A stretch of 64,000 nt of DNA from an uncultured Alphaproteobacteria bacterium (GTDB taxonomy: Bacteria > Pseudomonadota > Alphaproteobacteria > RF32 > CAG-239): the NCBI GenBank assembly GCA_944393175.1, contig CALXZH010000029.1:1-64000 (forward strand), read 5' to 3'. The notes beneath the pieces are model-generated. The model was not told where the DNA came from, ran no database searches, and saw only the letters and a list, made by a program, of their open reading frames with translations. This document shows positions 1 through 64,000 of the stretch, piece by piece (within the stretch, counting starts at the first letter, position 1; every line of letters begins with the position of its first letter). The translations under genes and the position numbers were made by a program.

Positions 1-442
1 AGAAAGATTATCACATACGACGTGGAATTGCAAATATCATATAGTATTTGCGCCAAAGTATAGAAGGAAAGTATTTTATGGTAATAAAAGGTTAGAAATA
101 GTAAAAATACTTAAAGAATTATGTAAATGGAAAGGGGTAGAAATATTAGAGGGAGAAGCGTGTCCCGACCATATACATATATTAGTAAAGATACCACCAA
201 AAATCAGCATATCAGGATTTATGGGCTTTCTCAAAGGGAAAAGCAGTTTAATGATATACGAGAGATGGAGTAATATAAAATATCAATACAGGAACAGAGA
301 ATTTTGGTGCAAAGGCTATTATGTAGATACTACCGGTAAAAACACAGAAAAAATTAAGGAATATATCCGAGAACAGCTTAAACAAGACCAATTAGCAGAG
401 CAATTAACAATGGACTTAAATGCCCCGTTTACGGGTAAGTAG
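1..442 (+). CDS. tnpA: IS200/IS605-family transposase TnpA, 5' truncated by window edge
   Basis: The reading frame is open from base 2, so the true start lies before the window. The visible protein opens with a run containing SHTTWNCKYHIVFAPKYRR, the usual N-terminal stretch of small Y1 transposases of this family. The HUH metal-binding motif is seen as DHIHILV, and a candidate nucleophile tyrosine lies in KGYYVDTTG near the C-terminus. About 146 residues are visible, close to the usual full length of about 140-155, so only a few residues should be missing. No TnpB follows. The enzyme excises and inserts single-stranded DNA by recognising hairpins at the element ends. The family call is secure; whether it is active cannot be told from the sequence. 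Confidence 0.9.
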   Translation, partial: ERLSHTTWNCKYHIVFAPKYRRKVFYGNKRLEIVKILKELCKWKGVEILEGEACPDHIHILVKIPPKISISGFMGFLKGKSSLMIYERWSNIKYQYRNREFWCKGYYVDTTGKNTEKIKEYIREQLKQDQLAEQLTMDLNAPFTGK

Positions 443-545
443 TAACAAATTGCGTCTGGCAGAATATGGGTGCCCCGTTTAGGGGACGCCAGTGCTAAAG
501 GCTTATAGCCGCATATGAAGAACCCCGCGTTTTACGCGGGGGTAT
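421..545 (+). mobile_element. Right end of the IS200/IS605-like element with three small hairpins
   Basis: The end of tnpA and the following 100 bases hold three short palindromes: CCCG-TTTA-CGGG near 424-435, CCCC-GTTTA-GGGG near 473-485, and CCCCGCG-TTTTA-CGCGGGG at 523-541. The 11-mer TGCCCCGTTTA occurs at 421 and again at 471. Subterminal hairpins are what TnpA binds in this family, so this is read as the right end. The exact cleavage site cannot be set without an empty site. The last hairpin is followed by a T-rich stretch and may also stop transcription. Confidence 0.6.
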
Positions 546-552
546 CTTTTTG

Positions 553-780
553 TTAGGCCTTAAATTTAATCTCAAAGTGTTTGTTGTAATAAGTTAATAT
601 TTTGCAAATAAGCCATATTTGGCGTGATTTCCCTCTTTCAGCTAAATCAATTCGAGCCTGATTGATTTTGGTATGGTGACTGAGTTCAGAAAGAGTGAGG
701 TGATTTTTAAGTCTTAATTTTTTGAGTTCTTTACCGCATTGGTAAAAAAATTCTTTTTTGAGCATACTTGTTGTGAGCAT
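553..780 (-). CDS. Small helix-turn-helix (XRE-like) protein
   Basis: 75 aa. The central part, CGKELKKLRLKNHLTLSELSHHTK and onward, matches the layout of an XRE/Cro DNA-binding domain: a first helix, then a turn with LTLSELS and a recognition helix around INQARIDLAERG. I chose the ATG at 778-780 because AAGGA lies about 7 bases upstream; a TTG start at 828 would have no such site and would run into the inverted repeat. The gene lies between an insertion-sequence end and a large inverted repeat. It could be a lone regulator or an antitoxin remnant, but no toxin partner is visible. Confidence 0.6.
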   Translation of the reverse strand: MLTTSMLKKEFFYQCGKELKKLRLKNHLTLSELSHHTKINQARIDLAERGKSRQIWLICKILTYYNKHFEIKFKA

Positions 781-819
781 GTTTTTTCCTTGTAGTTTTT
801 TTGAATTATTAAGGGTGTG

Positions 820-914
820 GGAGCTCAAAATAGCCTACAAGAAACTACCCGCCTATTCAATATATTCGGACGGACTCCCACATGAGTGGGGACTTGTAGG
901 GAGTTTTGAGCTCC
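820..914. repeat. Large imperfect inverted repeat with inner hairpin
   Basis: A 22-base arm at 820-841 (GGAGCTCAAAATAGCCTACAAG) pairs with 893-914, whose reverse complement differs at only three positions. Inside it, CCCAC-ATGA-GTGGG at 877-890 forms a second hairpin. The structure lies immediately upstream of the HTH gene on the minus strand and beside an IS end. It may be a small non-autonomous palindromic element, or a folded leader or operator for the HTH gene. No coding gene is supported in 781-963. Confidence 0.6.
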
Positions 915-963
915 TATGCGCTAAACTAAAAGAAGTTTTTGAAAATGTCAATTAAGGAATAAC

Positions 964-994
964 AAAAAACCCGCTTGAAGACTGCGGGTTTTTT
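964..994 (-). terminator. Rho-independent terminator downstream of rpmJ
   Basis: Stem CCCGC/GCGGG (970-974 with 984-988), extended by A-runs and T-runs on both sides, so it can work in both directions. On the minus strand it follows the rpmJ stop by about 27 bases. Confidence 0.8.
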
Positions 995-1020
995 AGTAAA
1001 TGTTTATCAAATATGTCAAA

Positions 1021-1146
1021 TTAACCTTGGCGAGCTTTGAGCTTCGGGTTCTTTTTGTTGATGACATATACGCGGCCTTTGCGGCGAACGATTTTGCAAT
1101 CCTTATCGCGTACTTTCTTTGATTTTAAAGAACTGTAAACTTTCAT
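1021..1146 (-). CDS. rpmJ: 50S ribosomal protein L36
   Basis: 41 aa, read by eye: it starts [18 protein letters not shown] and ends [12 protein letters not shown]. This is the alphaproteobacterial type of L36, which lacks the full set of four zinc-binding cysteines; only one Cys is visible. L36 is the smallest protein of the large ribosomal subunit and binds 23S rRNA. A GGAAAG motif lies just upstream of the ATG. The gene is monocistronic, with a terminator right after it. Confidence 0.95.
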
Positions 1147-1297
1147 TTTTCTTTCCTTATGCGATATGTTTGCCCGCAACATATTCTAAAACTTAAACTT
1201 TGTCAACTCTAATTTTAGAAACTTGGTAAAAAAGTGAGTCTTTATTTGCTTTTTGAGGAATCTTTTCTATAATTGACGTGATATTTTAAGGTGAAAA

Positions 1298-1993
1298 ATG
1301 AAAAAGTTTGTTTTTAGCATTGTTTGTTGGTTGGGAAGCGTGTCCTTGGGGGCGGCGCAAACTCAAGTGCCGTATTTGGAAGAAGTACGCGCGTTGGGTC
1401 TGGTGTCCGGACAAGGTATGGCCTGTGGTGCCTCAAAGTTTGATACGTTTGAGATGTTGGCGCGTGCAATTTTAATTACAAAGGCATCATCTGACAGGCA
1501 GCAAGCCGAAGGGATGAAGGTCTATAACGAGGCTAAGGCCGATGCCTATATTTCCAAACAAATGGATGGCTTTTATGAGTGCGATAAAATCAATCGCCGT
1601 TTTGACGGGCAGCCGATTTTTCAGGCGACTCTTTATGCCGACGGCACAATTAAAATGCCCGATGGGCAAATCTTTACGCCCAGAAATCCATATGATGCGA
1701 CTTTAGTTTATAACAAAGCCGATGACGGACGTGACGTGGCACAAAAAATTTATCAAAAACAAGCAAATAAAAAAATTCCGGCGCAGGCTGTTCAATTTAA
1801 GACAGATAACGCTCCGGTGGCTAATCCCGGATATGTTTCGGGCCAATCCGCACCGGCAATTTTGGAGCCGGCAGGCTTTGGCGGCGTGGAACTGCAAGAG
1901 GTCGGGACTTATTCTTCCGCAAGTGAGGAAAATTCCGGCGCATCTTCTTACCGGGGCGAAAGTTCTATCGGGCATATTACGCGCTCGTATTAA
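1298..1993 (+). CDS. Secreted protein of unknown function
   Basis: 231 aa. Residues 1-20 form a typical Sec signal peptide (basic MKK, a hydrophobic core, then LGAAQ), so the mature protein should be periplasmic or exported. AAGGTG precedes the ATG. The mature part has two cysteines near GMACGAS and FYECDK that could form a disulfide. The last 80 residues are rich in Ser, Gly and Ala and look poorly ordered. I do not recognise the family. It lies 73 bases upstream of ettA on the same strand but is unlikely to share its function. Confidence 0.75.
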   Translation: MKKFVFSIVCWLGSVSLGAAQTQVPYLEEVRALGLVSGQGMACGASKFDTFEMLARAILITKASSDRQQAEGMKVYNEAKADAYISKQMDGFYECDKINRRFDGQPIFQATLYADGTIKMPDGQIFTPRNPYDATLVYNKADDGRDVAQKIYQKQANKKIPAQAVQFKTDNAPVANPGYVSGQSAPAILEPAGFGGVELQEVGTYSSASEENSGASSYRGESSIGHITRSY

Positions 1994-2066
1994 AAAGATT
2001 GCAACTTCTGCTTTTTTGTTTATACTCGCTCATAACTTAAACCATCAAATAATGGAGCATAATTAA

Positions 2067-3743
2067 ATGGCCGCATATCAATATGTTTTTGTCATGCAGA
2101 ATTTAACCAAAGTTTTTCCCGGCGGAAAAGAACTGTTTAAGGGAATTACGCTTTCTTTCCTGCCCGGTGCCAAAATCGGCGTTTTGGGTGTGAACGGTGC
2201 CGGTAAATCTACATTGCTGAAAATTATGGCCGGTAAAGATAAGGAGTTTAACGGTGAGGCTTGGGCGGCTGATGGGGTGAAAGTCGGCTATTTGGAGCAA
2301 GAGCCGCAACTTGATCCTAAAAAAACGGTGATGGAAAATATTATGGACGGGCTCGGCGAAACGCGTGATTTGCTCAAACGTTTTGAAGAAGTATCGGCTA
2401 AGTTTGCCGAACCGATGAGCGATGAGGAAATGAACAATCTCATTAATGAACAAGCAGAACTCCAAGAAAAAATTGATGCCTGCAATGGTTGGGATTTTGA
2501 AAGAACTATTGAAATTGCCATGGATGCTTTGCGTTGTCCGCCGGCCGATGCCGATGTGACCAAACTCTCAGGTGGCGAGAAAAGACGCGTGGCTCTGTGC
2601 CGCTTGCTTTTGCAAAAGCCGGATATGTTGCTCTTGGATGAGCCGACAAACCATTTGGATGCCGAATCGGTGGCTTGGTTGGAGCAACATTTGAAGGAAT
2701 ATCCAGGCACAGTCGTTATGGTTACGCACGACCGCTACTTTTTGGATAATGTGACCGGCTGGATTTTGGAATTAGACCGTGGACAAGGTATTCCTTATGA
2801 GGGCAATTACAGCTCGTGGTTGGAGCAAAAGCAAAAACGCTTGGAACAAGAATCTCGTGAAGAAACCGCTCGTCAAAGAACTTTGGCTAATGAGTTAGAG
2901 TGGATTCGGAAAAATCCGAAGGCCAGACAGGCTAAATCTAAAGCGCGTATTAATGCTTATGAAGAATTGTTGGCAGAATCGGGAAAAGATAAAATTACCC
3001 AAGCTCATATCTCAATTCCGATGACCGATCGTTTGGGTGATTTGGTGATTGAAGCCAATGGTATTTCCAAAGGTTATGGCGACAGATTGTTGATTGATAA
3101 TTTGTCCTTTAAGGTGCCGAAGGGTGCGATTGTCGGTATTATCGGACCAAATGGTGCCGGTAAAACCACGCTGTTTCGTATGATTACGGGGCAAGAAAAA
3201 CCCGATAAAGGCGAAATCAGAATTGGTGAGACGGTCGATTTGGGCTATGTTGACCAATCGCGTGAAGAGTTAGATCCAAACAAAACCGTTTGGGAAGAAA
3301 TTTCCGATGGGTTGGATATTATAGAACTTGGTAAAAGACAAATGCCGTCACGGGCTTATGTCGGTCAATTCAATTTTAAGGGAAGTGACCAACAAAAGAA
3401 AGTCGGACAACTCTCAGGCGGTGAACGCAATCGGGTTCACTTGGCTAAAATGCTGCGCAAAGGAGCAAATGTGATTTTGCTTGACGAACCGACAAATGAT
3501 TTGGATGTTGATACCTTGCGTTCATTGGAAGAGGGTATTATGGAATATCCGGGATGCGTTTTGGTGACCTCACACGACCGCTGGTTCTTGGATCGTTTGG
3601 CAACGCATATTTTGGCATATGAAGGAGACAGTCAAGTCGTTTGGTTTGAGGGTAACTTTGAAGAATATGAAAAAGACAAGCGTCGTCGCCTTGGTGATGA
3701 GGCTTGTAATCCGCATCGTGTTCGATATAAAAAGTTAGCTTAA
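2067..3743 (+). CDS. ettA: Energy-dependent translational throttle protein EttA (ABC-F ATPase)
   Basis: 558 aa, full length. Two ABC ATPase domains are in tandem: Walker [10 protein letters not shown] at about 41-49 with signature LSGGEKRR, and Walker [10 protein letters not shown] with signature LSGGERNR in the second half. Both have Walker B plus EPTN. The linker between the domains is charged and coiled, as in ABC-F proteins, and the N-terminal [15 protein letters not shown] is characteristic of EttA. The family has no membrane domain; it binds the ribosomal E site and gates the first elongation step according to the ATP/ADP ratio. A terminator follows closely. Confidence 0.95.
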
Positions 3744-3751
3744 AATGTAAA

Positions 3752-3783
3752 GCCCCGTGCTGTTGAATGCACGGGGTTTTTTA
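3752..3783 (+). terminator. Terminator of ettA
   Basis: GCCCCGTGC and GCACGGGG pair around a short loop and are followed by TTTTTT, nine bases after the ettA stop codon. Confidence 0.85.
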
Positions 3784-3916
3784 TTTGAGATGCGTTCTTC
3801 AAAATATGGGAAGGTAAGATTTTTTTGTTTTGTTTACTATTTGTTATGATTATGTGTATAAATTCAACTTATCGGATTATTATCAATTCACCAGAAACGT
3901 GTCTTAAGAGGTACCT

Positions 3917-5149
3917 ATGAAGAAATATTGGTTGATTATCTTGCTTTTAAATCTAGTGCTTTGTCAAAAAGTTTGGGCATTTGATTGTCCGACAGCGATA
4001 ATTACAGATACAAAAGAATTACTTGCGTTGAAAGCTGATGCTCAGGCTAAATTTAACGCTTTGGATAAGAAATGTTTAGGTGAGTATCAGAAAAGAAACA
4101 GAGAGTATTTGGCAGAAGTGTCGAAAGTTGAAAACAAAGAAGGTCAATATAAAGATCTAAAGAAAAAAGATCGTGAAAGTTTGCTACTTAAAATGAAATA
4201 TGAATATCAAGCTAGCCAAACAAAATTTTCAGAAGAATGTTACGGACCTGAAGGTAAGGAATATCAAGAGTGTGTGTCATCTGTTGAGAAACAAATTAAA
4301 TATTTGAATGACCAAGCAAGTCTTCGTAGAGATAATGAAGCTCAGACTACAAATAAATCTACAGCCGGCTCTACGCCGTTAGTTCTTACAAAAAAAACTC
4401 AAGAATTAAATAAGGAGTTAGGTGCAGCACAAGATGCTTGTGTTGAAGAAATTGCAACGACAGGTAAGGAAGATGGTGAGGCGTGTCAAAAACACAAAGA
4501 AATTCGTGCAGAATATATGTCTTACTATAAGCAAAATGAATGTGGAAAGGGAAAAGCAGGTAATGATTCTTCAACGATGTGTACGGCTAGTGAAGAAGAA
4601 CTTATTAAAATCAATGATAATTTAGTAGCAAAGAAGGTTAAAGAGTATCAGCAAAATCATCCGGTTGCGCAAACTCCTACAACTACGACAACAACTACTA
4701 CCGAAACAGATGAAGTTATTCCAACGCCGGCGGCATCAACTCCGGCACAACAGACACAAAATACAGCTGCGCCTACAACAAATGTGCAGGTTTCCGGAAT
4801 GGTTACAACAAATACTAATAATGCTACTAAAGTAAATACAAATACCGCTTCTGCAGGGGGATCCTCGTCTGCATCTGGTATGACTTCGGGCGGATTATTT
4901 AGTGATTTGATTGCAAAAGGTTTGGAAATTTTCGGAGGAATGAGAGAAATCGTCTATGCTGTTTCGGGGTTCGGTATTGTGGCAATAGCAATAGGCGCAT
5001 TTTTTGGCACCATAAATTGGAAATGGTTGGTTGCTATTATCATAGGTTTGGTGATTATGGCTTCAGCTGCGGAACTTATAAACTATATGGTGGATTCGGA
5101 AGTGATTACCGATGCTATGATTACAAATCAATTAATTAAAGGAAGTTGA
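3917..5149 (+). CDS. Secreted multidomain protein with VirB2/TrbC-like C-terminal pilin region
   Basis: 410 aa with a signal peptide (residues 1-22, ending VWAFDCP). Residues 25-240 are a highly charged, probably helical region with scattered cysteines (DKKCLGEY, EECYGPEG, ECVSS, NECGKG). Residues 250-325 are a Thr/Ala/Pro/Asn-rich linker, including a run of eight threonines. The last 85 residues hold two hydrophobic helices joined by GTINWKWL. That is the arrangement of VirB2/TrbC pilins (helix, short loop with W, helix ending in small residues). AGAGGT precedes the ATG. No type IV secretion genes lie nearby. The pilin likeness is my reading of the hydropathy and loop pattern and needs a profile search. 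Confidence 0.7.
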   Translation: MKKYWLIILLLNLVLCQKVWAFDCPTAIITDTKELLALKADAQAKFNALDKKCLGEYQKRNREYLAEVSKVENKEGQYKDLKKKDRESLLLKMKYEYQASQTKFSEECYGPEGKEYQECVSSVEKQIKYLNDQASLRRDNEAQTTNKSTAGSTPLVLTKKTQELNKELGAAQDACVEEIATTGKEDGEACQKHKEIRAEYMSYYKQNECGKGKAGNDSSTMCTASEEELIKINDNLVAKKVKEYQQNHPVAQTPTTTTTTTTETDEVIPTPAASTPAQQTQNTAAPTTNVQVSGMVTTNTNNATKVNTNTASAGGSSSASGMTSGGLFSDLIAKGLEIFGGMREIVYAVSGFGIVAIAIGAFFGTINWKWLVAIIIGLVIMASAAELINYMVDSEVITDAMITNQLIKGS

Positions 5150-5168
5150 TGCTGACTAGGTAAAAAAA

Positions 5169-5206
5169 AGCACTCCTTCACTAGGATGAAAGGAGTGCTT
5201 TTTTTT
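5169..5206. terminator. Bidirectional terminator between convergent genes
   Basis: GCACTCCTT and AAGGAGTGC pair around a 12-base loop, with A and T runs on both sides. It serves the plus-strand gene ending at 5149 and touches the stop codon of the minus-strand gene ending at 5205. Confidence 0.85.
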
Positions 5207-5552
5207 AGTGCTTTTTGTTAGAGGCATCAATTTCTGCTTGAAGGTGGGCATTGACAATGTCAAAGGCTCGATTGCCTTTATTTAGGCCAATCCAGATGGT
5301 GTAAATACCGCGACGTTTGATAATGCCGCCTAACTCTTTTTTGAGGGCTAAACAAATTTTTCTTCGTCCCAAATAAGCCGCCTCATTGTTACCTCCGCTT
5401 TGGAGTAATAGTTTCATTGATAAACTCTCGGCTAGGTCAATGGCGGTTTGCTCGATTTCATCTTCGGGAACGGAGATTTTTAGGGTGTTGTTTTGCTGAG
5501 TAAACTCTTTTGCAATAGCAGAAATTATCTGCTTTTCTCTTCTGATATCCAT
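5205..5552 (-). CDS. Hypothetical protein, 115 aa
   Basis: A soluble alpha/beta-looking protein with no signal peptide and no membrane helix. Visible features are an N-terminal helix (DIRREKQIISAIAKEF), a central YLGRRKICLALKKELGG stretch and GIYTIWIGLNKGN near the end. No convincing Shine-Dalgarno site precedes the ATG, only AT-rich sequence. The frame is open through to a shared terminator, and the next gene upstream runs in the same direction 69 bases away. I do not recognise the family. Confidence 0.6.
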   Translation of the reverse strand: MDIRREKQIISAIAKEFTQQNNTLKISVPEDEIEQTAIDLAESLSMKLLLQSGGNNEAAYLGRRKICLALKKELGGIIKRRGIYTIWIGLNKGNRAFDIVNAHLQAEIDASNKKH

Positions 5553-5621
5553 AATCTTAATAATTAAAAGTTATGGTGGAGTTATAGAAGATTTAGACAA
5601 AAATGTCAAATGTTATTTGGC

Positions 5622-6497
5622 TTAGCGGTACCAGTCTCTTTCTGTTCGATTGCTTCCCATTATATTTTTTATGTTTTCTAATTGGGTGGCATATTTGCAA
5701 AGCATGGTCGTTGTGGTTTTGATGCCAGCTTTGTCTTGCTGTTGGATTTGTAATTTATGCAGTTCCTGTAATACTTCAATTTTAAGATGGCATTTTTTTG
5801 AAACAGATGTGTTAAAATCATTACAAACCTTAACGGCCGTATAGGCCGCTTGTTGGCGTGTGTTATAGTCTAGTCTGGTATCGCGCAATTGTTTGCGTAA
5901 GCTATCAAAGTAGGGGCGACCTGTCTTATTCAATAAGTCTTTTAAGTGAGGAATTGTAGGCGATTTTTTATCTGTTTTTTTATAGGCTTGTTTTATAAGG
6001 TTATATTTTTCTTTGCTTGGAATATCTAAATCTATGACCTGATTGGCACAGCTGTAGAGTAAGGTATTTTGTGTCTTTTCAGGGGATAAAGAAATTATAT
6101 TGTTAAGGGCTTCGGTTCTTTCTTGCGGGGAAACATTTTCCATATAAGCGTAGCAATTGTTTATCCAATAGTAGGCGGTTAGTTTTTCTGAACGAGAAAG
6201 AAGAGGAAGAATATTTTTGAGTAATTTTGATGTGATTGCAGCGCGGTGCTCTTCCGGGGTTTCTTGATTAAAAGTTTTGGCTACCGCGACAAACGCTTGT
6301 TCTACATCAAGCATTTGGTGGATGATTTTATCGGGAGTTCTTTTTTTGATATAATCTCCAGATATTTTTAATATGTCGGGAGCGGAAATTTCTGCTGTTT
6401 GACAGATTAATGCATGAGCAGAACGAAAGTTACCTTGAAAACAAAGTTGTTTTACTTGTGAGAAAATTTGTTGTTTGGAGGGTTTCTTTTCTGCCAT
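5622..6497 (-). CDS. Hypothetical helical protein, 291 aa
   Basis: Predominantly alpha-helical and soluble, with repeated short helices such as QIFSQVKQLCFQGNFRSAHAL, which resembles the helix pairs of TPR-like folds. AGGAC lies upstream of the ATG. No catalytic motif or signal sequence is visible. It may form a unit with the 115-aa gene downstream. I do not recognise a family; a structural scaffold or regulatory role would be a guess. Confidence 0.6.
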   Translation of the reverse strand: MAEKKPSKQQIFSQVKQLCFQGNFRSAHALICQTAEISAPDILKISGDYIKKRTPDKIIHQMLDVEQAFVAVAKTFNQETPEEHRAAITSKLLKNILPLLSRSEKLTAYYWINNCYAYMENVSPQERTEALNNIISLSPEKTQNTLLYSCANQVIDLDIPSKEKYNLIKQAYKKTDKKSPTIPHLKDLLNKTGRPYFDSLRKQLRDTRLDYNTRQQAAYTAVKVCNDFNTSVSKKCHLKIEVLQELHKLQIQQQDKAGIKTTTTMLCKYATQLENIKNIMGSNRTERDWYR

Positions 6498-6597
6498 AGT
6501 CCGTCCTACCTTAATATTTTATGAGGTGATTATAGCAAAAAATCATAAAATGTAAATGTCTTTTTTTACGAAATGGACAAAATGTGGCAAGCGTGGC

Positions 6598-7035
6598 TTA
6601 AAGTGCTTTTTCCATGCGGGCGAAAGTTATGCCGTTTTCTTCAAAAATGTCGCCAACCTGCTGGTAGCCCATTTTTTCATAAAAGTGGACAACAGAGAGC
6701 ATGGCATGCATGACAATTTTGCTATAACCTGCTTCTTTGGCACGTTTTTCGGCATATTTTACCAATTCACGGCCAACGCCTTCACCTTGATATTTGGTAT
6801 CAACGGCGACCTGCATTAAGCGAATTTCTTCATCATTGACCGGTGCTAAAATCAGCCCGCCGATGAGCTTGTCATCTAAGTTTTCAATACAGCCAATGTG
6901 AAGATAATTGGCTTCTTTGGCGCGGTAGTGATCCAGAAATTTTAAGCCTAAGGGTTCAAGTAATATTTTGTAGCGGAGTTCAACCAACTCGTCGTAACGT
7001 GAAGATCCAAAGTCTATGTCTATCATTTTTCTCAT
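6598..7035 (-). CDS. GNAT-family N-acetyltransferase
   Basis: 145 aa from the ATG at 7033-7035, which has GGGAGG seven bases upstream; a longer start at 7074 lacks a site. The acetyl-CoA binding motif A is visible as VDTKYQGEGVGRELVKYAEKRAKEAG (Q/RxxGxG/A type), followed by MHAMLSVVHFYEKMGYQ, the usual motif B with the FYEKxGF signature. The N-terminal IDFGSSRYDELVELRYKILLEPLG resembles ElaA/YkwB-type acetyltransferases. The substrate cannot be inferred. Confidence 0.85.
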   Translation of the reverse strand: MRKMIDIDFGSSRYDELVELRYKILLEPLGLKFLDHYRAKEANYLHIGCIENLDDKLIGGLILAPVNDEEIRLMQVAVDTKYQGEGVGRELVKYAEKRAKEAGYSKIVMHAMLSVVHFYEKMGYQQVGDIFEENGITFARMEKAL

Positions 7036-7167
7036 GGCAACCTCCCGCTGTTTATCTGTTTTTAGTATATGCATTTTTTATGATTTAATCAATATTATAT
7101 TGCGTAATATTAAATTATCCTCTATCTATGTAGTAATTGTAATGTTTTTGACGGATTAAGAAGAATA

Positions 7168-8973
7168 ATGAAAACGCATTTGGATTTAATCAGAAATTTT
7201 GCCATCATCGCACATATTGACCACGGAAAGTCAACCTTGGCCGACAGAATGATTGAATTTTGCGGCGGATTGCAAAAACGAGAAATGCAAGAACAAGTTC
7301 TCGACTCGATGGATATTGAACGCGAGCGCGGAATTACCATTAAGGCACAAACCGTTCGCCTGAACTATAAAGCCCATGACGGGAATACTTATCAACTCAA
7401 TTTGATTGATACCCCGGGACATGTTGACTTCTCGTATGAGGTGTCACGTTCACTTTCTTCTTGCGAAGGTTCGGTTTTGGTGGTGGATGCGACCCAAGGG
7501 GTGGAGGCGCAAACTTTGGCCAATGTCTATATGGCGATTGATAATAATCATGAGATTTTGCCGGTCTTAAATAAAGTTGATTTGCCCTCTGCGGACCCGG
7601 AAAAAGTTAAAAAACAAATTGAGGATGTGATTGGATTGGACACATCTCATGCGGTGGAGGCCTCGGGCAAAACCGGCTTTGGGGTGGAAGATGTTTTGGA
7701 AGGAATTGTAAATTATCTGCCGGCCCCGAAGGGAGATGAAAATAAACCCCTTAAAGCGTTGTTGATTGATAGTTGGTATGACTCCTATTTGGGCGTTATC
7801 ATTTTGGTGAGAATTAAAGACGGCGTTATTCGCAAAAAGCAACAAATCCGTATGATGTCTAATAATGCGGTTTATTCGATTGATAAGGTTGGTATCTTTA
7901 CGCCGAAAATGCAAGATGTCGATGCGCTGTACCCGGGTGAAGTCGGTTTTATTACCGCGAGTATTAAAAGTGTCAGTGACTGCCATGTCGGTGATACCAT
8001 TACCGATAACAAGCAGCCTTGTGATGCGCCTTTGAAAGGATTTAAGCCCTCTGTGCCGGTGGTATTTTGCTCTATCTTTCCAGTGGATAGCAGTCAATAT
8101 GATAACCTAAAAGATGCTTTGGCCAAACTCAAACTCAATGATGCCAGTATTGATTACCAAAATGAAAATTCAGCAGCTCTTGGACTTGGTTTTCGTTGCG
8201 GGTTCTTGGGGCTGTTGCATATGGAAATTATCCAGGAGCGTTTGGGCAGAGAGTTTGATTTGGATTTGATTACAACAGCGCCTTCGGTTGCCTATAAAAT
8301 CAACTTGAGCAACGGTAACCAAATTACGTTGCACAATCCTGCTGATATGCCTGACCCATCGACCATTGCCAGTATTGAAGAACCTTGGGTTAAAGCCACA
8401 ATTTTGGTGCCGGATGAATATTTGGGCTCGGTTTTGAAACTTTGCACCGAACGAAGAGGTGAGCAAGAAGACTTAACTTATGTCGGTAATCGGGCAATGG
8501 TGGTTTATAAAATTCCGTTGAATGAAATTGTGTTTGATTTTTATGACCGCTTAAAATCAATTACAAGCGGATATGCCAGTTTTGATTATGAGGTTATCGG
8601 TTATCAGGCGTCTGATTTGGTAAAAGTTCAAATCTTGATTAATGAAGAGGCGGTTGATGCCTTGGCTTTCCTTTGCCATAGAAGCGAAGCCGAATCTCGC
8701 GGGCGACAAATTTGTGAGCGGCTTAAAGACCTTATTCCGAGACATTTGTTCAAAATCCCGATTCAAGCGGCAATCGGTGGACGGGTGGTTGCCAGAGAGA
8801 CGATTTCGGCCTTGCGCAAAGATGTGACGGCAAAATGTTATGGCGGTGATGTAACCCGTAAACGTAAGCTCTTGGATAAGCAGAAAAAAGGTAAACAACG
8901 CATGCGCCAGTTCGGTAAGGTTGAAGTGCCGCAATCGGCGTTTATTGAAGCGTTGCGTATCGGCGACCAATAA
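7168..8973 (+). CDS. lepA: Elongation factor 4, back-translocating ribosomal GTPase
   Basis: 601 aa, the normal length for LepA. GTPase motifs are G1 AHIDHGKST (15-23), G2 in [11 protein letters not shown]3 DTPGHVDF and G4 NKVDLP. LepA-specific features include the [16 protein letters not shown] segment and the C-terminal GKKRMRQFG-like region ([16 protein letters not shown]). The protein promotes correct ribosome assembly and tRNA movement under stress. It has its own terminator and stands alone; the usual downstream partner lepB is absent. Confidence 0.97.
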
Positions 8974-8991
8974 GAGGTCGGCTAAAGTAAA

Positions 8992-9027
8992 GAGAGCCTC
9001 TAAGTCCTCGGACTTGGGGCTCTTTTT
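8992..9027 (+). terminator. Terminator of lepA
   Basis: AGAGCC-TCT-AAGTCC pairs with GGACTT-GGG-GCTCT and is followed by TTTTT. Confidence 0.85.
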
Positions 9028-9047
9028 ATTGCAATTTTATAATGTGT

Positions 9048-9683
9048 TTATCTGCTTTTGCTTAAAGTGTGAGGAGAAGAGGGGGTGAGGATATTTTTTA
9101 TATCTTTGAGAATAGTTTCTCTTTTATAGGTGATGGTGTGGATGCCTAGCATTGCGGCGGCAGAGGTGTTTTTTGCTTTATCGTCAACAAAAATCAATTC
9201 ATTAAATTCGCAATCTAATTTGTCTTTTACGGTTTGGTAGATTTTAGGGTCAGGTTTTAGAAGCCCTAGCTCAAAAGAGCAAAAACGATGTTGGGGTTTG
9301 ATGATTTGATTGATTTTTTCATCTTCGCCCAAAACGGGGAGGGCGTTTGATAAAATACAGTTTTCAATTCCTTGAGCGGAGAGAAAATTTTGCGCTTGTC
9401 TGGTTTCTGAGAAATATTCAATAATGCCTTGGTGAAAGGCTTTATTGATTTCGGGGCAATATTTTTTATCATACAAAACGCCATAAAAGTCGCAAAGCTG
9501 TTGGCATAGTTGCTCGAAAGGAACTAGGCCTTTCATATAGTCATTGTAATTAAATTTTCCTTGGCGGGTTTCAAAAATGGTTTGGTCTTGGGTATGGGTT
9601 TTGCACCATTGGTGAAGAGGCTCAAGGCTGTATTGGTAAATGACATTGCCAACGTCCCAGATACAATATTTGATTTTGTTCAT
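9048..9683 (-). CDS. HAD-superfamily hydrolase (subfamily IA, YihX-like)
   Basis: 211 aa. Motif I is WDVGNVIY with nucleophile Asp10, the DxGNV variant seen in YihX-type sugar phosphatases rather than DxDGT. Motif II is ILSNAL, and motifs III/IV are GLLKPDPKIY and LIFVDDKAKN. A helical cap lies between motifs I and II. GGAGCGAAG stands directly before the ATG. The likely reaction is hydrolysis of a small phosphorylated metabolite, with the substrate unknown. Confidence 0.88.
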   Translation of the reverse strand: MNKIKYCIWDVGNVIYQYSLEPLHQWCKTHTQDQTIFETRQGKFNYNDYMKGLVPFEQLCQQLCDFYGVLYDKKYCPEINKAFHQGIIEYFSETRQAQNFLSAQGIENCILSNALPVLGEDEKINQIIKPQHRFCSFELGLLKPDPKIYQTVKDKLDCEFNELIFVDDKAKNTSAAAMLGIHTITYKRETILKDIKNILTPSSPHTLSKSR

Positions 9684-9730
9684 CTTCGCTCCTTTTTTTC
9701 AGGCTAACAAAGAAACGCCTGATTGGCAAT

Positions 9731-9765
9731 AAAAAAACCTTCCCGATGAGGGGAAGGTTTTTTTT
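9731..9765 (-). terminator. Terminator of tolB
   Basis: AACCTTCCC and GGGAAGGTT pair, with A-run and T-run flanks. It lies six bases past the tolB stop on the minus strand. Confidence 0.85.
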
Positions 9766-9770
9766 GTTTT

Positions 9771-11075
9771 TTAAGGCAGAAGCGGCGACCATGCCGGGTC
9801 GGAGCCTTCGCCAGGGGTGACTATCATTCGCTCGTTGTAACCGGTGAGGTCGATTGAATATAATCTGACCGGAGAAGCGGTGCTGTTATCCTGACGGAAG
9901 TACATTAAGACACGGCCGTTCGGTGACCAGGTCGGACCTTCAACCAAGAAGCCACTGGCCAGCAAGCGTTCGCCGGTGCCGTCCGGATACATAACGCCAA
10001 TGTAGAATTGTCCGCCTGCCATTTTGGTAAAGGCAATGTAGTCGCCACGCGGAGACCAAACCGGTGTTGCATAGCGGCCGGAGCCAAAGCTGATACGGTG
10101 GACATCACTGCCGTCGGCATTCATGATATAAAGTTGTTGGTTGCCGCCACGGTCAGAGTTGAAGACGATTTGTGAGCCGTCCGGAGAATAACTCGGAGAG
10201 GTGTTAATTGCACCGCCGGAGGTTAATTGTTTGCTGGTACGGGTTGCCAAATCCATTTCATAAATATCACTCTTACCGCGAGAAGCATAGCTCAAGATAA
10301 CCTTTTTGCTATCAGGTGAAAAGCGCGGTGCAAAGGTCATGCCCGGGAAGTTGCCAAGCAGTTCTTGACGGCCGGTTTCAATGTCCAAAATATAAACCCG
10401 CGGCGTGTCACCGGCATAGGACATATAGGCTACTTTTTGCAAGTTGGGAGAAAAACGAGGTGTCAAAACCATTGATGCACCCGAGGTCAAAAACTTGTGG
10501 TTTTCTCCATCTTGGTCCATAATGGCCAGACGTTTGGTGCGTTTGGTTTTGGGGCCGGTTTCCGAAACATAAACAATACGGGTGTCAAAGTAGCCTTGTT
10601 CGCCGGTGAGGCGTTCATAAATCGCATCGGCTATCACGTGGGCAACTCTTCTCCAGTTGTCTTTGGTGGTGGTGAAGGATTGTCCTTTCATTTGATTTTG
10701 GGCATAAATATCCCATAAGCGAAACTCAATCCGCAGATGATTGCTGTCAACTTCCGTAATGGCACTTTGCACCAGAGCATGCGCGTTAATGGCTTTCCAA
10801 TCCACAAAATTGGGTTGCTCATTAATAGAGGTTAGTTCTTGGATATAGCTGTTCTCGGGGATGATTCTGAATAAGCCGGAACGCTCTAAGTCGGCAATGA
10901 CGACATCTCTTATTTTGTTGCCGGTTTGGCCTAAGAAGAATCCTTCATGAATCATCTCAGGAAAAGCAATCGGTAAGGGGTCGCGCATGGCGCCGTTGAC
11001 GTCAATTTGCAATTCGGCACGTGCCGGAAGAGCTATCAAGCTCAACATCAAAACAAATAAGTATTTTATTTTCAT
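9771..11075 (-). CDS. tolB: Tol-Pal system periplasmic protein TolB
   Basis: 434 aa with a signal peptide (1-20, ending LPARAEL). The N-terminal D1 domain is followed by a six-bladed beta-propeller with the repeated pattern PxxSPDGxxIxFxSxRxGxxxIYxMD, for example [20 protein letters not shown]. TolB binds Pal and TolA and helps constrict the outer membrane during division. The rest of the tol-pal cluster is not here, so the system is split in this genome. Confidence 0.95.
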
Positions 11076-11218
11076 TTTTTATCACCGTCTTATAAGGGGA
11101 AATATTTTGCTTTTCATAATAGTATAAGAGAGTTAATAATCTCTTATCGGGGAGTTAAGTTTTTTGTAATAATTGGTTGTATAAACTTACTTAATCGGAA
11201 CTAAGGGAGATGGGATAA

Positions 11219-11677
11219 GTGAATTTAAGTGAATTTAAGGAAAAATTGCCCAAATATAAGGCCTTGATAGGCTTTGACTACGGCTCAAAACGGTTGGGTG
11301 TGGCGGTGTCTGATTTATTGTTGATGAGTGCGACGCCTTATAAGATTATTCAACGCCGAAATATTGAGGCCGATTTAGCCGAGATTAAAAAAATTATTCA
11401 AGAAAAAGAAGTTGGCGGAATCGTCTATGGTTTACCGTTGCAGATGAACGGTGAAGAAGGGCAAACCGCGCAAGAGGTCAGAAAATTTGCACAACGCTTG
11501 GCGCAAGAAATTAATCTTCCTTATTATTTTTGGGATGAAAGACTCTCTTCTGCGGCTGTGGAAAGCGTGATGATTAAAGAGGCGGATTTGTCGCGGGCAA
11601 AGCGCAAAAAATCACTCGATGCCGGCGCTGCGGCCTATATTCTTCAGGGCTGTTTGGATGCGTTGAGCCGGATTTAA
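11219..11677 (+). CDS. ruvX: Putative Holliday junction resolvase / pre-16S rRNA nuclease YqgF
   Basis: 152 aa. The RNase H-like fold motifs are present: IGFDYGSKRLGVAVSD with the first catalytic Asp, IVYGLPLQMNGEEG, WDERLSS with the catalytic Glu, and DAGAAAYILQGCLD with the last Asp. The GTG start has AAGGGAG upstream. The family processes the 5' end of 16S rRNA and was named for resolvase-like activity. Its stop codon overlaps the stop of the convergent amidase gene. Confidence 0.93.
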   Translation: MNLSEFKEKLPKYKALIGFDYGSKRLGVAVSDLLLMSATPYKIIQRRNIEADLAEIKKIIQEKEVGGIVYGLPLQMNGEEGQTAQEVRKFAQRLAQEINLPYYFWDERLSSAAVESVMIKEADLSRAKRKKSLDAGAAAYILQGCLDALSRI

Positions 11678-12420
11678 TCTGTTAGATTTTGCTCTTGGCG
11701 GTAGGTTTGATAACTATAAGAGACCGCTTTGAGGGTTTGTATGAATTTTTCTTTATCCATAAAGTCAAATTTATCGGGCAAAACATGGTCAACTAAGTGC
11801 GCTATATCCTCATCGGTTTTGACATATTGCGGGGCAAAACGGCGGCAAAAAGCATAAGCCGAGCAATAAACCATTTCAGGTGTGCGGGTGTCATAGCCGA
11901 TTGAGGCTAAGAGTTCGCTAATATCATCATTTTCAACCAATTTGGCTTGGGATGGCTTAAACCACAGGCCAATGCCTTGGGCGGATAAGTCTTTCCACGG
12001 GAAGGCTTTGCCTGGGTCAGGTTTGCGATTGGGTGCTGTGTCAGAATGCCCGACAATCATGTCTTGACGAATATTATATTTGGCAATTAATTCTTTAGAG
12101 ATTTCTATTAACGTCTTGATTTGTTTGGCTTTATAGTCCTCTTGCCCCATACTCAAATTGGAGATTTCAATGCCGATAGAGTGAGAGTTAAGGTCTGTGT
12201 CAATCCCATTCCAAAAGCCAATGCCGGCGTGGTAAGCGCGTTTGTCTTCTTCAACCACTTGGATAAGTTCGCCTTTTTCATCAATGATGTAATGACAACT
12301 TAGTTCCGATTTATCCAATATTTGCAGAATCTCTTCGCCTTTTTGAGCCGAGCAGTGAAACATCAGCATATCAATCGGGGTTTTGCGGTCGTTATAGTGC
12401 GGCAGTGGTTCTTCGAGCAT
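11674..12420 (-). CDS. N-acetylmuramoyl-L-alanine amidase (Amidase_2, AmpD-like)
   Basis: 248 aa. Zinc ligands are His22 (MFHCSA), His125 (VGHSDTAPNRKPDPG) and Asp135. The HYIID, YHAG and GIEISN motifs of the Amidase_2 fold are all present. No signal peptide is seen, so it is probably cytosolic and acts on recycled anhydro-muropeptides, as AmpD does. A C-terminal extension of about 90 residues (from FKPSQAKL) resembles a small peptidoglycan-binding domain. The ATG has AAGGAG seven bases upstream, inside the end of the preceding radical SAM gene, so translation is probably coupled. Confidence 0.88.
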   Translation of the reverse strand: MLEEPLPHYNDRKTPIDMLMFHCSAQKGEEILQILDKSELSCHYIIDEKGELIQVVEEDKRAYHAGIGFWNGIDTDLNSHSIGIEISNLSMGQEDYKAKQIKTLIEISKELIAKYNIRQDMIVGHSDTAPNRKPDPGKAFPWKDLSAQGIGLWFKPSQAKLVENDDISELLASIGYDTRTPEMVYCSAYAFCRRFAPQYVKTDEDIAHLVDHVLPDKFDFMDKEKFIQTLKAVSYSYQTYRQEQNLTD

Positions 12421-13759
12421 TGAGATACTCCTTAAGAATTTCGTTTTGACGTTTTAGGGATATTTTATGCGTTTGATGATAGTTTGTCCAGATGTAATTG
12501 CTGAAATCAAGCCAATCGGCAAAAGTTTTGAGCGGCTTGGTTTCTTCACGAAAATTACCAGCATTGTAAAAAATATCAAAATAACGGGCCAGGCGTTTGA
12601 TTTGTTGCAATTCATTATAGCTCATGGTGGCGGTTTGCATTACCTCATAGGGCGGATATTTGGAATATATCATCTTTGAGGTTTGGGAGTGCCTGTCAAT
12701 GGGCGCGCCTCTTAGGCGTTTGAGAATGCCGATTTGCACTTCCTCAGGGTGTGAGGCAAAGAGTTTATCAAAATCTTGGGCAAAAGTGGCAAAGGTTGAA
12801 AAAGGCAAACCCGCTACCAAATCAGAGTGGACGGCGGCACCGGTTTGTTCGCTGATGAATTGCAAATTCTCTAAAGTTTTCTTTTCGTCTTGACGGCGCG
12901 AAATGGCCTTAAGCGAGGGCTCAAAAAAACTTTGAACGCCGGCTTCCAAATGCAGACCGTGTGCGGGAAAGTTTTTAATCTCTTCCAACATGGCCGGGCT
13001 TAACTTGTCGGGAAAAATCTCAAAGTGCAACATCATGCCTTCTTGCCAACGAGATTTGAAAAATTCAAGAATGCGTTTAACATTGGCAAATTTGAGGTTG
13101 AAAGTGCGGTCAACAAACTTAAATTGCTTAACGCCGCGGGTGATGAGCGTATCCATCTCTTTTAAGAAATTATCCAGATTAAATTCTCTGACGCCCTTAG
13201 ACAGCGAGGAGAGGCAAAACTCACAAGTGAAAGGGCAACCGCGCGTGGCCTCAACATATATCAGGCGGTGGGCAATATCTTCATCGGAATAAAGATAATA
13301 GGGCATTTTGAGTGTGTTGAGGTCGCAGATTGGTTCTTCTAAAACTTTTTGTGGCGGCAAAATCCCTTGTTGCCAATTCTTTACAAAATGGTAGAGCGCA
13401 TATTCTCCTTCGCCTTTGATGAGATAGTCGCAATAATTTAAAAATTCATCATATTCATAAGAGACTTCAGGACCGCCTAAGAACAAAATGGTTTGCGGGC
13501 TAATGGCTTTGATGATTTCGGCAACGCGGAGCTGGTCTTCAATATTCCAGATATAGCAACTCAAGCCTATGATGTTTGCTTGTTTATTGAGGAGGGCTTC
13601 GGCAATTTCTTGCACGGTTGAATCCTTGCTAAACTCGCAAATTTCGCAATATTCTTCAAATTCATGTAGATTGGCTTTGAGGTATCTTAACCCAAAAGAG
13701 GTATGAGAATAGCGGGCGTTAATAGTGGAGAGAACAATTTTGGGTGCGGCTTGCGACAT
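12392..13759 (-). CDS. B12-binding domain radical SAM protein (DUF4080-type)
   Basis: 455 aa from the ATG at 13757-13759, five bases after the stop of the upstream J-domain gene. Residues 1-150 form a B12-binding Rossmann domain (KIVLSTINARYSHTSFGLRY, LFLGGPEVSYE). The radical SAM core has the cluster motif GCPFTCEFC, followed by LHLEAGVQSF and SDLVAGLPFST. The C-terminal 90 residues match the DUF4080 layout. The reaction is unknown; cobalamin-dependent methylation or ring chemistry is typical. The gene overlaps the amidase start by 29 bases, indicating an operon of three genes. Confidence 0.85.
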   Translation of the reverse strand: MSQAAPKIVLSTINARYSHTSFGLRYLKANLHEFEEYCEICEFSKDSTVQEIAEALLNKQANIIGLSCYIWNIEDQLRVAEIIKAISPQTILFLGGPEVSYEYDEFLNYCDYLIKGEGEYALYHFVKNWQQGILPPQKVLEEPICDLNTLKMPYYLYSDEDIAHRLIYVEATRGCPFTCEFCLSSLSKGVREFNLDNFLKEMDTLITRGVKQFKFVDRTFNLKFANVKRILEFFKSRWQEGMMLHFEIFPDKLSPAMLEEIKNFPAHGLHLEAGVQSFFEPSLKAISRRQDEKKTLENLQFISEQTGAAVHSDLVAGLPFSTFATFAQDFDKLFASHPEEVQIGILKRLRGAPIDRHSQTSKMIYSKYPPYEVMQTATMSYNELQQIKRLARYFDIFYNAGNFREETKPLKTFADWLDFSNYIWTNYHQTHKISLKRQNEILKEYLNARRTTAAL

Positions 13760-13764
13760 GTTTT

Positions 13765-14931
13765 TTATCCCGCCTGACGGCTTTTCATAATATGTTCGTA
13801 AGCGTTGTTGATTTCGGCCATTTTCAGCGTGCAATTTTCAATTTCTTGTTGAGAGGCTCCGCGGGCTTGTGCCAGGTCGGGGTGATATTGGTTGATGAGT
13901 TCTTTCCAACGACGTTTGATTTCTTTATCGCTGGCATTATAAAATACTCCCAAAACCTCATAATAATCTTGGATGGTATCGTTGCTGGGTTTGAAGATAA
14001 AACGGTCTTTGATGATGATGTAGTTGCCTTGCGGAAGCTCAATGATGTTGGCAATGTCTTCTAAAATGTCTAATTCATCGGGCAAAACTTCGCCATCAAC
14101 AACGGCAATTTTGAACAGGTTTTCAATGATGCTTTCTTTCATATCCAGATTATCGTGCGAGAGCATCTTTAATTGCTTGGCATAGGCTTGGTAGCCTTGT
14201 GTGGTTTGTTTGGCATCGTTGAAGATGCGAGCAATTTTTGGATTGCGGTCGGTGGCAAAAAGTTTTTTGAAAGTGCGGATTTCGTTTTCACTGACAACGC
14301 CGTCGGCTTTGGAGATTTTGGCGGCTAAACCGGCCATGGACTGAACAAAGGCAACGTCTTTGGCCTCTTGTGAGCGAAGAGCCAGTTTGAGCGGGTTTAT
14401 TTTTGACCAGAAGTTTAAGATCGAGCCCAGTTTTAACTTGCTTCTTAAGCCGCCTTCAAGTCTAAACGAATCGAAGAAAAAGCCTAAGATAACGCCGATA
14501 AACAACAGAACTTTGTTTTTGAGCGTGAAACCGATTAAGCCACCGGCGATTTTGCCTAAGTTTTTGTTCCAAAAGTCCTCAAAGGCATAGCGGAATTCTT
14601 TGCAATTTTTGCAACGTTTGCAATCAAATAAAAAGTGCCCGAGCAGTCCAAGTATGGCAACGCCTGCCCAACCAAAAGTGAGACCGCCTAAAACAGTTCC
14701 CCAGAGTTTGCCCAAAACTTGGTCTATCAAATAGTTATAGTAGCGATAGAGGTGAAACGGCAACATTAAACGGATGTTGTCATCAATTTGATTGAGCTTT
14801 TGTTTGAGAAAGGTTTTGACTAAGGTGCGGTCGATTAAAATATGACCTAAAAACATACCCCAAAAAAAGCCCAGAGCTCCGAAAAAGCGAAGTCCGATAA
14901 TTGCTAATGTCAGTTTGCCAAGTGGGGTCAT
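13765..14931 (-). CDS. Membrane-anchored J-domain co-chaperone, DjlA-like with TerB-type domain
   Basis: 388 aa. Residues 1-170 contain several Gly-rich hydrophobic segments (LGFFWGMFLGHILI, LFIGVILGFFF) and a CKRCKNC cysteine cluster. Residues 200-300 look like a TerB/DUF533-type helical domain (AAKISKADGVVSENEI, AVVDGEVLPDELDIL), as in DjlA. The C-terminus is a J domain with the YHPDL motif that stimulates DnaK. DjlA has one short N-terminal anchor; here the membrane part is larger and duplicated in appearance. It is the first gene of the three-gene unit. Confidence 0.82.
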   Translation of the reverse strand: MTPLGKLTLAIIGLRFFGALGFFWGMFLGHILIDRTLVKTFLKQKLNQIDDNIRLMLPFHLYRYYNYLIDQVLGKLWGTVLGGLTFGWAGVAILGLLGHFLFDCKRCKNCKEFRYAFEDFWNKNLGKIAGGLIGFTLKNKVLLFIGVILGFFFDSFRLEGGLRSKLKLGSILNFWSKINPLKLALRSQEAKDVAFVQSMAGLAAKISKADGVVSENEIRTFKKLFATDRNPKIARIFNDAKQTTQGYQAYAKQLKMLSHDNLDMKESIIENLFKIAVVDGEVLPDELDILEDIANIIELPQGNYIIIKDRFIFKPSNDTIQDYYEVLGVFYNASDKEIKRRWKELINQYHPDLAQARGASQQEIENCTLKMAEINNAYEHIMKSRQAG

Positions 14932-14994
14932 TTATTTTGCTCTGTTGTTATATCTTGGTTTAATTTATTCGATTTTTGCCAAAAAAGAAAGAGA

Positions 14995-15753
14995 TTAAAG
15001 GGTTATGGTTGATAACTGTGCCGGATAGTCTTTCGGGGTATGAATTAAGTTTTGGTGGCAGTTTCGTCGATAGCTGAAATAGTCAGTATTGCTATAAGTA
15101 TCGATGTGAGAAGCTGAAATGTTTGTGAGCCCGTAATTTTTAAGGCGAGAGATGATAAAACCCTCAATATCAAACTGAAAATGCTCATTATCAGCTTGAG
15201 GAGTGAAAAATGTGGCATAGGTTTGGTCTTGGTTGATAAACTGCAAATACATATTTTGTCGGCACTCAAAAGATTTGGTTTGCAGGCAGGGGCCGAGTGC
15301 GGCGGTGAGAGAGGATTTTTGTGCGCCATGTTGAAGCATTAAGTCCAGCGTGTTTTCCAAAATTCCGCTCAACGCTCCGCGCCAACCGGCATGAGCCGCG
15401 CCGATGACTTGATTTGCTTTATCATAAAACAAAACCGGACAGCAATCTGCCGTATATAAACTCAGCAAAATCCCTGTTTTGTTGGTAACCATGCCGTCGG
15501 CATCGGTTTGATAAATCGTGGGATTGGAGATAAAAACAGCTTTATTGCTTATGCCTTCATGAAGCAGGGCTATGTTGTCATAGTCAAGGCCGAATTGTTG
15601 GGCACTGAGCGTTAAGTTAGAGATAATGTTTTGCTTGTTATCCTGACTGGCAAAGGCTGTGTTACGGCTGGAGTAAAGACCTTGCGAAATTCCGCCTAAA
15701 CGGTCAAAAAAGCAATGTTTGTTTGCGGGGATGTTGGGCGCAAAATAGCTCAT
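14995..15753 (-). CDS. pgeF: Multicopper/laccase-domain protein PgeF (YfiH, DUF152)
   Basis: 252 aa. The family metal/active-site motifs are clear: LLHEG (His), TADCCPVLF (Cys) and GAAHAGWRGALSGIL (His), with a C-terminal DYFSYRR. Family members edit peptidoglycan precursors (E. coli YfiH) or act as purine nucleoside phosphorylase/adenosine deaminase (YlmD, FAMIN). Its start overlaps the deoB stop by four bases (ATGA), making it the last gene of the nucleoside operon. That context favours a nucleoside role here, which is inference. Confidence 0.9.
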   Translation of the reverse strand: MSYFAPNIPANKHCFFDRLGGISQGLYSSRNTAFASQDNKQNIISNLTLSAQQFGLDYDNIALLHEGISNKAVFISNPTIYQTDADGMVTNKTGILLSLYTADCCPVLFYDKANQVIGAAHAGWRGALSGILENTLDLMLQHGAQKSSLTAALGPCLQTKSFECRQNMYLQFINQDQTYATFFTPQADNEHFQFDIEGFIISRLKNYGLTNISASHIDTYSNTDYFSYRRNCHQNLIHTPKDYPAQLSTITL

Positions 15754-16943
15754 TTGAAACTTGTTCCAAAGGTAAGCGGTGCAATTTGCAAATAATCAGC
15801 CACGGTTTGTCCTAAGTCGGCGTAAGTTACTCTTTGTCCTAAATCTTGGGGGGTAATGTTTTTGCCAAAGCACAAGACAGGCACTTGCTCGCGTGTGTGG
15901 TCCGTTCCCTTAAAAATTGGGTCATTGCCATGGTCAGCGGTGATGAAGCATACGTCATCTTCCCTCAAATGAGGCAAAATATCTGGCAGGCGTGAGTCAA
16001 AATATTCCAACGCTTGAGCGTAGCCTTGAGGATTGCGGCGGTGTCCGTAGAGCATGTCAAAGTCTTCAAAATTGGTGAAAATCAGGCTATCTTCGGGGGC
16101 TTCCTGCATGGCTTTGATGGTGGCATCCCATAGGTTTGGCAGTTCAGCCGCATGGATGGGATTGGTTATGCCGCGGTGGGCAAAAATATCATTAATAGCG
16201 CCAATGGCATAGACGTGCTTTCCTTGCTCCTTTAAGCAGTCAAGCAAAGTTTTCCCGAAAGGTTGGGCGGCATAGTCTTTACGGTTGGTGGTGCGGGTGA
16301 ATTCACCGGATTTTTCGCCAACAAACGGACGGGCAATTACACGGCCGATGCGATATTCTTGAACATATTTATAGGCTATCTCACAAACTTGATACAATCT
16401 TTCAAGCCCGAAATATTTTTCGTGAGCGGCAATTTGAAAACAACTGTCAGCCGAGGTGTAGCATATCGGTTGATTTGAACGGATGTGTTCTTCACCCAGC
16501 TCTTGAATAATGACCGTTCCGGAGGCGGCAATGTTCCCTAAAATTCCGCTCAGCTTTGCCTCACGACAGATGTTGTCAATGAGAGCTTGCGGAAAAGACG
16601 GATAGTCCGGCTTGAAATGCCCCCAACCTTGCAGATTGGGAAGACCGGCCAACTCCCAATGGCCGGAAACGGTGTCTTTATCCTTGCTGATTTCTTTCAT
16701 GTGGCCATAAGCCGAAGGAAGATTGAGCCTGGCCGGAGAAGATGGTTTGAGCTCTGTTTTGAGGTTGGAGGCCGCAAAAGCTGCTTTATCCAGCCCAAGC
16801 GAGAGTAAGTTTGGAATATTGAGGTTGGGAAAAGTTTGAGCAATATGCCCAAAGGTGTTAGCTCCCTCATCGCCAAAAGATTTGGCATCAGGGGCACCGC
16901 CTATCCCAAACGAATCCATCATAAATATAAGGGCTCTGGTCAT
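15750..16943 (-). CDS. deoB: Phosphopentomutase
   Basis: 397 aa. Alkaline-phosphatase-like metalloenzyme motifs are present: MMDSFGIGGAPDA with the first metal ligand, DKDTVSGHWE carrying the phosphorylated Thr and the substrate loop, and ITADHGNDP plus GTDHTREQVPV near the C-terminus. It interconverts ribose or deoxyribose 1- and 5-phosphates, linking the phosphorylases to DeoC. AAGGAAG stands before the ATG, 12 bases after deoA. Confidence 0.96.
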   Translation of the reverse strand: MTRALIFMMDSFGIGGAPDAKSFGDEGANTFGHIAQTFPNLNIPNLLSLGLDKAAFAASNLKTELKPSSPARLNLPSAYGHMKEISKDKDTVSGHWELAGLPNLQGWGHFKPDYPSFPQALIDNICREAKLSGILGNIAASGTVIIQELGEEHIRSNQPICYTSADSCFQIAAHEKYFGLERLYQVCEIAYKYVQEYRIGRVIARPFVGEKSGEFTRTTNRKDYAAQPFGKTLLDCLKEQGKHVYAIGAINDIFAHRGITNPIHAAELPNLWDATIKAMQEAPEDSLIFTNFEDFDMLYGHRRNPQGYAQALEYFDSRLPDILPHLREDDVCFITADHGNDPIFKGTDHTREQVPVLCFGKNITPQDLGQRVTYADLGQTVADYLQIAPLTFGTSFK

Positions 16944-16955
16944 CTCTCTTCCTTC

Positions 16956-18266
16956 TTAAGCTATTTTTTCGATAATTTCGGGTGTTTTTTGCGGCGCATC
17001 AGAACTAATAAGGACAGCATTTCTTATATCTTCTGCGGCTTGTTCCCATTCATCTTGAGTTTGGGCATGAATATAAGCTAAAGGTGTGTCTTGTTCAACC
17101 TTATCACCGATTTGGCAGAAGTTGCTAAAGCCTGTGGCAAAGTCTAACTTTTGGTCACTGCGGGTGCGTCCGCCTTTGAGTTTGATTAAACTCAGTCCAA
17201 TATCACGAGTATGCATTGAGGTAACATAGCCGGTGGTGTTGGCAAATACCGGTTTGATGATGGCAGCTTGCGGCAGATAAGAATCGTATTTGTCGCAAAA
17301 GTCTTTGGGGCCGCCGAGTGAGGATACCATTTGGGCAAATTTTTCACGGGCGGCGCCTGATAGCCATGCTTTTTCAAGTTTGGTGCGGGCGGAGGAAATG
17401 TCGTGTGCCTGCTTAGCATTGACCAATAATTCGGCACAAAGCGCCAAAGTGATTTCGGCTAATCTCGGGTCGGGGTTTTGGTTTTGCAAAAATTCAACCG
17501 CTTCTTTAACTTCTAAAGCATTGCCGACCGTGTGACCCAAAACTTGATTCATATCGGTTAGGAGGGCAGAGGTTTTGGTTCCGGCGGTATTGGCAACCGA
17601 AACAATTGAACGGGCTAATTTTCTGGCATCTTCAAGATTACTCATAAAAGCACCGTTGCCGCATTTCAAATCCATTACCAGATATTCTAATCCGGCAGCT
17701 AATTTCTTGGAAAGAATCGAGGCTGTTATCAGTTCAATCGATTCAACCGTGCCGCAAACATCACGGATGGCATATATCTTCTTATCTGCCGGAGCCAGAT
17801 TTCCGGTTTGGCCGATGATGGCGCAACCGACTTCTTTGACGGTTTGGCGAAATTTGTCATTAGAAGGTGAGGTTTGATAGCCGGGGATAGAATCGAATTT
17901 ATCTAGCGTGCCGCCGGTGTGACCTAAGCCTCGGCCGGAAATCATCGGCACATAAACATCACAACAAGCAAGTAAAGGGGCTAACATCAGGCTGACTTTA
18001 TCGCCGACGCCACCGGAAGAGTGTTTGTCAACGATTGGTTTATCAAACCCCCGCCATTGCATAACATCTCCCGAATCACGCATAGCCAGTGTGAGGGCGG
18101 CGGTTTCTTCTGCATCCATATGTTGTAAGAATATGGCCATGGTGAGCGCCGCGGTTTGGGCGTCCATAATCGAGCCATCGGTAACACCTTGGATAAATTC
18201 GGAAATTTCAGATTGCTTTAACTTCTGTCCGTCGCGCTTTTTGCGGATGATTTCTTGTGGGAGCAT
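16956..18266 (-). CDS. deoA: Thymidine phosphorylase
   Basis: 436 aa. Motifs KHSSGGVGDKVSL (phosphate binding), GRGLGHTGGTLDK and the LKCGNGAF segment place it in the pyrimidine nucleoside phosphorylase family. It cleaves thymidine and deoxyuridine to the base and deoxyribose 1-phosphate. The AAGGA site for its ATG lies inside the last codons of deoC, and the start is one base past the deoC stop, so translation is coupled. Confidence 0.96.
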   Translation of the reverse strand: MLPQEIIRKKRDGQKLKQSEISEFIQGVTDGSIMDAQTAALTMAIFLQHMDAEETAALTLAMRDSGDVMQWRGFDKPIVDKHSSGGVGDKVSLMLAPLLACCDVYVPMISGRGLGHTGGTLDKFDSIPGYQTSPSNDKFRQTVKEVGCAIIGQTGNLAPADKKIYAIRDVCGTVESIELITASILSKKLAAGLEYLVMDLKCGNGAFMSNLEDARKLARSIVSVANTAGTKTSALLTDMNQVLGHTVGNALEVKEAVEFLQNQNPDPRLAEITLALCAELLVNAKQAHDISSARTKLEKAWLSGAAREKFAQMVSSLGGPKDFCDKYDSYLPQAAIIKPVFANTTGYVTSMHTRDIGLSLIKLKGGRTRSDQKLDFATGFSNFCQIGDKVEQDTPLAYIHAQTQDEWEQAAEDIRNAVLISSDAPQKTPEIIEKIA

Positions 18267-18267
18267 A

Positions 18268-19008
18268 TTAGTATCCTTGTTTTATGGTTTTGATTAAATT
18301 ATCCAGCAAAGAGCTGGCACCAATGCGGAATCTTTCGGGGGTAATCCACGGATTGCCCAAAATGGTTTGGGTTAATACCAGATATTTTTTTGCATCTTCA
18401 ATGGTTTTGATGCCGCCGCTGGCTTTGAAACCGGCTTTGCGTCTGGCTGAGGCTATCGTTTCCAAAATGGCATTGGCAGCCTCGGGAGTGGCGGAAGTTT
18501 CGGTCTTGCCGGTGGAGGTTTTAATAAAGCCAACTCCGTAATCCAGACACAAAGATGTTGCCTCCATAATTCGCTGAGCGGTCTTTAGTTCTCCGGTTTC
18601 CAAAATTATTTTAGAGGTGTGTTCACCGCATAAGTCCGTGGTGATTTTTAAGAACTCTTCGCAAACAGATGTCTTCCCCTGCAGAAAATCGTGATAGGGA
18701 AATACGGCATCTATTTCGTCAGCTCCGCTTTTTAGCGCATGCGTGATTTCTGACTTGAGCTTTTTGAAATCGTTTGAGCCCTGCGGAAAATTAACCACAG
18801 TGGCGATTTTTACAGGGGAATCTTTTAATTTCTTTTTGGCAAGAGTGATAAATTTTGGCCAAATACAAACGGCTGCAACTGTGCCGTAGGGTGTGTCTGC
18901 TTTATTGCACAGTGTTTCAACCTGATATTCGCTGTCGTGCTCGCCCAGAGAGGTTAGGTCCAGACAACTGATTAAGATTTTGGCGGCGGTTACATCATCC
19001 ATTGTCAA
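18268..19008 (-). CDS. deoC: Deoxyribose-phosphate aldolase
   Basis: 246 aa. TIM-barrel class I aldolase with the Schiff-base lysine in GVGFIKTSTGK and a second lysine in FKASGGIKT. It splits deoxyribose 5-phosphate into glyceraldehyde 3-phosphate and acetaldehyde, feeding salvaged sugar into glycolysis. Its start overlaps the pnp gene by 14 bases. Confidence 0.96.
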   Translation of the reverse strand: MTMDDVTAAKILISCLDLTSLGEHDSEYQVETLCNKADTPYGTVAAVCIWPKFITLAKKKLKDSPVKIATVVNFPQGSNDFKKLKSEITHALKSGADEIDAVFPYHDFLQGKTSVCEEFLKITTDLCGEHTSKIILETGELKTAQRIMEATSLCLDYGVGFIKTSTGKTETSATPEAANAILETIASARRKAGFKASGGIKTIEDAKKYLVLTQTILGNPWITPERFRIGASSLLDNLIKTIKQGY

Positions 19009-19816
19009 TATCCTTCATAAAAGCGGTTAGCAAACGACTTAAATTTTGGGCGGCTTTTTGTCCTTCGGCTAAAGTTTCCTCATGACTCGGGGCATTCTTT
19101 TGCATGCCTGTGCCATAATTGGTGATAACGGATATTCCTAAAACCTTCATGCCGGAATGAACGGCACAAATCACTTCGGGGACAGTGGACATTCCAACTG
19201 CATCCGCACCCAGACGTTGGAACATTTTTATTTCGGCTTTGGTTTCAAAATTTGGTCCTAAAGTCCACAAATAAACACCTTGTTTGAGTTTAATTTTGAG
19301 GGCTTTGGCTATTGAGAGTATCTTTTTTTGATATTCAAAAGTATACGCATCAGCCATACTCGGAAAACGTGGCCCGAAACGGTCATCATTCGGACCTATC
19401 AATGGGTTGGTTCCGCTTAAATTTATATGGTCGGTTATTAACATCAACTCTCCGGGGGCTATACTCTTGCGGAGCGAGCCGGCAGCATTGGTCACAATTA
19501 AATTTTTTATGCCTAAAAGCTGAAAAGCTTTGATAATCGAATTAATTACTTGCGGTTGGTGACCTTCATAAATGTGAAAGCGGCCTTGCATGCATAAAAC
19601 TTCAGTGTCGGCCAGACGTCCAATAATCAGGCGGCCGTTGTGTCCTTGTACGGTGCTTTGCGGAAAGCCGTTTATATCACTGTAGTTGATGATTACGGTG
19701 TCTTCAATCGTATCTGCCAGACTGCCCAGCCCAGAGCCCAAGATGATGGCTGTTTTGGGGCGGCGTTGTCCCATGCGAATCCGAATCTGTTCTGCAATTT
19801 TGTGAGTTATTTGCAT
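18995..19816 (-). CDS. Purine nucleoside phosphorylase (trimeric PunA/XapA type)
   Basis: 273 aa. Motifs of the trimeric class are IILGSGLGSLAD, the phosphate-binding QGHNGRL, MQGRFHIYEG, LIVTNAAGSL, GPNFETKAEI and ADAVGMSTVPEVICA. It phosphorolyses inosine, guanosine and deoxy analogues to the base and (deoxy)ribose 1-phosphate. It overlaps cdd by 10 bases and deoC by 14, in the middle of the salvage operon. Confidence 0.95.
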   Translation of the reverse strand: MQITHKIAEQIRIRMGQRRPKTAIILGSGLGSLADTIEDTVIINYSDINGFPQSTVQGHNGRLIIGRLADTEVLCMQGRFHIYEGHQPQVINSIIKAFQLLGIKNLIVTNAAGSLRKSIAPGELMLITDHINLSGTNPLIGPNDDRFGPRFPSMADAYTFEYQKKILSIAKALKIKLKQGVYLWTLGPNFETKAEIKMFQRLGADAVGMSTVPEVICAVHSGMKVLGISVITNYGTGMQKNAPSHEETLAEGQKAAQNLSRLLTAFMKDIDNG

Positions 19817-20208
19817 AGTTCCTCCGCTTTGAATTCTGAGGGTAAAAGATCTTTTAAGGAAAATTCTTGTTTGATGCCTTCAGGGTCTGCCAAATATATG
19901 CGGGTATGCGAAAGCGCAAATTCTGCTATTCTTTGCAGGCAGGCACCGCAAGGGCGTATTAAAGGTTTTGAATCGGCAATGATTAAAATGGCTTCTATGT
20001 GACGAGTGTTATCGGCAATCATGGCTGCAATGGCGCTTTCTTCGGCACAGGTGCCGCAGGGGTAAGAAATATTTTCGACATTGCATCCTCGATATATTTT
20101 GCCGTTGTCGCCCAAAACTGCTGCTCCGACTTTGAATTTTGAATAGGGAGCGTAAGCGTTTTCTCTTGCCGCGCGGGCTTGAACATATAAATCTTGTATG
20201 GCAGGCAT
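19807..20208 (-). CDS. cdd: Cytidine deaminase
   Basis: 133 aa, the short homotetrameric form. Zinc ligands Cys54 (CAEESA, with catalytic Glu56), Cys87 and Cys90 (PCGAC) are present, as is the substrate loop GCNVENISY. It converts cytidine and deoxycytidine to uridine and deoxyuridine, which DeoA can then cleave. It is the first gene of cdd-pnp-deoC-deoA-deoB-pgeF; the promoter should lie in the 112-base divergent gap before the AsmA-like gene. Confidence 0.95.
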   Translation of the reverse strand: MPAIQDLYVQARAARENAYAPYSKFKVGAAVLGDNGKIYRGCNVENISYPCGTCAEESAIAAMIADNTRHIEAILIIADSKPLIRPCGACLQRIAEFALSHTRIYLADPEGIKQEFSLKDLLPSEFKAEELCK

Positions 20209-20320
20209 CTTGCAAATAATCCTTAAAAGTTTTATTAATGATTATGTGTCTATAATATAAAATATTGTAATAATTTAGCAAAGATTATTTTATCTGTTCA
20301 CATTTTCGGGGAGCATCAAC

Positions 20321-23300
20321 GTGAAAAAAGTTATATTGATTTTGGCTGTTATTATTGTCTTGGCCATCGGAGGAGTGTCAATATATATTTCCACAATAGA
20401 CTGGAATCAGCATAAAGATAAAATTGCTGCACAGTTTAATGATATTACCGGAAAAAAAGTTGTGTTCGATGGGCCGGTCAGCTTTCATTTGCTCCCTTCT
20501 CCGAAACTTACGGCAACGGATATTAAAGTTTATTCCCAAGAGGCAAATGCAGATAATAAACCTTTGGCTACCATTAAAAGTCTTAATGCCGATTTGGCTT
20601 TGGGAGCCCTGCTTAACGGCGATTTTGAAGTTAAGATGATGTCTTTGATTGAACCTGAAATTTGGTTCAAAGTTTTATCGGAGGGAAAACTTAATTGGCA
20701 AACCCCTTTAACCGAAACACAAAGGCAAAGTTTGGAAGATATTAAAATATCTTTAGACAGTGTTCTGCTCGAAAAAGCCAAAGTTAATTTTGTTGATGAA
20801 AAACACAATATTGATACTCATTTAGATAACCTTAACGGTGAGGTGATTGCCGAAAGCGTGTTCGGGCCGTATCGTATTGAAGGAAGTTATGTTAAGGGCA
20901 AAAATCCTGAAGGATTTGCAATTTCTTTGGGGCAATTTTCGGAGAGTTTTGCTACTTCGGTAAATTTTGTGCTTAACCAGCCGGCATCGCAGTCTTATTT
21001 GCGCTTTGACGGAACGGTTTTGTTAAAAAACAGTGCTATAAACGGTAACTTAATTATCGAATCACAAAAGTTTAAAGAGTTTTTTGATTCTACCTTACCT
21101 AATGAGGTTTTAGATGAAAATTTGGATTATCCGCTCGCCCTCTCTTTAGAATTGGATACAAATAAAAGCAAAATTAATCTGTCAAACATTGTGGTAAAAT
21201 TCGGAAATACTGCCGGAGCAGGAAATATTTTAATCCCCTTGTTTGAAAATGAATTTGTGATTGATGAAACAAAACCTGCGGAAAGACGCCAAATCGAAAC
21301 CGCCTTTAATATGACGGATTTGGATTTGACTCCTTGGGTGGCATTACTCAAAAAAGGTGTGCAAGCTCAAAGCAAACCTGACGCCGTGTTCTTGCCTATG
21401 TTTGATTTTGATGGGTTGATGGATATTAAGGCTATTAAAACAACATATAACGGGCAAAATATTAAGGATTTTGCCTTGAGCGTGGATTTGATTGATAATA
21501 GTTTTGATATTAGAGAATTGAGCGGGGTATTTCCAGGGGATACAAAGTTTAAGTTAACAGGTGATGTCTTTTCGGCAGATGAAAAATTAACTTATAATTT
21601 GGAGACGGAAGTGAATGCCAATGATTTGCAAAAATTTGCAAATTGGTTGGGATATGATGTACAGTCCGTGGCTCCGTCTACGTATAAAAAGGCTTCTTTG
21701 AAGGCGGATATTGCCGGTACTCCCGTGAATATCAGAATTTCACCCATGGATTTTACTTTAGATAAAACGTTGCTTTCGGGAGAGGTCGGAATCGTTCGGG
21801 CAGAACGTCCACAAATCTACGCCGCGCTTAATTCGGACAGTATTAATTTTGATAATTATGTTAGAGGTTTGCCTGATGAATTGAAAAATAAAAGTCTTAA
21901 AGAAAAATTGATTTATAGGTTCTCGCAACTGAAAATTTTTAATGATTGGGACTTGGATTTCAGAGGCGGACTCGATTTGGGAATTTTTGAGAGAGTGCCG
22001 TTTGAAAATATTATGCTGAACTTTAAATTGGCTAACGGTGTTATGAAGGTGAACCAACTGACAATCGGTAATATAGGCAATGCAAAATTTGCAGGAAGCG
22101 GTGGTGTCGCTGGTTTTGGTACACAACCGCAACTTGATAATTTTAAGTATGAAATCAGTACACCTAATTTCGCGGCTTTTTTGAATAAGTTTGATGTGCC
22201 GCAGCCAAATATTAATCTGAAAGATTTACAAAAATTCAGCTCGCAAGGATTGGTTAGCGGAAATTTAGATAAAGCTACGGTTAAAACTATTTCAAAACTC
22301 GGAGATTGGGATATTTCATATGCAGGGCAGATAAGTCAAAGTGAGAAAGGTTATTTGCTGAACGGAGATCTTAATTTCAGAGCTCCAGATTTTGTTAAAT
22401 TTGTTAATGCTTTGAATTTTAATTATCAGCCGAAAAGTTTTGCTTTGGGGCTGTTTAGCTTGAACGGAAAATTGGCCAGAAACGGTGACATCTTTAAGAT
22501 AAGCGATATGGATACTTTTATCGGGGCAAGCAATATTAAAGGTACCTTGTGGGTAGATAAAAGTAAGGATAAAAATAATATTGTTACGGATTTGCAAATT
22601 TCTCGTTTTGAGCCCAGCCGGTTCTTTTATAATCCTGTAGAAAAAGTTCAACAAGAAAGCCCAATGATGGCGTTGCAAAAAGCTGAGGGTGAGCAAAAAG
22701 TTGACTTTTTGCGTAAGCCAATGTTGGATAACAGTCGTTTTGATTTCGAGTTTTATAAAACTTTTGATTTGTCTGGTAAATTCCATATTGATGAATTGGT
22801 CCATGACAATTATTTGTTTAAAAATGCCCAGTTTGCTCTTAGCGTCGGTGCCGATAAGATTGTGTTGGATGGTTTTAGCGCATTGCTGAATGACGGGCGT
22901 GTCAGCGGTAATGCTACGCTTGCTTTGCAGCAGGTGCCGGAGTTGAGCGTCGGGTTTAATGTTTTTGATCAAAATGTGGCGGAGACATATTGGAGCGGTG
23001 AAAAGTATGGTTTGAGTTCGGGAAAATTTAATGCTAAAGGAGCCTTAACAATGCCGGCATCTTCACTCAATGATATGTTGAACGGTATGGTCGGAAATGT
23101 TAATCTTGAAATGCAGCGTCCGGTGGTTAAGGGTTGGAATTTGTTAAGCTTGACGGAGGATTTGAAAACCAGAGACAGATCAGACGGGTTGGTACCGCTG
23201 GCTCTTGAAAGTTTGCAATCAGGAGAAACCGTTTTTGATACGGCAAATCTTAATGTTAATTTTAATAAGGGGGCTTTTAGTTTTGCGCCTTCAACTTTTG

Positions 23301-24562
23301 AATCACAAAGTGTTAAAATTGATATGACTGATGAGAGTAATTTGGAAACTTGGGATATGCAGGCAAACTTTAATGTGTCTTTACCGGAACTTCAACAAAT
23401 TCCTCCGTTTAGTTTTTCTATGAGCGGCAAAATGTCTAATCCGAATGTTGAGGTCAATATGACGCCGATTACAGATATTTATGATGCTAAATGGGCAAAA
23501 GCCGAAGCGGATAAAAAAGCGCAAGAACAGGCAAGATTAAATACTTTGCGACAATTGATGGATGAGCAACAACAAAGAGCTCGAAAAGCTAAAACTTCTT
23601 TAGATGCTGAGGTCGTTGCCGAATTTGATAAACGAAGCGCAATGGCCGTTAGCGAGCAAGCTAAAAATCAATATGCAACCCTTAAAGGGGAGATTGATAA
23701 AACCTCAAGCGGAATTGATGAAATTTTTACTTTGGGGTTAACCCAAGAATTTGATGAAACTTTGCCGCAAGCTCTTTCTAAACGAAATGATATTTATATT
23801 GCCAGAATTCCGGAACTTAAACAGCAAATTCAACAGATTTATTTGGATGATTTGAAATTTCAAATCAACGAAGGTTATAATAATATTCGAAATGTGTATA
23901 TGGCTTCTAAGGATAAGTCCAATGATTATCGTGATAAATTCGGTGACTTTCCGAAACGTTTGGCCAAAATAAAAACCAATTATGATTTGGATAAAGATAA
24001 GTTGGTTAACCAGCTCAAACAAGATATAGAGAATAATCTGTTGGCAATTGATGATATTAATTCCAAAATGGGAAGGGAATATTTGGTTAATCAAGATATT
24101 TCGGACGCGAAGGCTTTGGAAGAATTTTTGGAAACAATCCGTTTGGAATTTGATAATATTAATAAGGAAACCAAAACCTTGGATGATAATATTGCGAGAT
24201 TGTTGGAGTATGCATCAGAATCCGTATCCTTAGAAGAAAAGGCGTATCAAGAACGCGTGAAAGCGGCTGAACAGGCTAAAAAAGTGCAGGAAAATATTGG
24301 TAAAATTTCGGGCGTGTCGGGAAAAAATAAAACGATTGTTCGGGATATTGAAGATATTGAAAAATCCGAAAAAATACAGAGTGAACAGCCTATCAGAGTG
24401 TTGGATTTTTCAAAAGATAATGATGATAAATCTACACAAAATAAAGTCGTTTCAGCTAAGCAGAATGAGCCTCAAAAAACTCAAGAAACAAGCAGCGGAA
24501 TTGTTCGAAAAGCAACAGGAGAGGTTGCAAAAGCCAGCGGAATAATTATAAAAAAAGAATAA
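20321..24562 (+). CDS. Very large AsmA-like protein with C-terminal coiled-coil
   Basis: 1413 aa. A GTG start follows GGGGAG. Residues 4-22 form a single N-terminal membrane anchor, after which the AsmA-type N-terminal domain is recognisable (DWNQHKDKIAAQFNDITGKKV, the VSFHLLPSPKLTATDI pattern). The bulk is beta-rich and repetitive, as in AsmA/TamB/YhdP proteins that span the periplasm and move lipids to the outer membrane. From about residue 1048 to the end it changes to a long, charged coiled-coil-like helical region that ordinary AsmA proteins lack. It ends in a low-complexity KTQETSSG/KASG tail. Confidence 0.85.
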   Translation: MKKVILILAVIIVLAIGGVSIYISTIDWNQHKDKIAAQFNDITGKKVVFDGPVSFHLLPSPKLTATDIKVYSQEANADNKPLATIKSLNADLALGALLNGDFEVKMMSLIEPEIWFKVLSEGKLNWQTPLTETQRQSLEDIKISLDSVLLEKAKVNFVDEKHNIDTHLDNLNGEVIAESVFGPYRIEGSYVKGKNPEGFAISLGQFSESFATSVNFVLNQPASQSYLRFDGTVLLKNSAINGNLIIESQKFKEFFDSTLPNEVLDENLDYPLALSLELDTNKSKINLSNIVVKFGNTAGAGNILIPLFENEFVIDETKPAERRQIETAFNMTDLDLTPWVALLKKGVQAQSKPDAVFLPMFDFDGLMDIKAIKTTYNGQNIKDFALSVDLIDNSFDIRELSGVFPGDTKFKLTGDVFSADEKLTYNLETEVNANDLQKFANWLGYDVQSVAPSTYKKASLKADIAGTPVNIRISPMDFTLDKTLLSGEVGIVRAERPQIYAALNSDSINFDNYVRGLPDELKNKSLKEKLIYRFSQLKIFNDWDLDFRGGLDLGIFERVPFENIMLNFKLANGVMKVNQLTIGNIGNAKFAGSGGVAGFGTQPQLDNFKYEISTPNFAAFLNKFDVPQPNINLKDLQKFSSQGLVSGNLDKATVKTISKLGDWDISYAGQISQSEKGYLLNGDLNFRAPDFVKFVNALNFNYQPKSFALGLFSLNGKLARNGDIFKISDMDTFIGASNIKGTLWVDKSKDKNNIVTDLQISRFEPSRFFYNPVEKVQQESPMMALQKAEGEQKVDFLRKPMLDNSRFDFEFYKTFDLSGKFHIDELVHDNYLFKNAQFALSVGADKIVLDGFSALLNDGRVSGNATLALQQVPELSVGFNVFDQNVAETYWSGEKYGLSSGKFNAKGALTMPASSLNDMLNGMVGNVNLEMQRPVVKGWNLLSLTEDLKTRDRSDGLVPLALESLQSGETVFDTANLNVNFNKGAFSFAPSTFESQSVKIDMTDESNLETWDMQANFNVSLPELQQIPPFSFSMSGKMSNPNVEVNMTPITDIYDAKWAKAEADKKAQEQARLNTLRQLMDEQQQRARKAKTSLDAEVVAEFDKRSAMAVSEQAKNQYATLKGEIDKTSSGIDEIFTLGLTQEFDETLPQALSKRNDIYIARIPELKQQIQQIYLDDLKFQINEGYNNIRNVYMASKDKSNDYRDKFGDFPKRLAKIKTNYDLDKDKLVNQLKQDIENNLLAIDDINSKMGREYLVNQDISDAKALEEFLETIRLEFDNINKETKTLDDNIARLLEYASESVSLEEKAYQERVKAAEQAKKVQENIGKISGVSGKNKTIVRDIEDIEKSEKIQSEQPIRVLDFSKDNDDKSTQNKVVSAKQNEPQKTQETSSGIVRKATGEVAKASGIIIKKE

Positions 24563-24663
24563 CAGCTAAAAGTTGTTACAAGCTTTATCTGGGCTCTTGT
24601 CGAATCGTTTTTTTGTGTTAAAATTTTACTATTCTATTATGCCAAATTTTATGGGAGTTTGTT

Positions 24664-25554
24664 ATGTTTAAAAAACCTGAAGTTTGTATCTTGCCTGTCG
24701 CGGGTTTGTCTACCCGAAATTTGCCGGCAACAAAAGCTTTGCATAAAGGATTTTTAACTTTACATGGGTTGCCGATTATTCAATATTCCGTTAATACCTG
24801 TGCGGAAATAGGTGTGAAAGAAGTTGTTTTTATTTATAGCAGTCAATCTTCAAAAGAATTATTTGAAACGTATTTCTCTCCTTATCCGTGGTTGGAAGAA
24901 CATTTGGCCAGCCATAATAAATTAGACTTGTTGCAAAAAGTAAAAGAGATTATTCCCGCAGGGATGAAATTTTCTTTTGCCGAGCAAAAAGAGCCTAAAG
25001 GAAACGGACATGCAATTTTGATGGCTAAAGATATTGTCGGAGACAGAGATTTTATTGTGATGTGGCCGGATGATGTTTATGTTAATCTGCATGGCGAAGG
25101 TATCTTAAAGCAACTGGTCGATGTTTATGAAACAGAAGGCGGCATGGTTGAAAATATTATGGAATTTCCCAGAGAAGAAATGGTGCGTTATGGGGCTTTG
25201 GTCGGTGCAGTTCGCGATGGACGCGTGGTGCGTGCAAAAGGTTTGGTGGAAAAACCTGCTTTGGAAAATGTGCCGTCTAACTATGCAAGTATGGGGCCTT
25301 ATATTTTGCCAAACGAAGTTATGAAAATTTTGCCGGAGGTCAGAAAAGGAGCAAACGGTGAAATTAATTTGACAGATGCAATGGAGCTTGCGGCTCAACG
25401 CGGGATGAAGCTAACGGGCGTATTGTGCGATGTGTTGCGTTTTGATTGCGGAACGGCTAAAGAATTAGAACGTTCAAATCTCAAATTAAGCCTGATGCAA
25501 GATCCTGATTTGCGCGCTTATGCTTCGGAGCTGTTACATACAATGCTTGTTTAA
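24664..25554 (+). CDS. galU: UTP-glucose-1-phosphate uridylyltransferase-like nucleotidyltransferase
   Basis: 296 aa, the usual GalU length. The GalU fold is clear: VCILPVAGLSTRNLPATKAL at the N-terminus, EQKEPKGNGHAILMAKDIV, the metal-binding VMWPDDVY, a GRVVRAKGLVEKP stretch and FDCGTAKELERSNL at the C-terminus. The signature loop deviates from GxGTRxLPxTKxxPKEM: it reads GLSTRNLPATKALHKGF. It may thus be a divergent GalU or a related enzyme with another sugar substrate. It makes an activated sugar for envelope glycans. A GGGAG site precedes the ATG. Confidence 0.85.
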   Translation: MFKKPEVCILPVAGLSTRNLPATKALHKGFLTLHGLPIIQYSVNTCAEIGVKEVVFIYSSQSSKELFETYFSPYPWLEEHLASHNKLDLLQKVKEIIPAGMKFSFAEQKEPKGNGHAILMAKDIVGDRDFIVMWPDDVYVNLHGEGILKQLVDVYETEGGMVENIMEFPREEMVRYGALVGAVRDGRVVRAKGLVEKPALENVPSNYASMGPYILPNEVMKILPEVRKGANGEINLTDAMELAAQRGMKLTGVLCDVLRFDCGTAKELERSNLKLSLMQDPDLRAYASELLHTMLV

Positions 25555-25560
25555 GTATAA

Positions 25561-25590
25561 AAAAATCCCCGCTTAGGCGGGGATTTTTTT
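25561..25590. terminator. Bidirectional terminator between galU and pfkA
   Basis: AATCCCCGC-TTAG-GCGGGGATT with A and T runs on both sides, between two convergent genes. Confidence 0.85.
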
Positions 25591-25607
25591 GTTTGATTTA
25601 TTTTATT

Positions 25608-26690
25608 TTATTTTACTTCACCGACATACATTCCGGTAGCAACAGCTGCTTTAACATAGTCGCTGTTTGGATTGAGAAGTGTTGTGCCTTCTTTCAAGAC
25701 TTCTTCAATAGTGGCTGAAGAAACTTTACCGTCTTTCCAGATAACCATGCGGTTGGTTTCACCTTTATCAAGCAATTCAATCGCTTTAGCCCCAAAAACG
25801 GCGGCCAAGGTGCGGTCAAAAGCAGTCGGTGCGCCGGCGCGTTGAACGTGACCCAGACGTGTAACACGGGTTTGGAATTCGGTATAGCGCTTGTTGATTT
25901 CTGCACTTAGATAATCGCCAATACCGCCGTAAACTTTTTCACCAATCAAGTTTTTAGCTCCGACGATATGCTCACCGTTTTCGTTTTTGATGCCTTCAGA
26001 AACGACAATTACGGCATGGTTGCGGCCAGATGCTTTAATTGATTTCAATTTTTCAATAATTGAATCGATTTTGTATGGAATTTCGGGTACCAAGCATACA
26101 TCGGCTTGTCCGGCCAGAGCAGCATGCATTGCCAAGTGTCCGGCATCGCGGCCCATAACTTCCAAAATCAAAGCTCTATGGTGAGAGCGAGCGGTTAAAT
26201 TAAGGCTGTCAACAGCATCCATACAAACTTGAACGGCTGAGTTAAAGCCAACAGAAAACTCGGTAACCGGTGTATCGTTATCAATGGTTTTAGGAATACC
26301 AACCATTTTGATGCCGGCGCCTTTGCAATAATTGCCGCAGATGTTCATACTGCCGTCGCCGCCGATTACAACAATAGCGTCTAAGCCTAATTCTTTAACG
26401 CCGCGACCAAATTTGGCTGACATTTCTTCTAAAGATTCCATCTTTACGCCTTTGTTCAAGGAGCCAAGATATGAACCGCTTAATCTCGGCCAGGGAGAAT
26501 CTGAAAAATTATGCTCGGTTAATACTTCATATTGCATAGGAGTCTCTGTGATTCCGTCCGTGCCGTTATATATGCCATATACTTCCCAACCTTTGTGACT
26601 TGCTGCGTTAACTACGGCTCTGATTGTTGCATTTAAGCCAGAACAGTCGCCGCCGCTGGTTAAAACACCTATTCTTTTTGTATTATTCAT
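25608..26690 (-). CDS. pfkA: 6-phosphofructokinase
   Basis: 360 aa. Motifs are GGDCSGLNA, the phosphate-donor loop IGGDGSMNI, the catalytic PKTIDNDTP, the MGRDAGHLA segment and GHVQRAGAPTAFDR. Glycine after GGD is typical of ATP-using enzymes, whereas Lys in PKTIDND is shared with PPi-using ones. The Gly/Lys combination is known in ATP-dependent enzymes of mixed clades. It phosphorylates fructose 6-phosphate, the committed glycolytic step; many alphaproteobacteria lack it. Together with ppdK and ldh in this window it supports a glycolytic, fermentative life. Confidence 0.93.
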   Translation of the reverse strand: MNNTKRIGVLTSGGDCSGLNATIRAVVNAASHKGWEVYGIYNGTDGITETPMQYEVLTEHNFSDSPWPRLSGSYLGSLNKGVKMESLEEMSAKFGRGVKELGLDAIVVIGGDGSMNICGNYCKGAGIKMVGIPKTIDNDTPVTEFSVGFNSAVQVCMDAVDSLNLTARSHHRALILEVMGRDAGHLAMHAALAGQADVCLVPEIPYKIDSIIEKLKSIKASGRNHAVIVVSEGIKNENGEHIVGAKNLIGEKVYGGIGDYLSAEINKRYTEFQTRVTRLGHVQRAGAPTAFDRTLAAVFGAKAIELLDKGETNRMVIWKDGKVSSATIEEVLKEGTTLLNPNSDYVKAAVATGMYVGEVK

Positions 26691-26837
26691 CGAAAAAACT
26701 CCTATCTTTTTTATATTGCACTTGATTCTTTATCAATTTTGCTGTATAATCTATTACAAATTTTATGGGATATTTTCCAGTAAAATTTTTGGTTATCATA
26801 GTTTTTTTTCATTTATCTTTTTTTAGGGGCGCCATAT

Positions 26838-27050
26838 ATGTTAAATAATGACAATTTGAATAAACTGCAACATCAACTTTGTGAATTAAAATTAGAGGAA
26901 CGTCGTGTTTGTTCAGATATTCGCCATTTAGTCTCCAGAAATAAAACTATTGATTTCTTTCAGGCAAAACAGTTGAACTCTTTGCGAACAGGCGTTAAAA
27001 AGAAAATTGAGCGTGTTGAGGCAAAAATTATGCCTAATATTATCGCTTAG
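26838..27050 (+). CDS. YdcH/DUF465-family small protein
   Basis: 70 aa. One helical hairpin: LNKLQHQLCELKLEERRVCSDI, then FFQAKQLNSLRTGVKKKIERVEAKIMPNIIA. The Leu-heptad layout, the basic turn and the ending close to PDIIA match the small DUF465 proteins that are common and often paired in alphaproteobacteria. The cellular role is unknown. TAGGGG lies upstream of the ATG. It has its own terminator. Confidence 0.75.
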   Translation: MLNNDNLNKLQHQLCELKLEERRVCSDIRHLVSRNKTIDFFQAKQLNSLRTGVKKKIERVEAKIMPNIIA

Positions 27051-27073
27051 TTTGAATGAAAGTGGTAAGTTTG

Positions 27074-27104
27074 GGAGAGCTCTGCTTTGAGAGCTCTCTT
27101 TTAT
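27074..27104 (+). terminator. Terminator after the YdcH-like gene
   Basis: GAGAGCTC and GAGCTCTC pair around a short loop and are followed by a TTTT-rich tail. Confidence 0.75.
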
Positions 27105-27197
27105 TTGCAGTTTTTGCTTGCATTTGATAATGCCTTATGTTACAAAACTTCTGTTTTTATGTGTAACCTTTAGATAAATTGAAAAGGGGTGATTTAA

Positions 27198-27404
27198 GTG
27201 GTTCAAGTTACTGTTATTGGTAATGACGTAGCTCAATCTTTGAAAGTTTTGAAAAAGAAAATGCAACGTGAAGGTATTTTCCGTGAAATGAAACTTAGAC
27301 GTTGTCATGAAAAAAATTCTGAAAAGAAAGCCAGACGTCAAGCTGAAGCTGTCAGAAGAGCTCGCAAACAGTTGCGGAAACGCTTAGATACTGAAGGATT
27401 CTAG
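27198..27404 (+). CDS. rpsU: 30S ribosomal protein S21
   Basis: 68 aa. [32 protein letters not shown] and the basic tail [20 protein letters not shown] are diagnostic of S21. The GTG start is preceded by AAGGGGTG. S21 helps mRNA base-pair with the anti-Shine-Dalgarno end of 16S rRNA. It is monocistronic with its own terminator. Confidence 0.96.
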
Positions 27405-27426
27405 TTTTTCTAAATCCATTAAAAAT

Positions 27427-27457
27427 AAAAAGAGACCTTATTGGGTCTCTTTTTTTG
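27427..27457. terminator. Terminator after rpsU
   Basis: AGAGACC-TTATT-GGGTCTCT followed by TTTTTTT. The A-rich upstream flank also lets it serve the convergent gene ending at 27477. Confidence 0.85.
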
Positions 27458-27476
27458 TTGTCTTATCATAAGGCCT

Positions 27477-27866
27477 TTATTGGGGCTGAGCTTGATCTTG
27501 TTCAGGAGAAATACATGCATAGTATCCAAAGCAATTGTCTTCGCTGGTAAGTAGGCCTGCTGATGTGCAGTCTTGTGGTTGATATTGGTATTCTACAGGG
27601 CAGCATCCTATGTAATAACTGCTGTTGTAGGGGCATTCGCCAATCGGACGATAGCCTGACGGGCAGCCCTTGTGGGTGTAACCTGATTGAGGACAAGAAT
27701 TTGTATCAACTTTATATTCTACCGGTTCGGGAGCCGTATATAAGCTTCCGCCTGAGTCAGATGAGCCTCCAGAACTGTTTGATGTATTGATAATGGAGCG
27801 TACGCCGGCTTGTGTGTTTGTTGCAAATAGAAAAATTGAGCAGAATATTATGGTCAATAACTTCAT
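27477..27866 (-). CDS. Small secreted cysteine-rich protein
   Basis: 129 aa from the ATG at 27864-27866, with GGAGG upstream. The signal peptide covers residues 1-20 (ending NTQAG). After a Ser/Gly-rich spacer come repeated cysteine motifs, CPQSGYTHKGCPSGYRP, GECPYNSSYYIGCCP and then QDCTSAG, DNCFGYYAC, giving nine or so cysteines in about 75 residues. It is probably an exported disulfide-stabilised domain. I do not recognise the family; the gene stands alone between terminators. Confidence 0.7.
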   Translation of the reverse strand: MKLLTIIFCSIFLFATNTQAGVRSIINTSNSSGGSSDSGGSLYTAPEPVEYKVDTNSCPQSGYTHKGCPSGYRPIGECPYNSSYYIGCCPVEYQYQPQDCTSAGLLTSEDNCFGYYACISPEQDQAQPQ

Positions 27867-27934
27867 TTTGGCTTCCTCCATCTTAATGTTGTATTGAGTA
27901 TATTACGCTAAGGTTACTATTTTGTAAAAATTAT

Positions 27935-27976
27935 TAAAAAAGACGGTTTCTTTAAAATTTTAACGAAACCGTCTTT
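27935..27976 (-). terminator. Terminator of the 60-aa gene
   Basis: AGACGGTTTC and GAAACCGTCT pair around a 14-base loop. On the minus strand the hairpin is followed by a T-run, 15 bases after the stop at 27991. Confidence 0.8.
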
Positions 27977-27990
27977 ACATTACATTTAAG

Positions 27991-28173
27991 TTAATTCGTT
28001 TGTAATTTTTTGCGTAATAATTCATGTTTTTCACGGAGCTTCTCTCTCTTTATTTGTTCAATTCTTATGAGGTTGTTCCAAATATGGGTTCCTTCTTTGC
28101 AGATGAGCATATCTAATTTTGGGTGTTCGAAATGCAAATCTTTTGCAATATTTGCAATGCCGGTTTTTTCCAT
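27991..28173 (-). CDS. Small hypothetical protein, 60 aa
   Basis: The ATG is preceded by a near-perfect AAGGAGG six bases away, and the stop is followed by a strong terminator, so this is a real transcription and translation unit. The protein is soluble and helical, with a basic C-terminal helix (IEQIKREKLREKHELLRKK). No family is recognised; a regulatory or nucleic-acid-binding role is possible but unproven. Confidence 0.65.
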   Translation of the reverse strand: MEKTGIANIAKDLHFEHPKLDMLICKEGTHIWNNLIRIEQIKREKLREKHELLRKKLQTN

Positions 28174-28303
28174 GTTCCCTCCTTATTGTGAACATTTATA
28201 TTATAATCAATCTTTTTTAATTATTCCAGTATTTTAAATGGGATCGAGGGAATAGGTTTCTTTTTGGGGAAAAGTAAGAATGTTTGTTGAAGTTGTATGA
28301 AAT

Positions 28304-28334
28304 TAAAAAAGCTCCCTCAAAGGGAGCTTTTTTA
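28304..28334. terminator. Bidirectional hairpin terminator
   Basis: AAAAAAGCTCCCT-CAA-AGGGAGCTTTTTT. On the minus strand it lies just past the doubtful ORF ending at 28356. Confidence 0.75.
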
Positions 28335-28355
28335 ATTCTGTTGTTGTTAGATATT

Positions 28356-28646
28356 TTACTTTCTTGCTTTTTTGGGTTTAGCGCGTTTTTTCCTTTCTTC
28401 TCCCTGAATTTTGCTGTTGATTTGCCTAGTCTTTTGCTTTAGAACAGCACTTTGCTGTGATTGTCCGCAATGCCTTCGATTGAGAGCATTCGGCGAGACT
28501 GAGACGGCCGTGTGCAAACTTTCTTTGGCTTGTTTCTTGTTGCTTGAAGATGAGGTCTTCCAGAAAGGCAACAAAGTACAAACAGCTGGGGGAATGGTAA
28601 TTCGCTCTACAAAATTCAACAAAACTAAAATGTTAAACAGTTTCAT
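28356..28646 (-). CDS. Doubtful small ORF with basic C-terminus
   Basis: 96 aa if started at the ATG near 28646; a longer start at 28688 is possible. The N-terminus is hydrophobic (KLFNILVLLNF) and the tail is strongly basic (GEERKKRAKPKKARK). No Shine-Dalgarno site is visible, and the opposite strand also has an open frame. A terminator follows the stop, which is the best support. It may be a relic or a non-coding transcript. Confidence 0.3.
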   Translation of the reverse strand: MKLFNILVLLNFVERITIPPAVCTLLPFWKTSSSSNKKQAKESLHTAVSVSPNALNRRHCGQSQQSAVLKQKTRQINSKIQGEERKKRAKPKKARK

Positions 28647-28689
28647 AATTGTAAATTTTTTGGTTAGACAATATATTAATAATCTCAAT

Positions 28690-28804
28690 AATATTCAAAT
28701 TGTTGAGATTATACACGTTGTATAAGGATATGCAATGCGAAATATTGAATAGTGTAATAGTTTTATTTTGCACGCTGTCGCGGCTTCACAAATTAACAAG
28801 TTCT
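28690..28804. other. AT-rich intergenic stretch
   Basis: Between the doubtful ORF and the repeated hairpins the sequence is AT-rich, with an imperfect repeat of AATATT/CAATAATATTC type. I see no gene. Confidence 0.4.
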
Positions 28805-29000
28805 TTTCACCATACTAAAAAAAGACCCGTTGGGGTCTTTTTTTAGAGGTCTTACTTCGTAGGTTTCGCTTGAAATAAGCTCAACAACTTCGTTTCGGTC
28901 AAGCGTTTTATAACCTTAGCGTCGGTTGCTATCGCTTCCCTTGCTAAGTAACAAAACGTTTCACCATACTAAAAAAAGCTCCGTTAGGAGCTTTTTTTAG
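28805..29000 (-). repeat. Two related terminator hairpins in a direct repeat flanking a palindrome-rich segment
   Basis: TTTCACCATACTAAAAAAAG occurs at 28805-28824 and again at 28959-28978. Each copy continues into a hairpin with a CCGTTRGG core but a different outer stem (GACC/GGTC against GCTC/GAGC), so the paired bases changed together. The 28969-29000 copy is the terminator of the tRNA-Leu gene on the minus strand. Between them lie CGCTTGA/TCAAGCG and CTTAGC/GCTAAG inverted repeats and no coding frame of note. Confidence 0.6.
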
Positions 29001-29002
29001 TG

Positions 29003-29088
29003 TGGTGCCCTGGAGAAGACTTGAACTTCCACTGCCTGAGGCAACATGCACCTGAAGCATGCGCGTCTACCAATTTCGCCACCAGGGC
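29003..29088 (-). tRNA. tRNA-Leu (anticodon CAG)
   Basis: 86 nt including an encoded CCA. The 5' end GCCCTGG pairs with CCAGGGC before CCA. The D-arm is GGCGAAATTGGTAGACGC, the anticodon loop CTTCAGG shows CAG, there is a class II long variable arm (TGCCTCAGGCA), and the T-arm is GTTCAAGTC. This reads CUG codons. A terminator follows at once. Confidence 0.95.
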
Positions 29089-29136
29089 TTTATTTCGCTT
29101 TTTCTTTTAGCTTAGTTCTTGCTAAATTGCAAGAAT

Positions 29137-29961
29137 TTATTTTAAAATTTCTTCCAGATATCCATAAGAGTCCAGTAAGAGATAGCTGCCTAAGCATAAG
29201 CGATAAATTACAAATGGCAGAAATGTCGATTTCTTTAACCACCACATAATGATGTAAATTGCTATTATCGAGGCTATGAATGAATAGGTTATTCCATCCA
29301 TTGCATACATCAATTCCATCATATTTCCTTGCTGATAAAGCTCCCAACCAACTAATGCACCGGCTCCGGCAATCGTGGGAATTGACAGCAACATCGCAAA
29401 TTTTGCAGCTTCCCTTCTTTCTAATCCTAAAAAGCGTCCCATCGTGATGGTGATGCCTGAACGGCTGGTGCCGGGGATGAGTGCCAAGCATTGCGCCAGG
29501 CCTATTAAAATCGCATCTAAAATTGTTAAATGCTCAATTTTGCGGATGGTCATTCCGATTTTATCGGCAATAAACAATACGATGCCAAAGCCTAACATTG
29601 TCCAGCCAATTAGTCGGGCGCTTCGGAGTTCATCCGTTCCGTTTTTGACTAAAAATAGTCCTGCAATAACCGCCGGAATCGTGCCGATGATGATGAGCCA
29701 TGCCAGCTTGGATCCTTGGTTCTTGAAATTTGGAATAAAATAGCTTTTTAGAAAACCTTTGACCATAGACCAGATGGTTTCCGAAAAATATATCATAACG
29801 GCAATGATGGAGCCAACGTGTACAGCTACGTCCAAAGCCAAGCCTTGATCCGGAAATGTGGTGAATTTGGAAAATAAAATCAAATGGCCTGATGAACTCA
29901 CAGGCAAAAATTCTGTCAGCCCTTGCAAGGCAGACAATAATATTAAATGGATATCAGTCAC
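29137..29961 (-). CDS. uppP: Undecaprenyl-diphosphate phosphatase (BacA type)
   Basis: 274 aa with about eight membrane helices. Family motifs are ALQGLTEFLPVSSSGHLIL near the N-terminus and PGTSRSGITI in the middle. It dephosphorylates undecaprenyl pyrophosphate to recycle the lipid carrier for peptidoglycan and other glycans. The GTG start lies two bases after the stop of the upstream receiver gene, so the two are translationally coupled. Confidence 0.95.
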   Translation of the reverse strand: MTDIHLILLSALQGLTEFLPVSSSGHLILFSKFTTFPDQGLALDVAVHVGSIIAVMIYFSETIWSMVKGFLKSYFIPNFKNQGSKLAWLIIIGTIPAVIAGLFLVKNGTDELRSARLIGWTMLGFGIVLFIADKIGMTIRKIEHLTILDAILIGLAQCLALIPGTSRSGITITMGRFLGLERREAAKFAMLLSIPTIAGAGALVGWELYQQGNMMELMYAMDGITYSFIASIIAIYIIMWWLKKSTFLPFVIYRLCLGSYLLLDSYGYLEEILK

Positions 29962-29963
29962 TT

Positions 29964-30377
29964 TTATGCTCTTTCTTTTATGCCAAAGACGCTACAAATT
30001 CTTTTCTTTAGGGCTATCGGGGATATCGGTTTTACAACGTATTCTTTTATGCCTAAATTCTTTGCGTCTAATACGGTTTTTTCTTTGGTATCTACGGTTA
30101 TCATTATTATCGGAATATTGTTAATGCCGTTGGCAGATATTTTTTTGATGTCTTGCACAAACTCTATTCCGTTTTTATCCGGCATTACTTGGTCTAACAA
30201 AATCAAGTCTATCTTGTAGGTGGCTAACTGTTCCATTGCTTCTCGGGCAGACGATGCTTCTTTCACGGACTTGATGCCGATTTGATATAAGGCAGTCTTA
30301 ATAAAGGTCCTTGAAAACTTGTCATCGTCTATGGTCAGGCAGGTTATGCTTTCCAAGTCTAGCGGTTTATTTGTCAT
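29964..30377 (-). CDS. Single-domain response regulator receiver (CheY-like)
   Basis: 137 aa, with a receiver domain and no output domain. The acidic pocket Asp17-19, the phosphoacceptor Asp62 (LLDQVMPDKNG), Thr94 and Lys116 (VVKPIS) are all in place. AAAGGA precedes the ATG. It probably acts by protein contact in a phosphorelay. The tight coupling to uppP is unexpected; no histidine kinase is in the window. Confidence 0.9.
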   Translation of the reverse strand: MTNKPLDLESITCLTIDDDKFSRTFIKTALYQIGIKSVKEASSAREAMEQLATYKIDLILLDQVMPDKNGIEFVQDIKKISANGINNIPIIMITVDTKEKTVLDAKNLGIKEYVVKPISPIALKKRICSVFGIKERA

Positions 30378-30437
30378 TCCTTTATTCCAATTTAAAAGTT
30401 TTTGTTAGCTCTAACATATAACAAAAATATTAAAGCT

Positions 30438-31274
30438 TTATAAATTCGTGCAATTTTTATTGATGTCAAATCGCAATAAAGATTGCGGATTAAACCTAAT
30501 GCCGTTTAGTGAGGCTCCCCAATGCAGGTGAGGGCCGGTGGCTCGACCGCTTTTGCCTGAATAAGCAATAATGTCACCTTTATGCACGTGTTGACCTTGC
30601 TTGACGGCAACCGAATCCAAGTGTGCATATATGGTGGAGAGGTTTTGTCCGTGGTCTAACACAACCATGGTGCCGGAATAAAAGTAAGGTCCCTCATTTA
30701 AGGTGACTATACCATCGGCTGAGGCTTTAATCGGTGTTTTCATCGGGGTGGCAATGTCGAGCCCTTGGTGAGAACTCATCTTTTGACCGTTCATAATTCT
30801 TTGTCCGCCGAAGGTGCCGCTGATCCTTCCTCCCTCTAAGGGGCGGATAAAGCCATTTTTCCAAAGCGGTGTATCGCTTTGAGTAGATAAGGCCTTGCCT
30901 AAATCGGTTCTTTCTTTTTGAATCGCTTTTTGTGAAGATGCCGGCGGATTTACTTTTTTGGGCGGGACGCCTTTGATGTTTTGAATATCCCATTTGGTGG
31001 GGGAAATTTTTAAATCCCAAGATTTTTGTGAGCCGTCTTTATAGATGATGGTTAGCTTTTGGGAGGCTTTCTCATCTCGTCCAAAGGCCAAAATGAAGTT
31101 GCCGTCCGGTGTAGCTTGATATTCTTTTGTGCCTAGTTTGATGGTTTGGGCATTGGCTTCATGTCCGGAAATTAATTCGCCTTGGGCAAGTTTGCCGCAT
31201 AAGGTGAGAGCCGATGCATTTTGTGCGCTCAAGCACAGGCTAAAGCCTATCAAATAAATCGCCTTGCAGTTCAT
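30438..31274 (-). CDS. Periplasmic M23 (LytM) metallopeptidase
   Basis: 278 aa with a signal peptide (1-22). The C-terminal LytM domain has the zinc motif SSHQGLDIATP, then HGQNLSTIYAHLDS and GPHLHWG, so all ligands and the catalytic His are present: an active endopeptidase rather than an EnvC/NlpD-type activator. The N-terminal half holds a beta-rich domain (KLTIIYKDGSQKSWDL). It cuts peptidoglycan cross-links. Its start lies inside the 3' end of xseA with AGGAAAG upstream. Confidence 0.9.
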   Translation of the reverse strand: MNCKAIYLIGFSLCLSAQNASALTLCGKLAQGELISGHEANAQTIKLGTKEYQATPDGNFILAFGRDEKASQKLTIIYKDGSQKSWDLKISPTKWDIQNIKGVPPKKVNPPASSQKAIQKERTDLGKALSTQSDTPLWKNGFIRPLEGGRISGTFGGQRIMNGQKMSSHQGLDIATPMKTPIKASADGIVTLNEGPYFYSGTMVVLDHGQNLSTIYAHLDSVAVKQGQHVHKGDIIAYSGKSGRATGPHLHWGASLNGIRFNPQSLLRFDINKNCTNL

Positions 31275-32580
31275 TTTTCTTTCCTATCGGTTTGGTTTTG
31301 AGGGAGCCGTCTATAAAGTTGATTTCCAGAGAGGGGCAGTTTTTGGCTTGCTCCAAATTGTAGATGGTTTTGCCACGAGCATTTTTAACCCAGGCAAAGC
31401 CTCTGGCTAATACGGATTCAATCGAGACGGAATCTAATCTTAAATTGAGGTTTTTGAGAGCGTCGGTTTGTTTTTCGATAATGTTTTGAATATAGTAAGG
31501 ACGCAGGCTTATTTTTTCAATTTGATTGAGTTTGTTGTTGATGAGGTTTGCAAAAGAGAGGTTAAGACGTTCAATGCGGTCGTCAAACTTTTGTTGATTT
31601 TCTTGCAGAATTTGCGCCAGATTGGGAATGCCTCGTCCAAGACCGATAAGGATGTTTTGTCTTTCGGTCATATAGTGCGTAATACTGCTTAACATACGTC
31701 CTTGAAGGGTGAGTATACGGGCTTGCAGTTCCGATTTGACGGGAACGGCAAATTCAGCCGCGCCGGTCGGGGTTGGGGCGCGCAAATCCGAAACATAGTC
31801 AATGAGCATGGTGTCGGTTTCGTGACCGACGGCTGAAATTATCGGAATTTCCGAATCGTAAACTGCGCGAATAACAATCTCCTCATTAAACGGCCATAAA
31901 TCTTCTAAACTGCCGCCGCCACGGGCAACAATCAAGACATCAGGACGGTGGATGTTTCCCTCTCGCGGCAGGGCGTTCATTCCTTTAATGGCGGCAGCAA
32001 TTTTTTCGGCGGCGCCTTCGCCTTGAACCGGTGCCGGCCATAGCAGAATGTGTGAAGGAAAGCGATCGGTTACACGGTGGATAATATCACGAATTACGGC
32101 ACCGCTTGCGGAAGTAATAACGCCGATGGTCTCCGGCAAAAATGGAATTTTCTTTTTGTGAGCTTGGTCAAACAGACCTTCGGCGGCAAATTTTTGCTTA
32201 CGTTCTTCTAAGAGCTTGAGCAAAGCTCCGGTACCGGCGATTTCCAGATTTTCAATAATTAATTGATAGGATGATTTGCCGGCAAAAGTGGTAATCTTAC
32301 CTGTGGCTATGACTTCTATTCCGTCTTCGGGCTTAAAGGTTAAGCGGGAGGCAACGCCTTTCCAGATAACGGCGGAAAGGACGGCATTTTCATCTTTGAG
32401 AGATAAGTACCAGTGGCCGGAATCGGCTCTTTTGCCGCCAAAAATTTCGCCCTTAACGCGGATATGGTTAAAGTTGGTTTCAACACAGCGTTTGATTTCA
32501 AACGAAATCTCGCTGACACTAAACTCTTTTTCCTCTTTTTTGGGTGTGGCAGAGGGTGCTAAATCAAATAAATTTTCCAT
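31240..32580 (-). CDS. xseA: Exodeoxyribonuclease VII large subunit
   Basis: 446 aa. The N-terminal OB-fold (FSVSEISFEIKRCVETNF, IRVKGEIFGGK) is followed by the nuclease core (IGVITSASGAVIRDI, RGGGSLEDLWPFNEE, ISAVGHETDTMLIDYVSDLRAPTPTGAAE) and a coiled-coil C-terminus. With XseB it degrades single-stranded DNA. xseB is not in the window. Overlap with the M23 gene indicates an operon. Confidence 0.96.
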   Translation of the reverse strand: MENLFDLAPSATPKKEEKEFSVSEISFEIKRCVETNFNHIRVKGEIFGGKRADSGHWYLSLKDENAVLSAVIWKGVASRLTFKPEDGIEVIATGKITTFAGKSSYQLIIENLEIAGTGALLKLLEERKQKFAAEGLFDQAHKKKIPFLPETIGVITSASGAVIRDIIHRVTDRFPSHILLWPAPVQGEGAAEKIAAAIKGMNALPREGNIHRPDVLIVARGGGSLEDLWPFNEEIVIRAVYDSEIPIISAVGHETDTMLIDYVSDLRAPTPTGAAEFAVPVKSELQARILTLQGRMLSSITHYMTERQNILIGLGRGIPNLAQILQENQQKFDDRIERLNLSFANLINNKLNQIEKISLRPYYIQNIIEKQTDALKNLNLRLDSVSIESVLARGFAWVKNARGKTIYNLEQAKNCPSLEINFIDGSLKTKPIGKKNELQGDLFDRL

Positions 32581-32786
32581 TTTTCTGACCTGTTCTTATT
32601 TTAAGCCAAGTGTAAACGGATTATGCGGTTTTGTTAAGCGGAATATGTCATTTTTCCTAGGGGTTAATCGGAGCAATATATGAGGGAGATTTAAAACCTT
32701 GGCAAATGAAAAAAGTTGTGTTATTTAAAATTCCAAATTTTATTATTTATTGCAAAACTTATTATTTATTTTAAATCTTATGACTT

Positions 32787-33374
32787 ATGAAAAAAGAAGA
32801 AAGATTACGCAAACTCAAATTATTAAAAGAGTTTTGTGAGAAAAGCGGGTTGAAAGAAAATGAGCTCGAAGAGTTGTTTTGGAATGCTCAGAAAATTGCT
32901 CAAGGAGCTTCGTTTGATATTTATTATGACGACGGCGAAATTACCAAGCGCATTGATTTGACCAAAACGCCTTTGGCCTATCTTTATGATGATGGTTGCT
33001 GTCGTAAGTCTATTTGGCTTGCCGCGCAAACCTTGAAAAATGCTACTAGACAAGAAGCCTTGGCTTATATGGCAAAGCTGCCGAAAATTTCTTCTCATCC
33101 GTGGCGAATCTTGGAGAACAATGAAGTCGGCTCTCTTTTGAATGCTATGTCAAGAGCAAGAAATAGAGTTCCTTTTGAAGTTCACACAATTCAAAAGTTC
33201 TTTGATTTACCGAACCTTATGGACGATTTTCCCGATGAGCGCGATGCACAATTGGGATGTGTGGATTATGATAATCAGTTGGCTGTGGCTTATTGGTATT
33301 TTCCGGATAGCTACTGTACCGGAATAGAAGAAACAAAGAAGCTTTGTTGGTGGCCGGCATGTGATGTTGACTAA
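32787..33374 (+). CDS. Hypothetical protein, 195 aa
   Basis: Soluble, mixed alpha/beta, beginning with a charged helix (KKEERLRKLKLLKEFCEKSG) and ending in an unusual Trp/Cys-rich tail (KKLCWWPACDVD). No Shine-Dalgarno site is seen; the leader is AT-rich with three ATTATTTATT-like repeats. It has its own terminator. The family is not recognised, and its leader resembles those of the foreign-looking genes at 50.9-57.5 kb. Confidence 0.65.
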   Translation: MKKEERLRKLKLLKEFCEKSGLKENELEELFWNAQKIAQGASFDIYYDDGEITKRIDLTKTPLAYLYDDGCCRKSIWLAAQTLKNATRQEALAYMAKLPKISSHPWRILENNEVGSLLNAMSRARNRVPFEVHTIQKFFDLPNLMDDFPDERDAQLGCVDYDNQLAVAYWYFPDSYCTGIEETKKLCWWPACDVD

Positions 33375-33385
33375 AATTGAAGAGT

Positions 33386-33425
33386 AAAAAAAGCCTGTTC
33401 TTTTATAAGAGCAGGCTTTGTTTTT
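33386..33425. terminator. Bidirectional terminator
   Basis: AAGCCTGTTCTT and AAGAGCAGGCTT pair, with A and T flanks, between convergent genes ending at 33374 and 33428. Confidence 0.85.
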
Positions 33426-33427
33426 GA

Positions 33428-34339
33428 TTATTCTAAGCTCAAAATCTGGCGGGCAAAGTCGTGCGCCTTAAAGTGGTCTAGGTCTTCAATGCTTTCGCCA
33501 ATACCGATGTAATAAATCGGAATTTTGGTTTCTTCGGCAACGGCTACTATTATGCCGCCTTTGGCGGTGCCGTCCAATTTGGTGACAATCAGTCCGTTGA
33601 CATTGACCATATCCTTAAAAGTTTTGGCTTGATTGAGGGCGTTTTGTCCGGTGGTGGCGTCAATCGTGAGTAAGGTTGCGTGCGGTGCATCGGGGATAAT
33701 TTTTTTGATAACGCGGACGATTTTGCTTAACTCATCCATTAGTCCGGTTTTGTTTTGCAGACGGCCGGCTGTATCAATAAACACAATATCATCGCCTTTT
33801 GATATGGCTTCTTTCAGACCATCAAAGCAAAGAGCGGCCGCATCGCAACCGTTGGGGCCTTTATAGACTCTGATATTGTTCCTATCTCCCCAGACTTGGA
33901 GTTGCTCAACAGCAGCAGCGCGAAACGTGTCCGCGGCAATGTAAGAAATTTGGTGCTTTTCTTTGAGCTTGGCCGAGAGCTTGCCGATGGTGGTGGTTTT
34001 GCCGGCTCCGTTGACTCCAACCATTAAAATGACAAAAGGTTTCTTTTTTTCAATGAGAAAAGGTTGTTCGCAAGGCTTGAGAATCGCCTCAATATCGTTG
34101 GCTAATTCGGTTTTGATTTCTTGCTCGTCAGCATCTTTATTAAGGCGGCGGGAGGCAAAAGAAGATATGATTTTTTGCGAGGCTTTGACCCCTAAGTCTG
34201 ATGTAATCAACAAATCTTCCAGGTCTTCCAAGGTTTGCGAATCGATTTTTTTCTTAGTGAAAATATCGGTTATGCCTGAGGTGAGTTGGGTGGAGGTTTT
34301 TTTTAAGCCTAAACCTAATTTTTGAAACCAATTACTCAT
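33428..34339 (-). CDS. ftsY: Signal recognition particle receptor FtsY
   Basis: 303 aa from the ATG at 34337-34339, with GGAG upstream inside the mtaB end. The NG domain is complete: N-domain helices, G1 GVNGAGKTTT, IAADTFRAAAVEQL, DTAGRLQ and TKLDGTAKGG. There is almost no acidic A-domain, so it is a short FtsY. It docks ribosome-SRP complexes at the membrane. It overlaps mtaB by eight bases. Confidence 0.96.
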   Translation of the reverse strand: MSNWFQKLGLGLKKTSTQLTSGITDIFTKKKIDSQTLEDLEDLLITSDLGVKASQKIISSFASRRLNKDADEQEIKTELANDIEAILKPCEQPFLIEKKKPFVILMVGVNGAGKTTTIGKLSAKLKEKHQISYIAADTFRAAAVEQLQVWGDRNNIRVYKGPNGCDAAALCFDGLKEAISKGDDIVFIDTAGRLQNKTGLMDELSKIVRVIKKIIPDAPHATLLTIDATTGQNALNQAKTFKDMVNVNGLIVTKLDGTAKGGIIVAVAEETKIPIYYIGIGESIEDLDHFKAHDFARQILSLE

Positions 34340-35393
34340 CACTTTCTCCTAGCTCTCTTAAAAGGCGGGCGCGTTCTTTGCGAATTTCTACAGGGACTTG
34401 TTTGAGGGCTGCCGCAGGTGTTCCGGGGCGTTCCGAATAGGGGAAAACGTGCAATTTGTTGATTTGTGCCTCTGTTACTAATTTTAGGGTATTTTGAAAT
34501 TGCTCATCGGTTTCGGTCGGAAAACCGCAGATAAAGTCTGCTCCGAAAGTGGCATCCTTGCGAACGGAACGTATTTTTTGACATAAATTAATGATGTCTT
34601 CTCGGGTGTGGCGGCGGCGCATTTGGCGCAAGACTTCATTATCGCCCGATTGAATCGATAAATGAAAATGAGGGTAAATATTTTTATATTGTCCAATGAG
34701 CGCAATGAGTTTGCCATCAACCGCGGCGGGGTCTAGTGAACCAAACTGCAAAGAGGGGAGTTCCGGAATCTCTTCTAATATGGTTTGAACCAAAATGCTG
34801 AAAGATGAGCCCCTTGTGTCGGGAGAAATTTTATAAGAGCATATATCGACACCGGTTAAACAAATTTCTTTAAATCCTTGCTTTATCAGCTCGCGAATCT
34901 GAGCCAAAATATCAGGCAAGGGAACAGAGCGATTGTGTCCTCTGGCATAGGGAATAATGCAGTAAGAACAGCGGTGGTTGCAACCTTGTTGAATTTGCAC
35001 AAAAGCCTTATGGCGACCTTCAAAACCCGTAATCATATAAGAATCGCATTGATCATAAGAAAAAATATCGCCGACTATGGTTTTTTCGGTGATTTCTTGG
35101 GTGAGATATTTTTCAATTTCGGTTTTTTCTTTGTTGCCTAAAATCAGGTCAACTTCTTCCATAGCGGCAAACTTTTCGGGGGCAATTTGGGCGGCACAAC
35201 CCGTTACCACGATTTGAGCGTCGGGGTGAAGTTTGCGCAGCTTGCGAATCGTTTGACGACATTGGCGTTCGGCTTCTCCGGTGACAGCGCAAGTGTTGAC
35301 GATTATTAAATTATCTCTGTCGCGAAATTTTTCCTTAAACACCTCGGACTCGTAGCTGTTAATGCGACAACCAAGGGTGATGACTTCTACCAT
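34332..35393 (-). CDS. mtaB: tRNA t6A37 methylthiotransferase
   Basis: 353 aa. The N-terminal UPF0004 domain holds three cluster cysteines (TLGCRINSYES, NTCAVTGEAERQC, TGCAAQ). The radical SAM cluster motif is GCNHRCSYCIIPYARG, followed by LTGVDICSY and FICGFPTETDEQF. It is shorter than usual and ends without a clear TRAM domain. It converts t6A37 to ms2t6A in tRNAs decoding ANN codons. It pairs with ftsY in one operon. Confidence 0.92.
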   Translation of the reverse strand: MVEVITLGCRINSYESEVFKEKFRDRDNLIIVNTCAVTGEAERQCRQTIRKLRKLHPDAQIVVTGCAAQIAPEKFAAMEEVDLILGNKEKTEIEKYLTQEITEKTIVGDIFSYDQCDSYMITGFEGRHKAFVQIQQGCNHRCSYCIIPYARGHNRSVPLPDILAQIRELIKQGFKEICLTGVDICSYKISPDTRGSSFSILVQTILEEIPELPSLQFGSLDPAAVDGKLIALIGQYKNIYPHFHLSIQSGDNEVLRQMRRRHTREDIINLCQKIRSVRKDATFGADFICGFPTETDEQFQNTLKLVTEAQINKLHVFPYSERPGTPAAALKQVPVEIRKERARLLRELGESDE

Positions 35394-35422
35394 TTTTTTC
35401 CTATTCTAATAAATTTAATATT

Positions 35423-35471
35423 AAAAAAATCCCTTTCTTCTTTCCTAATATAAGTAAAAAGAAAGGGATTT
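35423..35471 (-). terminator. Terminator of ldh
   Basis: AATCCCTTTCTT and GAAAGGGATT pair around an AT-rich loop. On the minus strand it is followed by a T-run, about 24 bases past the ldh stop. Confidence 0.75.
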
Positions 35472-35494
35472 GCAAATATTTTGCGTGCGCAAAT

Positions 35495-36442
35495 TTAGTT
35501 TTGTGAAATCATTTCCAATGCTTTGTCGGAATATTCTTTCATTACTTTAGCACTGGAGGCTAACTGGTTGCGTTCTTCGTCATTTAGTACCGGATAAACA
35601 ACATTGTGGACGCCGCGCTTACCCAAAACTGTCGGTAAAGACAAGCAAACATTTTTTACGCCTTCAATGTTTTCATGGTGGGTTGAAACGTTGAGAATCG
35701 CATATTCATTATTGGCAATAGCGCTGCAAATACGGCACAGAGCTCCGGCAATACCATAGAAAGTAGCTCCTTTGCCATCAATGATTTTGTAAGCGGCATT
35801 GCGGACGCCGTCATCAATTTTTGCTTTAACTTCAGGTGTGAAAGGTTTGCCGAATTCTTCAGCCAATTTATCCAAAGATACGGTACCGGCATCACCTGCA
35901 GACCAAACCAAAACTTCACTGTCGCCGTGTTCACCGATAACATTGGCGTGGATGGATTGCGGAGAAACACCTAAGTGGTAACCTAAGAGTGTACGGAAAC
36001 GAGCGGTATCCAAAACAGTGCCGGAACCGATAACTCTTTCTTTGGGGAAGCCGGATAATTTGAGGGCAACTTCGGTCATAATATCTGCCGGGTTGGCTGT
36101 GATGATTAAGGTTGTATCCGGAGCTGCTTTGGCAATTTGCGGAATAATGCTTTCAAAAATTTTGACATTGCGGCCTAACAAATCAATACGGGTTTCACCC
36201 GGCTTTTGGTTGGCACCGGCGGTAACAATAACAATTTCGCAGCCTTTCAGGTCTTCATAAGTGCCGGCTTTGACTTTGTTGGCATAAGCAAACGGGGTGG
36301 CATGAGCTAAGTCCATAGCTTCGGCCTCAGCTTTGGTTTGATTTGCATCTATTAAAACTACTTTACGGGCAACGCCTTTCATAATCAAGGCAAAGGCGGT
36401 GGTGCTGCCGACTGAACCGGCTCCGATAATTCCTACTTTCAT
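35495..36442 (-). CDS. ldh: L-lactate dehydrogenase
   Basis: 315 aa from the ATG at 36440-36442, which has GGAGAAG upstream. An open frame continues about 100 codons further but is low-complexity and has no site. NAD-binding GAGSVGSTTA with Asp32, the substrate loop NQKPGETR (Gln79, which favours pyruvate over oxaloacetate, and Arg85) and catalytic His172 in GEHGDSE are seen. It reduces pyruvate to lactate and regenerates NAD+, which fits a fermentative host. It stands alone. Confidence 0.93.
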   Translation of the reverse strand: MKVGIIGAGSVGSTTAFALIMKGVARKVVLIDANQTKAEAEAMDLAHATPFAYANKVKAGTYEDLKGCEIVIVTAGANQKPGETRIDLLGRNVKIFESIIPQIAKAAPDTTLIITANPADIMTEVALKLSGFPKERVIGSGTVLDTARFRTLLGYHLGVSPQSIHANVIGEHGDSEVLVWSAGDAGTVSLDKLAEEFGKPFTPEVKAKIDDGVRNAAYKIIDGKGATFYGIAGALCRICSAIANNEYAILNVSTHHENIEGVKNVCLSLPTVLGKRGVHNVVYPVLNDEERNQLASSAKVMKEYSDKALEMISQN

Positions 36443-36540
36443 CTTTCTTCTCCTTTGGCCGGTAGTTCGCCGGCAATAGTCGTTAATATTATGTTCTTTA
36501 AATTTCACCTCTATATATAGGGATTTTTTTTTATAAAACA

Positions 36541-36572
36541 ACAAAAAAAGCTGTTCAGAAGAACAGCTTTTA
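36541..36572 (-). terminator. Terminator of the anchored acidic protein gene
   Basis: AAAAGCTGTTC-TTCT-GAACAGCTTTTT type hairpin read on the minus strand, 22 bases past the stop at 36594. Confidence 0.75.
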
Positions 36573-36593
36573 ATAACATTTTTTTTCTTATTG

Positions 36594-37013
36594 TTACTTG
36601 GTTGTTTCAACCGGTTGAGCTGCAGGGGTTGCAGGGGCTGCAGGCTCTTCGGCGGTGGCTTTTGTTTCAGAAACAATGCTCTCTTCAACAAAAGTTTCAT
36701 CTTCGTCGGAAGTTTCTGCAGGGTCTGTTTCAACAACATCTTCTACATCTTGCTCAATGGTGATGGTTTCACCGTTAGCTTGAGTGCATTTGCAGATGGT
36801 TTTGGTTTCATCGCTGTTGCAATTTGTATCCGCGGCATCACAAGCAGGCTCCGAATCACAAATGCAATTGGTGTCAGGAAGAGTTGCCGTAACGGGTTCT
36901 GATGTTTCAATAGGTGCTGCGGCCGTTTGTTCCATCTTGCCGTTTTCTTTTACAAAACGACTGATAACCATTAATGCTACAATCACCAATACTATGTAAA
37001 AAAGTTTTTTCAT
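36594..37013 (-). CDS. Single-pass anchored acidic protein with cysteine cluster
   Basis: 139 aa. Residues 3-19 form a membrane helix or uncleaved signal anchor (KLFYIVLVIVALMVISRF). Then come a cysteine cluster (CICDSEPACDAADTNC, KTICKC), a very acidic Glu/Asp/Thr stretch and an Ala/Pro tail. It probably faces the periplasm. The cluster could bind metal or form disulfides. No family is recognised; it is monocistronic. Confidence 0.7.
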   Translation of the reverse strand: MKKLFYIVLVIVALMVISRFVKENGKMEQTAAAPIETSEPVTATLPDTNCICDSEPACDAADTNCNSDETKTICKCTQANGETITIEQDVEDVVETDPAETSDEDETFVEESIVSETKATAEEPAAPATPAAQPVETTK

Positions 37014-37368
37014 GCTCCGAGACCTTCTTAAAAAATGTTTTTTTCTAGGTTATTACGAGTTTTTATGCTTGTCAATTCTTTGTGTCGATTTGTTAACTTG
37101 ATTGAAAAACAATAAAAATACACCCCTAAGTGTATTTTGAAATAAAAAATTAGATAATTAAGGGAATTTTGAAATGATTTTATCCACTATTGGCGACTTG
37201 CTAAATCACTAGAAAATAAAGGTTTTTTCTAAAATATCTCGTTTTTGAACAGGGGCGTTTGAAAATAATGCTTGTCAAATTATATAAAATTGTGCTAACT
37301 ACTCAATCACGGGCCGGAGTGTTCGAAAGCCCGAAAATTTGTTTTAATAATTTTTTGAGGTTGATCAT
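37014..37368 (+). promoter_or_regulatory. 355-base intergenic region with likely acpP promoter
   Basis: AT-rich, no coding frame. A possible promoter for acpP is TTGAAA at 37259-37264 with TATAAA at 37283-37288 (18-base spacer), leaving a leader of about 75 bases. The strength and exact start are guesses. Confidence 0.35.
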
Positions 37369-37602
37369 ATGACTGATGTAGCAAATCGCGTTAAGAAAAT
37401 CGTTGCAGAACATCTTGGCGTTGAAGAATCAAAAGTAACAGATACAGCTAGTTTTATTGATGATCTGGGCGCTGACAGCTTGGATACAGTTGAACTGGTT
37501 ATGGCTTTCGAAGAAGAATTCGGTTGCGAAATTCCTGATGAAGCTGCTGAAAAGATTCTCACAGTTAAAGACGCTATCGACTACTTGTCTAAAAACGCTT
37601 AA
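37369..37602 (+). CDS. acpP: Acyl carrier protein
   Basis: 77 aa. Ser37 in GADSLDTVE is the phosphopantetheine attachment site. The acidic helix II follows ([11 protein letters not shown]). It carries acyl chains in fatty acid, lipid A and other syntheses. GAGG precedes the ATG. fabF lies just downstream behind a hairpin that may attenuate read-through. Confidence 0.98.
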
Positions 37603-37628
37603 GTCGTTATGTCTTTGTGAATTGAATG

Positions 37629-37656
37629 AACTCGCTTGACTAAGCGAGTTTTTTCA
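37629..37656 (+). terminator. Terminator after acpP
   Basis: AACTCGCTT-GACT-AAGCGAGTT followed by TTTTT. Confidence 0.85.
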
Positions 37657-37718
37657 TATAAAAACGGATAAGTTCCCTCTTGTGTGCGGGATATGTTATA
37701 ACATTATGAGGTATTTTA

Positions 37719-38987
37719 ATGAGAAGAGTTGTTGTAACCGGACTTGGCATGGTTTCTCCTTTCGGACGCGGTGTCGATTATAACTGGAAATGTATTTTGG
37801 ACGGTAAGTCAGGTATTCGTAAAATTGATAATATTGATTTGAAAGATATTCCCGTAGCTATTGCTGGTCAGGTTCCTTTCGGCGAGGGTGAACACGACTT
37901 TAACCCAGATACGGTTATGGCTCCCAAAGATCAGAAAAAAGTTGATAAGTTTATTTTGTATGGTCTGGCTGCCGGTAGTGACGCTATCGAAGATTCCGGT
38001 TGGAAGCCGCAAGATGATGAAGGACAATTCCGTTCCGGCGTGATGATGGGTTCCGGTATTGGCGGTTTGGAAAATATTTATGAAAACTCTATCGCTTTTA
38101 ATGAACATGGTATTAAGAAAATTTCTCCTTTCTTCATCCCTTCTTGCTTGATTAATATGGTATCGGGTAATTTATCCATTAAATATAGCTATAAAGGTCC
38201 AAATCATGCTTGCGTTACGGCTTGCTCTACCGGTACACATGCAATCGGTGATGCCGCAAATATTATTGCAAGAGGTGATGCAGATGTTATGGTCGCAGGT
38301 GGTGCCGAATCTGCAGTAAACTGTTTGGCTTTGGCCGGTTTTGCCAGAATGAAAGCTATTACTTCAGAATTTAATGATGCTCCCGAAAAAGCATCCAGAC
38401 CTTGGGATAAGAATCGCAGCGGATTTGTTATGGGTGAAGGTTCCGGTGCAGTCGTTTTGGAAGAATTGGAGCATGCTAAAAAACGTGGCGCTAAGATTTA
38501 TGCCGAAGTCGTCGGTTATGGTATGAGCGGTGATGCTTATCATATTACGGCTCCTTCAGGTGACGGTGCCTATAGAGCCATGAAAATGGCAATTGAACAT
38601 GCAAAAGAGCATGGCGTTGAATTGAAGGATATTAACTATATTAACGCTCACGGTACTTCAACTCCGGCCGGAGATGTCGGTGAAGCCGAAGCCGTTAAAA
38701 GAGCTTTTGGCGAATATGCTACAAAAGTTTCGATGTCTTCTACAAAATCAGCTATCGGACACTTGCTCGGTGCTGCCGGTGCGGTTGAAGCGGTGTTAAC
38801 AATTATGGCCATTCAAGACCAAATTTGCCCGCCGACACTCAATTTGGAAAATGTTGAAGATTCCATCAGCGATATGGATTTGGTTCCTTTGAAACCTAAA
38901 AAACGTGAGATTAAGGCCGCTATGTCTAACTCTTTCGGGTTTGGCGGTACAAACTCTTCAATCATTTTCAAAAAATATGAAGACTAG
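37719..38987 (+). CDS. fabF: Beta-ketoacyl-ACP synthase II
   Basis: 422 aa. The catalytic triad is Cys169 (TACSTGTHAIGDA), a His in NAHGTSTPAGD and a His in SAIGHLLGAAG. The N-terminal RRVVVTGLGMVSPFG and C-terminal SNSFGFGGTNSSI are standard. It condenses malonyl-ACP with acyl-ACP in chain elongation. It has a GAGG site and its own terminator, in the common acpP-fabF-mltG order. Confidence 0.97.
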   Translation: MRRVVVTGLGMVSPFGRGVDYNWKCILDGKSGIRKIDNIDLKDIPVAIAGQVPFGEGEHDFNPDTVMAPKDQKKVDKFILYGLAAGSDAIEDSGWKPQDDEGQFRSGVMMGSGIGGLENIYENSIAFNEHGIKKISPFFIPSCLINMVSGNLSIKYSYKGPNHACVTACSTGTHAIGDAANIIARGDADVMVAGGAESAVNCLALAGFARMKAITSEFNDAPEKASRPWDKNRSGFVMGEGSGAVVLEELEHAKKRGAKIYAEVVGYGMSGDAYHITAPSGDGAYRAMKMAIEHAKEHGVELKDINYINAHGTSTPAGDVGEAEAVKRAFGEYATKVSMSSTKSAIGHLLGAAGAVEAVLTIMAIQDQICPPTLNLENVEDSISDMDLVPLKPKKREIKAAMSNSFGFGGTNSSIIFKKYED

Positions 38988-39005
38988 GTTTTTGAAGTAG
39001 AGGTA

Positions 39006-39053
39006 AAAGGCAGAATAGATAGGCTAAAGAAGCTATTCGTTCTGCCTTTTTTT
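39006..39053 (+). terminator. Terminator after fabF
   Basis: AAAGGCAGAA and TTCTGCCTTT pair, with an inner ATAG/CTAT stem, and are followed by a T-run. Confidence 0.8.
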
Positions 39054-39076
39054 TATCATTTTGGTGGTTAAGTCTT

Positions 39077-40030
39077 ATGCGCTTTTTGAAATATATTTTT
39101 CCGGTTTTGATTGTTCTGGTATCGCTGGCGTGGTGGCAGGTTAAAAATCTGATTGTGGCGGAAGGTCCATTGACGCAAGTTGTGAATGTGGTGATTCCTA
39201 AAGGCGCAAATACAAAAATTGTGGCTAATGAACTAAAAAAATCAGGCGTTATTGACTCGGAATTGTTGTTTCGTCTGGTGACAAGATTAAATCGTGCCGA
39301 TAAAAATTTAAAAGCCGGTGAGTATCAATTTATGCCTAAGTCATCGGTGTTGCAAGTGATGGAAAAAATTGCACGCGGTGAGGTCTATTACCGAAAAATT
39401 ACTATTCCCGAAGGGCTGACAGTCGGGCAAATTATGTATATGATTTCTAACTATCCGGGATTGAGCGGAGAGATTACTTTGGATGTCAAAGAAGGCGAAC
39501 TCTTGCCCGAAACTTACAGCTTCGAACTTGATGCGCCGCGGGATAGTATTTTATTGCAGGCTAAAACCGCAATGGATAAAATCAAACAAGTTGTTTGGGA
39601 TAATCGTGCCGAGGGGCTGCCTTATAAAAATATTAATGACATGATGACCATGGCCTCGATTATTGAAAAAGAAACAGCCGTGCCGGAAGAACGTGCCGTT
39701 GTGGCATCCGTGTTTATTAATCGCTTGCAAAAAAGAATGCGCTTGCAGACCGATCCAACCGTGATTTATGCTTTGACAGAAGGTGAATTTGAATTAAACA
39801 GAGCGTTAAGAAAAAATGATTTGAATGTAGACAGTCCTTTTAATACTTACAGAAATTACGGGCTGCCGCCACGCCCGATTTGTAACCCAGGCGTGGAGGC
39901 AATGGAGGCTGCCGCACATCCTGCAAAAACAGATTATTTGTATTTTGTAGCTGATGGAAAAGGCGGACATAATTTTGCCAAGAGCTTGAACGAGCATAAC
40001 CGTAATGTCCGTAAATGGAAAAAGAAGTAA
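39077..40030 (+). CDS. mltG: Endolytic murein transglycosylase MltG
   Basis: 317 aa with an N-terminal membrane anchor (residues 4-20). A LysM-like region covers 35-110. The YceG core has the catalytic Glu197 (ASIIEKET), the QTDPTVIY motif, YNTYRNYGLPPRPICNPG-like sequence and YLYFVADGKGGHNF. It cleaves nascent glycan strands and sets their length. It is transcribed after fabF, as in many proteobacteria. Confidence 0.96.
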   Translation: MRFLKYIFPVLIVLVSLAWWQVKNLIVAEGPLTQVVNVVIPKGANTKIVANELKKSGVIDSELLFRLVTRLNRADKNLKAGEYQFMPKSSVLQVMEKIARGEVYYRKITIPEGLTVGQIMYMISNYPGLSGEITLDVKEGELLPETYSFELDAPRDSILLQAKTAMDKIKQVVWDNRAEGLPYKNINDMMTMASIIEKETAVPEERAVVASVFINRLQKRMRLQTDPTVIYALTEGEFELNRALRKNDLNVDSPFNTYRNYGLPPRPICNPGVEAMEAAAHPAKTDYLYFVADGKGGHNFAKSLNEHNRNVRKWKKK

Positions 40031-40033
40031 ACT

Positions 40034-40067
40034 AAAAATCCCCGGGCTTAGAGTTCGGGGATTTGTT
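40034..40067. terminator. Terminator between mltG and the YbjN-like gene
   Basis: AAATCCCCG and CGGGGATTT pair around a short loop, with T-rich flanks, between convergent genes. Confidence 0.8.
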
Positions 40068-40089
40068 TATGGTATTTGATAAAATATTT

Positions 40090-40587
40090 TTAGGCTTGTC
40101 CGATGGTTTCCATCATCATGGGATACATGGCTTGACGCGGCGACATTCCTTTGGTTAAAACTACGTTGAATATCGGATACATCCGTTCACATTCTTTAAT
40201 GGCTATATCTATAATTTGAGAAATTTTGCTTTCAATATTGCTTTCTTGGTCGTTGATGATGACTGCGTGTTTGAAAACAGGCATCTTTTGCTCGCTCCAA
40301 TAGGAAAAGTGCCCAACCCATAGTTCTTCGTTTGCCAGAGCTAACAGCTCAAATATTTTGCTGCGGTCTTCAATGGTTGTCTTAATATCCATGAGGCAGG
40401 AAAGATGCAGACAGTGCATATTTTCTTCCCAGGCAAAAAACAACAGCATGTTGTTCCATTTACCTTGAACTTCAACGACTACTTCGTTTGAACTACGACG
40501 GTCGAGTTCATAGGATTGCTCACTAAATATGCTCTCGACTGTGTCAATCGGATTGTAATTCAGGGCATAATTCTTTGCCAAATTCAT
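40090..40587 (-). CDS. YbjN-domain protein
   Basis: 165 aa from the ATG at 40585-40587, placed six bases after GGAG; a TTG start four codons earlier would put the site inside the coding region. The YbjN fold pattern is visible: NPIDTVESIFSEQSYELDRRSSNEVVVEVQGKW, then the hydrophobic strands LFFAWEENMHCLHLSC. It resembles the type III secretion chaperone fold, but its role is not known. No signal peptide. Confidence 0.8.
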   Translation of the reverse strand: MNLAKNYALNYNPIDTVESIFSEQSYELDRRSSNEVVVEVQGKWNNMLLFFAWEENMHCLHLSCLMDIKTTIEDRSKIFELLALANEELWVGHFSYWSEQKMPVFKHAVIINDQESNIESKISQIIDIAIKECERMYPIFNVVLTKGMSPRQAMYPMMMETIGQA

Positions 40588-40798
40588 AAACTTCTCCAAG
40601 TATCAAAAAAAACGACTACGGGCGTGTTTATGAATAGATTGCATTAGCGAGTCGCGAAGTGCAACTCTTTCAATAAGTTTTCCACTTAATTCACAGGCTT
40701 AATTTTTATTTTCTATTTTTTATTGTGTAAAAACAAATACATAAATTTTTGTTGTTTTTTTGTTTTGTTTTAGGTGTGGATATATTTTTTGGCGTTAA

Positions 40799-40804
40799 TA
40801 TAAT
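40799..40804 (+). promoter_or_regulatory. Possible -10 element for lgt
   Basis: A perfect TATAAT sits 35 bases before the lgt ATG. No good -35 box lies at the right distance (GTGGAT at 40776). The rest of 40600-40838 is AT-rich, with a TTGCA/TGCAA palindrome near 40639-40664. Confidence 0.35.
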
Positions 40805-40838
40805 ATTTACAAATTGGATTTGGATTGAGGATTTTTTT

Positions 40839-41648
40839 ATGAACGGATTAGATTTTCCCGATATTTCTCCTGTTATGTTTACACTTGGTCCCATAGCGGT
40901 GCGTTGGTATTCAATGGCTTATTTATTGGGCATTGTTTTTGGGTGGATTATGCTCAAACGAAATGTGCAAAAAAATAATTTGGCTTTGAGTGAGGCTAAT
41001 ATTGAGGATTTGGTCTTTTATGTGACTTTGGGGATTATTCTCGGAGGACGTTTGGGTTATGTCTTGTTTTATGGACAAGATGTTTATTGGAAAAATCCTT
41101 TACAAATTTTGGCGATTTGGAAAGGTGGAATGTCGTTCCATGGTGGTATTATCGGTGTTATTCTGGCAATATGGTATTTTGCCCGCAAAATTCATTATCC
41201 GTTTTTAGGTTTGACAGACTTGGTGGTGCTTTATGCGCCAATCGGTATCTTTTTAGGGCGCTTGGCTAACTTTGTGAATGATGAATTGTGGGGAAGGCCA
41301 TCTGATGTGCCTTGGGCAGTTAAATTTCCAAGCGGAGGATATATTCCAAGACATCCGTCGCAAATTTATGAGGCTTTGAGTGAAGGATTGTTGATGTTTG
41401 TTATATTGAATCTTTTTTGGCGTTATAAGTATGTACGCGAAAGAGTTGGTGTTACCTCTGCTGTCTTTGCTATTCTTTATGCCACGTTTCGTATGTCGAT
41501 GGAACAATTCAGGCAACCCGATGCGCAACTTGGTTTCTTCTTTGGCGGGGTAACCATGGGGCAAATGCTTTCTTGTCCGCTGTTGATTGCCGGTATTTGC
41601 GTCTTGTGGGTGAAAGTTTTTAAGCCTTTGATGTTACGTTCTGAGTAA
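40839..41648 (+). CDS. lgt: Prolipoprotein diacylglyceryl transferase
   Basis: 269 aa from the ATG at 40839, which has GAGG upstream; the upstream open frame is AT-rich noise. Seven membrane segments. Family motifs are VRWYSMAYLLG, MSFHGGIIG, the signature GRLANFVNDELWGRP and PRHPSQIYEA. It adds diacylglycerol to the lipobox cysteine of prelipoproteins. The 3' end overlaps the convergent GGDEF-like gene by 29 bases. Confidence 0.96.
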   Translation: MNGLDFPDISPVMFTLGPIAVRWYSMAYLLGIVFGWIMLKRNVQKNNLALSEANIEDLVFYVTLGIILGGRLGYVLFYGQDVYWKNPLQILAIWKGGMSFHGGIIGVILAIWYFARKIHYPFLGLTDLVVLYAPIGIFLGRLANFVNDELWGRPSDVPWAVKFPSGGYIPRHPSQIYEALSEGLLMFVILNLFWRYKYVRERVGVTSAVFAILYATFRMSMEQFRQPDAQLGFFFGGVTMGQMLSCPLLIAGICVLWVKVFKPLMLRSE

Positions 41649-42792
41649 ATTGATAGGCTTTTTGTAGGGCTTTTTGAGTGCGCCTTAATACCTCTAAAGA
41701 ATTATCATCACTGCGCTTCTTTTCGGATATGCAGCAAGATACGGTTAATTTTAATCCTTTTTTGCGCGAGCCCAACATAAATTCGGCAGAAGCAATGCCG
41801 CGACGGATTTTTTCCAAACGTTCGTAGCCTTCTTTCTTATCCTCATTTTTAAAAATAATTACGAATTCATCTTCGGAATAACGATAGAGCAGAGCTTCGG
41901 TTTCAACTTCTTGAATACGCATGCTAATCATTCGGGTTAGCTGACGTATGCTTCTGTTACCGAAAACTTGTTTCAGATGTTCATAGTTATCAATGCAGAT
42001 TATTCCTAAGCTGTATTTGAGCGGGAATTTTGAGGATTGCTTTAGATATGCATTGCGGCTCGCAAGTTTGGTTCCATCATCCGTGTAAGTATGATAATAA
42101 ATATCTTTGCAGACACAGTATAATAAAGTAATGGCTGCGGCGGTAAAGAAAATCGTTAATGCCGTCGGGCTGGAAGAATAATAAAAACCTGCAAAAATAT
42201 TTAGTCCGGTATAAAACAGGGAGCTGTCCATTATGGAGCCGGTATGGACCATACGAACAAAGCAAGCTAATGTGCAGAGGCTAAATAAAAGCATACTGGA
42301 TGAGGTTAGATTGATGGTGTCCGTCGGAAGGCTAACCGCCAAAGAGATGGATAGATGTGTTAATTTTTCTCCTAAGGTGTATTCTGCAAGTAAGAGTAAT
42401 AACCAATAGACACTGTGACGGCTAAGCAGTTTTTTGTCGGGGCAAAAATAGCATATGCATAAGTTTATCGGAATGAAAAAACACAAGTTTATATATGCCG
42501 GAGAACTTAGATAATCTAAACTATATAAGGATTTGAAATTGTTTATCAGGATATAGCTCAGAGTGATATTTAAAAGGTAAAATATCGGCTTGCGTTGATT
42601 GAAATATATCAATATGCCGGCACTGATTATGTTTATTACGAAGAACATTGTGTGAAAGCCGGTCATCGCAGAAAGTGATATGTCGCCGTAAAAATAGAAT
42701 CCTAACAAAGCTAAGCCAAATATGAGTGCGGGAAAATGCGAATTATGCACTTGAGGCAGAATTTGTTGAAGATTATGTATAAATTTACGCAC
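41620..42792 (-). CDS. Membrane protein with degenerate GGDEF domain
   Basis: 390 aa. The GTG start has GGAAAGGA upstream. Residues 15-230 hold about seven membrane helices. The C-terminal 160 residues fit a GGDEF fold (TKLASRNAYLKQSS, LGIICIDNYEHLKQVFGNRSIRQL, then RYSEDEFVIIFKN), but the active-site GGDEF reads SEDEF. It is therefore probably not a diguanylate cyclase; it may bind GTP or c-di-GMP, or act as a sensor scaffold. Confidence 0.75.
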   Translation of the reverse strand: MRKFIHNLQQILPQVHNSHFPALIFGLALLGFYFYGDISLSAMTGFHTMFFVINIISAGILIYFNQRKPIFYLLNITLSYILINNFKSLYSLDYLSSPAYINLCFFIPINLCICYFCPDKKLLSRHSVYWLLLLLAEYTLGEKLTHLSISLAVSLPTDTINLTSSSMLLFSLCTLACFVRMVHTGSIMDSSLFYTGLNIFAGFYYSSSPTALTIFFTAAAITLLYCVCKDIYYHTYTDDGTKLASRNAYLKQSSKFPLKYSLGIICIDNYEHLKQVFGNRSIRQLTRMISMRIQEVETEALLYRYSEDEFVIIFKNEDKKEGYERLEKIRRGIASAEFMLGSRKKGLKLTVSCCISEKKRSDDNSLEVLRRTQKALQKAYQFTQNVTSKA

Positions 42793-42837
42793 GGCCCATC
42801 CTTTCCAATAATTGGGATTATTGTAAAAGATAAGGGT

Positions 42838-43932
42838 TTAAATTTTATTTACGCATTTGATAAAACAGCTGTCCCCATACGAATAAAATCTGTAATGGTT
42901 TTGCATAGCGTGCTGATAGGCCGCTTTCATTCTTTCTGTACCGGCAATGGCGCATATTAACATAAACAGAGTTGATTTGGGTAAGTGAAAGTTGGTGATG
43001 ATGTAATCAATTATCTTAAACTTATAGCCAGGGGTGATGAAAATATCCGTTTCGCCGGTAAAGGGGTGTAAAATTCCCTTATCATCAGCAGCGGTTTCCA
43101 GTAGACGCAGAGATGTGGTGCCGACGGCTACAATCTTTTTGCCTTGTCTTTTGGCCTCATTAATGGCGTCACAGGCATCTTGGTGGATAATACCATATTC
43201 GGCATGCATTTTGTGGTCTTTGGTGTCTTCTACTTTGACCGGAAGAAACGTACCGGCTCCGACATGCAGGGTTAAAAAGACTTTCTTTACGCCTTTGGCA
43301 TCAAGTGCCTTAAATACGCGATCCGTAAAGTGCAGACCCGCTGTTGGGGCGGCTACGGCACCTTCGTATTTGGCATAAATTGTTTGATAGTTTTCTTTGT
43401 CGGAATAGCGGTTCCATAAGTTTTCTTTGTTGGTGGCATCGGGTTTGTCACGTTTGATATAGGGTGGAAGAGGCATAGAACCGTATTTTTCCAGTAAGTG
43501 GGCTAAATCTTGCGGGGCGCAGTTGAAGGAAATTTCAACGCCTTCTTCACCTTGCTTGCTGATTACCTGTGCTTCGAAGTTTGATTCTTCAGCCGAAATT
43601 TCTTCGGTATAAAACGTGATGGTATCACCTTCATGTAGGCGTTTTGCATTCTTTATAAAAGACATCCAGCGAATGCCGTCAATCGGGTGGTAGAGTGTTA
43701 CTTCAACTTCGGCTTGACCTCTCTTTGCATATAAGCGGGCCGGAATGACTTTGGTATCGTTAAATACCAAAACGTCACCTTCTTCCAGTAAATCCGGAAG
43801 TTCCGTGAATATACGATCTTTAATTTTGTCTTCTTCGCTTAAGTCCAATAATTTGCATGCATCTCTAGGCTCAGATGGTTGGTTGGCAATTAAACTCCGG
43901 TCTAAGTCAAAATCAAAAATATCTACTTTCAT
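42838..43932 (-). CDS. queA: S-adenosylmethionine:tRNA ribosyltransferase-isomerase
   Basis: 364 aa, full length. DFDLDRSLIANQPSEPRDACKLL, VFNDTKVIPARL, the YEGAVAAPTAGLHFT motif, LHVGAGTFLPVKVEDTKDHKMHAE and TNFHLPKSTLFML are all typical. It builds epoxyqueuosine in tRNA wobble positions. tgt is usually its neighbour but is not here. Confidence 0.97.
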   Translation of the reverse strand: MKVDIFDFDLDRSLIANQPSEPRDACKLLDLSEEDKIKDRIFTELPDLLEEGDVLVFNDTKVIPARLYAKRGQAEVEVTLYHPIDGIRWMSFIKNAKRLHEGDTITFYTEEISAEESNFEAQVISKQGEEGVEISFNCAPQDLAHLLEKYGSMPLPPYIKRDKPDATNKENLWNRYSDKENYQTIYAKYEGAVAAPTAGLHFTDRVFKALDAKGVKKVFLTLHVGAGTFLPVKVEDTKDHKMHAEYGIIHQDACDAINEAKRQGKKIVAVGTTSLRLLETAADDKGILHPFTGETDIFITPGYKFKIIDYIITNFHLPKSTLFMLICAIAGTERMKAAYQHAMQNHYRFYSYGDSCFIKCVNKI

Positions 43933-44049
43933 CGTCTTTTTCCCAATTTATGCTTTATTTTTTTGTTGTTATAGTTTATAAAATGCCCAATTGCAAATAC
44001 TATTTCTAAAAACATTGAGAGGCGTTTGCCTTTATTTAACGGAGAATGT

Positions 44050-44886
44050 ATGAATATGAAAATCGCTTACCAAGGGGTAGCAGGTGCTTATTCCCATATT
44101 GCTTCCATGCGTGTGTTTCCTAATCAAGAGTATATTCCGTGCGAGACTTTTGAGGAGGCTATGAACAGAGTTGCAGAAGGCGAAATTGATATTGCCATGA
44201 TTCCGGTAGAAAATTCTAATGCCGGACGCGTGTCCGATGTGCACTTCTTGTTGCCTAAAACAGGTTTGCATATCGTGGGTGAGTATTTTTTGCGTATCGA
44301 ACATCAATTGCTTGGATTAAACGATGCAAAATTGGAAGATATTGTTGCTGCTTCTTCGCATCCGCAAGCTTTGGCGCAATGTTCCGAATTTTTGAAAAAG
44401 CATAATATTAAACCAATAGCTCGAATTGATACGGCAAAGTCTTGTGAAGATATTTTAGCTTGGCAGGATAAAACAAAGGCCGCAATTGCTTCTAAATTGG
44501 CGGCTGATATTTATGGGTTAAAAATTTTGGTGCCAAATATTGAAAACGCAGCCAATAACACAACTCGCTTTTTGATTATGTCTCGTAATGATACAATTCC
44601 TGAAAATGATGGTGGGTGTTTCATTACATCTTTTATTTTTAAGCTTAAAAATATTCCGGCTGCTCTTTATAAGGCTTTGGGCGGATTTGCAACAAACGGT
44701 ATTAATATGACCAAATTAGAGAGCTATCTTTTAGACGGCAAATTTGTGTCGGCTCAATTTTATGCTGAAATTGAGGCTCATCCCGACACCAAAGCTTATA
44801 AAAATGCCTTTGAAGAATTAAAGTTCTTTTCTGATTATGTCCATGTTTTGGGAACATATCCGTCTGCTCGAGACAGAAGGGAATAA
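44050..44886 (+). CDS. pheA: Prephenate dehydratase
   Basis: 278 aa from the ATG at 44050, with ACGGAG upstream. The periplasmic-binding-like dehydratase domain has AYQGVAGAYSHIAS, IPVENSNAGRVSDV and the catalytic NTTRFLIMSR motif. A C-terminal ACT domain (FKLKNIPAALYKALGGFATNGINMTKLES) suggests feedback inhibition by phenylalanine. It converts prephenate to phenylpyruvate. There is no chorismate mutase domain, as is usual for alphaproteobacteria. Confidence 0.95.
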   Translation: MNMKIAYQGVAGAYSHIASMRVFPNQEYIPCETFEEAMNRVAEGEIDIAMIPVENSNAGRVSDVHFLLPKTGLHIVGEYFLRIEHQLLGLNDAKLEDIVAASSHPQALAQCSEFLKKHNIKPIARIDTAKSCEDILAWQDKTKAAIASKLAADIYGLKILVPNIENAANNTTRFLIMSRNDTIPENDGGCFITSFIFKLKNIPAALYKALGGFATNGINMTKLESYLLDGKFVSAQFYAEIEAHPDTKAYKNAFEELKFFSDYVHVLGTYPSARDRRE

Positions 44887-44918
44887 AAAAAACACCGCTT
44901 AAGCGGTGTTTTTTTTTA
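44885..44918. terminator. Bidirectional terminator between pheA and atpF
   Basis: AAACACCGCTT-AAGCGGTGTTT, a near-perfect palindrome with A and T flanks. Confidence 0.85.
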
Positions 44919-44921
44919 TTC

Positions 44922-45530
44922 TTATGCTTTAATTTTGCTAAGCAAACCGATGGAATTATCGATTAATTTTGATTTTTCAGTCTTGTCTAATTTATTCAAA
45001 AGTGCTTGTTTTACGATTTCCATCGTGAGTTCACTGGTTAGCGATGTGATTTCTTGCGCCGCTTTTTCTTTTGCGGAGTTTAGTCTTTCATCAGCTTCCG
45101 AGGTTTTTACTTTCATATCCTGCTCAAGCTTGCTTAGACTTTCATTTTTGAAATAGTCTACTTCTTTTTGTGCTTTTTTGAGAATTGCGTCCGCCTCATT
45201 TTGGGCATTTAGGAATTTACGTTCGTATTCGGCCAACATCTTTTGCGCATCCTCTTGCAATTGCGAGGCTTCATCAATACGCGTAACTATGTTTGAAATT
45301 CTCTTTTTGAGCATTAAAGCAACGGCTTTGCCAATCGGGCGGGCCAATCCGATAACCACTAAAACAAATGCTGCTGCAACCCAAAATTCTGCTCCCATAT
45401 AAAAAGCTTCGTGTGGGCCTTCCATATCGGTTGCGGTTTGGCCTATGATGTTAGAAACATTTTCGGCCGCTTCCATGACTGCATTTTGTGTTGCTTCTAT
45501 GATTTCTTTTCCGGCTGATGCTTTATCCAT
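44922..45530 (-). CDS. atpF: ATP synthase F0 subunit b
   Basis: 202 aa. One membrane helix (EFWVAAAFVLVVIGLA, about residues 48-65) is followed by a long charged stator helix (DEASQLQEDAQKMLAEYERKFLNAQNEADAILKKAQKE). The N-terminal extension of about 45 residues before the helix is longer than usual and has no clear alternative start with a binding site. It is the last gene of the F0 operon, 11 bases after b'. Confidence 0.92.
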   Translation of the reverse strand: MDKASAGKEIIEATQNAVMEAAENVSNIIGQTATDMEGPHEAFYMGAEFWVAAAFVLVVIGLARPIGKAVALMLKKRISNIVTRIDEASQLQEDAQKMLAEYERKFLNAQNEADAILKKAQKEVDYFKNESLSKLEQDMKVKTSEADERLNSAKEKAAQEITSLTSELTMEIVKQALLNKLDKTEKSKLIDNSIGLLSKIKA

Positions 45531-45541
45531 TGCTTTTACTT

Positions 45542-46024
45542 TCAGTCTTTTAATTCTTTTATCGTAGCTTTAATATCTGAAGCTTGAATCGTTGTTATAC
45601 CTATTTTTTTGATAACTTCCATGGATAGCTTTTCAGATATGGCTTTTACTTCCTTGAGGGCTTTTTCTTTTTCTTGATTGATTTCTTTTTCGCCGTCTTT
45701 AATCTTTTTTTGAAGGCTGGCTTCCAACTCTGTTTGTCTTTGTGTAATAAGTTGGTTCATTTCTTCTTTGGTGTCAGATAAAGATTTATTAGCTTTTGCA
45801 GTAGCTTGCGCCAGTGCATCTTGATACTTTTTCAATGTTGCTTCCGCTTCTTGTTTGAATTGTGAAGCTTTGTTTAAGTACCCATCTATTTTTCTTTGTC
45901 TTTGTTCCATTATATCGGCTATTTTGGGAATGATGAATTTTGACATAATAAACATCATACTGAAAAAACATATCAGCAACCAAAATATTTGTGACGTAAA
46001 TGTTGAAACATCAAGTTGAGGCAT
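45542..46024 (-). CDS. atpF': ATP synthase F0 subunit b'
   Basis: 160 aa. N-terminal membrane helix (FWLLICFFSMMFIMSKFIIP), then a heptad-rich stalk (ADIMEQRQRKIDGYLNKASQFKQEAEATLKKYQ). Split b and b' subunits are typical of alphaproteobacteria and phototrophs. AAGGAG precedes the ATG. Confidence 0.92.
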   Translation of the reverse strand: MPQLDVSTFTSQIFWLLICFFSMMFIMSKFIIPKIADIMEQRQRKIDGYLNKASQFKQEAEATLKKYQDALAQATAKANKSLSDTKEEMNQLITQRQTELEASLQKKIKDGEKEINQEKEKALKEVKAISEKLSMEVIKKIGITTIQASDIKATIKELKD

Positions 46025-46092
46025 CCCTCTTAACTCCTTGTATTGTATGAAACCTCAGGCAACGGCAAAGCGTTGCCTGAAGAGGTTTGTTC

Positions 46093-46314
46093 TTATTGTC
46101 CGGTCAGCATTACGAGTGCGATAACCAATGCATAAAGTGCAATAGCTTCAACGGCGGCGAATCCGGCCCAGCCATAGATATCTACATCTTTTTTGACTTG
46201 CGGATTGCGTCCTACTGTTGAAATGATTGTTGTCCAGACTTGGGACACACCCCAAGCGGCAGCCATCATTGACAAAGCGCACATACCGGCGCCAATATAT
46301 GCCATAGGTTCCAT
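46093..46314 (-). CDS. atpE: ATP synthase F0 subunit c
   Basis: 73 aa, a two-helix hairpin with the polar loop GRNPQV. The ion-binding carboxylate is Glu56 in AAVEAIALYALVIAL. The following residues are Ala-Ile rather than the Ser/Thr pattern of sodium-binding rings, so it is most likely proton-coupled. AGGAGAAAG precedes the ATG. Confidence 0.97.
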   Translation of the reverse strand: MEPMAYIGAGMCALSMMAAAWGVSQVWTTIISTVGRNPQVKKDVDIYGWAGFAAVEAIALYALVIALVMLTGQ

Positions 46315-46379
46315 TTCTTTCTCCTTTAGTTAAAAGTCGTAAATGACTTTTTTCTTCGTTTCAATTAACATAATTATAG

Positions 46380-47102
46380 TTAGTGACTGTGTAATGCGTC
46401 ACCCAGATAAATACAGCTTAGAACTGTATAAATAAATGCTTGCAACAAGGCTATGAATATTTCAAAGACTATGATGCAGGCATCAAAGGCCAGAGGGACT
46501 ATACCCCCTATACCTAAAGCTACTACAAAACCGGCAATTATCTTTAACATTATGTGGCCAACCGTCATATTGGCTACAAGACGGACCGTTAAGCTGAACG
46601 GTTTTGATAAAAATGATATGGTTTCAATCGGTATAATTAATGGGGCTAAGGCAAAGGGAATGCCTTTGGGCATAAAGGTTCTGAGCCAGCCTAGTTTCTT
46701 TTTCTTGATGCCTATGCCGATGTTAAACATTAGGGCTATTAAGGATAAGCCGCCAACCGCTGCCAAATGTGACGTAAAGGTAAAGGCATAAGGAAATAAT
46801 CCCAGCAAATTACCAAAGGCAACGAATAAAAATATTGTAAATATTAAATAAAAATATTTTAATCCTTCGGCTCCGATATTTTCTTTAATGAGCGATGATA
46901 TAAAGGAATATATGCTCTCGGGAATCGATTGTGCCATTGTCGGAATAATACGTCTTTTCCTTAAGCAAAAAGCGAAAAGTAATGTGGAGATAACTACTGT
47001 TAAAACCATAAAGAGCGATGAGTTGGTAAATGAAATATCAATGTCGCCGACTTTTAGAGGTATTATCGGCTTAATGACAAATTGTTCCATAGGGTTTGAC
47101 AT
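46380..47102 (-). CDS. atpB: ATP synthase F0 subunit a
   Basis: 240 aa with five or six membrane helices. The essential arginine lies in SLTVRLVANMTVGHIML. NLLGLFPYAFTFTSH is the usual conserved loop. It forms the proton half-channels against the c-ring. It starts two bases after atpI. Confidence 0.96.
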   Translation of the reverse strand: MSNPMEQFVIKPIIPLKVGDIDISFTNSSLFMVLTVVISTLLFAFCLRKRRIIPTMAQSIPESIYSFISSLIKENIGAEGLKYFYLIFTIFLFVAFGNLLGLFPYAFTFTSHLAAVGGLSLIALMFNIGIGIKKKKLGWLRTFMPKGIPFALAPLIIPIETISFLSKPFSLTVRLVANMTVGHIMLKIIAGFVVALGIGGIVPLAFDACIIVFEIFIALLQAFIYTVLSCIYLGDALHSH

Positions 47103-47104
47103 AA

Positions 47105-47419
47105 TTACTCCTCTTTGTTTTCAAGGCTTTTTACAAAGCGATAAACATTCAGAAAACCTGCTATACCGCCTAAAAACAGAAAAACTATCAGTAAAATGGG
47201 TTGAAGAGAAAATAGTTTATCCAACAGATAGCCTATTGCTCCTCCGATTATTACCCCTGAGATTAATTCCGTTCCAATACGAAAGCCTATTTTGCTTGCT
47301 CGAGAGTAGTCCGTTTCGGGAGCATGGCCTCGTGCGGCGGCTTCTTTGGCTTTAAGTTTCTGGATGCGCTCATCCATTAACTTGATGTCATCAGGTATCT
47401 TTTTCATTGGTTTCAACAT
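47105..47419 (-). CDS. atpI: ATP synthase assembly protein AtpI
   Basis: 104 aa. After a charged N-terminal helix, two membrane helices (GTELISGVIIGGAIGYLLDKLF and PILLIVFLFLGGIAGFLNVYRFV) match the AtpZ/AtpI form found in alphaproteobacteria. It aids c-ring assembly and perhaps Mg2+ uptake. It opens the F0 operon, 23 bases after the thioredoxin-like gene. Confidence 0.88.
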   Translation of the reverse strand: MLKPMKKIPDDIKLMDERIQKLKAKEAAARGHAPETDYSRASKIGFRIGTELISGVIIGGAIGYLLDKLFSLQPILLIVFLFLGGIAGFLNVYRFVKSLENKEE

Positions 47420-47442
47420 AAACCCTAAAAGTTACTTTCTTA

Positions 47443-48192
47443 TTAATTTTTTTTGTTTGATAGTTTTTTATCCAAGAGTTTTTGCAATGAACGGTAATCG
47501 GGAACACCATAAATAACTTCGCGCTCCTTGCCCGAGGTTAACAAAAATGAGGGCGTTCCGTTGATTTTGAGACGGTCAATGGCTTGTTGGCGAATCTCTA
47601 TTATATCTTTGGCATTGTTGTCGTCACGCAAACATTTTAGAGCCTTTTCGCGACTTAAACCGTTGAGGGCGGCATAGTCTGCAAAGACCTTTTCGCTGCT
47701 GGAAGAAAAATACCATTCTCTTTGATTTTTGAATGCCGTTTTGATGAATTCGTAATAATTGTCGTTCGGAATGCATTTGGCAATTAAGGCTCCTTGCATT
47801 GATTTGCGTTCTAAAGGAAAGTTTACGAAAATTACTTTGAGTTTGCCTTGCGAAATGTAGTCTTTTTCCAATTTGGGTAAAGTATTTAAGTGAAAATCCG
47901 CACAGTGCGAACAGCCAAAAGAGGAAAACTCATATAATGTAAGCGGGGCTTTGGGAGAGCCAAGAATCGGTCCTTTGGGTAAGGATAAAGCTACGTTTTT
48001 GGCAATTGGTGTGGATATATCTTCAAAGCCGTCTTCGGTCGTGGAGGCTTGCGCTTGTTTTACTAAAACTATTTTTCCGTCGGGTTGCATAATAAAACCT
48101 TTCCAGCTTAGATACATACCCGCAGCTATAAAAAACACAATAAAGGCGGCGACAAAGGAACTGACTTTTTTTATAATATTTTCAAAACTCAT
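47443..48192 (-). CDS. Membrane-anchored DsbA-family thiol oxidoreductase
   Basis: 249 aa. N-terminal membrane segment at residues 12-30; the thioredoxin-like domain begins near GSPKAPLTLYEFSSFGCSHCADFH with the active-site CSHC. INGTPSFLLTSG carries the cis-proline. It resembles the DsbA/DsbG-like proteins of alphaproteobacteria (com1 group) that form disulfides in the periplasm. It overlaps dciA by four bases (ATGA), and may supply the cysteine-rich secreted proteins seen in this window. Confidence 0.88.
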   Translation of the reverse strand: MSFENIIKKVSSFVAAFIVFFIAAGMYLSWKGFIMQPDGKIVLVKQAQASTTEDGFEDISTPIAKNVALSLPKGPILGSPKAPLTLYEFSSFGCSHCADFHLNTLPKLEKDYISQGKLKVIFVNFPLERKSMQGALIAKCIPNDNYYEFIKTAFKNQREWYFSSSSEKVFADYAALNGLSREKALKCLRDDNNAKDIIEIRQQAIDRLKINGTPSFLLTSGKEREVIYGVPDYRSLQKLLDKKLSNKKN

Positions 48193-48731
48193 GACTCTTT
48201 CTTCTCTTTTTGATTGTTATTGTTAAAAACACTTTGCCCTAATTTTATTAATATTTCTTTTAAGTCGGAACGATTTATTTCTCCGGCCAGTTCTTGTATA
48301 TAATTTTCTTCTTCGGGAGTTACAAGCTTGTCCGGATTTTTTTGACCCGGTTCGTGTGACATTTGGGCAAATTTGAATTCGGAATTTTGAATGATGCGGA
48401 TACTCGTGACGGCATTATACCCAAAGTAAGTATTTATTTTTTGCAAGATGATTTTTTCTTTATGCTGAATTTCAAGCGCAAAGGCTCCACTCGGAACTTC
48501 TAAATGCAAAATGCCGTTATTGCGCTGTTGCGGCTTAAAGTCAATCTTGAGCGGCGCGGTATAATCGGCTAAATCTTCACCGATGATGTTTGCCCAATTT
48601 GTTAAAATATCGGTTTCAACGAATCCTTTTTTGCCTAAAACCGTTTTGGCTAAAGGCAAAATGCTTTTGGAGATTGCTTGGAGGTCTCCCGTGGTTCGTT
48701 CCGTCTCTTTATTTCTATTTTCCTTGTTCAT
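48189..48731 (-). CDS. dciA: DciA-like protein (DUF721)
   Basis: 180 aa. The DUF721 core is clear: VETDILTNWANIIGEDLADYTAPLKIDF, then LHLEVPSGAFALEIQHKEKIILQKINTYFGYNAVTSIRI. DciA loads the replicative helicase DnaB in bacteria lacking DnaC. The C-terminal tail is charged and disordered. It leads the dciA-dsb-atp operon and is divergent from fliO. Confidence 0.85.
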   Translation of the reverse strand: MNKENRNKETERTTGDLQAISKSILPLAKTVLGKKGFVETDILTNWANIIGEDLADYTAPLKIDFKPQQRNNGILHLEVPSGAFALEIQHKEKIILQKINTYFGYNAVTSIRIIQNSEFKFAQMSHEPGQKNPDKLVTPEEENYIQELAGEINRSDLKEILIKLGQSVFNNNNQKEKKES

Positions 48732-48809
48732 GAGCTGACGCTAGCATATTGCCATTTAAAATACAATATGCTACTTTGGCTCACGGGATTATTAAGTAGG
48801 AATAAATAG

Positions 48810-49097
48810 ATGGATTGGATGCTATTGTTAAAGGCATTGTTATCTTTGGTATTTGTTTTGGGGCTATTGCTGGTTTCCGTCTGGGGAATAAAATATTGCC
48901 AGATGAAAGGAAAAAACTGCGGCTGGTTGAAAAATTTGCAAGCCGGACAAAGATTGCATATTGTGGAAATTAGGCGAATCGACGGCAGAAACTCTTTGGC
49001 CCTGATTAAAAAAGATGAAAAGGAAATGTTGTTGCTGCTTAATCCGAATCATAATCTTTTGTTGGAAACAACCGATATTAAAAAGGCTGATAAATAA
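48810..49097 (+). CDS. fliO: FliO-like flagellar export protein
   Basis: 95 aa. One N-terminal membrane helix (LLKALLSLVFVLGLLLVSVWGIKY), then a small beta domain (GQRLHIVEIRRIDGRNSLALIKKDEKEMLLLLNP) of the FliO type. The pairing with fliP, one base apart, secures the call. FliO stabilises FliP during assembly of the flagellar export gate. Confidence 0.85.
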   Translation: MDWMLLLKALLSLVFVLGLLLVSVWGIKYCQMKGKNCGWLKNLQAGQRLHIVEIRRIDGRNSLALIKKDEKEMLLLLNPNHNLLLETTDIKKADK

Positions 49098-49841
49098 ATG
49101 TCTAAAAAAATTGTGCGAATTGCCTTGTGGGTTCTTTTGATTAATTTGTTTATTTGGGGAACTGCCGATGCTCAGACCATTAGTCTGAATGTGCAAGATC
49201 AGCCTACAGGTTCGGCAACAGCGCGAATCTTTAACATCATTTTGATGATTACGGTTCTGTCCATTGCGCCTAGTATTTTGGTGATGATGACTTCTTTTAC
49301 CCGAATCATCGTGGTGTTTTCAATTACCAGGAGTGCTTTGGCGACTAACTCTACGCCGCCGAACATGGTGTTGATTTCTTTGGCCTTGTTCTTGACCATG
49401 TTTGTGATGGCACCGACTTTTGAAAGAGCCTGGGAAGAGGGAATCAAGCCCATGTATGAGGAAAAATTGGAAATTACCGAAGGACTGGAAAAAGCCGCAC
49501 AACCGATTAAAGAATTTATGGTGAAAAATACGCGTGAAAAAGATTTGTTGCTCTTTACCGATTTGGCAAAGGAAAAACCTGCAGAATCAATTGAAGAAAC
49601 ACCTTTGAAGGTGGCAATTCCCGCGTTTATGATTAGCGAATTGCGGCGTGCTTTTGAAATCGGGTTTTTGATTTTTATTCCTTTTTTAATTATTGATATG
49701 GTGATTGCTTCAATCTTAATGTCAATGGGTATGATGATGTTGCCGCCAACGGTGCTGGCTTTGCCGTTTAAGGTTATTTTCTTTGTGTTGGTGGACGGTT
49801 GGTATATGTTGGCCGGCTCATTGGTACAATCCTTTAAATAA
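49098..49841 (+). CDS. fliP: Flagellar export gate protein FliP
   Basis: 247 aa with a signal peptide (ends TADAQTISL) and four membrane helices. ILVMMTSFTRIIVVFSITRSALAT and PNMVLISLALFLTMFVMAP, and the C-terminal LIIDMVIASILMSMGMMMLPP, are diagnostic of FliP/SctR. It forms the export pore with FliQ and FliR. No other flagellar gene is in the window. Confidence 0.96.
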   Translation: MSKKIVRIALWVLLINLFIWGTADAQTISLNVQDQPTGSATARIFNIILMITVLSIAPSILVMMTSFTRIIVVFSITRSALATNSTPPNMVLISLALFLTMFVMAPTFERAWEEGIKPMYEEKLEITEGLEKAAQPIKEFMVKNTREKDLLLFTDLAKEKPAESIEETPLKVAIPAFMISELRRAFEIGFLIFIPFLIIDMVIASILMSMGMMMLPPTVLALPFKVIFFVLVDGWYMLAGSLVQSFK

Positions 49842-49842
49842 T

Positions 49843-49875
49843 AAAAAAGGTCTCAAGTTAATGAGACCTTTTTTA
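49843..49875. terminator. Bidirectional terminator after fliP
   Basis: AAAAGGTCTCA-AGTTAA-TGAGACCTTTT, shared with the convergent barrel gene. Confidence 0.85.
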
Positions 49876-49893
49876 ATGTTTGTAAAACATCCT

Positions 49894-50523
49894 TTAGAAT
49901 ACGTAACGGAGACCGCCGTAAACTTCGTGGTTGTGAATATCACCATCGGCAATTTCACCCATATCATAGTAACGATAACCAATATCAATGTTGAAACGAG
50001 TGGTAACTTGTGCCGAAATACCGCCGCCGACAGACCATGTAAAGTTGTCTTCTTTATATTCAACATTCGGCAAGCCGGTGTTTTTGAAAGTGTATTCCAA
50101 ACGTGTGATACCAAGACCGGCGGATACGTACGGGGTAAACATTGTGTAAGGTGATAAATCCCAGTAGACGTTTGCCATATATGATTCTGAAGAAAATTCA
50201 GAGGCTCGTTTGGTTACAAATACATTGGCAATACCTTGAGTTACTTTTGTTTGCGAATCTTCAGCGTCTTCACGATAAACATATTCGGCTTCAACTCGGA
50301 AGTATCCCCAACGATAACCGATAGCACCGCTGAACATCATAGAGTTGTCGTCTATGTCTAATTTTTCGTCCGTTGCGACATTTTCGTCCTTATCGCCAAG
50401 GGTGTGGTTGGCAATACCGCCACGGACCGCAAGGTATGGACCATCGCATGAGGCAAAAGCCGTATTGGCAAGGCATAGAGAAATTGCTAATGCGGAGGCT
50501 GCCATCAAAAATTTATTGTTCAT
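49894..50523 (-). CDS. Outer-membrane beta-barrel protein
   Basis: 209 aa. Signal peptide 1-24 (ends FASCDG). Alternating hydrophobic strands follow, such as YRWGYFRVEAEYVYRE, MFTPYVSAGLGITRLEY and FTWSVGGGISAQVTTRFNIDIGYRYYDM, and it ends HEVYGGLRYVF with the C-terminal Phe recognised by BamA. It looks like an eight-stranded OmpA/Omp25-like barrel. The GGAG site is normal for the host. Confidence 0.85.
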   Translation of the reverse strand: MNNKFLMAASALAISLCLANTAFASCDGPYLAVRGGIANHTLGDKDENVATDEKLDIDDNSMMFSGAIGYRWGYFRVEAEYVYREDAEDSQTKVTQGIANVFVTKRASEFSSESYMANVYWDLSPYTMFTPYVSAGLGITRLEYTFKNTGLPNVEYKEDNFTWSVGGGISAQVTTRFNIDIGYRYYDMGEIADGDIHNHEVYGGLRYVF

Positions 50524-50900
50524 GTTTTAACTCCAAAACTAGATAGAAACTCAAATTTTGTCTAAACATACACTATTTTTTTCTAAAATGCAAGCCTTAA
50601 TTTACAAAAAAATATACTTTTTTATATAACACAAAGGAGTTAACAGCTGATTAATAGTCAGAAGAAAAATTAATTTAGTCTAATTTTTAGATAAACATCA
50701 ATTTGTATAAGTGAAAAAAAGTAAAAAACTAAGGCAAAATTGGATCAAAGCGTCAGAAATAAGAAAAGAATCGGAAAGTTAAAATGTGGTATCTTTTAGA
50801 TTCAGAAAAGGCCGCCGGCAGATGCGGGCGACCTTTTCCTTTTGTTTCATGGTAAAATATTTTTTTGTGCCTGCCGTGGTTGCGGGAGGCGGGTTAAACT
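50524..50900 (-). other. 377-base intergenic region with terminator of the 1169-aa gene
   Basis: AT-rich near the barrel gene. At 50805-50838 AAGG-C-CGCC pairs with GGCG-A-CCTT as an imperfect hairpin; on the minus strand it is followed by TTTT and lies about 60 bases past the stop at 50901. The stretch 50839-50900 is GC-richer and unlike the host intergenic DNA, so it probably marks one edge of the foreign-looking segment. No gene seen. Confidence 0.5.
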
Positions 50901-53900
50901 TTATTTGGTAACAATGGTGTATACCAGCCAACCGGCTTTGTTGTATACCTCTAACTTATTACCCTTTAATGAACCGTATCCTCCTCTTTCCGGGGTTACT
51001 TTAGCGGTGTCATCACCGGTAAAGTTCTTAATCCCAGCCAGAAGAGCCTGTTGCTGTGACATGGCTACGGCCTTAGCAGCACCGTTTTTTGGTTCGGCGA
51101 TGTATGTCCAACCGGTACCGTCTACTGTCAAAGTGGCAGGGAAGAAGTTCCCGTTGTCCAGCTTGGCAGCGCTTCTGATTAGGTCGTTGTCATAGCAAAC
51201 ATCCCAAGTAAAGAAGTGGCTGGTATCACTCCAGTTGTTGTCAAGAATCATCCACTTTCCGTTTTCAAAGTTGATGATGACACATTCACGGAATGTACCA
51301 TTGTTGCCGATGTTGGGGTCATACACCAAAGTCCAACCACCAAAGCCCTTAACAGCGCCCCATTCAGACGGAACATTCGGGTTGACAACCTGCTCAACCA
51401 ACAAGTTGGTCTTGCAAGTTGACGTGAAGTTCTTACCATCAACAGTATAACCTAAGGAACCGGTATGCGGGTAAACGTCATAAGTAACGCCACCGACATT
51501 CTTTGTTCCGGATTTGGTCAGACTGTTTGAATTGTCTGAAGAGTGCGCAATATTGCTGAGGTTAACAGCATCAAAATTAAACTTGATGTTTACACCATCT
51601 TCAACTGCACTGTAAGCTGCGGTTTCAGAAACGGCAGTGTGCGTGTTTTTGAAGACTGTGTAACCTTCCACATATGTTTGCTTGGTCGTGGTCACGGTAA
51701 TGTTCTGTCCGCCGCTTCGGGTAGATTTGCTGGCTGCACCTGCGGTTACGCCGGTGTGCGGTGCTTTGGCTTCTGTTGCTTCTACATCTTTCTCTCCTTC
51801 CGGAGTGATGATGTAGTTTAAGTCAACGTCTGCCTTTGCATTTTCACGGCTTCCGTCAGAATATATTTTGGTATATTCCTGCCATGCGTTCCAGATGTTG
51901 CCTGAAACGTATGAGATGCCGTGATTGCCGTACTCAACGGATTTCAGCTTTTTCTCTTCTTTTTGCTTTTTGAAGATAACCTTGACGGTGTAGTCCTTGC
52001 TGTCAATGAACTTGCCGTTCATTACAGATGTGAACAATTTCCGCTCATAGTTATTTTCATCTGCCAAATCAGAGAAAGTACCGCTGACCTCGTTGAACTG
52101 CCACTCAAATACGGTGAAATCTATCTCTTGACCGAACTCGTCGGTATAGATGACTTCGTCCCAGTACCCAGTGAATACGTGAGTCGATTGGCTCGTGCGG
52201 GTAACAGCTTCTTTCTTATAGCTGTAAACGGTGTAAGCACCGTCTGTAGTTTCAGAAGTCTGTACCTTGTTGCCGTAGCTCGGTTCCAACTTACTAATAT
52301 TCAGAGAAGAGACAATTTTCTCTTCATCTTGAGGAGTGTTGGTATAGAACGTAACGTTGTGTCCTACCTCGCCAATCTCCTTCTTGGTTCCATCATCATA
52401 AATCGCATATTTGAGGCGATATACGTAGATGGTCTGATTATTAATAACTTTGTATTCTTTCGGTCCGTATTCGTAACGGATTGCGCTTGGATCCTGCGGG
52501 TCGTCACCGTTGATGCTGGCGCGGAGCAGCTGTGTCGGCTTAATCGGTGTGATGGTTTCAGCCAGATTGAACTGATAGTGAATTGTATCAGTATAAATCT
52601 GGTTCTTATCATCTCCCTCGTTCTTAGCCGATTTTGCGAACTTCATCCAGTTTAGAGTCCATGCCGGAACCTTAACCTCATCTGACAAGCCGTCCTCATC
52701 GGTGTAGATAACACTTTCAGGAACATAAGCCTGAAGAGCATTATTAAATCCGACGTACTCAAATGTATTTGAGTACTGACATGTTTGCCATTTGAAGTTG
52801 CCATTCTCGGTAGCCTCTTTCTTTACCAGCTTGATGGCGGCTTCCATGCTCTTGCGTGCATAGTCGCGGTTCTTAACCTGGATTGGGTTCTCAGTCGTGA
52901 CGCGGTAGTTCGGGTCAAAAACCAAATTGTAGATGGTGTCTCTTGAACCATCGTTGTATTTGGTTTCTTTATCGAACTCGATGATAACCTTGTCCCCGTT
53001 AATCTTGGGTCGCTCGTTGATGACGTCAATGGCAATTTTGTTTTGCCCGTCTTTCATCTTCCACAACTCAGCCTGACCTTTGTAATTGTCAGAACGAGAG
53101 TTAAAGGTAGCTAAAATAGTTGATGTCAACAATTTGCGGCTTTGACCGTCCATTTCCGGCATATCTGTTGCTTTTGCGGGTTGGTCTTTAAATGACCATT
53201 CGCGCTTTTCAAATTGATGCTCAATACCAAGCGAGTCAACCACGGTTGCCTGCTCTGATTGTCCATCAAAAGTGAATTGAGCCTTGTTCGTACGAGTGAC
53301 GAACTTTTGGCTATACTTGCGGACAGATATGTTGAACCCACGCGGATCTGCCTCACCATACGCAATATTGCTGTATTTTTCCGGACTTAAGTCCTCAATG
53401 TTAAAGTCAGCAACTTTAACCGGGACTTGGTAAGCAGGAGTATCAACACGGCAATAGAGCAATACTTCCGGACGGTATGCGAGCTTGACCTCACCAGTGG
53501 ACAGGAGCTTTTCAAACTGTATCCAAGCCTTAGATACGGTTATCTTCTGGCTGGTTTCAGTTGAGATTGAATCCTTAACGAATTCAAAGCCCTTCGCCTT
53601 TTCGTTATAGGCAATTACCTCGTCGGGTGTGTCCGGAATATCGGGGTTTTCACCTTCTTTAGCCACCCAGACCTTTTCCCCATGCATGGTGAATTCAACC
53701 TTGCGGTTGTCAACACCATACTGGTCAGTTCCGTAAGCAAGAGCATCGTTAAACACAAAGTCTATACGATACTTTTGGAACTCGGCGGAGTCTTGATTGA
53801 GGTACACCGGTTTCACTTCCGCCAGTTGACGCTTCGTCCAGTGGTTCTTGCAAAGTTCATTAAACTTCACGCCTTTGATGGTGACAGACTCATCAGAGCA

Positions 53901-54410
53901 AGTCTGTTCATCAATGGTTGAAAGTTTGAAAACTTCGCCGCCTTGCTCCCCATTAAAGGAGTAGGCGCGAACCACGCGTCCGTCTTGCAAAGTGGTTGAT
54001 TCCTCATTCCACTTCTCAAAGACTTTTACTGAACGGGCATAACGTGTCCTTTTCAGACCATAACCCTTGACTGTGTTAGTCACGGTGTAGGCTGCAGAGT
54101 CTCGTTTCACCGAGCCGTCGGTGTAAAACACGTCGGCTATAAACTGGTGAACAGACTTGGCCGAAATCAGGGCTTCATAATTGCCCTGTGGCACGTTCAC
54201 CGCACGGGTTTTAATCTCGGCGTTGTCAGCAGTATAGCTGTTAACAACGTTTTCGGTGCAGTTGTTTCTTTCAACTGACTCAACTGTCGGGTCGGTGGGC
54301 TTGATGTTTGGCTCATCCCCGTAGATTTCGCTACCGGAGCAGTTCCAAAATACTACTGTGCAGAGAGCTACTATCGTAGCCGCAACTGCAAAATCAAAAA
54401 ACTTTTTCAT
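50901..54410 (-). CDS. Very large modular surface lipoprotein, Bacteroidota-like
   Basis: 1169 aa. A type II signal is proposed: hydrophobic residues 7-22, then Cys24 in FWNCSGSE, followed by an acidic stretch. The lipobox is non-canonical (W and N before C). The body is beta-rich, with YxDGS/T-type turns at about 96, 485, 671 and 850. Two clear internal repeats, about 372-460 and 737-822, share F-G...V.D..G.E..F...EW.F...RKL.TS. The last 157 residues (from PSEWG at 1014) match the C-terminus of the 629-aa protein. No Shine-Dalgarno site: the leader is a long A-rich run. Function unknown; adhesin or surface-layer roles are possible. Confidence 0.8.
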   Translation of the reverse strand: MKKFFDFAVAATIVALCTVVFWNCSGSEIYGDEPNIKPTDPTVESVERNNCTENVVNSYTADNAEIKTRAVNVPQGNYEALISAKSVHQFIADVFYTDGSVKRDSAAYTVTNTVKGYGLKRTRYARSVKVFEKWNEESTTLQDGRVVRAYSFNGEQGGEVFKLSTIDEQTCSDESVTIKGVKFNELCKNHWTKRQLAEVKPVYLNQDSAEFQKYRIDFVFNDALAYGTDQYGVDNRKVEFTMHGEKVWVAKEGENPDIPDTPDEVIAYNEKAKGFEFVKDSISTETSQKITVSKAWIQFEKLLSTGEVKLAYRPEVLLYCRVDTPAYQVPVKVADFNIEDLSPEKYSNIAYGEADPRGFNISVRKYSQKFVTRTNKAQFTFDGQSEQATVVDSLGIEHQFEKREWSFKDQPAKATDMPEMDGQSRKLLTSTILATFNSRSDNYKGQAELWKMKDGQNKIAIDVINERPKINGDKVIIEFDKETKYNDGSRDTIYNLVFDPNYRVTTENPIQVKNRDYARKSMEAAIKLVKKEATENGNFKWQTCQYSNTFEYVGFNNALQAYVPESVIYTDEDGLSDEVKVPAWTLNWMKFAKSAKNEGDDKNQIYTDTIHYQFNLAETITPIKPTQLLRASINGDDPQDPSAIRYEYGPKEYKVINNQTIYVYRLKYAIYDDGTKKEIGEVGHNVTFYTNTPQDEEKIVSSLNISKLEPSYGNKVQTSETTDGAYTVYSYKKEAVTRTSQSTHVFTGYWDEVIYTDEFGQEIDFTVFEWQFNEVSGTFSDLADENNYERKLFTSVMNGKFIDSKDYTVKVIFKKQKEEKKLKSVEYGNHGISYVSGNIWNAWQEYTKIYSDGSRENAKADVDLNYIITPEGEKDVEATEAKAPHTGVTAGAASKSTRSGGQNITVTTTKQTYVEGYTVFKNTHTAVSETAAYSAVEDGVNIKFNFDAVNLSNIAHSSDNSNSLTKSGTKNVGGVTYDVYPHTGSLGYTVDGKNFTSTCKTNLLVEQVVNPNVPSEWGAVKGFGGWTLVYDPNIGNNGTFRECVIINFENGKWMILDNNWSDTSHFFTWDVCYDNDLIRSAAKLDNGNFFPATLTVDGTGWTYIAEPKNGAAKAVAMSQQQALLAGIKNFTGDDTAKVTPERGGYGSLKGNKLEVYNKAGWLVYTIVTK

Positions 54411-54635
54411 TTTTTTTTGTTTTTTTTAGTTAATTATTTTTTGTTTTTTTTGTTTTTTAAAATGAAAAATTGTCTCGGATTTGCTGTCCAAGGCAAAGGG
54501 TTCCTGAATTTGCGGTTCAAGAACATATATCGTGATTCGGACCAAGTAAATTTTTAAGTTTTCACCCTTAAATATTTTACCTCCTAATGATAGACATTGT
54601 AATATGATGACATAATGTATATTTTGTCGAATTTT

Positions 54636-54664
54636 AGTATATATTAGTTTTGCAAAAATTACAA
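54636..54664 (-). promoter_or_regulatory. Putative promoter of the 1169-aa lipoprotein gene
   Basis: TTGTAA, 17-base spacer, TATACT on the minus strand. The pattern fits a proteobacterial housekeeping promoter rather than the TAnnTTTG type of Bacteroidota. Confidence 0.45.
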
Positions 54665-54781
54665 CAAAAACTTATCATTATTTTTAGAAAATCGATATTT
54701 TAACAAAAATGTAACGGTTGAAAACGATAGGGGTGTTTTTGGGTGAATTTTGACAAAAAAGAAAAACGAGTAGATAAAAGA

Positions 54782-54812
54782 AAACGGCGGGAACATATGT
54801 ATCCCGCCGTTT
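54782..54812 (-). terminator. Terminator after the 259-aa barrel gene
   Basis: AAACGGCGGGA and TCCCGCCGTTT pair perfectly around a nine-base loop. On the minus strand it follows the stop at 54831 by about 19 bases and ends in TTTT. Confidence 0.85.
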
Positions 54813-54830
54813 GATAATAATTTGTCCTGA

Positions 54831-55610
54831 CTAGAACAGGAAAGTCAAACTGGCTTTGATGCCTGTCTCATTGACCTTCACTGTCAGGTCGCCTGGTTTG
54901 TCCACCTCATAGGTGCGCCAGCTTCCCGAAATTGTCAGGTAAATCGGACATTTGATGCTATAGGGCTTTTTGTCCCTAAGCTGACCGTCGCGGCCATACA
55001 GTTTGACTGTCGGTCGCTTGGTCGTGTTCCCGATCTTAATTTTCAATCCGCCGTTTACCCCCAAAGTCAGCGCATTGCTGTGCTGATTGTGGTTACGCGG
55101 TTCACCGTCGAACACCACGCCGGTGTCGACCGTAAAATATTTGTAACCGACTGTTGGGCCGGCGAAAATTTTAAAAGTTTCGCTTCCGAATTCGAAGTTT
55201 TCTCTTGCCTCAACGCCGTAAGACGTATAAGACAATCCGTCAACCTCTACCTGCCCTGCATATACAAAGGCTTCCGGCGCGAAACATCTAATCCCAGCTC
55301 CCTGGTAGCCAACTTTCAATCCGGCTTCGTAGCCGTGGTTGAAGTTGTAACCTCCTTCAGCTCCGATAAGGAAACCACGGCGGTTAGTAACTTCCAACTT
55401 GTTTGAAGTTGGCTGGTTTTCAGTTTGCCAAGCAAAGTCCTTATTGGCTTTGTCGGCAATAGAGGCCTGAATGGCTTTTAAGTTAAGCACATTCAAGCGG
55501 TCAAGCTGAGTCTGGGTTAATGACTGTGCTGCAGTGTTTGCAGCGAAAAAGAATGAAATAACTGTTGCGAAAATAGCAACCGCGTAGGTTGCAAAATTTT
55601 TCTGTGTCAT
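54831..55610 (-). CDS. Outer-membrane beta-barrel protein of the lipoprotein cassette
   Basis: 259 aa. The signal peptide ends near FFAANTAAQS. A helical stretch (LTQTQLDRLNVLNLKAIQASIADKANKDF) is followed by barrel-like strands (GFLIGAEGGYNFNHGYEAGLKVGYQG, FKIFAGPTVGYKYF, ALTLGVNGGLKIKI) and a C-terminal aromatic residue (SLTFLF). The leader has no Shine-Dalgarno site and is A-rich. It lies 44 bases after the 629-aa lipoprotein gene and is probably co-transcribed, so the two may work together at the surface. Confidence 0.8.
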   Translation of the reverse strand: MTQKNFATYAVAIFATVISFFFAANTAAQSLTQTQLDRLNVLNLKAIQASIADKANKDFAWQTENQPTSNKLEVTNRRGFLIGAEGGYNFNHGYEAGLKVGYQGAGIRCFAPEAFVYAGQVEVDGLSYTSYGVEARENFEFGSETFKIFAGPTVGYKYFTVDTGVVFDGEPRNHNQHSNALTLGVNGGLKIKIGNTTKRPTVKLYGRDGQLRDKKPYSIKCPIYLTISGSWRTYEVDKPGDLTVKVNETGIKASLTFLF

Positions 55611-55654
55611 AAGGCTTTTATTTTTATTGTTTTTATTTTTTGTTTTTTTTATTC

Positions 55655-57544
55655 TTATTTAACAAGGCAATTGATGCTGAAAACATCAGTTACCTTGTCG
55701 TCAACATTGAAACAAGTCACGGTCAGAATCTTCTTACCGTTAATTGTTTCAAATTTTTCAGTGTAGTCAACTACCGGTGTCGGTTTTGCGGTGTTGTCTT
55801 TTGTGAAATTCTTGATACCGCTAGCTACCGCTAACTGATCACTCATTTCAACAGCAAAGTTAACACCTATCTTGGTTTCTACCAAGACCGTCCAACCATT
55901 AGCATCGATGTCAATGGAAGCAGGGTATACTATACCATCTTTATAAGCTCCTGCAGACTTACGAGAATCATCGTATATCTGATCAAAGCTCATAAATGCT
56001 GAAGATACCGTCTTCCATTTCTTATCAATAACACGGAGCTGGCCTTTTGTTGTCCGAACAGTCAGACAAGTGTGCCAAACAACGTTGTTGTTGATTGTCT
56101 CGAAGATACGGGTCACTCCGATAACACCGGTGATTTCACCCCATTCGCTAGGAATGGTGTTTTCATCGGCAACAGGAGTGGTCTCTTCGTTCTCGTCCTT
56201 GTTCTCGTCCTCTGCCGGAGTTTCCGGTTCCTCCTTGGGTAACTCCCGAACTACGTTCACAATACCATCAGTGTGGAAGTTCTGATGGTTGAAAAGAATG
56301 TTAGCTTTAACGACGTTGCGTTCATAGCTGTTCTTTTCATCCTTTGTGGTCGTCTGTTCGTGGTTCCCCGGTGTTACACTCTCCTCAGGTGCGAGGAAAG
56401 TGAAACTCTTACCGTTGATGAGGATGTAACCCTCATGGTGGTAAGAGGTGAGAACCTCGTCGAAATCACTAAATGAGAAGGTGGTCATAGTGGTGACCTT
56501 GCGTCTCATTGCCACAACGCCTTTGGAGGCGTTGGAATCAGAGCATTTCTCATACTCGGTCGCAGACGTAGTCTTTGACCAAGTAGTTGACTTCGACGGA
56601 CCTTCCGTCTTAGCCGGGGCGGTCCACTCAGTAGGAAAGCTCCATCCGAATGGCATAGCCATCCAGAAGTCGATCTCCTCTGTTTCTCCGTTGTTCCATG
56701 TACACAACAGAGTCATAAATGACTTCTGCTGGTCCATGTCAAACCAACGAGTTACGAAAGTAGCATCTACGATGCTTTCTTTCTCAACTGTCGGTTCTTC
56801 TTCGGGGATCGTATCCTGCGGCTCTTCGGGAATTTCCGGCTCTTCCTCTACCTGTTGGTAAAGGAAAGTTCCGCGAACCGTGAAGGTTTTTTCGAAACTC
56901 TTTTTACCACTGAGGCTAACCTCAGTGTAATATGCCTTGTGAGGCATAGCAAAAGAATCACGTTCAATCTTATTGGCTTCATCAGCCATTTCGACGAACT
57001 TCACAGTGGTTAATTCCGGCATAGCTTTGATTGAGTCAATGCTGACATAAGCCAGCTGTGACTTTTCGCCATCGATGTACACGTAGCCATTCAGCCAACG
57101 TGTTGACATTTCGATGGTGGTCTCAGCGAAAACCTCTGTAATGGCTCTGTCGTGAGCAAATACAGTTGTATCTGCCTTTGACAAAGCGTCGCAGAGATCC
57201 TCAACTTCTTCACCGAGAGTTACCTCTGCTGCGTCGAAAGATTTGGACTCACGGAGGACTTCTTTAACTGACCAGTTTATAGTTGCAGGTAGCTTCACCC
57301 GCAAAGATTTCTTTTCGTACTCTGTGTACTCTGTTACGGAAGTAACGTCGTCCACAAAGCTGTTTTCTTTCTCAACCCAGTTGTGCTCCAGGTAGGTATT
57401 ATCTACGCTGGTGCTAACTTCCGGGGTAATTGGATTTTCACGAGTTTCACCAATCAGGTCGGAACCTGAACATGAAGAGAAACTAACTGCTGCGCAGATC
57501 ACCATCATGATAGCGATAACTGCATAAAATCTTTTTGCTGCCAT
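55655..57544 (-). CDS. Large surface lipoprotein, paralogue of the 1169-aa protein
   Basis: 629 aa. Signal: hydrophobic residues 8-22, then Cys25 in FSSCSGSDLIGE, followed by an acidic stretch reminiscent of Bacteroidota lipoprotein export signals. Beta-rich body with a Pro/Glu hinge (about 235-255, EEEPEIPEEPQDTIPEEEP) and a second Glu/Pro hinge before residue 465. Residues 465-629 match the 1169-aa C-terminus: PSEWG, a ...YD..R..A block, YPASIDIDANGW, the EMSDQLAVASGIKNFT block and TAKPTP. The A-rich leader has no Shine-Dalgarno site. Function unknown. Confidence 0.8.
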   Translation of the reverse strand: MAAKRFYAVIAIMMVICAAVSFSSCSGSDLIGETRENPITPEVSTSVDNTYLEHNWVEKENSFVDDVTSVTEYTEYEKKSLRVKLPATINWSVKEVLRESKSFDAAEVTLGEEVEDLCDALSKADTTVFAHDRAITEVFAETTIEMSTRWLNGYVYIDGEKSQLAYVSIDSIKAMPELTTVKFVEMADEANKIERDSFAMPHKAYYTEVSLSGKKSFEKTFTVRGTFLYQQVEEEPEIPEEPQDTIPEEEPTVEKESIVDATFVTRWFDMDQQKSFMTLLCTWNNGETEEIDFWMAMPFGWSFPTEWTAPAKTEGPSKSTTWSKTTSATEYEKCSDSNASKGVVAMRRKVTTMTTFSFSDFDEVLTSYHHEGYILINGKSFTFLAPEESVTPGNHEQTTTKDEKNSYERNVVKANILFNHQNFHTDGIVNVVRELPKEEPETPAEDENKDENEETTPVADENTIPSEWGEITGVIGVTRIFETINNNVVWHTCLTVRTTKGQLRVIDKKWKTVSSAFMSFDQIYDDSRKSAGAYKDGIVYPASIDIDANGWTVLVETKIGVNFAVEMSDQLAVASGIKNFTKDNTAKPTPVVDYTEKFETINGKKILTVTCFNVDDKVTDVFSINCLVK

Positions 57545-57971
57545 AGCTTTACTTTATTTATTTTTTATTTTTTTTTACTTAATTAATAAAATCCCTCAAA
57601 TTTTCTGTAAGAGGGGGCTAAGGCTCCGGACAGTCGTAACTGAGAACCTTGGGTATTTCGACCAGTACATTGAGAACAAATAAGAATCATAAAAAACGCC
57701 AAAATAAAAAGCATTTCAAACAATAGCTTTATGATTTGAGTTTTTTCATTCTCGTGGAATAATTCACAATGTAATGGAATATAATGATATTTTGTCAATT
57801 ATCACTATACCACAAAATTGCTTAACAAACAATAAAATTCGTGCAAAAAACTTTGAAAATAAGCCAAATTTTGCGCAAATTCAGAGAAATAAAGGTGCAC
57901 AGAGGTTATAATTTGGTGAACGTTGTTCAACTCGGCGGAATCGTTTGGGTGGGGAAAAGGTGTTATAAAAT
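57545..57971 (-). other. Intergenic region upstream of the lipoprotein cassette
   Basis: The leader next to the ATG at 57544 is A-rich. A candidate minus-strand promoter is TTGTTT (57827-57832), a 17-base spacer and TATAGT (57804-57809). A 71-codon frame at 57583-57798 would start at the transcript's own 5' end and has no binding site, so I do not call it a gene. A GC-richer patch at 57600-57660 has no known feature. Confidence 0.45.
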
Positions 57972-58023
57972 GTGAAAAAAATGAGGATTTTCTTTGTTTA
58001 TTTGTCAAAATGTGACAAAATGC

Positions 58024-58051
58024 TTGCAAGCAAGTGCAAAAGTTTTATACT
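58024..58051 (+). promoter_or_regulatory. Putative promoter of the 312-aa gene
   Basis: TTGCAA at 58024-58029, a 16-base spacer and TATACT at 58046-58051. Transcription would start near 58058, downstream of the longest possible start codon, which supports the ATG at 58110. Confidence 0.5.
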
Positions 58052-58109
58052 TAGGGCAATTTTGAAATGTGAAAAAATTTTGTGCGCAAAAAAAGGTGTG
58101 TTTTGTGAA

Positions 58110-59048
58110 ATGAGGAAAGGTAACTTAACTGAAAAAATACAAAAATTATATCGGGCAAAATCCCCTGATTTGAAAAAAATAGTCATAGGCTTGGGGTTGG
58201 TGAGCGCGTTCGGGGCCGGATATCAGCTCAATGAAGCTCGTTGGCAAGCCTTGTCGGCGCAAAAAGATAAAACCCAAAATATGCAAAAAAATGCTTGCTC
58301 GCAAACAGCTAAAACTGCAACTTTCAGAGTGGATGAATTTACGCCGGAAGGAGTGAAAATAGCAGAACTGAACGCAATAGATAATTTGGGATTGGTTAAT
58401 CCCGACTCGGCAAAGTTTTTGGCCTATAAAACAGATAGCTTAAACCCTGCTAATGTGGCAAAAATTGCCAAACAAAAAAATAATAAAGGCGAGGTTATTG
58501 CTGATAAACTCAGTTTCGGCGAAATCGAAAAGATGAAAAATAATTTGGCTTTGGCTATGAGCGCTTGCGATACCTTAAAAGGCGAAAAATTTTTGAAAGC
58601 CAAAAAACAATATTATGATTTGGTCTGTATGGAAATTTATAAATGCGCGAAATATGGCGCAAATCCAGATTTGTGGCACAAAAATGACCAACAGTTAAGG
58701 CTAACAGTGCTGAAAAAAGTCGGTTTGATGAATGTAAGACTAAATGTGTTGAAAAAGCTTAAAACTAAGTCAGCTTACCCTGAAGATGAGTTTATTCGCG
58801 ACTTTTATCGGGCGAGAATGGCTGCATCTTTGCGGCAGGAAAGAAAAGTCAGAAAAGAAATAAATGACAGCGTAAACAGCCTGATTATCGCCAGCAATCA
58901 AGTGGCAAAAAAAGCTTTGAAAAGTAAAAAAGATTCTTTGAAAAAAGCTCTCTATATCGCGGCGGAAAATAAACAAAAGGTGCAGGCGGATAGTTTGATT
59001 AAAACCTTTTGTTTTAGAAATCTGAAAAATTCTCGTTGGGGACAATAG
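58110..59048 (+). CDS. Hypothetical membrane-anchored helical protein
   Basis: 312 aa from the ATG at 58110. A membrane segment lies at residues 20-38 (KKIVIGLGLVSAFGAGYQ). The rest is highly charged and helical, with many Lys and repeated DSL motifs near the C-terminus (KKDSLKKALYIAAENKQKVQADSLI). The Shine-Dalgarno site is weak (AAGGTG 15 bases away). A frame extends upstream to 57972 but crosses the likely promoter. I do not recognise the family. It borders the foreign-looking cassette and may or may not belong to it. Confidence 0.65.
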   Translation: MRKGNLTEKIQKLYRAKSPDLKKIVIGLGLVSAFGAGYQLNEARWQALSAQKDKTQNMQKNACSQTAKTATFRVDEFTPEGVKIAELNAIDNLGLVNPDSAKFLAYKTDSLNPANVAKIAKQKNNKGEVIADKLSFGEIEKMKNNLALAMSACDTLKGEKFLKAKKQYYDLVCMEIYKCAKYGANPDLWHKNDQQLRLTVLKKVGLMNVRLNVLKKLKTKSAYPEDEFIRDFYRARMAASLRQERKVRKEINDSVNSLIIASNQVAKKALKSKKDSLKKALYIAAENKQKVQADSLIKTFCFRNLKNSRWGQ

Positions 59049-59353
59049 TCTGCCTTTAATCGTATGCGTCTTCCTTATACTCATAAAAAACAAAATTTGT
59101 GGGTAGAATCGAAGGGTTAGAATTTTTTGCTTGAAGAATCAATAGATATGTTATAGATTCGCGGCAGTTTGAGCGGATGCGCTCTTTTGAGCCTGACTTC
59201 CGGCTGCTCCGCGGATTTTGCGGTGTCGGGGTGTGCGAATCGCCATGCTGTCGATGCTCCTTAAAACGCGTTATAGCCGATGAGGTGACTATGGCCGCAA
59301 GTGGGCGTATCCTTAGTTTTAACCTTAATAGCTAATAGGAGCTTATATATACC
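59049..59353 (+). promoter_or_regulatory. Structured leader of ppdK with two mini-ORFs
   Basis: An extended -10 promoter is likely: TTGAAG at 59131-59136 and TG-T-TATAGA at 59149-59157. The following 190 bases are GC-richer than the surroundings and hold several hairpins: GAGCG-GATG-CGCTC followed by TTTT, then CCGC-GGATTTT-GCGG. Two tiny frames follow, 59245-59283 (12 residues, MLSMLLKTRYSR) and 59291-59335 (14 residues, MAASGRILSFNLNS, with GAGGTG upstream). The second ends 18 bases before the ppdK ATG. No known riboswitch is recognised. Confidence 0.5.
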
Positions 59354-62023
59354 ATGACAAAATGGGTTTATACATTCGGCAATGGCAAAGCTGAAGGCGA
59401 TGCCACCATGCGTAATCTCCTCGGCGGTAAAGGTGCTAACCTTGCTGAAATGAACAAGGTCGGCTTGCCGGTTCCTCCGGGATTTACTGTTACTACAGAA
59501 GTTTGCACTTACTACTACAACAATAACCACACCTATCCGGCTGACCTCAAAGAACAAGTTAAAGAAGCTGTTGCCGGTGTTGAAAAAATTATGGGCAAAA
59601 AATTTGCCGATGCTAACAACCCGTTGCTGTTCTCCGTTCGTTCAGGCGCAAGAGTTTCTATGCCGGGTATGATGGATACCGTTTTGAACCTCGGTTTGAA
59701 CGATGAAACAGTTAAGGCTTTGGCTAAAGCTTCCGGCAGTGAACGTTTTGCTTACGACTCTTATCGTCGTTTCTTGCAAATGTTCTCTGACGTGGTTTTG
59801 GGCGCTGATCTCGACCTCTATGAAGAAGCTCTCGAAAATATGAAAAAATCTAAAGGCTATAAATCTGATACAGATTTGACCGCCGAAGATTTGAAAGAAC
59901 TCGTTAAAGAATACAAAGAAATCGGTCAAAAATTGGGTAAAGTTGTTCCGCAAGATCCTTGGGATCAATTGTGGGCAGGTATCGGCGCCGTATTCGGTTC
60001 TTGGATGGTTGACCGTGCTATTACCTATCGTAAATTAAACAATATTCCGGGTGACTGGGGTACTGCCGTTAACGTTCAAACCATGGTATTCGGTAATGCC
60101 GGTGATGACTGCGCTACCGGTGTTTGCTTCTCTCGTGACCCGGCTACCGGTGAAAACGTTTACTACGGTGAATATCTGGTTAACGCTCAAGGTGAAGACG
60201 TTGTTGCCGGTATTCGTACACCGCAACCGATGGCTTCTAAAGGCGACGGTACTTCTTTGGAAGAAAAATGGCCGAACCTTTATAAAGAATTGGTTGATGT
60301 TCGTAACAACCTCGAAGCTCACTACAAAGATATGCAAGATATGGAATTCACCATTGAACACGGTAAACTCTGGATGTTGCAATGCCGTAACGGTAAACGT
60401 ACCGCTGCCGCTGCCGTTCGTATGGCCGTAGAAATGGTTGAAGAAGGCTTGCTCAATAAAGAAGAAGCTATTATGCGCGTCGGTGCTGACCAACTCGACC
60501 AATTGTTGCACCCGATGCTCGACCCGAAAGCTAAGAAAAATGTTATTGCTACCGGTTTGCCGGCTTCTCCTGGAGCTGCTGTCGGCCGTGCAGTATTCAA
60601 TGCTGAAGATGCTGAAGCTTGGGCCGCAAGAGGTGAAAAAGTTATCCTTATTCGTAACGAAACCAGCCCTGAAGATATTGGTGGTATGCACGCTTCTCAA
60701 GGTGTTATTACCGCTCGCGGCGGTATGACCTCTCACGCAGCCGTTGTTGCTCGCGGTATGGGTACTCCTTGCGTTTCCGGTTCTCACGAAATCCATATCG
60801 ACTATGCTAAAAAAACTATGACAACCGATAAAGGCGTTGTTATTAAAGAAGGTGATTGGGTTTCTTTGGACGGTGCTAAAGGTCAAATCATTGAAGGTCA
60901 AGTTCCGACCGTTGCCGCTGACACCAACTCCGGTAACTTCGGTAAATTGATGTCTTGGGTTGATGAAATCCGCACTATGGAAGTTCGTGCTAATGCCGAA
61001 ACTCCGAAAGATGCTAAACAAGCTCGCGAATTCGGTGCTCAAGGTATCGGTTTGGCTCGTACGGAACACATGTTCTTCGATGCTGACCGTATTCCGGATA
61101 TGCGCGCTATGATCTTGTCTGATAATGAAGAAGGTCGTCGTGCCGCTTTGGCTCGTTTATTGCCTTACCAAAAACAAGACTTCAAAGATTTGTTCAAAAT
61201 TATGGACGGTCTGCCGGTTAACGTTCGTTTGCTCGACCCGCCTCTCCACGAGTTCTTACCGCACACTGATGCCGAAATGCAAGAACTCGCTAACAAGATG
61301 GGTATGACTTTGGAAAAAGTTAAACAACGTGCAAACGCTTTGCATGAAGCTAACCCGATGCTTGGTCACCGTGGTTGCCGTTTGCCGATTACCTATCCGG
61401 AAATCTGCGAAATGCAAACTCGTGCTATCTTGGAAGCCGCTTTGGAATGCGAAGCTGAAGGCGTTAAAGTTATGCCTGAAATCGAAGTTCCTTTGACCGG
61501 TTCTAAGAAAGAACTCGATATTGTTAAAAACATTATCGATACAACCGCTGAAAAAGTCTTCGCCGAAAAAGGTAAGAAGATTAAATATGAAGTCGGTTCT
61601 ATGATTGAATTGCCGCGTGCCGCTTTGAAAGCTGATGAATTGGCTAAATCTGCTGAATTCTTCGGCTTTGGTACAAACGACTTGACTCAAACCACTTTGG
61701 GTATGAGCCGTGATGATACCGGCGCAATCCTCGATGAATATCGTGCTCGCGGTGTTTATGTTGCTGATCCGTTCGCATCTATTGATGTTGAAGGCGTTGG
61801 TATGTTGGTTAAGATGGCTTGTGAAAAAGCTCGCAAATCTAACCCGCACATCACTTTGGGTGTTTGCGGTGAACATGGTGGCGATCCGGCATCTATCAAC
61901 TTCTTCCAAACATGCGACATGGATTATGTTTCATGCTCTCCGTTCCGTGTTCCGGTAGCTCGCTTGGCTGCTGCTCAAGCCGCTGTCAAATACGGTAAAA
62001 CAGCTGGTAAAAAAGCTGCTTAA
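59354..62023 (+). CDS. ppdK: Pyruvate, phosphate dikinase
   Basis: 889 aa, normal length. An N-terminal ATP-grasp domain (GGKGANLAEMNKVGLPVPPGF), the swivelling phosphohistidine domain with His461 in GGMTSHAAVVARGMGTPCVSG, and a C-terminal PEP/pyruvate barrel (GFGTNDLTQTTLGMSRDD, GVCGEHGGDPAS) are all intact. It interconverts PEP and pyruvate with ATP/AMP and pyrophosphate, and can run as a PPi-saving glycolytic step. Codon use is strongly biased, with C-ending and T-ending preferred codons, so high expression is likely. TAGGAG precedes the ATG. Confidence 0.97.
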   Translation: MTKWVYTFGNGKAEGDATMRNLLGGKGANLAEMNKVGLPVPPGFTVTTEVCTYYYNNNHTYPADLKEQVKEAVAGVEKIMGKKFADANNPLLFSVRSGARVSMPGMMDTVLNLGLNDETVKALAKASGSERFAYDSYRRFLQMFSDVVLGADLDLYEEALENMKKSKGYKSDTDLTAEDLKELVKEYKEIGQKLGKVVPQDPWDQLWAGIGAVFGSWMVDRAITYRKLNNIPGDWGTAVNVQTMVFGNAGDDCATGVCFSRDPATGENVYYGEYLVNAQGEDVVAGIRTPQPMASKGDGTSLEEKWPNLYKELVDVRNNLEAHYKDMQDMEFTIEHGKLWMLQCRNGKRTAAAAVRMAVEMVEEGLLNKEEAIMRVGADQLDQLLHPMLDPKAKKNVIATGLPASPGAAVGRAVFNAEDAEAWAARGEKVILIRNETSPEDIGGMHASQGVITARGGMTSHAAVVARGMGTPCVSGSHEIHIDYAKKTMTTDKGVVIKEGDWVSLDGAKGQIIEGQVPTVAADTNSGNFGKLMSWVDEIRTMEVRANAETPKDAKQAREFGAQGIGLARTEHMFFDADRIPDMRAMILSDNEEGRRAALARLLPYQKQDFKDLFKIMDGLPVNVRLLDPPLHEFLPHTDAEMQELANKMGMTLEKVKQRANALHEANPMLGHRGCRLPITYPEICEMQTRAILEAALECEAEGVKVMPEIEVPLTGSKKELDIVKNIIDTTAEKVFAEKGKKIKYEVGSMIELPRAALKADELAKSAEFFGFGTNDLTQTTLGMSRDDTGAILDEYRARGVYVADPFASIDVEGVGMLVKMACEKARKSNPHITLGVCGEHGGDPASINFFQTCDMDYVSCSPFRVPVARLAAAQAAVKYGKTAGKKAA

Positions 62024-62042
62024 TTCACGGATTTGAAGTGAT

Positions 62043-62081
62043 ACAAAAAACGGTCTGTTAATTAACAGGCCGTTTTTTTTT
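62043..62081 (+). terminator. Terminator after ppdK
   Basis: AACGGTCTGTTAA and TTAACAGGCCGTT pair, followed by a T-run. Confidence 0.85.
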
Positions 62082-62199
62082 GTGCCCAAGAGTTATGGAA
62101 TAGTTGGGCGATTTTTTTTGTTAATATTTCAATGTTTTACGTATCATTAACAGGGAGATGTTTATAAAATTAATCAAAAGTTTTAGGAAAGAGGCAAAG

Positions 62200-63615
62200 A
62201 TGAAAAAAGAAAATTTTAGCTCACGCTGGGGATTCATTTTGGCGGCTGCAGGGTCAGCCATCGGCTTGGGAAATATTTGGAGGTTTCCTTATTTGGTCGG
62301 ACAATATGGCGGGTTGAGCTTTATTTTGCTCTATCTCCTCATTATACTTTTTATTTGTAATCCGTTGATGGTCTCAGAAATTGCACTCGGGCGCGCCTCT
62401 AAAAGCAACTTTGTCGATGCTTATAAAGTCATTGGGCAAAAACTTGGGATGAAACATCTTAAATTGTGGTCGTTTTTTGGCGGTTGGACTGCCTTTGCCG
62501 GTATTACGATGATTATTTCTTTTTATTACTTGGTGGCCGGTTGGGTCTTATATTATTTGCTCGAATCTTTAACCGGAGATTTGCTCCAGATTAGGCCTGA
62601 AAATTTATCCGCCACTTTCGACGGACTTAGCCAAAGTTTTTCAACCCAATATACGTGTGGGCTTATCTTTATGTTTGTGACGGCAATGATTGTGATTGCA
62701 GGGGTTAAACAAGGAATTGAAAAGTCCGGTATTATCTTAATGCCGATTTTGTTTGTGATTTTTCTTATTCTTTCGGCGCAATCGGTTTGTTTGGATGGGG
62801 CTGAACAAGGTGTGCAATTTCTTCTTACTCCGGATTGGAGCTATTGGGGATTTGAAGAACAAGGCTTTAACTGGAACAGGTTGTTTGAAACCTTTGTGGC
62901 GGCTCTGGGGCAGGCCTTTCTCTCTTTGTCTTTGGGCTTTGGCATTTTGCTCGTTTATGGTTCATATTTGTCACCTAAAGAAAATTTGTTTCAATCAGTT
63001 AAAAGTATTGAAATTTTTGATACTTTGGCCGCGGTTTTAAGCGCCGTGATTATTATTCCGGCCGTTTTTGCCGCAGGTCTTCCGCCGACTTCGGGACCGG
63101 GGTTGACTTTTATTTCTCTGCCGTTAGTGTTTCAACAATTATCCGGCGGACAAGTTTGGTCAATCGCTTTTTATTTGCTTTTAGCATTGGCAACAATTAC
63201 CTCGACGATTTCTATCTTTGAGGCTCTCACCAATCTGTTTATGGATAAGTTAAAAATGCAACGCTTCGGAGCAGTGGTGTTGGTGACCGCAATCAGCTGT
63301 TTGGGTTTTACTGCGGTGACGGCATCTTTTTCGGGCGTTTGGGGGATTAAAATTTTGGGGCGCAATATCTTTGAGCTCTTTGATTGGCTTTCCTCGACAT
63401 TTACTGCCGCTATTGTGTCTTTAACGATTGCTTTGTTTGTCGGCTATTCGGCCATGAAGGCAATTATTCATAATATTCGCCGCTCGGCTGTGGTGACTTC
63501 TCGCTTTACGCGCTACTTTTTAGTGACGTTGCGCGTGTTGGCACCGGTGAGCCTGGGCTTGCTTTTGTTTTTGGCGGTTTATCACACCTTTGGGGTTTAT
63601 TTGTTCCAAAACTAA
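62200..63615 (+). CDS. SNF-family sodium-dependent transporter
   Basis: 471 aa from the ATG at 62200, which has GAGG upstream. The first helix carries the family signature WGFILAAAGSAIGLGNIWRFPYLVGQYGG, including the unwound substrate and Na+ site. About 12 membrane helices follow, with the second repeat beginning near FVAALGQAFLSLSLGFGIL. Bacterial members (MhsT, LeuT, TnaT) take up amino acids with sodium. The substrate is not predictable by eye. Confidence 0.93.
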   Translation: MKKENFSSRWGFILAAAGSAIGLGNIWRFPYLVGQYGGLSFILLYLLIILFICNPLMVSEIALGRASKSNFVDAYKVIGQKLGMKHLKLWSFFGGWTAFAGITMIISFYYLVAGWVLYYLLESLTGDLLQIRPENLSATFDGLSQSFSTQYTCGLIFMFVTAMIVIAGVKQGIEKSGIILMPILFVIFLILSAQSVCLDGAEQGVQFLLTPDWSYWGFEEQGFNWNRLFETFVAALGQAFLSLSLGFGILLVYGSYLSPKENLFQSVKSIEIFDTLAAVLSAVIIIPAVFAAGLPPTSGPGLTFISLPLVFQQLSGGQVWSIAFYLLLALATITSTISIFEALTNLFMDKLKMQRFGAVVLVTAISCLGFTAVTASFSGVWGIKILGRNIFELFDWLSSTFTAAIVSLTIALFVGYSAMKAIIHNIRRSAVVTSRFTRYFLVTLRVLAPVSLGLLLFLAVYHTFGVYLFQN

Positions 63616-63776
63616 ATGTGTTATAAAATTTTAATGGAAGTTTGTTCTTGGAAGTGATTTTTTTTTGAATATATTAAAATGACTCGTTACGCGAAGTGAG
63701 ATTTTTGTACGGACTAATTGACAAGACAGGCTTCGTTTGCTATCTCACTTATACATGTTTTTATTGAGGAAAATTG
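63616..63776. repeat. Intergenic stretch with a nine-base inverted repeat
   Basis: AAGTGAGAT near 63694-63702 pairs with ATCTCACTT near 63741-63749, around a 38-base loop. The left side carries CGCGAAGTG, also found near 40650. No gene seen; GAGGAAAATTG at its end is the binding site for the next gene. Confidence 0.45.
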
Positions 63777-64000
63777 ATGAAAAAATATGATGTGATTGTG
63801 CCTTTGGGTTCTACTTGCAAAACAACCTATAATTTACGTAAACGTAAGCTGCAAAGAGAATCTCTGCCCGGAGATTGGATTTGGTTGCGCGATTTGGAGG
63901 TGATTACGAATCTGTTTCGGTCACGTTTTAAGAATTTTTTGCTTAAAGAAAATTTGGTGTTTAAACCTTCAAAAAGCGTGGAACATGATATTTTTATTGA
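63777..64000 (+). CDS. DUF1796-like putative cysteine peptidase, 3' cut by window end
   Basis: 74 codons are visible, with no stop before the edge. The start MKKYDVIVPLGSTCKTTYNLRKRKLQRESLPGDWIW fits the opening of DUF1796 proteins: a YD-I-LG-C block then a basic helix and a P-DWI motif. The Cys in GSTCKT would be the putative catalytic residue. GAGG lies upstream. The family is papain-like by prediction, with no established substrate. The rest lies outside the window. Confidence 0.65.
   Translation, partial: MKKYDVIVPLGSTCKTTYNLRKRKLQRESLPGDWIWLRDLEVITNLFRSRFKNFLLKENLVFKPSKSVEHDIFI

Follow-up and report, generated by a model that had tools for sequence, protein, structure and literature searches.

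How did a block of genes for large lipoproteins with Bacteroidota-like features come to lie in the DNA of an uncultured gut alphaproteobacterium? The window, i.e., the whole 64 kb stretch of DNA that was analysed (G000:C29), comes from a source genome of 1.63 Mb in 36 contigs. A preliminary description explained the block either as a surface system transferred from Bacteroidota or as a join of two genomes made during assembly; what it had seen is real, but neither explanation holds in the form given. The reading favoured here, with moderate confidence, is that the block is a native, vertically inherited and fast-diverging surface-lipoprotein cassette of a family of gut Alphaproteobacteria, located mostly between ppdK and the OMP/fliP-atp region. 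At the sequence level, its lipoproteins have secretory signal peptides that end in a lipidation Cys followed by an acidic stretch, contain modules that are repeated or shared between them and, in most loci, have a barrel-type protein next to them. Their genes have an upstream element that is conserved, and start without a Shine-Dalgarno (SD) sequence after an A-rich leader.

Genes and protein modules of the cassette

The gene layout was as first described. Three genes follow one another on the minus strand: P0003 (55655-57544), a predicted lipoprotein of 629 aa; P0002 (54831-55610), a signal-peptide protein of 259 aa resembling the small outer-membrane beta-barrel type; and P0001 (50901-54410), a predicted lipoprotein of 1169 aa. 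The lipidation Cys after the signal peptide is Cys25 in P0003 (mature start C-SGSDLIGE) and Cys24 in P0001 (C-SGSEIYGDE), so that both large lipoproteins have the C-S-G-S-acidic start reported earlier; close homologues have canonical boxes, such as FGAC. Neither P0001 nor P0003 has a significant match in Pfam, PHROG, NCBIfam or PADLOC, and the PADLOC scan for defence genes gave no match. The claim that nothing else in the window resembles the block was also correct: P0001 and P0003 resemble only each other (the second match being the C-terminus of P0003), and the same applies to the rest of the genome.

The similarity of the two lipoproteins lies in a C-terminal module of about 150 aa (hhalign probability 99.0, 39–40% identity), which covers residues 1013-1168 of P0001 (50907-51374, minus strand; leave-one-out HMM 72.7 bits) and residues 465-624 of P0003 (55673-56152, minus strand; 46.5 bits). 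It was found in 15 of the 152 family genomes, and leave-one-out profiles support it in genera g1, g10 and g11, and weakly or not at all elsewhere. P0001 also contains a repeat module of about 160 aa in two copies, at about residues 289-448 (53067-53546, minus strand) and 663-822 (51945-52424, minus strand), which align to each other by hhalign with a probability of 99.2 (E 1.4e-19). This module recurs in genera g10 and g12 (probability 98.7–98.9) and in g9 (95.2). The lipoprotein modules have no Pfam match. AlphaFold models of P0001 and P0002 reach a pLDDT of only 31, and no fold is therefore claimed beyond the profile matches. Two candidate similarities were rejected: matches to PDB thiolase profiles had E-values of only 0.5–0.9, and that of the pknD propeller to the C-terminal module (E 0.0014 over 45 residues), in which no stretch is significant alone, was taken as chance.

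Export signals and the barrel-type partner

The presence of at least two acidic residues among the six that follow the lipid Cys is a working criterion for the Bacteroidota export signal (PMC12578637). Of the 32 large lipoproteins of the loci, 27 have this feature; among the other lipobox proteins it occurs in 5 of 28 (p about 1e-7). In this comparison the sequences are not independent, at least two of the five positives are themselves cassette-type and a few controls are probably not lipoproteins. Not every lipoprotein of the family has the acidic motif. Cassette lipoproteins resemble the Bacteroidota surface lipoproteins that carry a lipoprotein export signal (LES) in having acidic residues directly after the lipid Cys, often with a polar residue at +2; the LES consensus is SDDDD in B. 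fragilis and SDDFE in F. johnsoniae (PMC5080379). P0001 (SGSEIY) and P0003 (SGSDLI) differ from it in carrying only one acidic residue each among the six, and the strict minimal motif of C. canimorsus, K-(D/E)2 or Q-A-(D/E)2 after the Cys (PMC5080379), is absent from both, as they start with C-SGS(E/D).

The preliminary description had linked the lipoproteins to an outer-membrane barrel gene, and this agrees with P0002, which has a signal peptide and a match to PF13505 (OMP_b-brl) just under the cut-off (28.2 bits versus 28.7). A relative of P0002 occurs in genus g11 (G016). Across the family, the lipoprotein at the ppdK locus is mostly followed by a signal-peptide protein of 230–290 aa, either secreted or of the barrel type. 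Weak matches to small barrel families recur among these partner proteins, mostly under the Pfam cut-offs, and some partners match nothing; the partner in locus L054 has a score equal to the Opacity cut-off of 21, and that in L104 passes TIGR01414 (21.8 versus 16). The partner barrels fall into five unlinked sequence groups, suggesting that they have diverged past detection or that different barrels were recruited.

P0002 and several other partners are like the OMP_b-brl/Opacity small barrels (PF13505, PF13568, PF02462) in their size, signal peptide and weak profile matches. They are unlike them in that most partner scores are under the curated cut-offs, and regular vicinity to large lipoproteins is not a defining feature of those families. 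Surface-type lipoprotein genes also adjoin an outer-membrane barrel gene in the Slam (SlipAM) systems of, e.g., Neisseria. However, Slam consists of an N-terminal TPR domain and a 14-stranded DUF560 barrel (PMC5449769), whereas P0002 is a single 259-aa protein without a SlipAM match in Pfam. A search of eight family genomes for SlipAM (PF04575) gave no match, and the positive controls likewise gave none.

The cassette lipoproteins are probably displayed on the surface: once lipidated, they would travel to the outer membrane and face outward, with the acidic N-terminus as their guide. The bodies of the lipoproteins, rich in repeats, may form an adhesin-like or coat-like layer, and phage or host pressure could drive their divergence. 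The small barrel may be their partner in the outer membrane, serving to anchor them, space them or help in their placement.

Upstream element and translation starts

An element of about 55 bp lies upstream of P0001 (54585-54640, minus strand) and contains the core GACAAAAT-N4-ATTATGTCA, an imperfect palindrome. A diverged copy is found upstream of P0003 (57758-57800, minus strand; local alignment score 48, shuffled maximum 36), and the element precedes both lipoprotein genes of the window. The full form, also of about 55 bp, is TCTAAAATT(C)GACAAAAT-N3/4-ATTATGTCA-TATTACAATG-TATTATT, and is situated about 90–330 nt before the start. It scores above the shuffled maximum in members of genera g1, g7, g9, g10, g11 and g12, and in G110 of g13; not every family lipoprotein has it. 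The core occurs eight times in the 152 family genomes (reversed control, 0), and seven of these occurrences are upstream of cassette lipoproteins (G000, G003, G004, G006, G110 and, twice, G029). The element is possibly a promoter whose palindrome resembles an operator. The alternative that the palindrome forms a 5′ RNA hairpin was rejected, as the window's own sequence folds no better than shuffles (z -0.46), and a search of Rfam gave no match. The eighth core is an exact copy in G161:C15 (L153, 1501-1521) with no recognised cassette adjoining it, possibly a further member of the regulon or a chance occurrence.

The leaders of all three cassette genes, each on the minus strand, lack an SD sequence and are rich in A: that of P0001 (54411-54450) has an A fraction of 0.82 and an SD duplex energy of +2.0 kcal/mol, and those of P0002 (55611-55650) and P0003 (57545-57584) have A fractions of 0.75 and 0.70. 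By comparison, the genes of the window have a median SD duplex of -5.6, and 64% of them reach -4. With SD called at a duplex of -3 kcal/mol or lower, none of 31 lipoprotein genes has one, versus 74 of 120 native genes of G004 (Fisher 2e-11, a value that overstates the evidence because the lipoprotein rows are related). In the lipoprotein leaders, A is present at -13 in 94%, at -14 in 90% and at -11 in 81%; G hardly occurs from -7 to -20, and not at all at the examined positions from -9 to -20. Each of the ten genera examined shows this pattern. The barrel genes vary, some of them having an SD. SD-less, A-rich starts are also a feature of Bacteroidota mRNAs; in Flavobacterium johnsoniae, A-3 and A-6 are used together with an A-motif further upstream, at -12/-13 (PMC8710568). 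The likeness to Bacteroidota that was first pointed out is supported by the acidic N-termini after the lipid Cys and by these leaders.

The main rival for this part of the evidence is that the A-rich (AAN)n leader is a target of Hfq and small RNAs and not a ribosome-recruitment signal, making the lipoproteins ordinary outer-membrane genes under sRNA control. The distal face of Hfq prefers ARN repeats, which leaders such as aataataacaataaaaaaaataataac would suit; mRNAs of outer-membrane proteins are classic Hfq targets, and the 5′ regions of 90–330 nt that follow the conserved element also favour such regulation. Against this, Hfq sites usually coexist with an SD, and here there is no SD in any of the 31 genes and almost no G from -7 to -20. 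Regulation by Hfq appears less likely than not; it would account for the leader only, and can be true together with a native cassette.

The upstream element that the lipoprotein genes have in common, together with their SD-less leader, points to switching of the lipoproteins as one regulon, at the level of transcription and probably of translation. It may be suggested, tentatively, that this alphaproteobacterial lineage has a Bacteroidota-like surface-lipoprotein programme of its own. Such a programme would comprise a coat or adhesin family that diversifies rapidly, a small barrel dedicated to it, an acidic signal for export, and an SD-independent initiation signal private to these mRNAs, which sets them apart from an otherwise SD-using genome. 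Were this so, N-terminal signals of one type would be found in two unrelated gut lineages, the second of which would also have Bacteroidota-like starts concentrated on those genes. It would allow direct tests of whether an acidic N-terminus suffices for surface export outside Bacteroidota, and of whether an A-motif, instead of an SD, steers ordinary ribosomes to chosen mRNAs.

Distribution and origin of the cassette

A large lipoprotein is encoded upstream of ppdK in 9 of the 15 genera sampled (g1, g2, g7, g8, g9, g10, g11, g13 and g14), and its gene is nearly always divergent from ppdK, an exception being G131. The cassette is missing from this position in the samples of g3, g4, g5, g6, g12 and g15, and in some species of g1, g7 and g13. 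Relatives of P0001 are present in 24 of the 152 family genomes and in 7 of 16 genera. All 40 lipoproteins compared link into one family by single linkage at E<1e-3 (lenient for the most divergent ones, in g8 and g13), with cross-genus E-values down to 1e-72; among the more distant members are 'Azospirillum sp.' MAGs and a MAG from the reticulum of a roe deer. A large, unannotated and variable lipoprotein family of uncultured gut Alphaproteobacteria is now named. In the lipoprotein tree, the grouping is by genus: a single branch separates each of the listed genera, g13 excepted, from the rest, and 9 changes suffice for the ten genus labels versus 24.5 when shuffled. This tree was made quickly and has long branches, so that its deep order is unsure. 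Against the native reading, several genera lack the cassette at the ppdK locus, and copies of the lipoproteins elsewhere in some genomes show mobility or loss. In one genome of g12 (G126:C11, L142), several P0001-like lipoproteins follow one another at a site away from ppdK.

The Bacteroidota-like export and translation signals are either convergent or anciently acquired. If the family's ancestor had acquired the cassette from Bacteroidota and both signals had been retained since, this would explain the acidic residues after the lipid Cys in an SD-using alphaproteobacterium (LES defined in PMC5080379) and, as a second and independent feature, the A-motif near -12/-13 without SD (motif described in PMC8710568). 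Such an acquisition is considered unlikely. In contrast to Bacteroidota LES lipoproteins, these proteins occur in an alphaproteobacterial host, and no relative was found in Bacteroidota or elsewhere; for Bacteroidota this refers to one peptide-pattern scan of 84,980 species genomes, which returned only six proteobacterial MAG loci and is insensitive, since it also missed 22–27% relatives in other genera. The genus-by-genus pattern within the family also argues against acquisition, and signals kept for so long would have to function in the new host, and so could equally have evolved there.

A recent arrival of the cassette, whether transferred horizontally or carried by a phage, is highly improbable. 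Homologues hold the same ppdK-flanking site across genera, in a tree that follows genus, and the synteny in related Alphaproteobacteria and the lack of a Bacteroidota match in the peptide-pattern scan speak, as far as tested, against the transfer first proposed. No match to the cassette was found among the phages, plasmids and viral contigs searched, and no integrase or phage gene is evident between its flanks. The points in favour of transfer are the variable presence of the cassette within genera, a g1-like start of P0001 at the same site in a genome of g13, and base composition. The g13 sequence (G110:C75, L122, 4850-5425; 73% identity) is at a contig end directly upstream of ppdK, with no P0003 or P0002 before it, and represents either an exchange between genera at the ppdK site or a misbinned contig.

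As for composition, a tetranucleotide comparison proposed in the preliminary description shows the cassette block to be the most extreme window in the 64 kb (L1 distance 0.317 versus a mean of 0.162, sd 0.040, for windows of the same size). The richness in C-ending codons noted there applies to two-fold NNY codons (C 0.60–0.68) but not to four-fold codons, where C is below average. The raised C in two-fold codons is partly explained by the strand asymmetry of the window, as genes on the minus strand have values of about 0.4 and those on the plus strand about 0.2; the native neighbour ppdK, on the opposite strand to the cassette, reaches 0.61. In other genera, too, the cassettes mostly have such elevated values, which differ little from those of adjacent genes on the same strand. 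In deviation from the synonymous usage of the window, ppdK (0.353) exceeds the cassette genes (0.11–0.21), making codon bias a weak argument for foreign origin. The compositional remark was correct, yet it is no evidence for foreign DNA. High expression was rejected as the cause of the bias: when the 135 genes compared in G004 are ordered by CAI, with EF-G, S7, S12 and Pal as the reference, the cassette genes take ranks 24, 53 and 105.

Other MAGs of the genus carry the cassette with 70–89% identity and the same synteny. In G004 and G006 it lies complete between ppdK and the OMP/fliP side, with the same gene order and flanks, and in G003 it is split over two contigs. P0001 is conserved over its full length in all three (88–89% identity), P0002 has 85–89% identity in the same three, and P0003 shows 70–77% identity by blastp in G004 and G006, with a homologue also in G003. 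An assembly artefact fusing two genomes, to which the outlying composition might have pointed, can be dismissed with near certainty, because the same junctions recur in separate MAGs and related cassettes occupy the same site in other genera.

On one side, the cassette is adjoined by an OMP gene (49894-50523) with a PF13505 match above the cut-off and a normal SD; this gene is kept near ppdK or fliP in many genera, even where there is no cassette. An ORF of 358 aa (57972-59048) between the cassette and ppdK belongs to no family, and shows 98% identity in G004 but is missing at that place in G006. The region upstream of ppdK (59100-59353) contains a short, promoter-like stretch, TTTTGCTTGAAGAATC-N-TGTTATA, that is conserved across many genera, and the ppdK leader that follows is variable, often hairpin-like, and then continues with AGGAGC.
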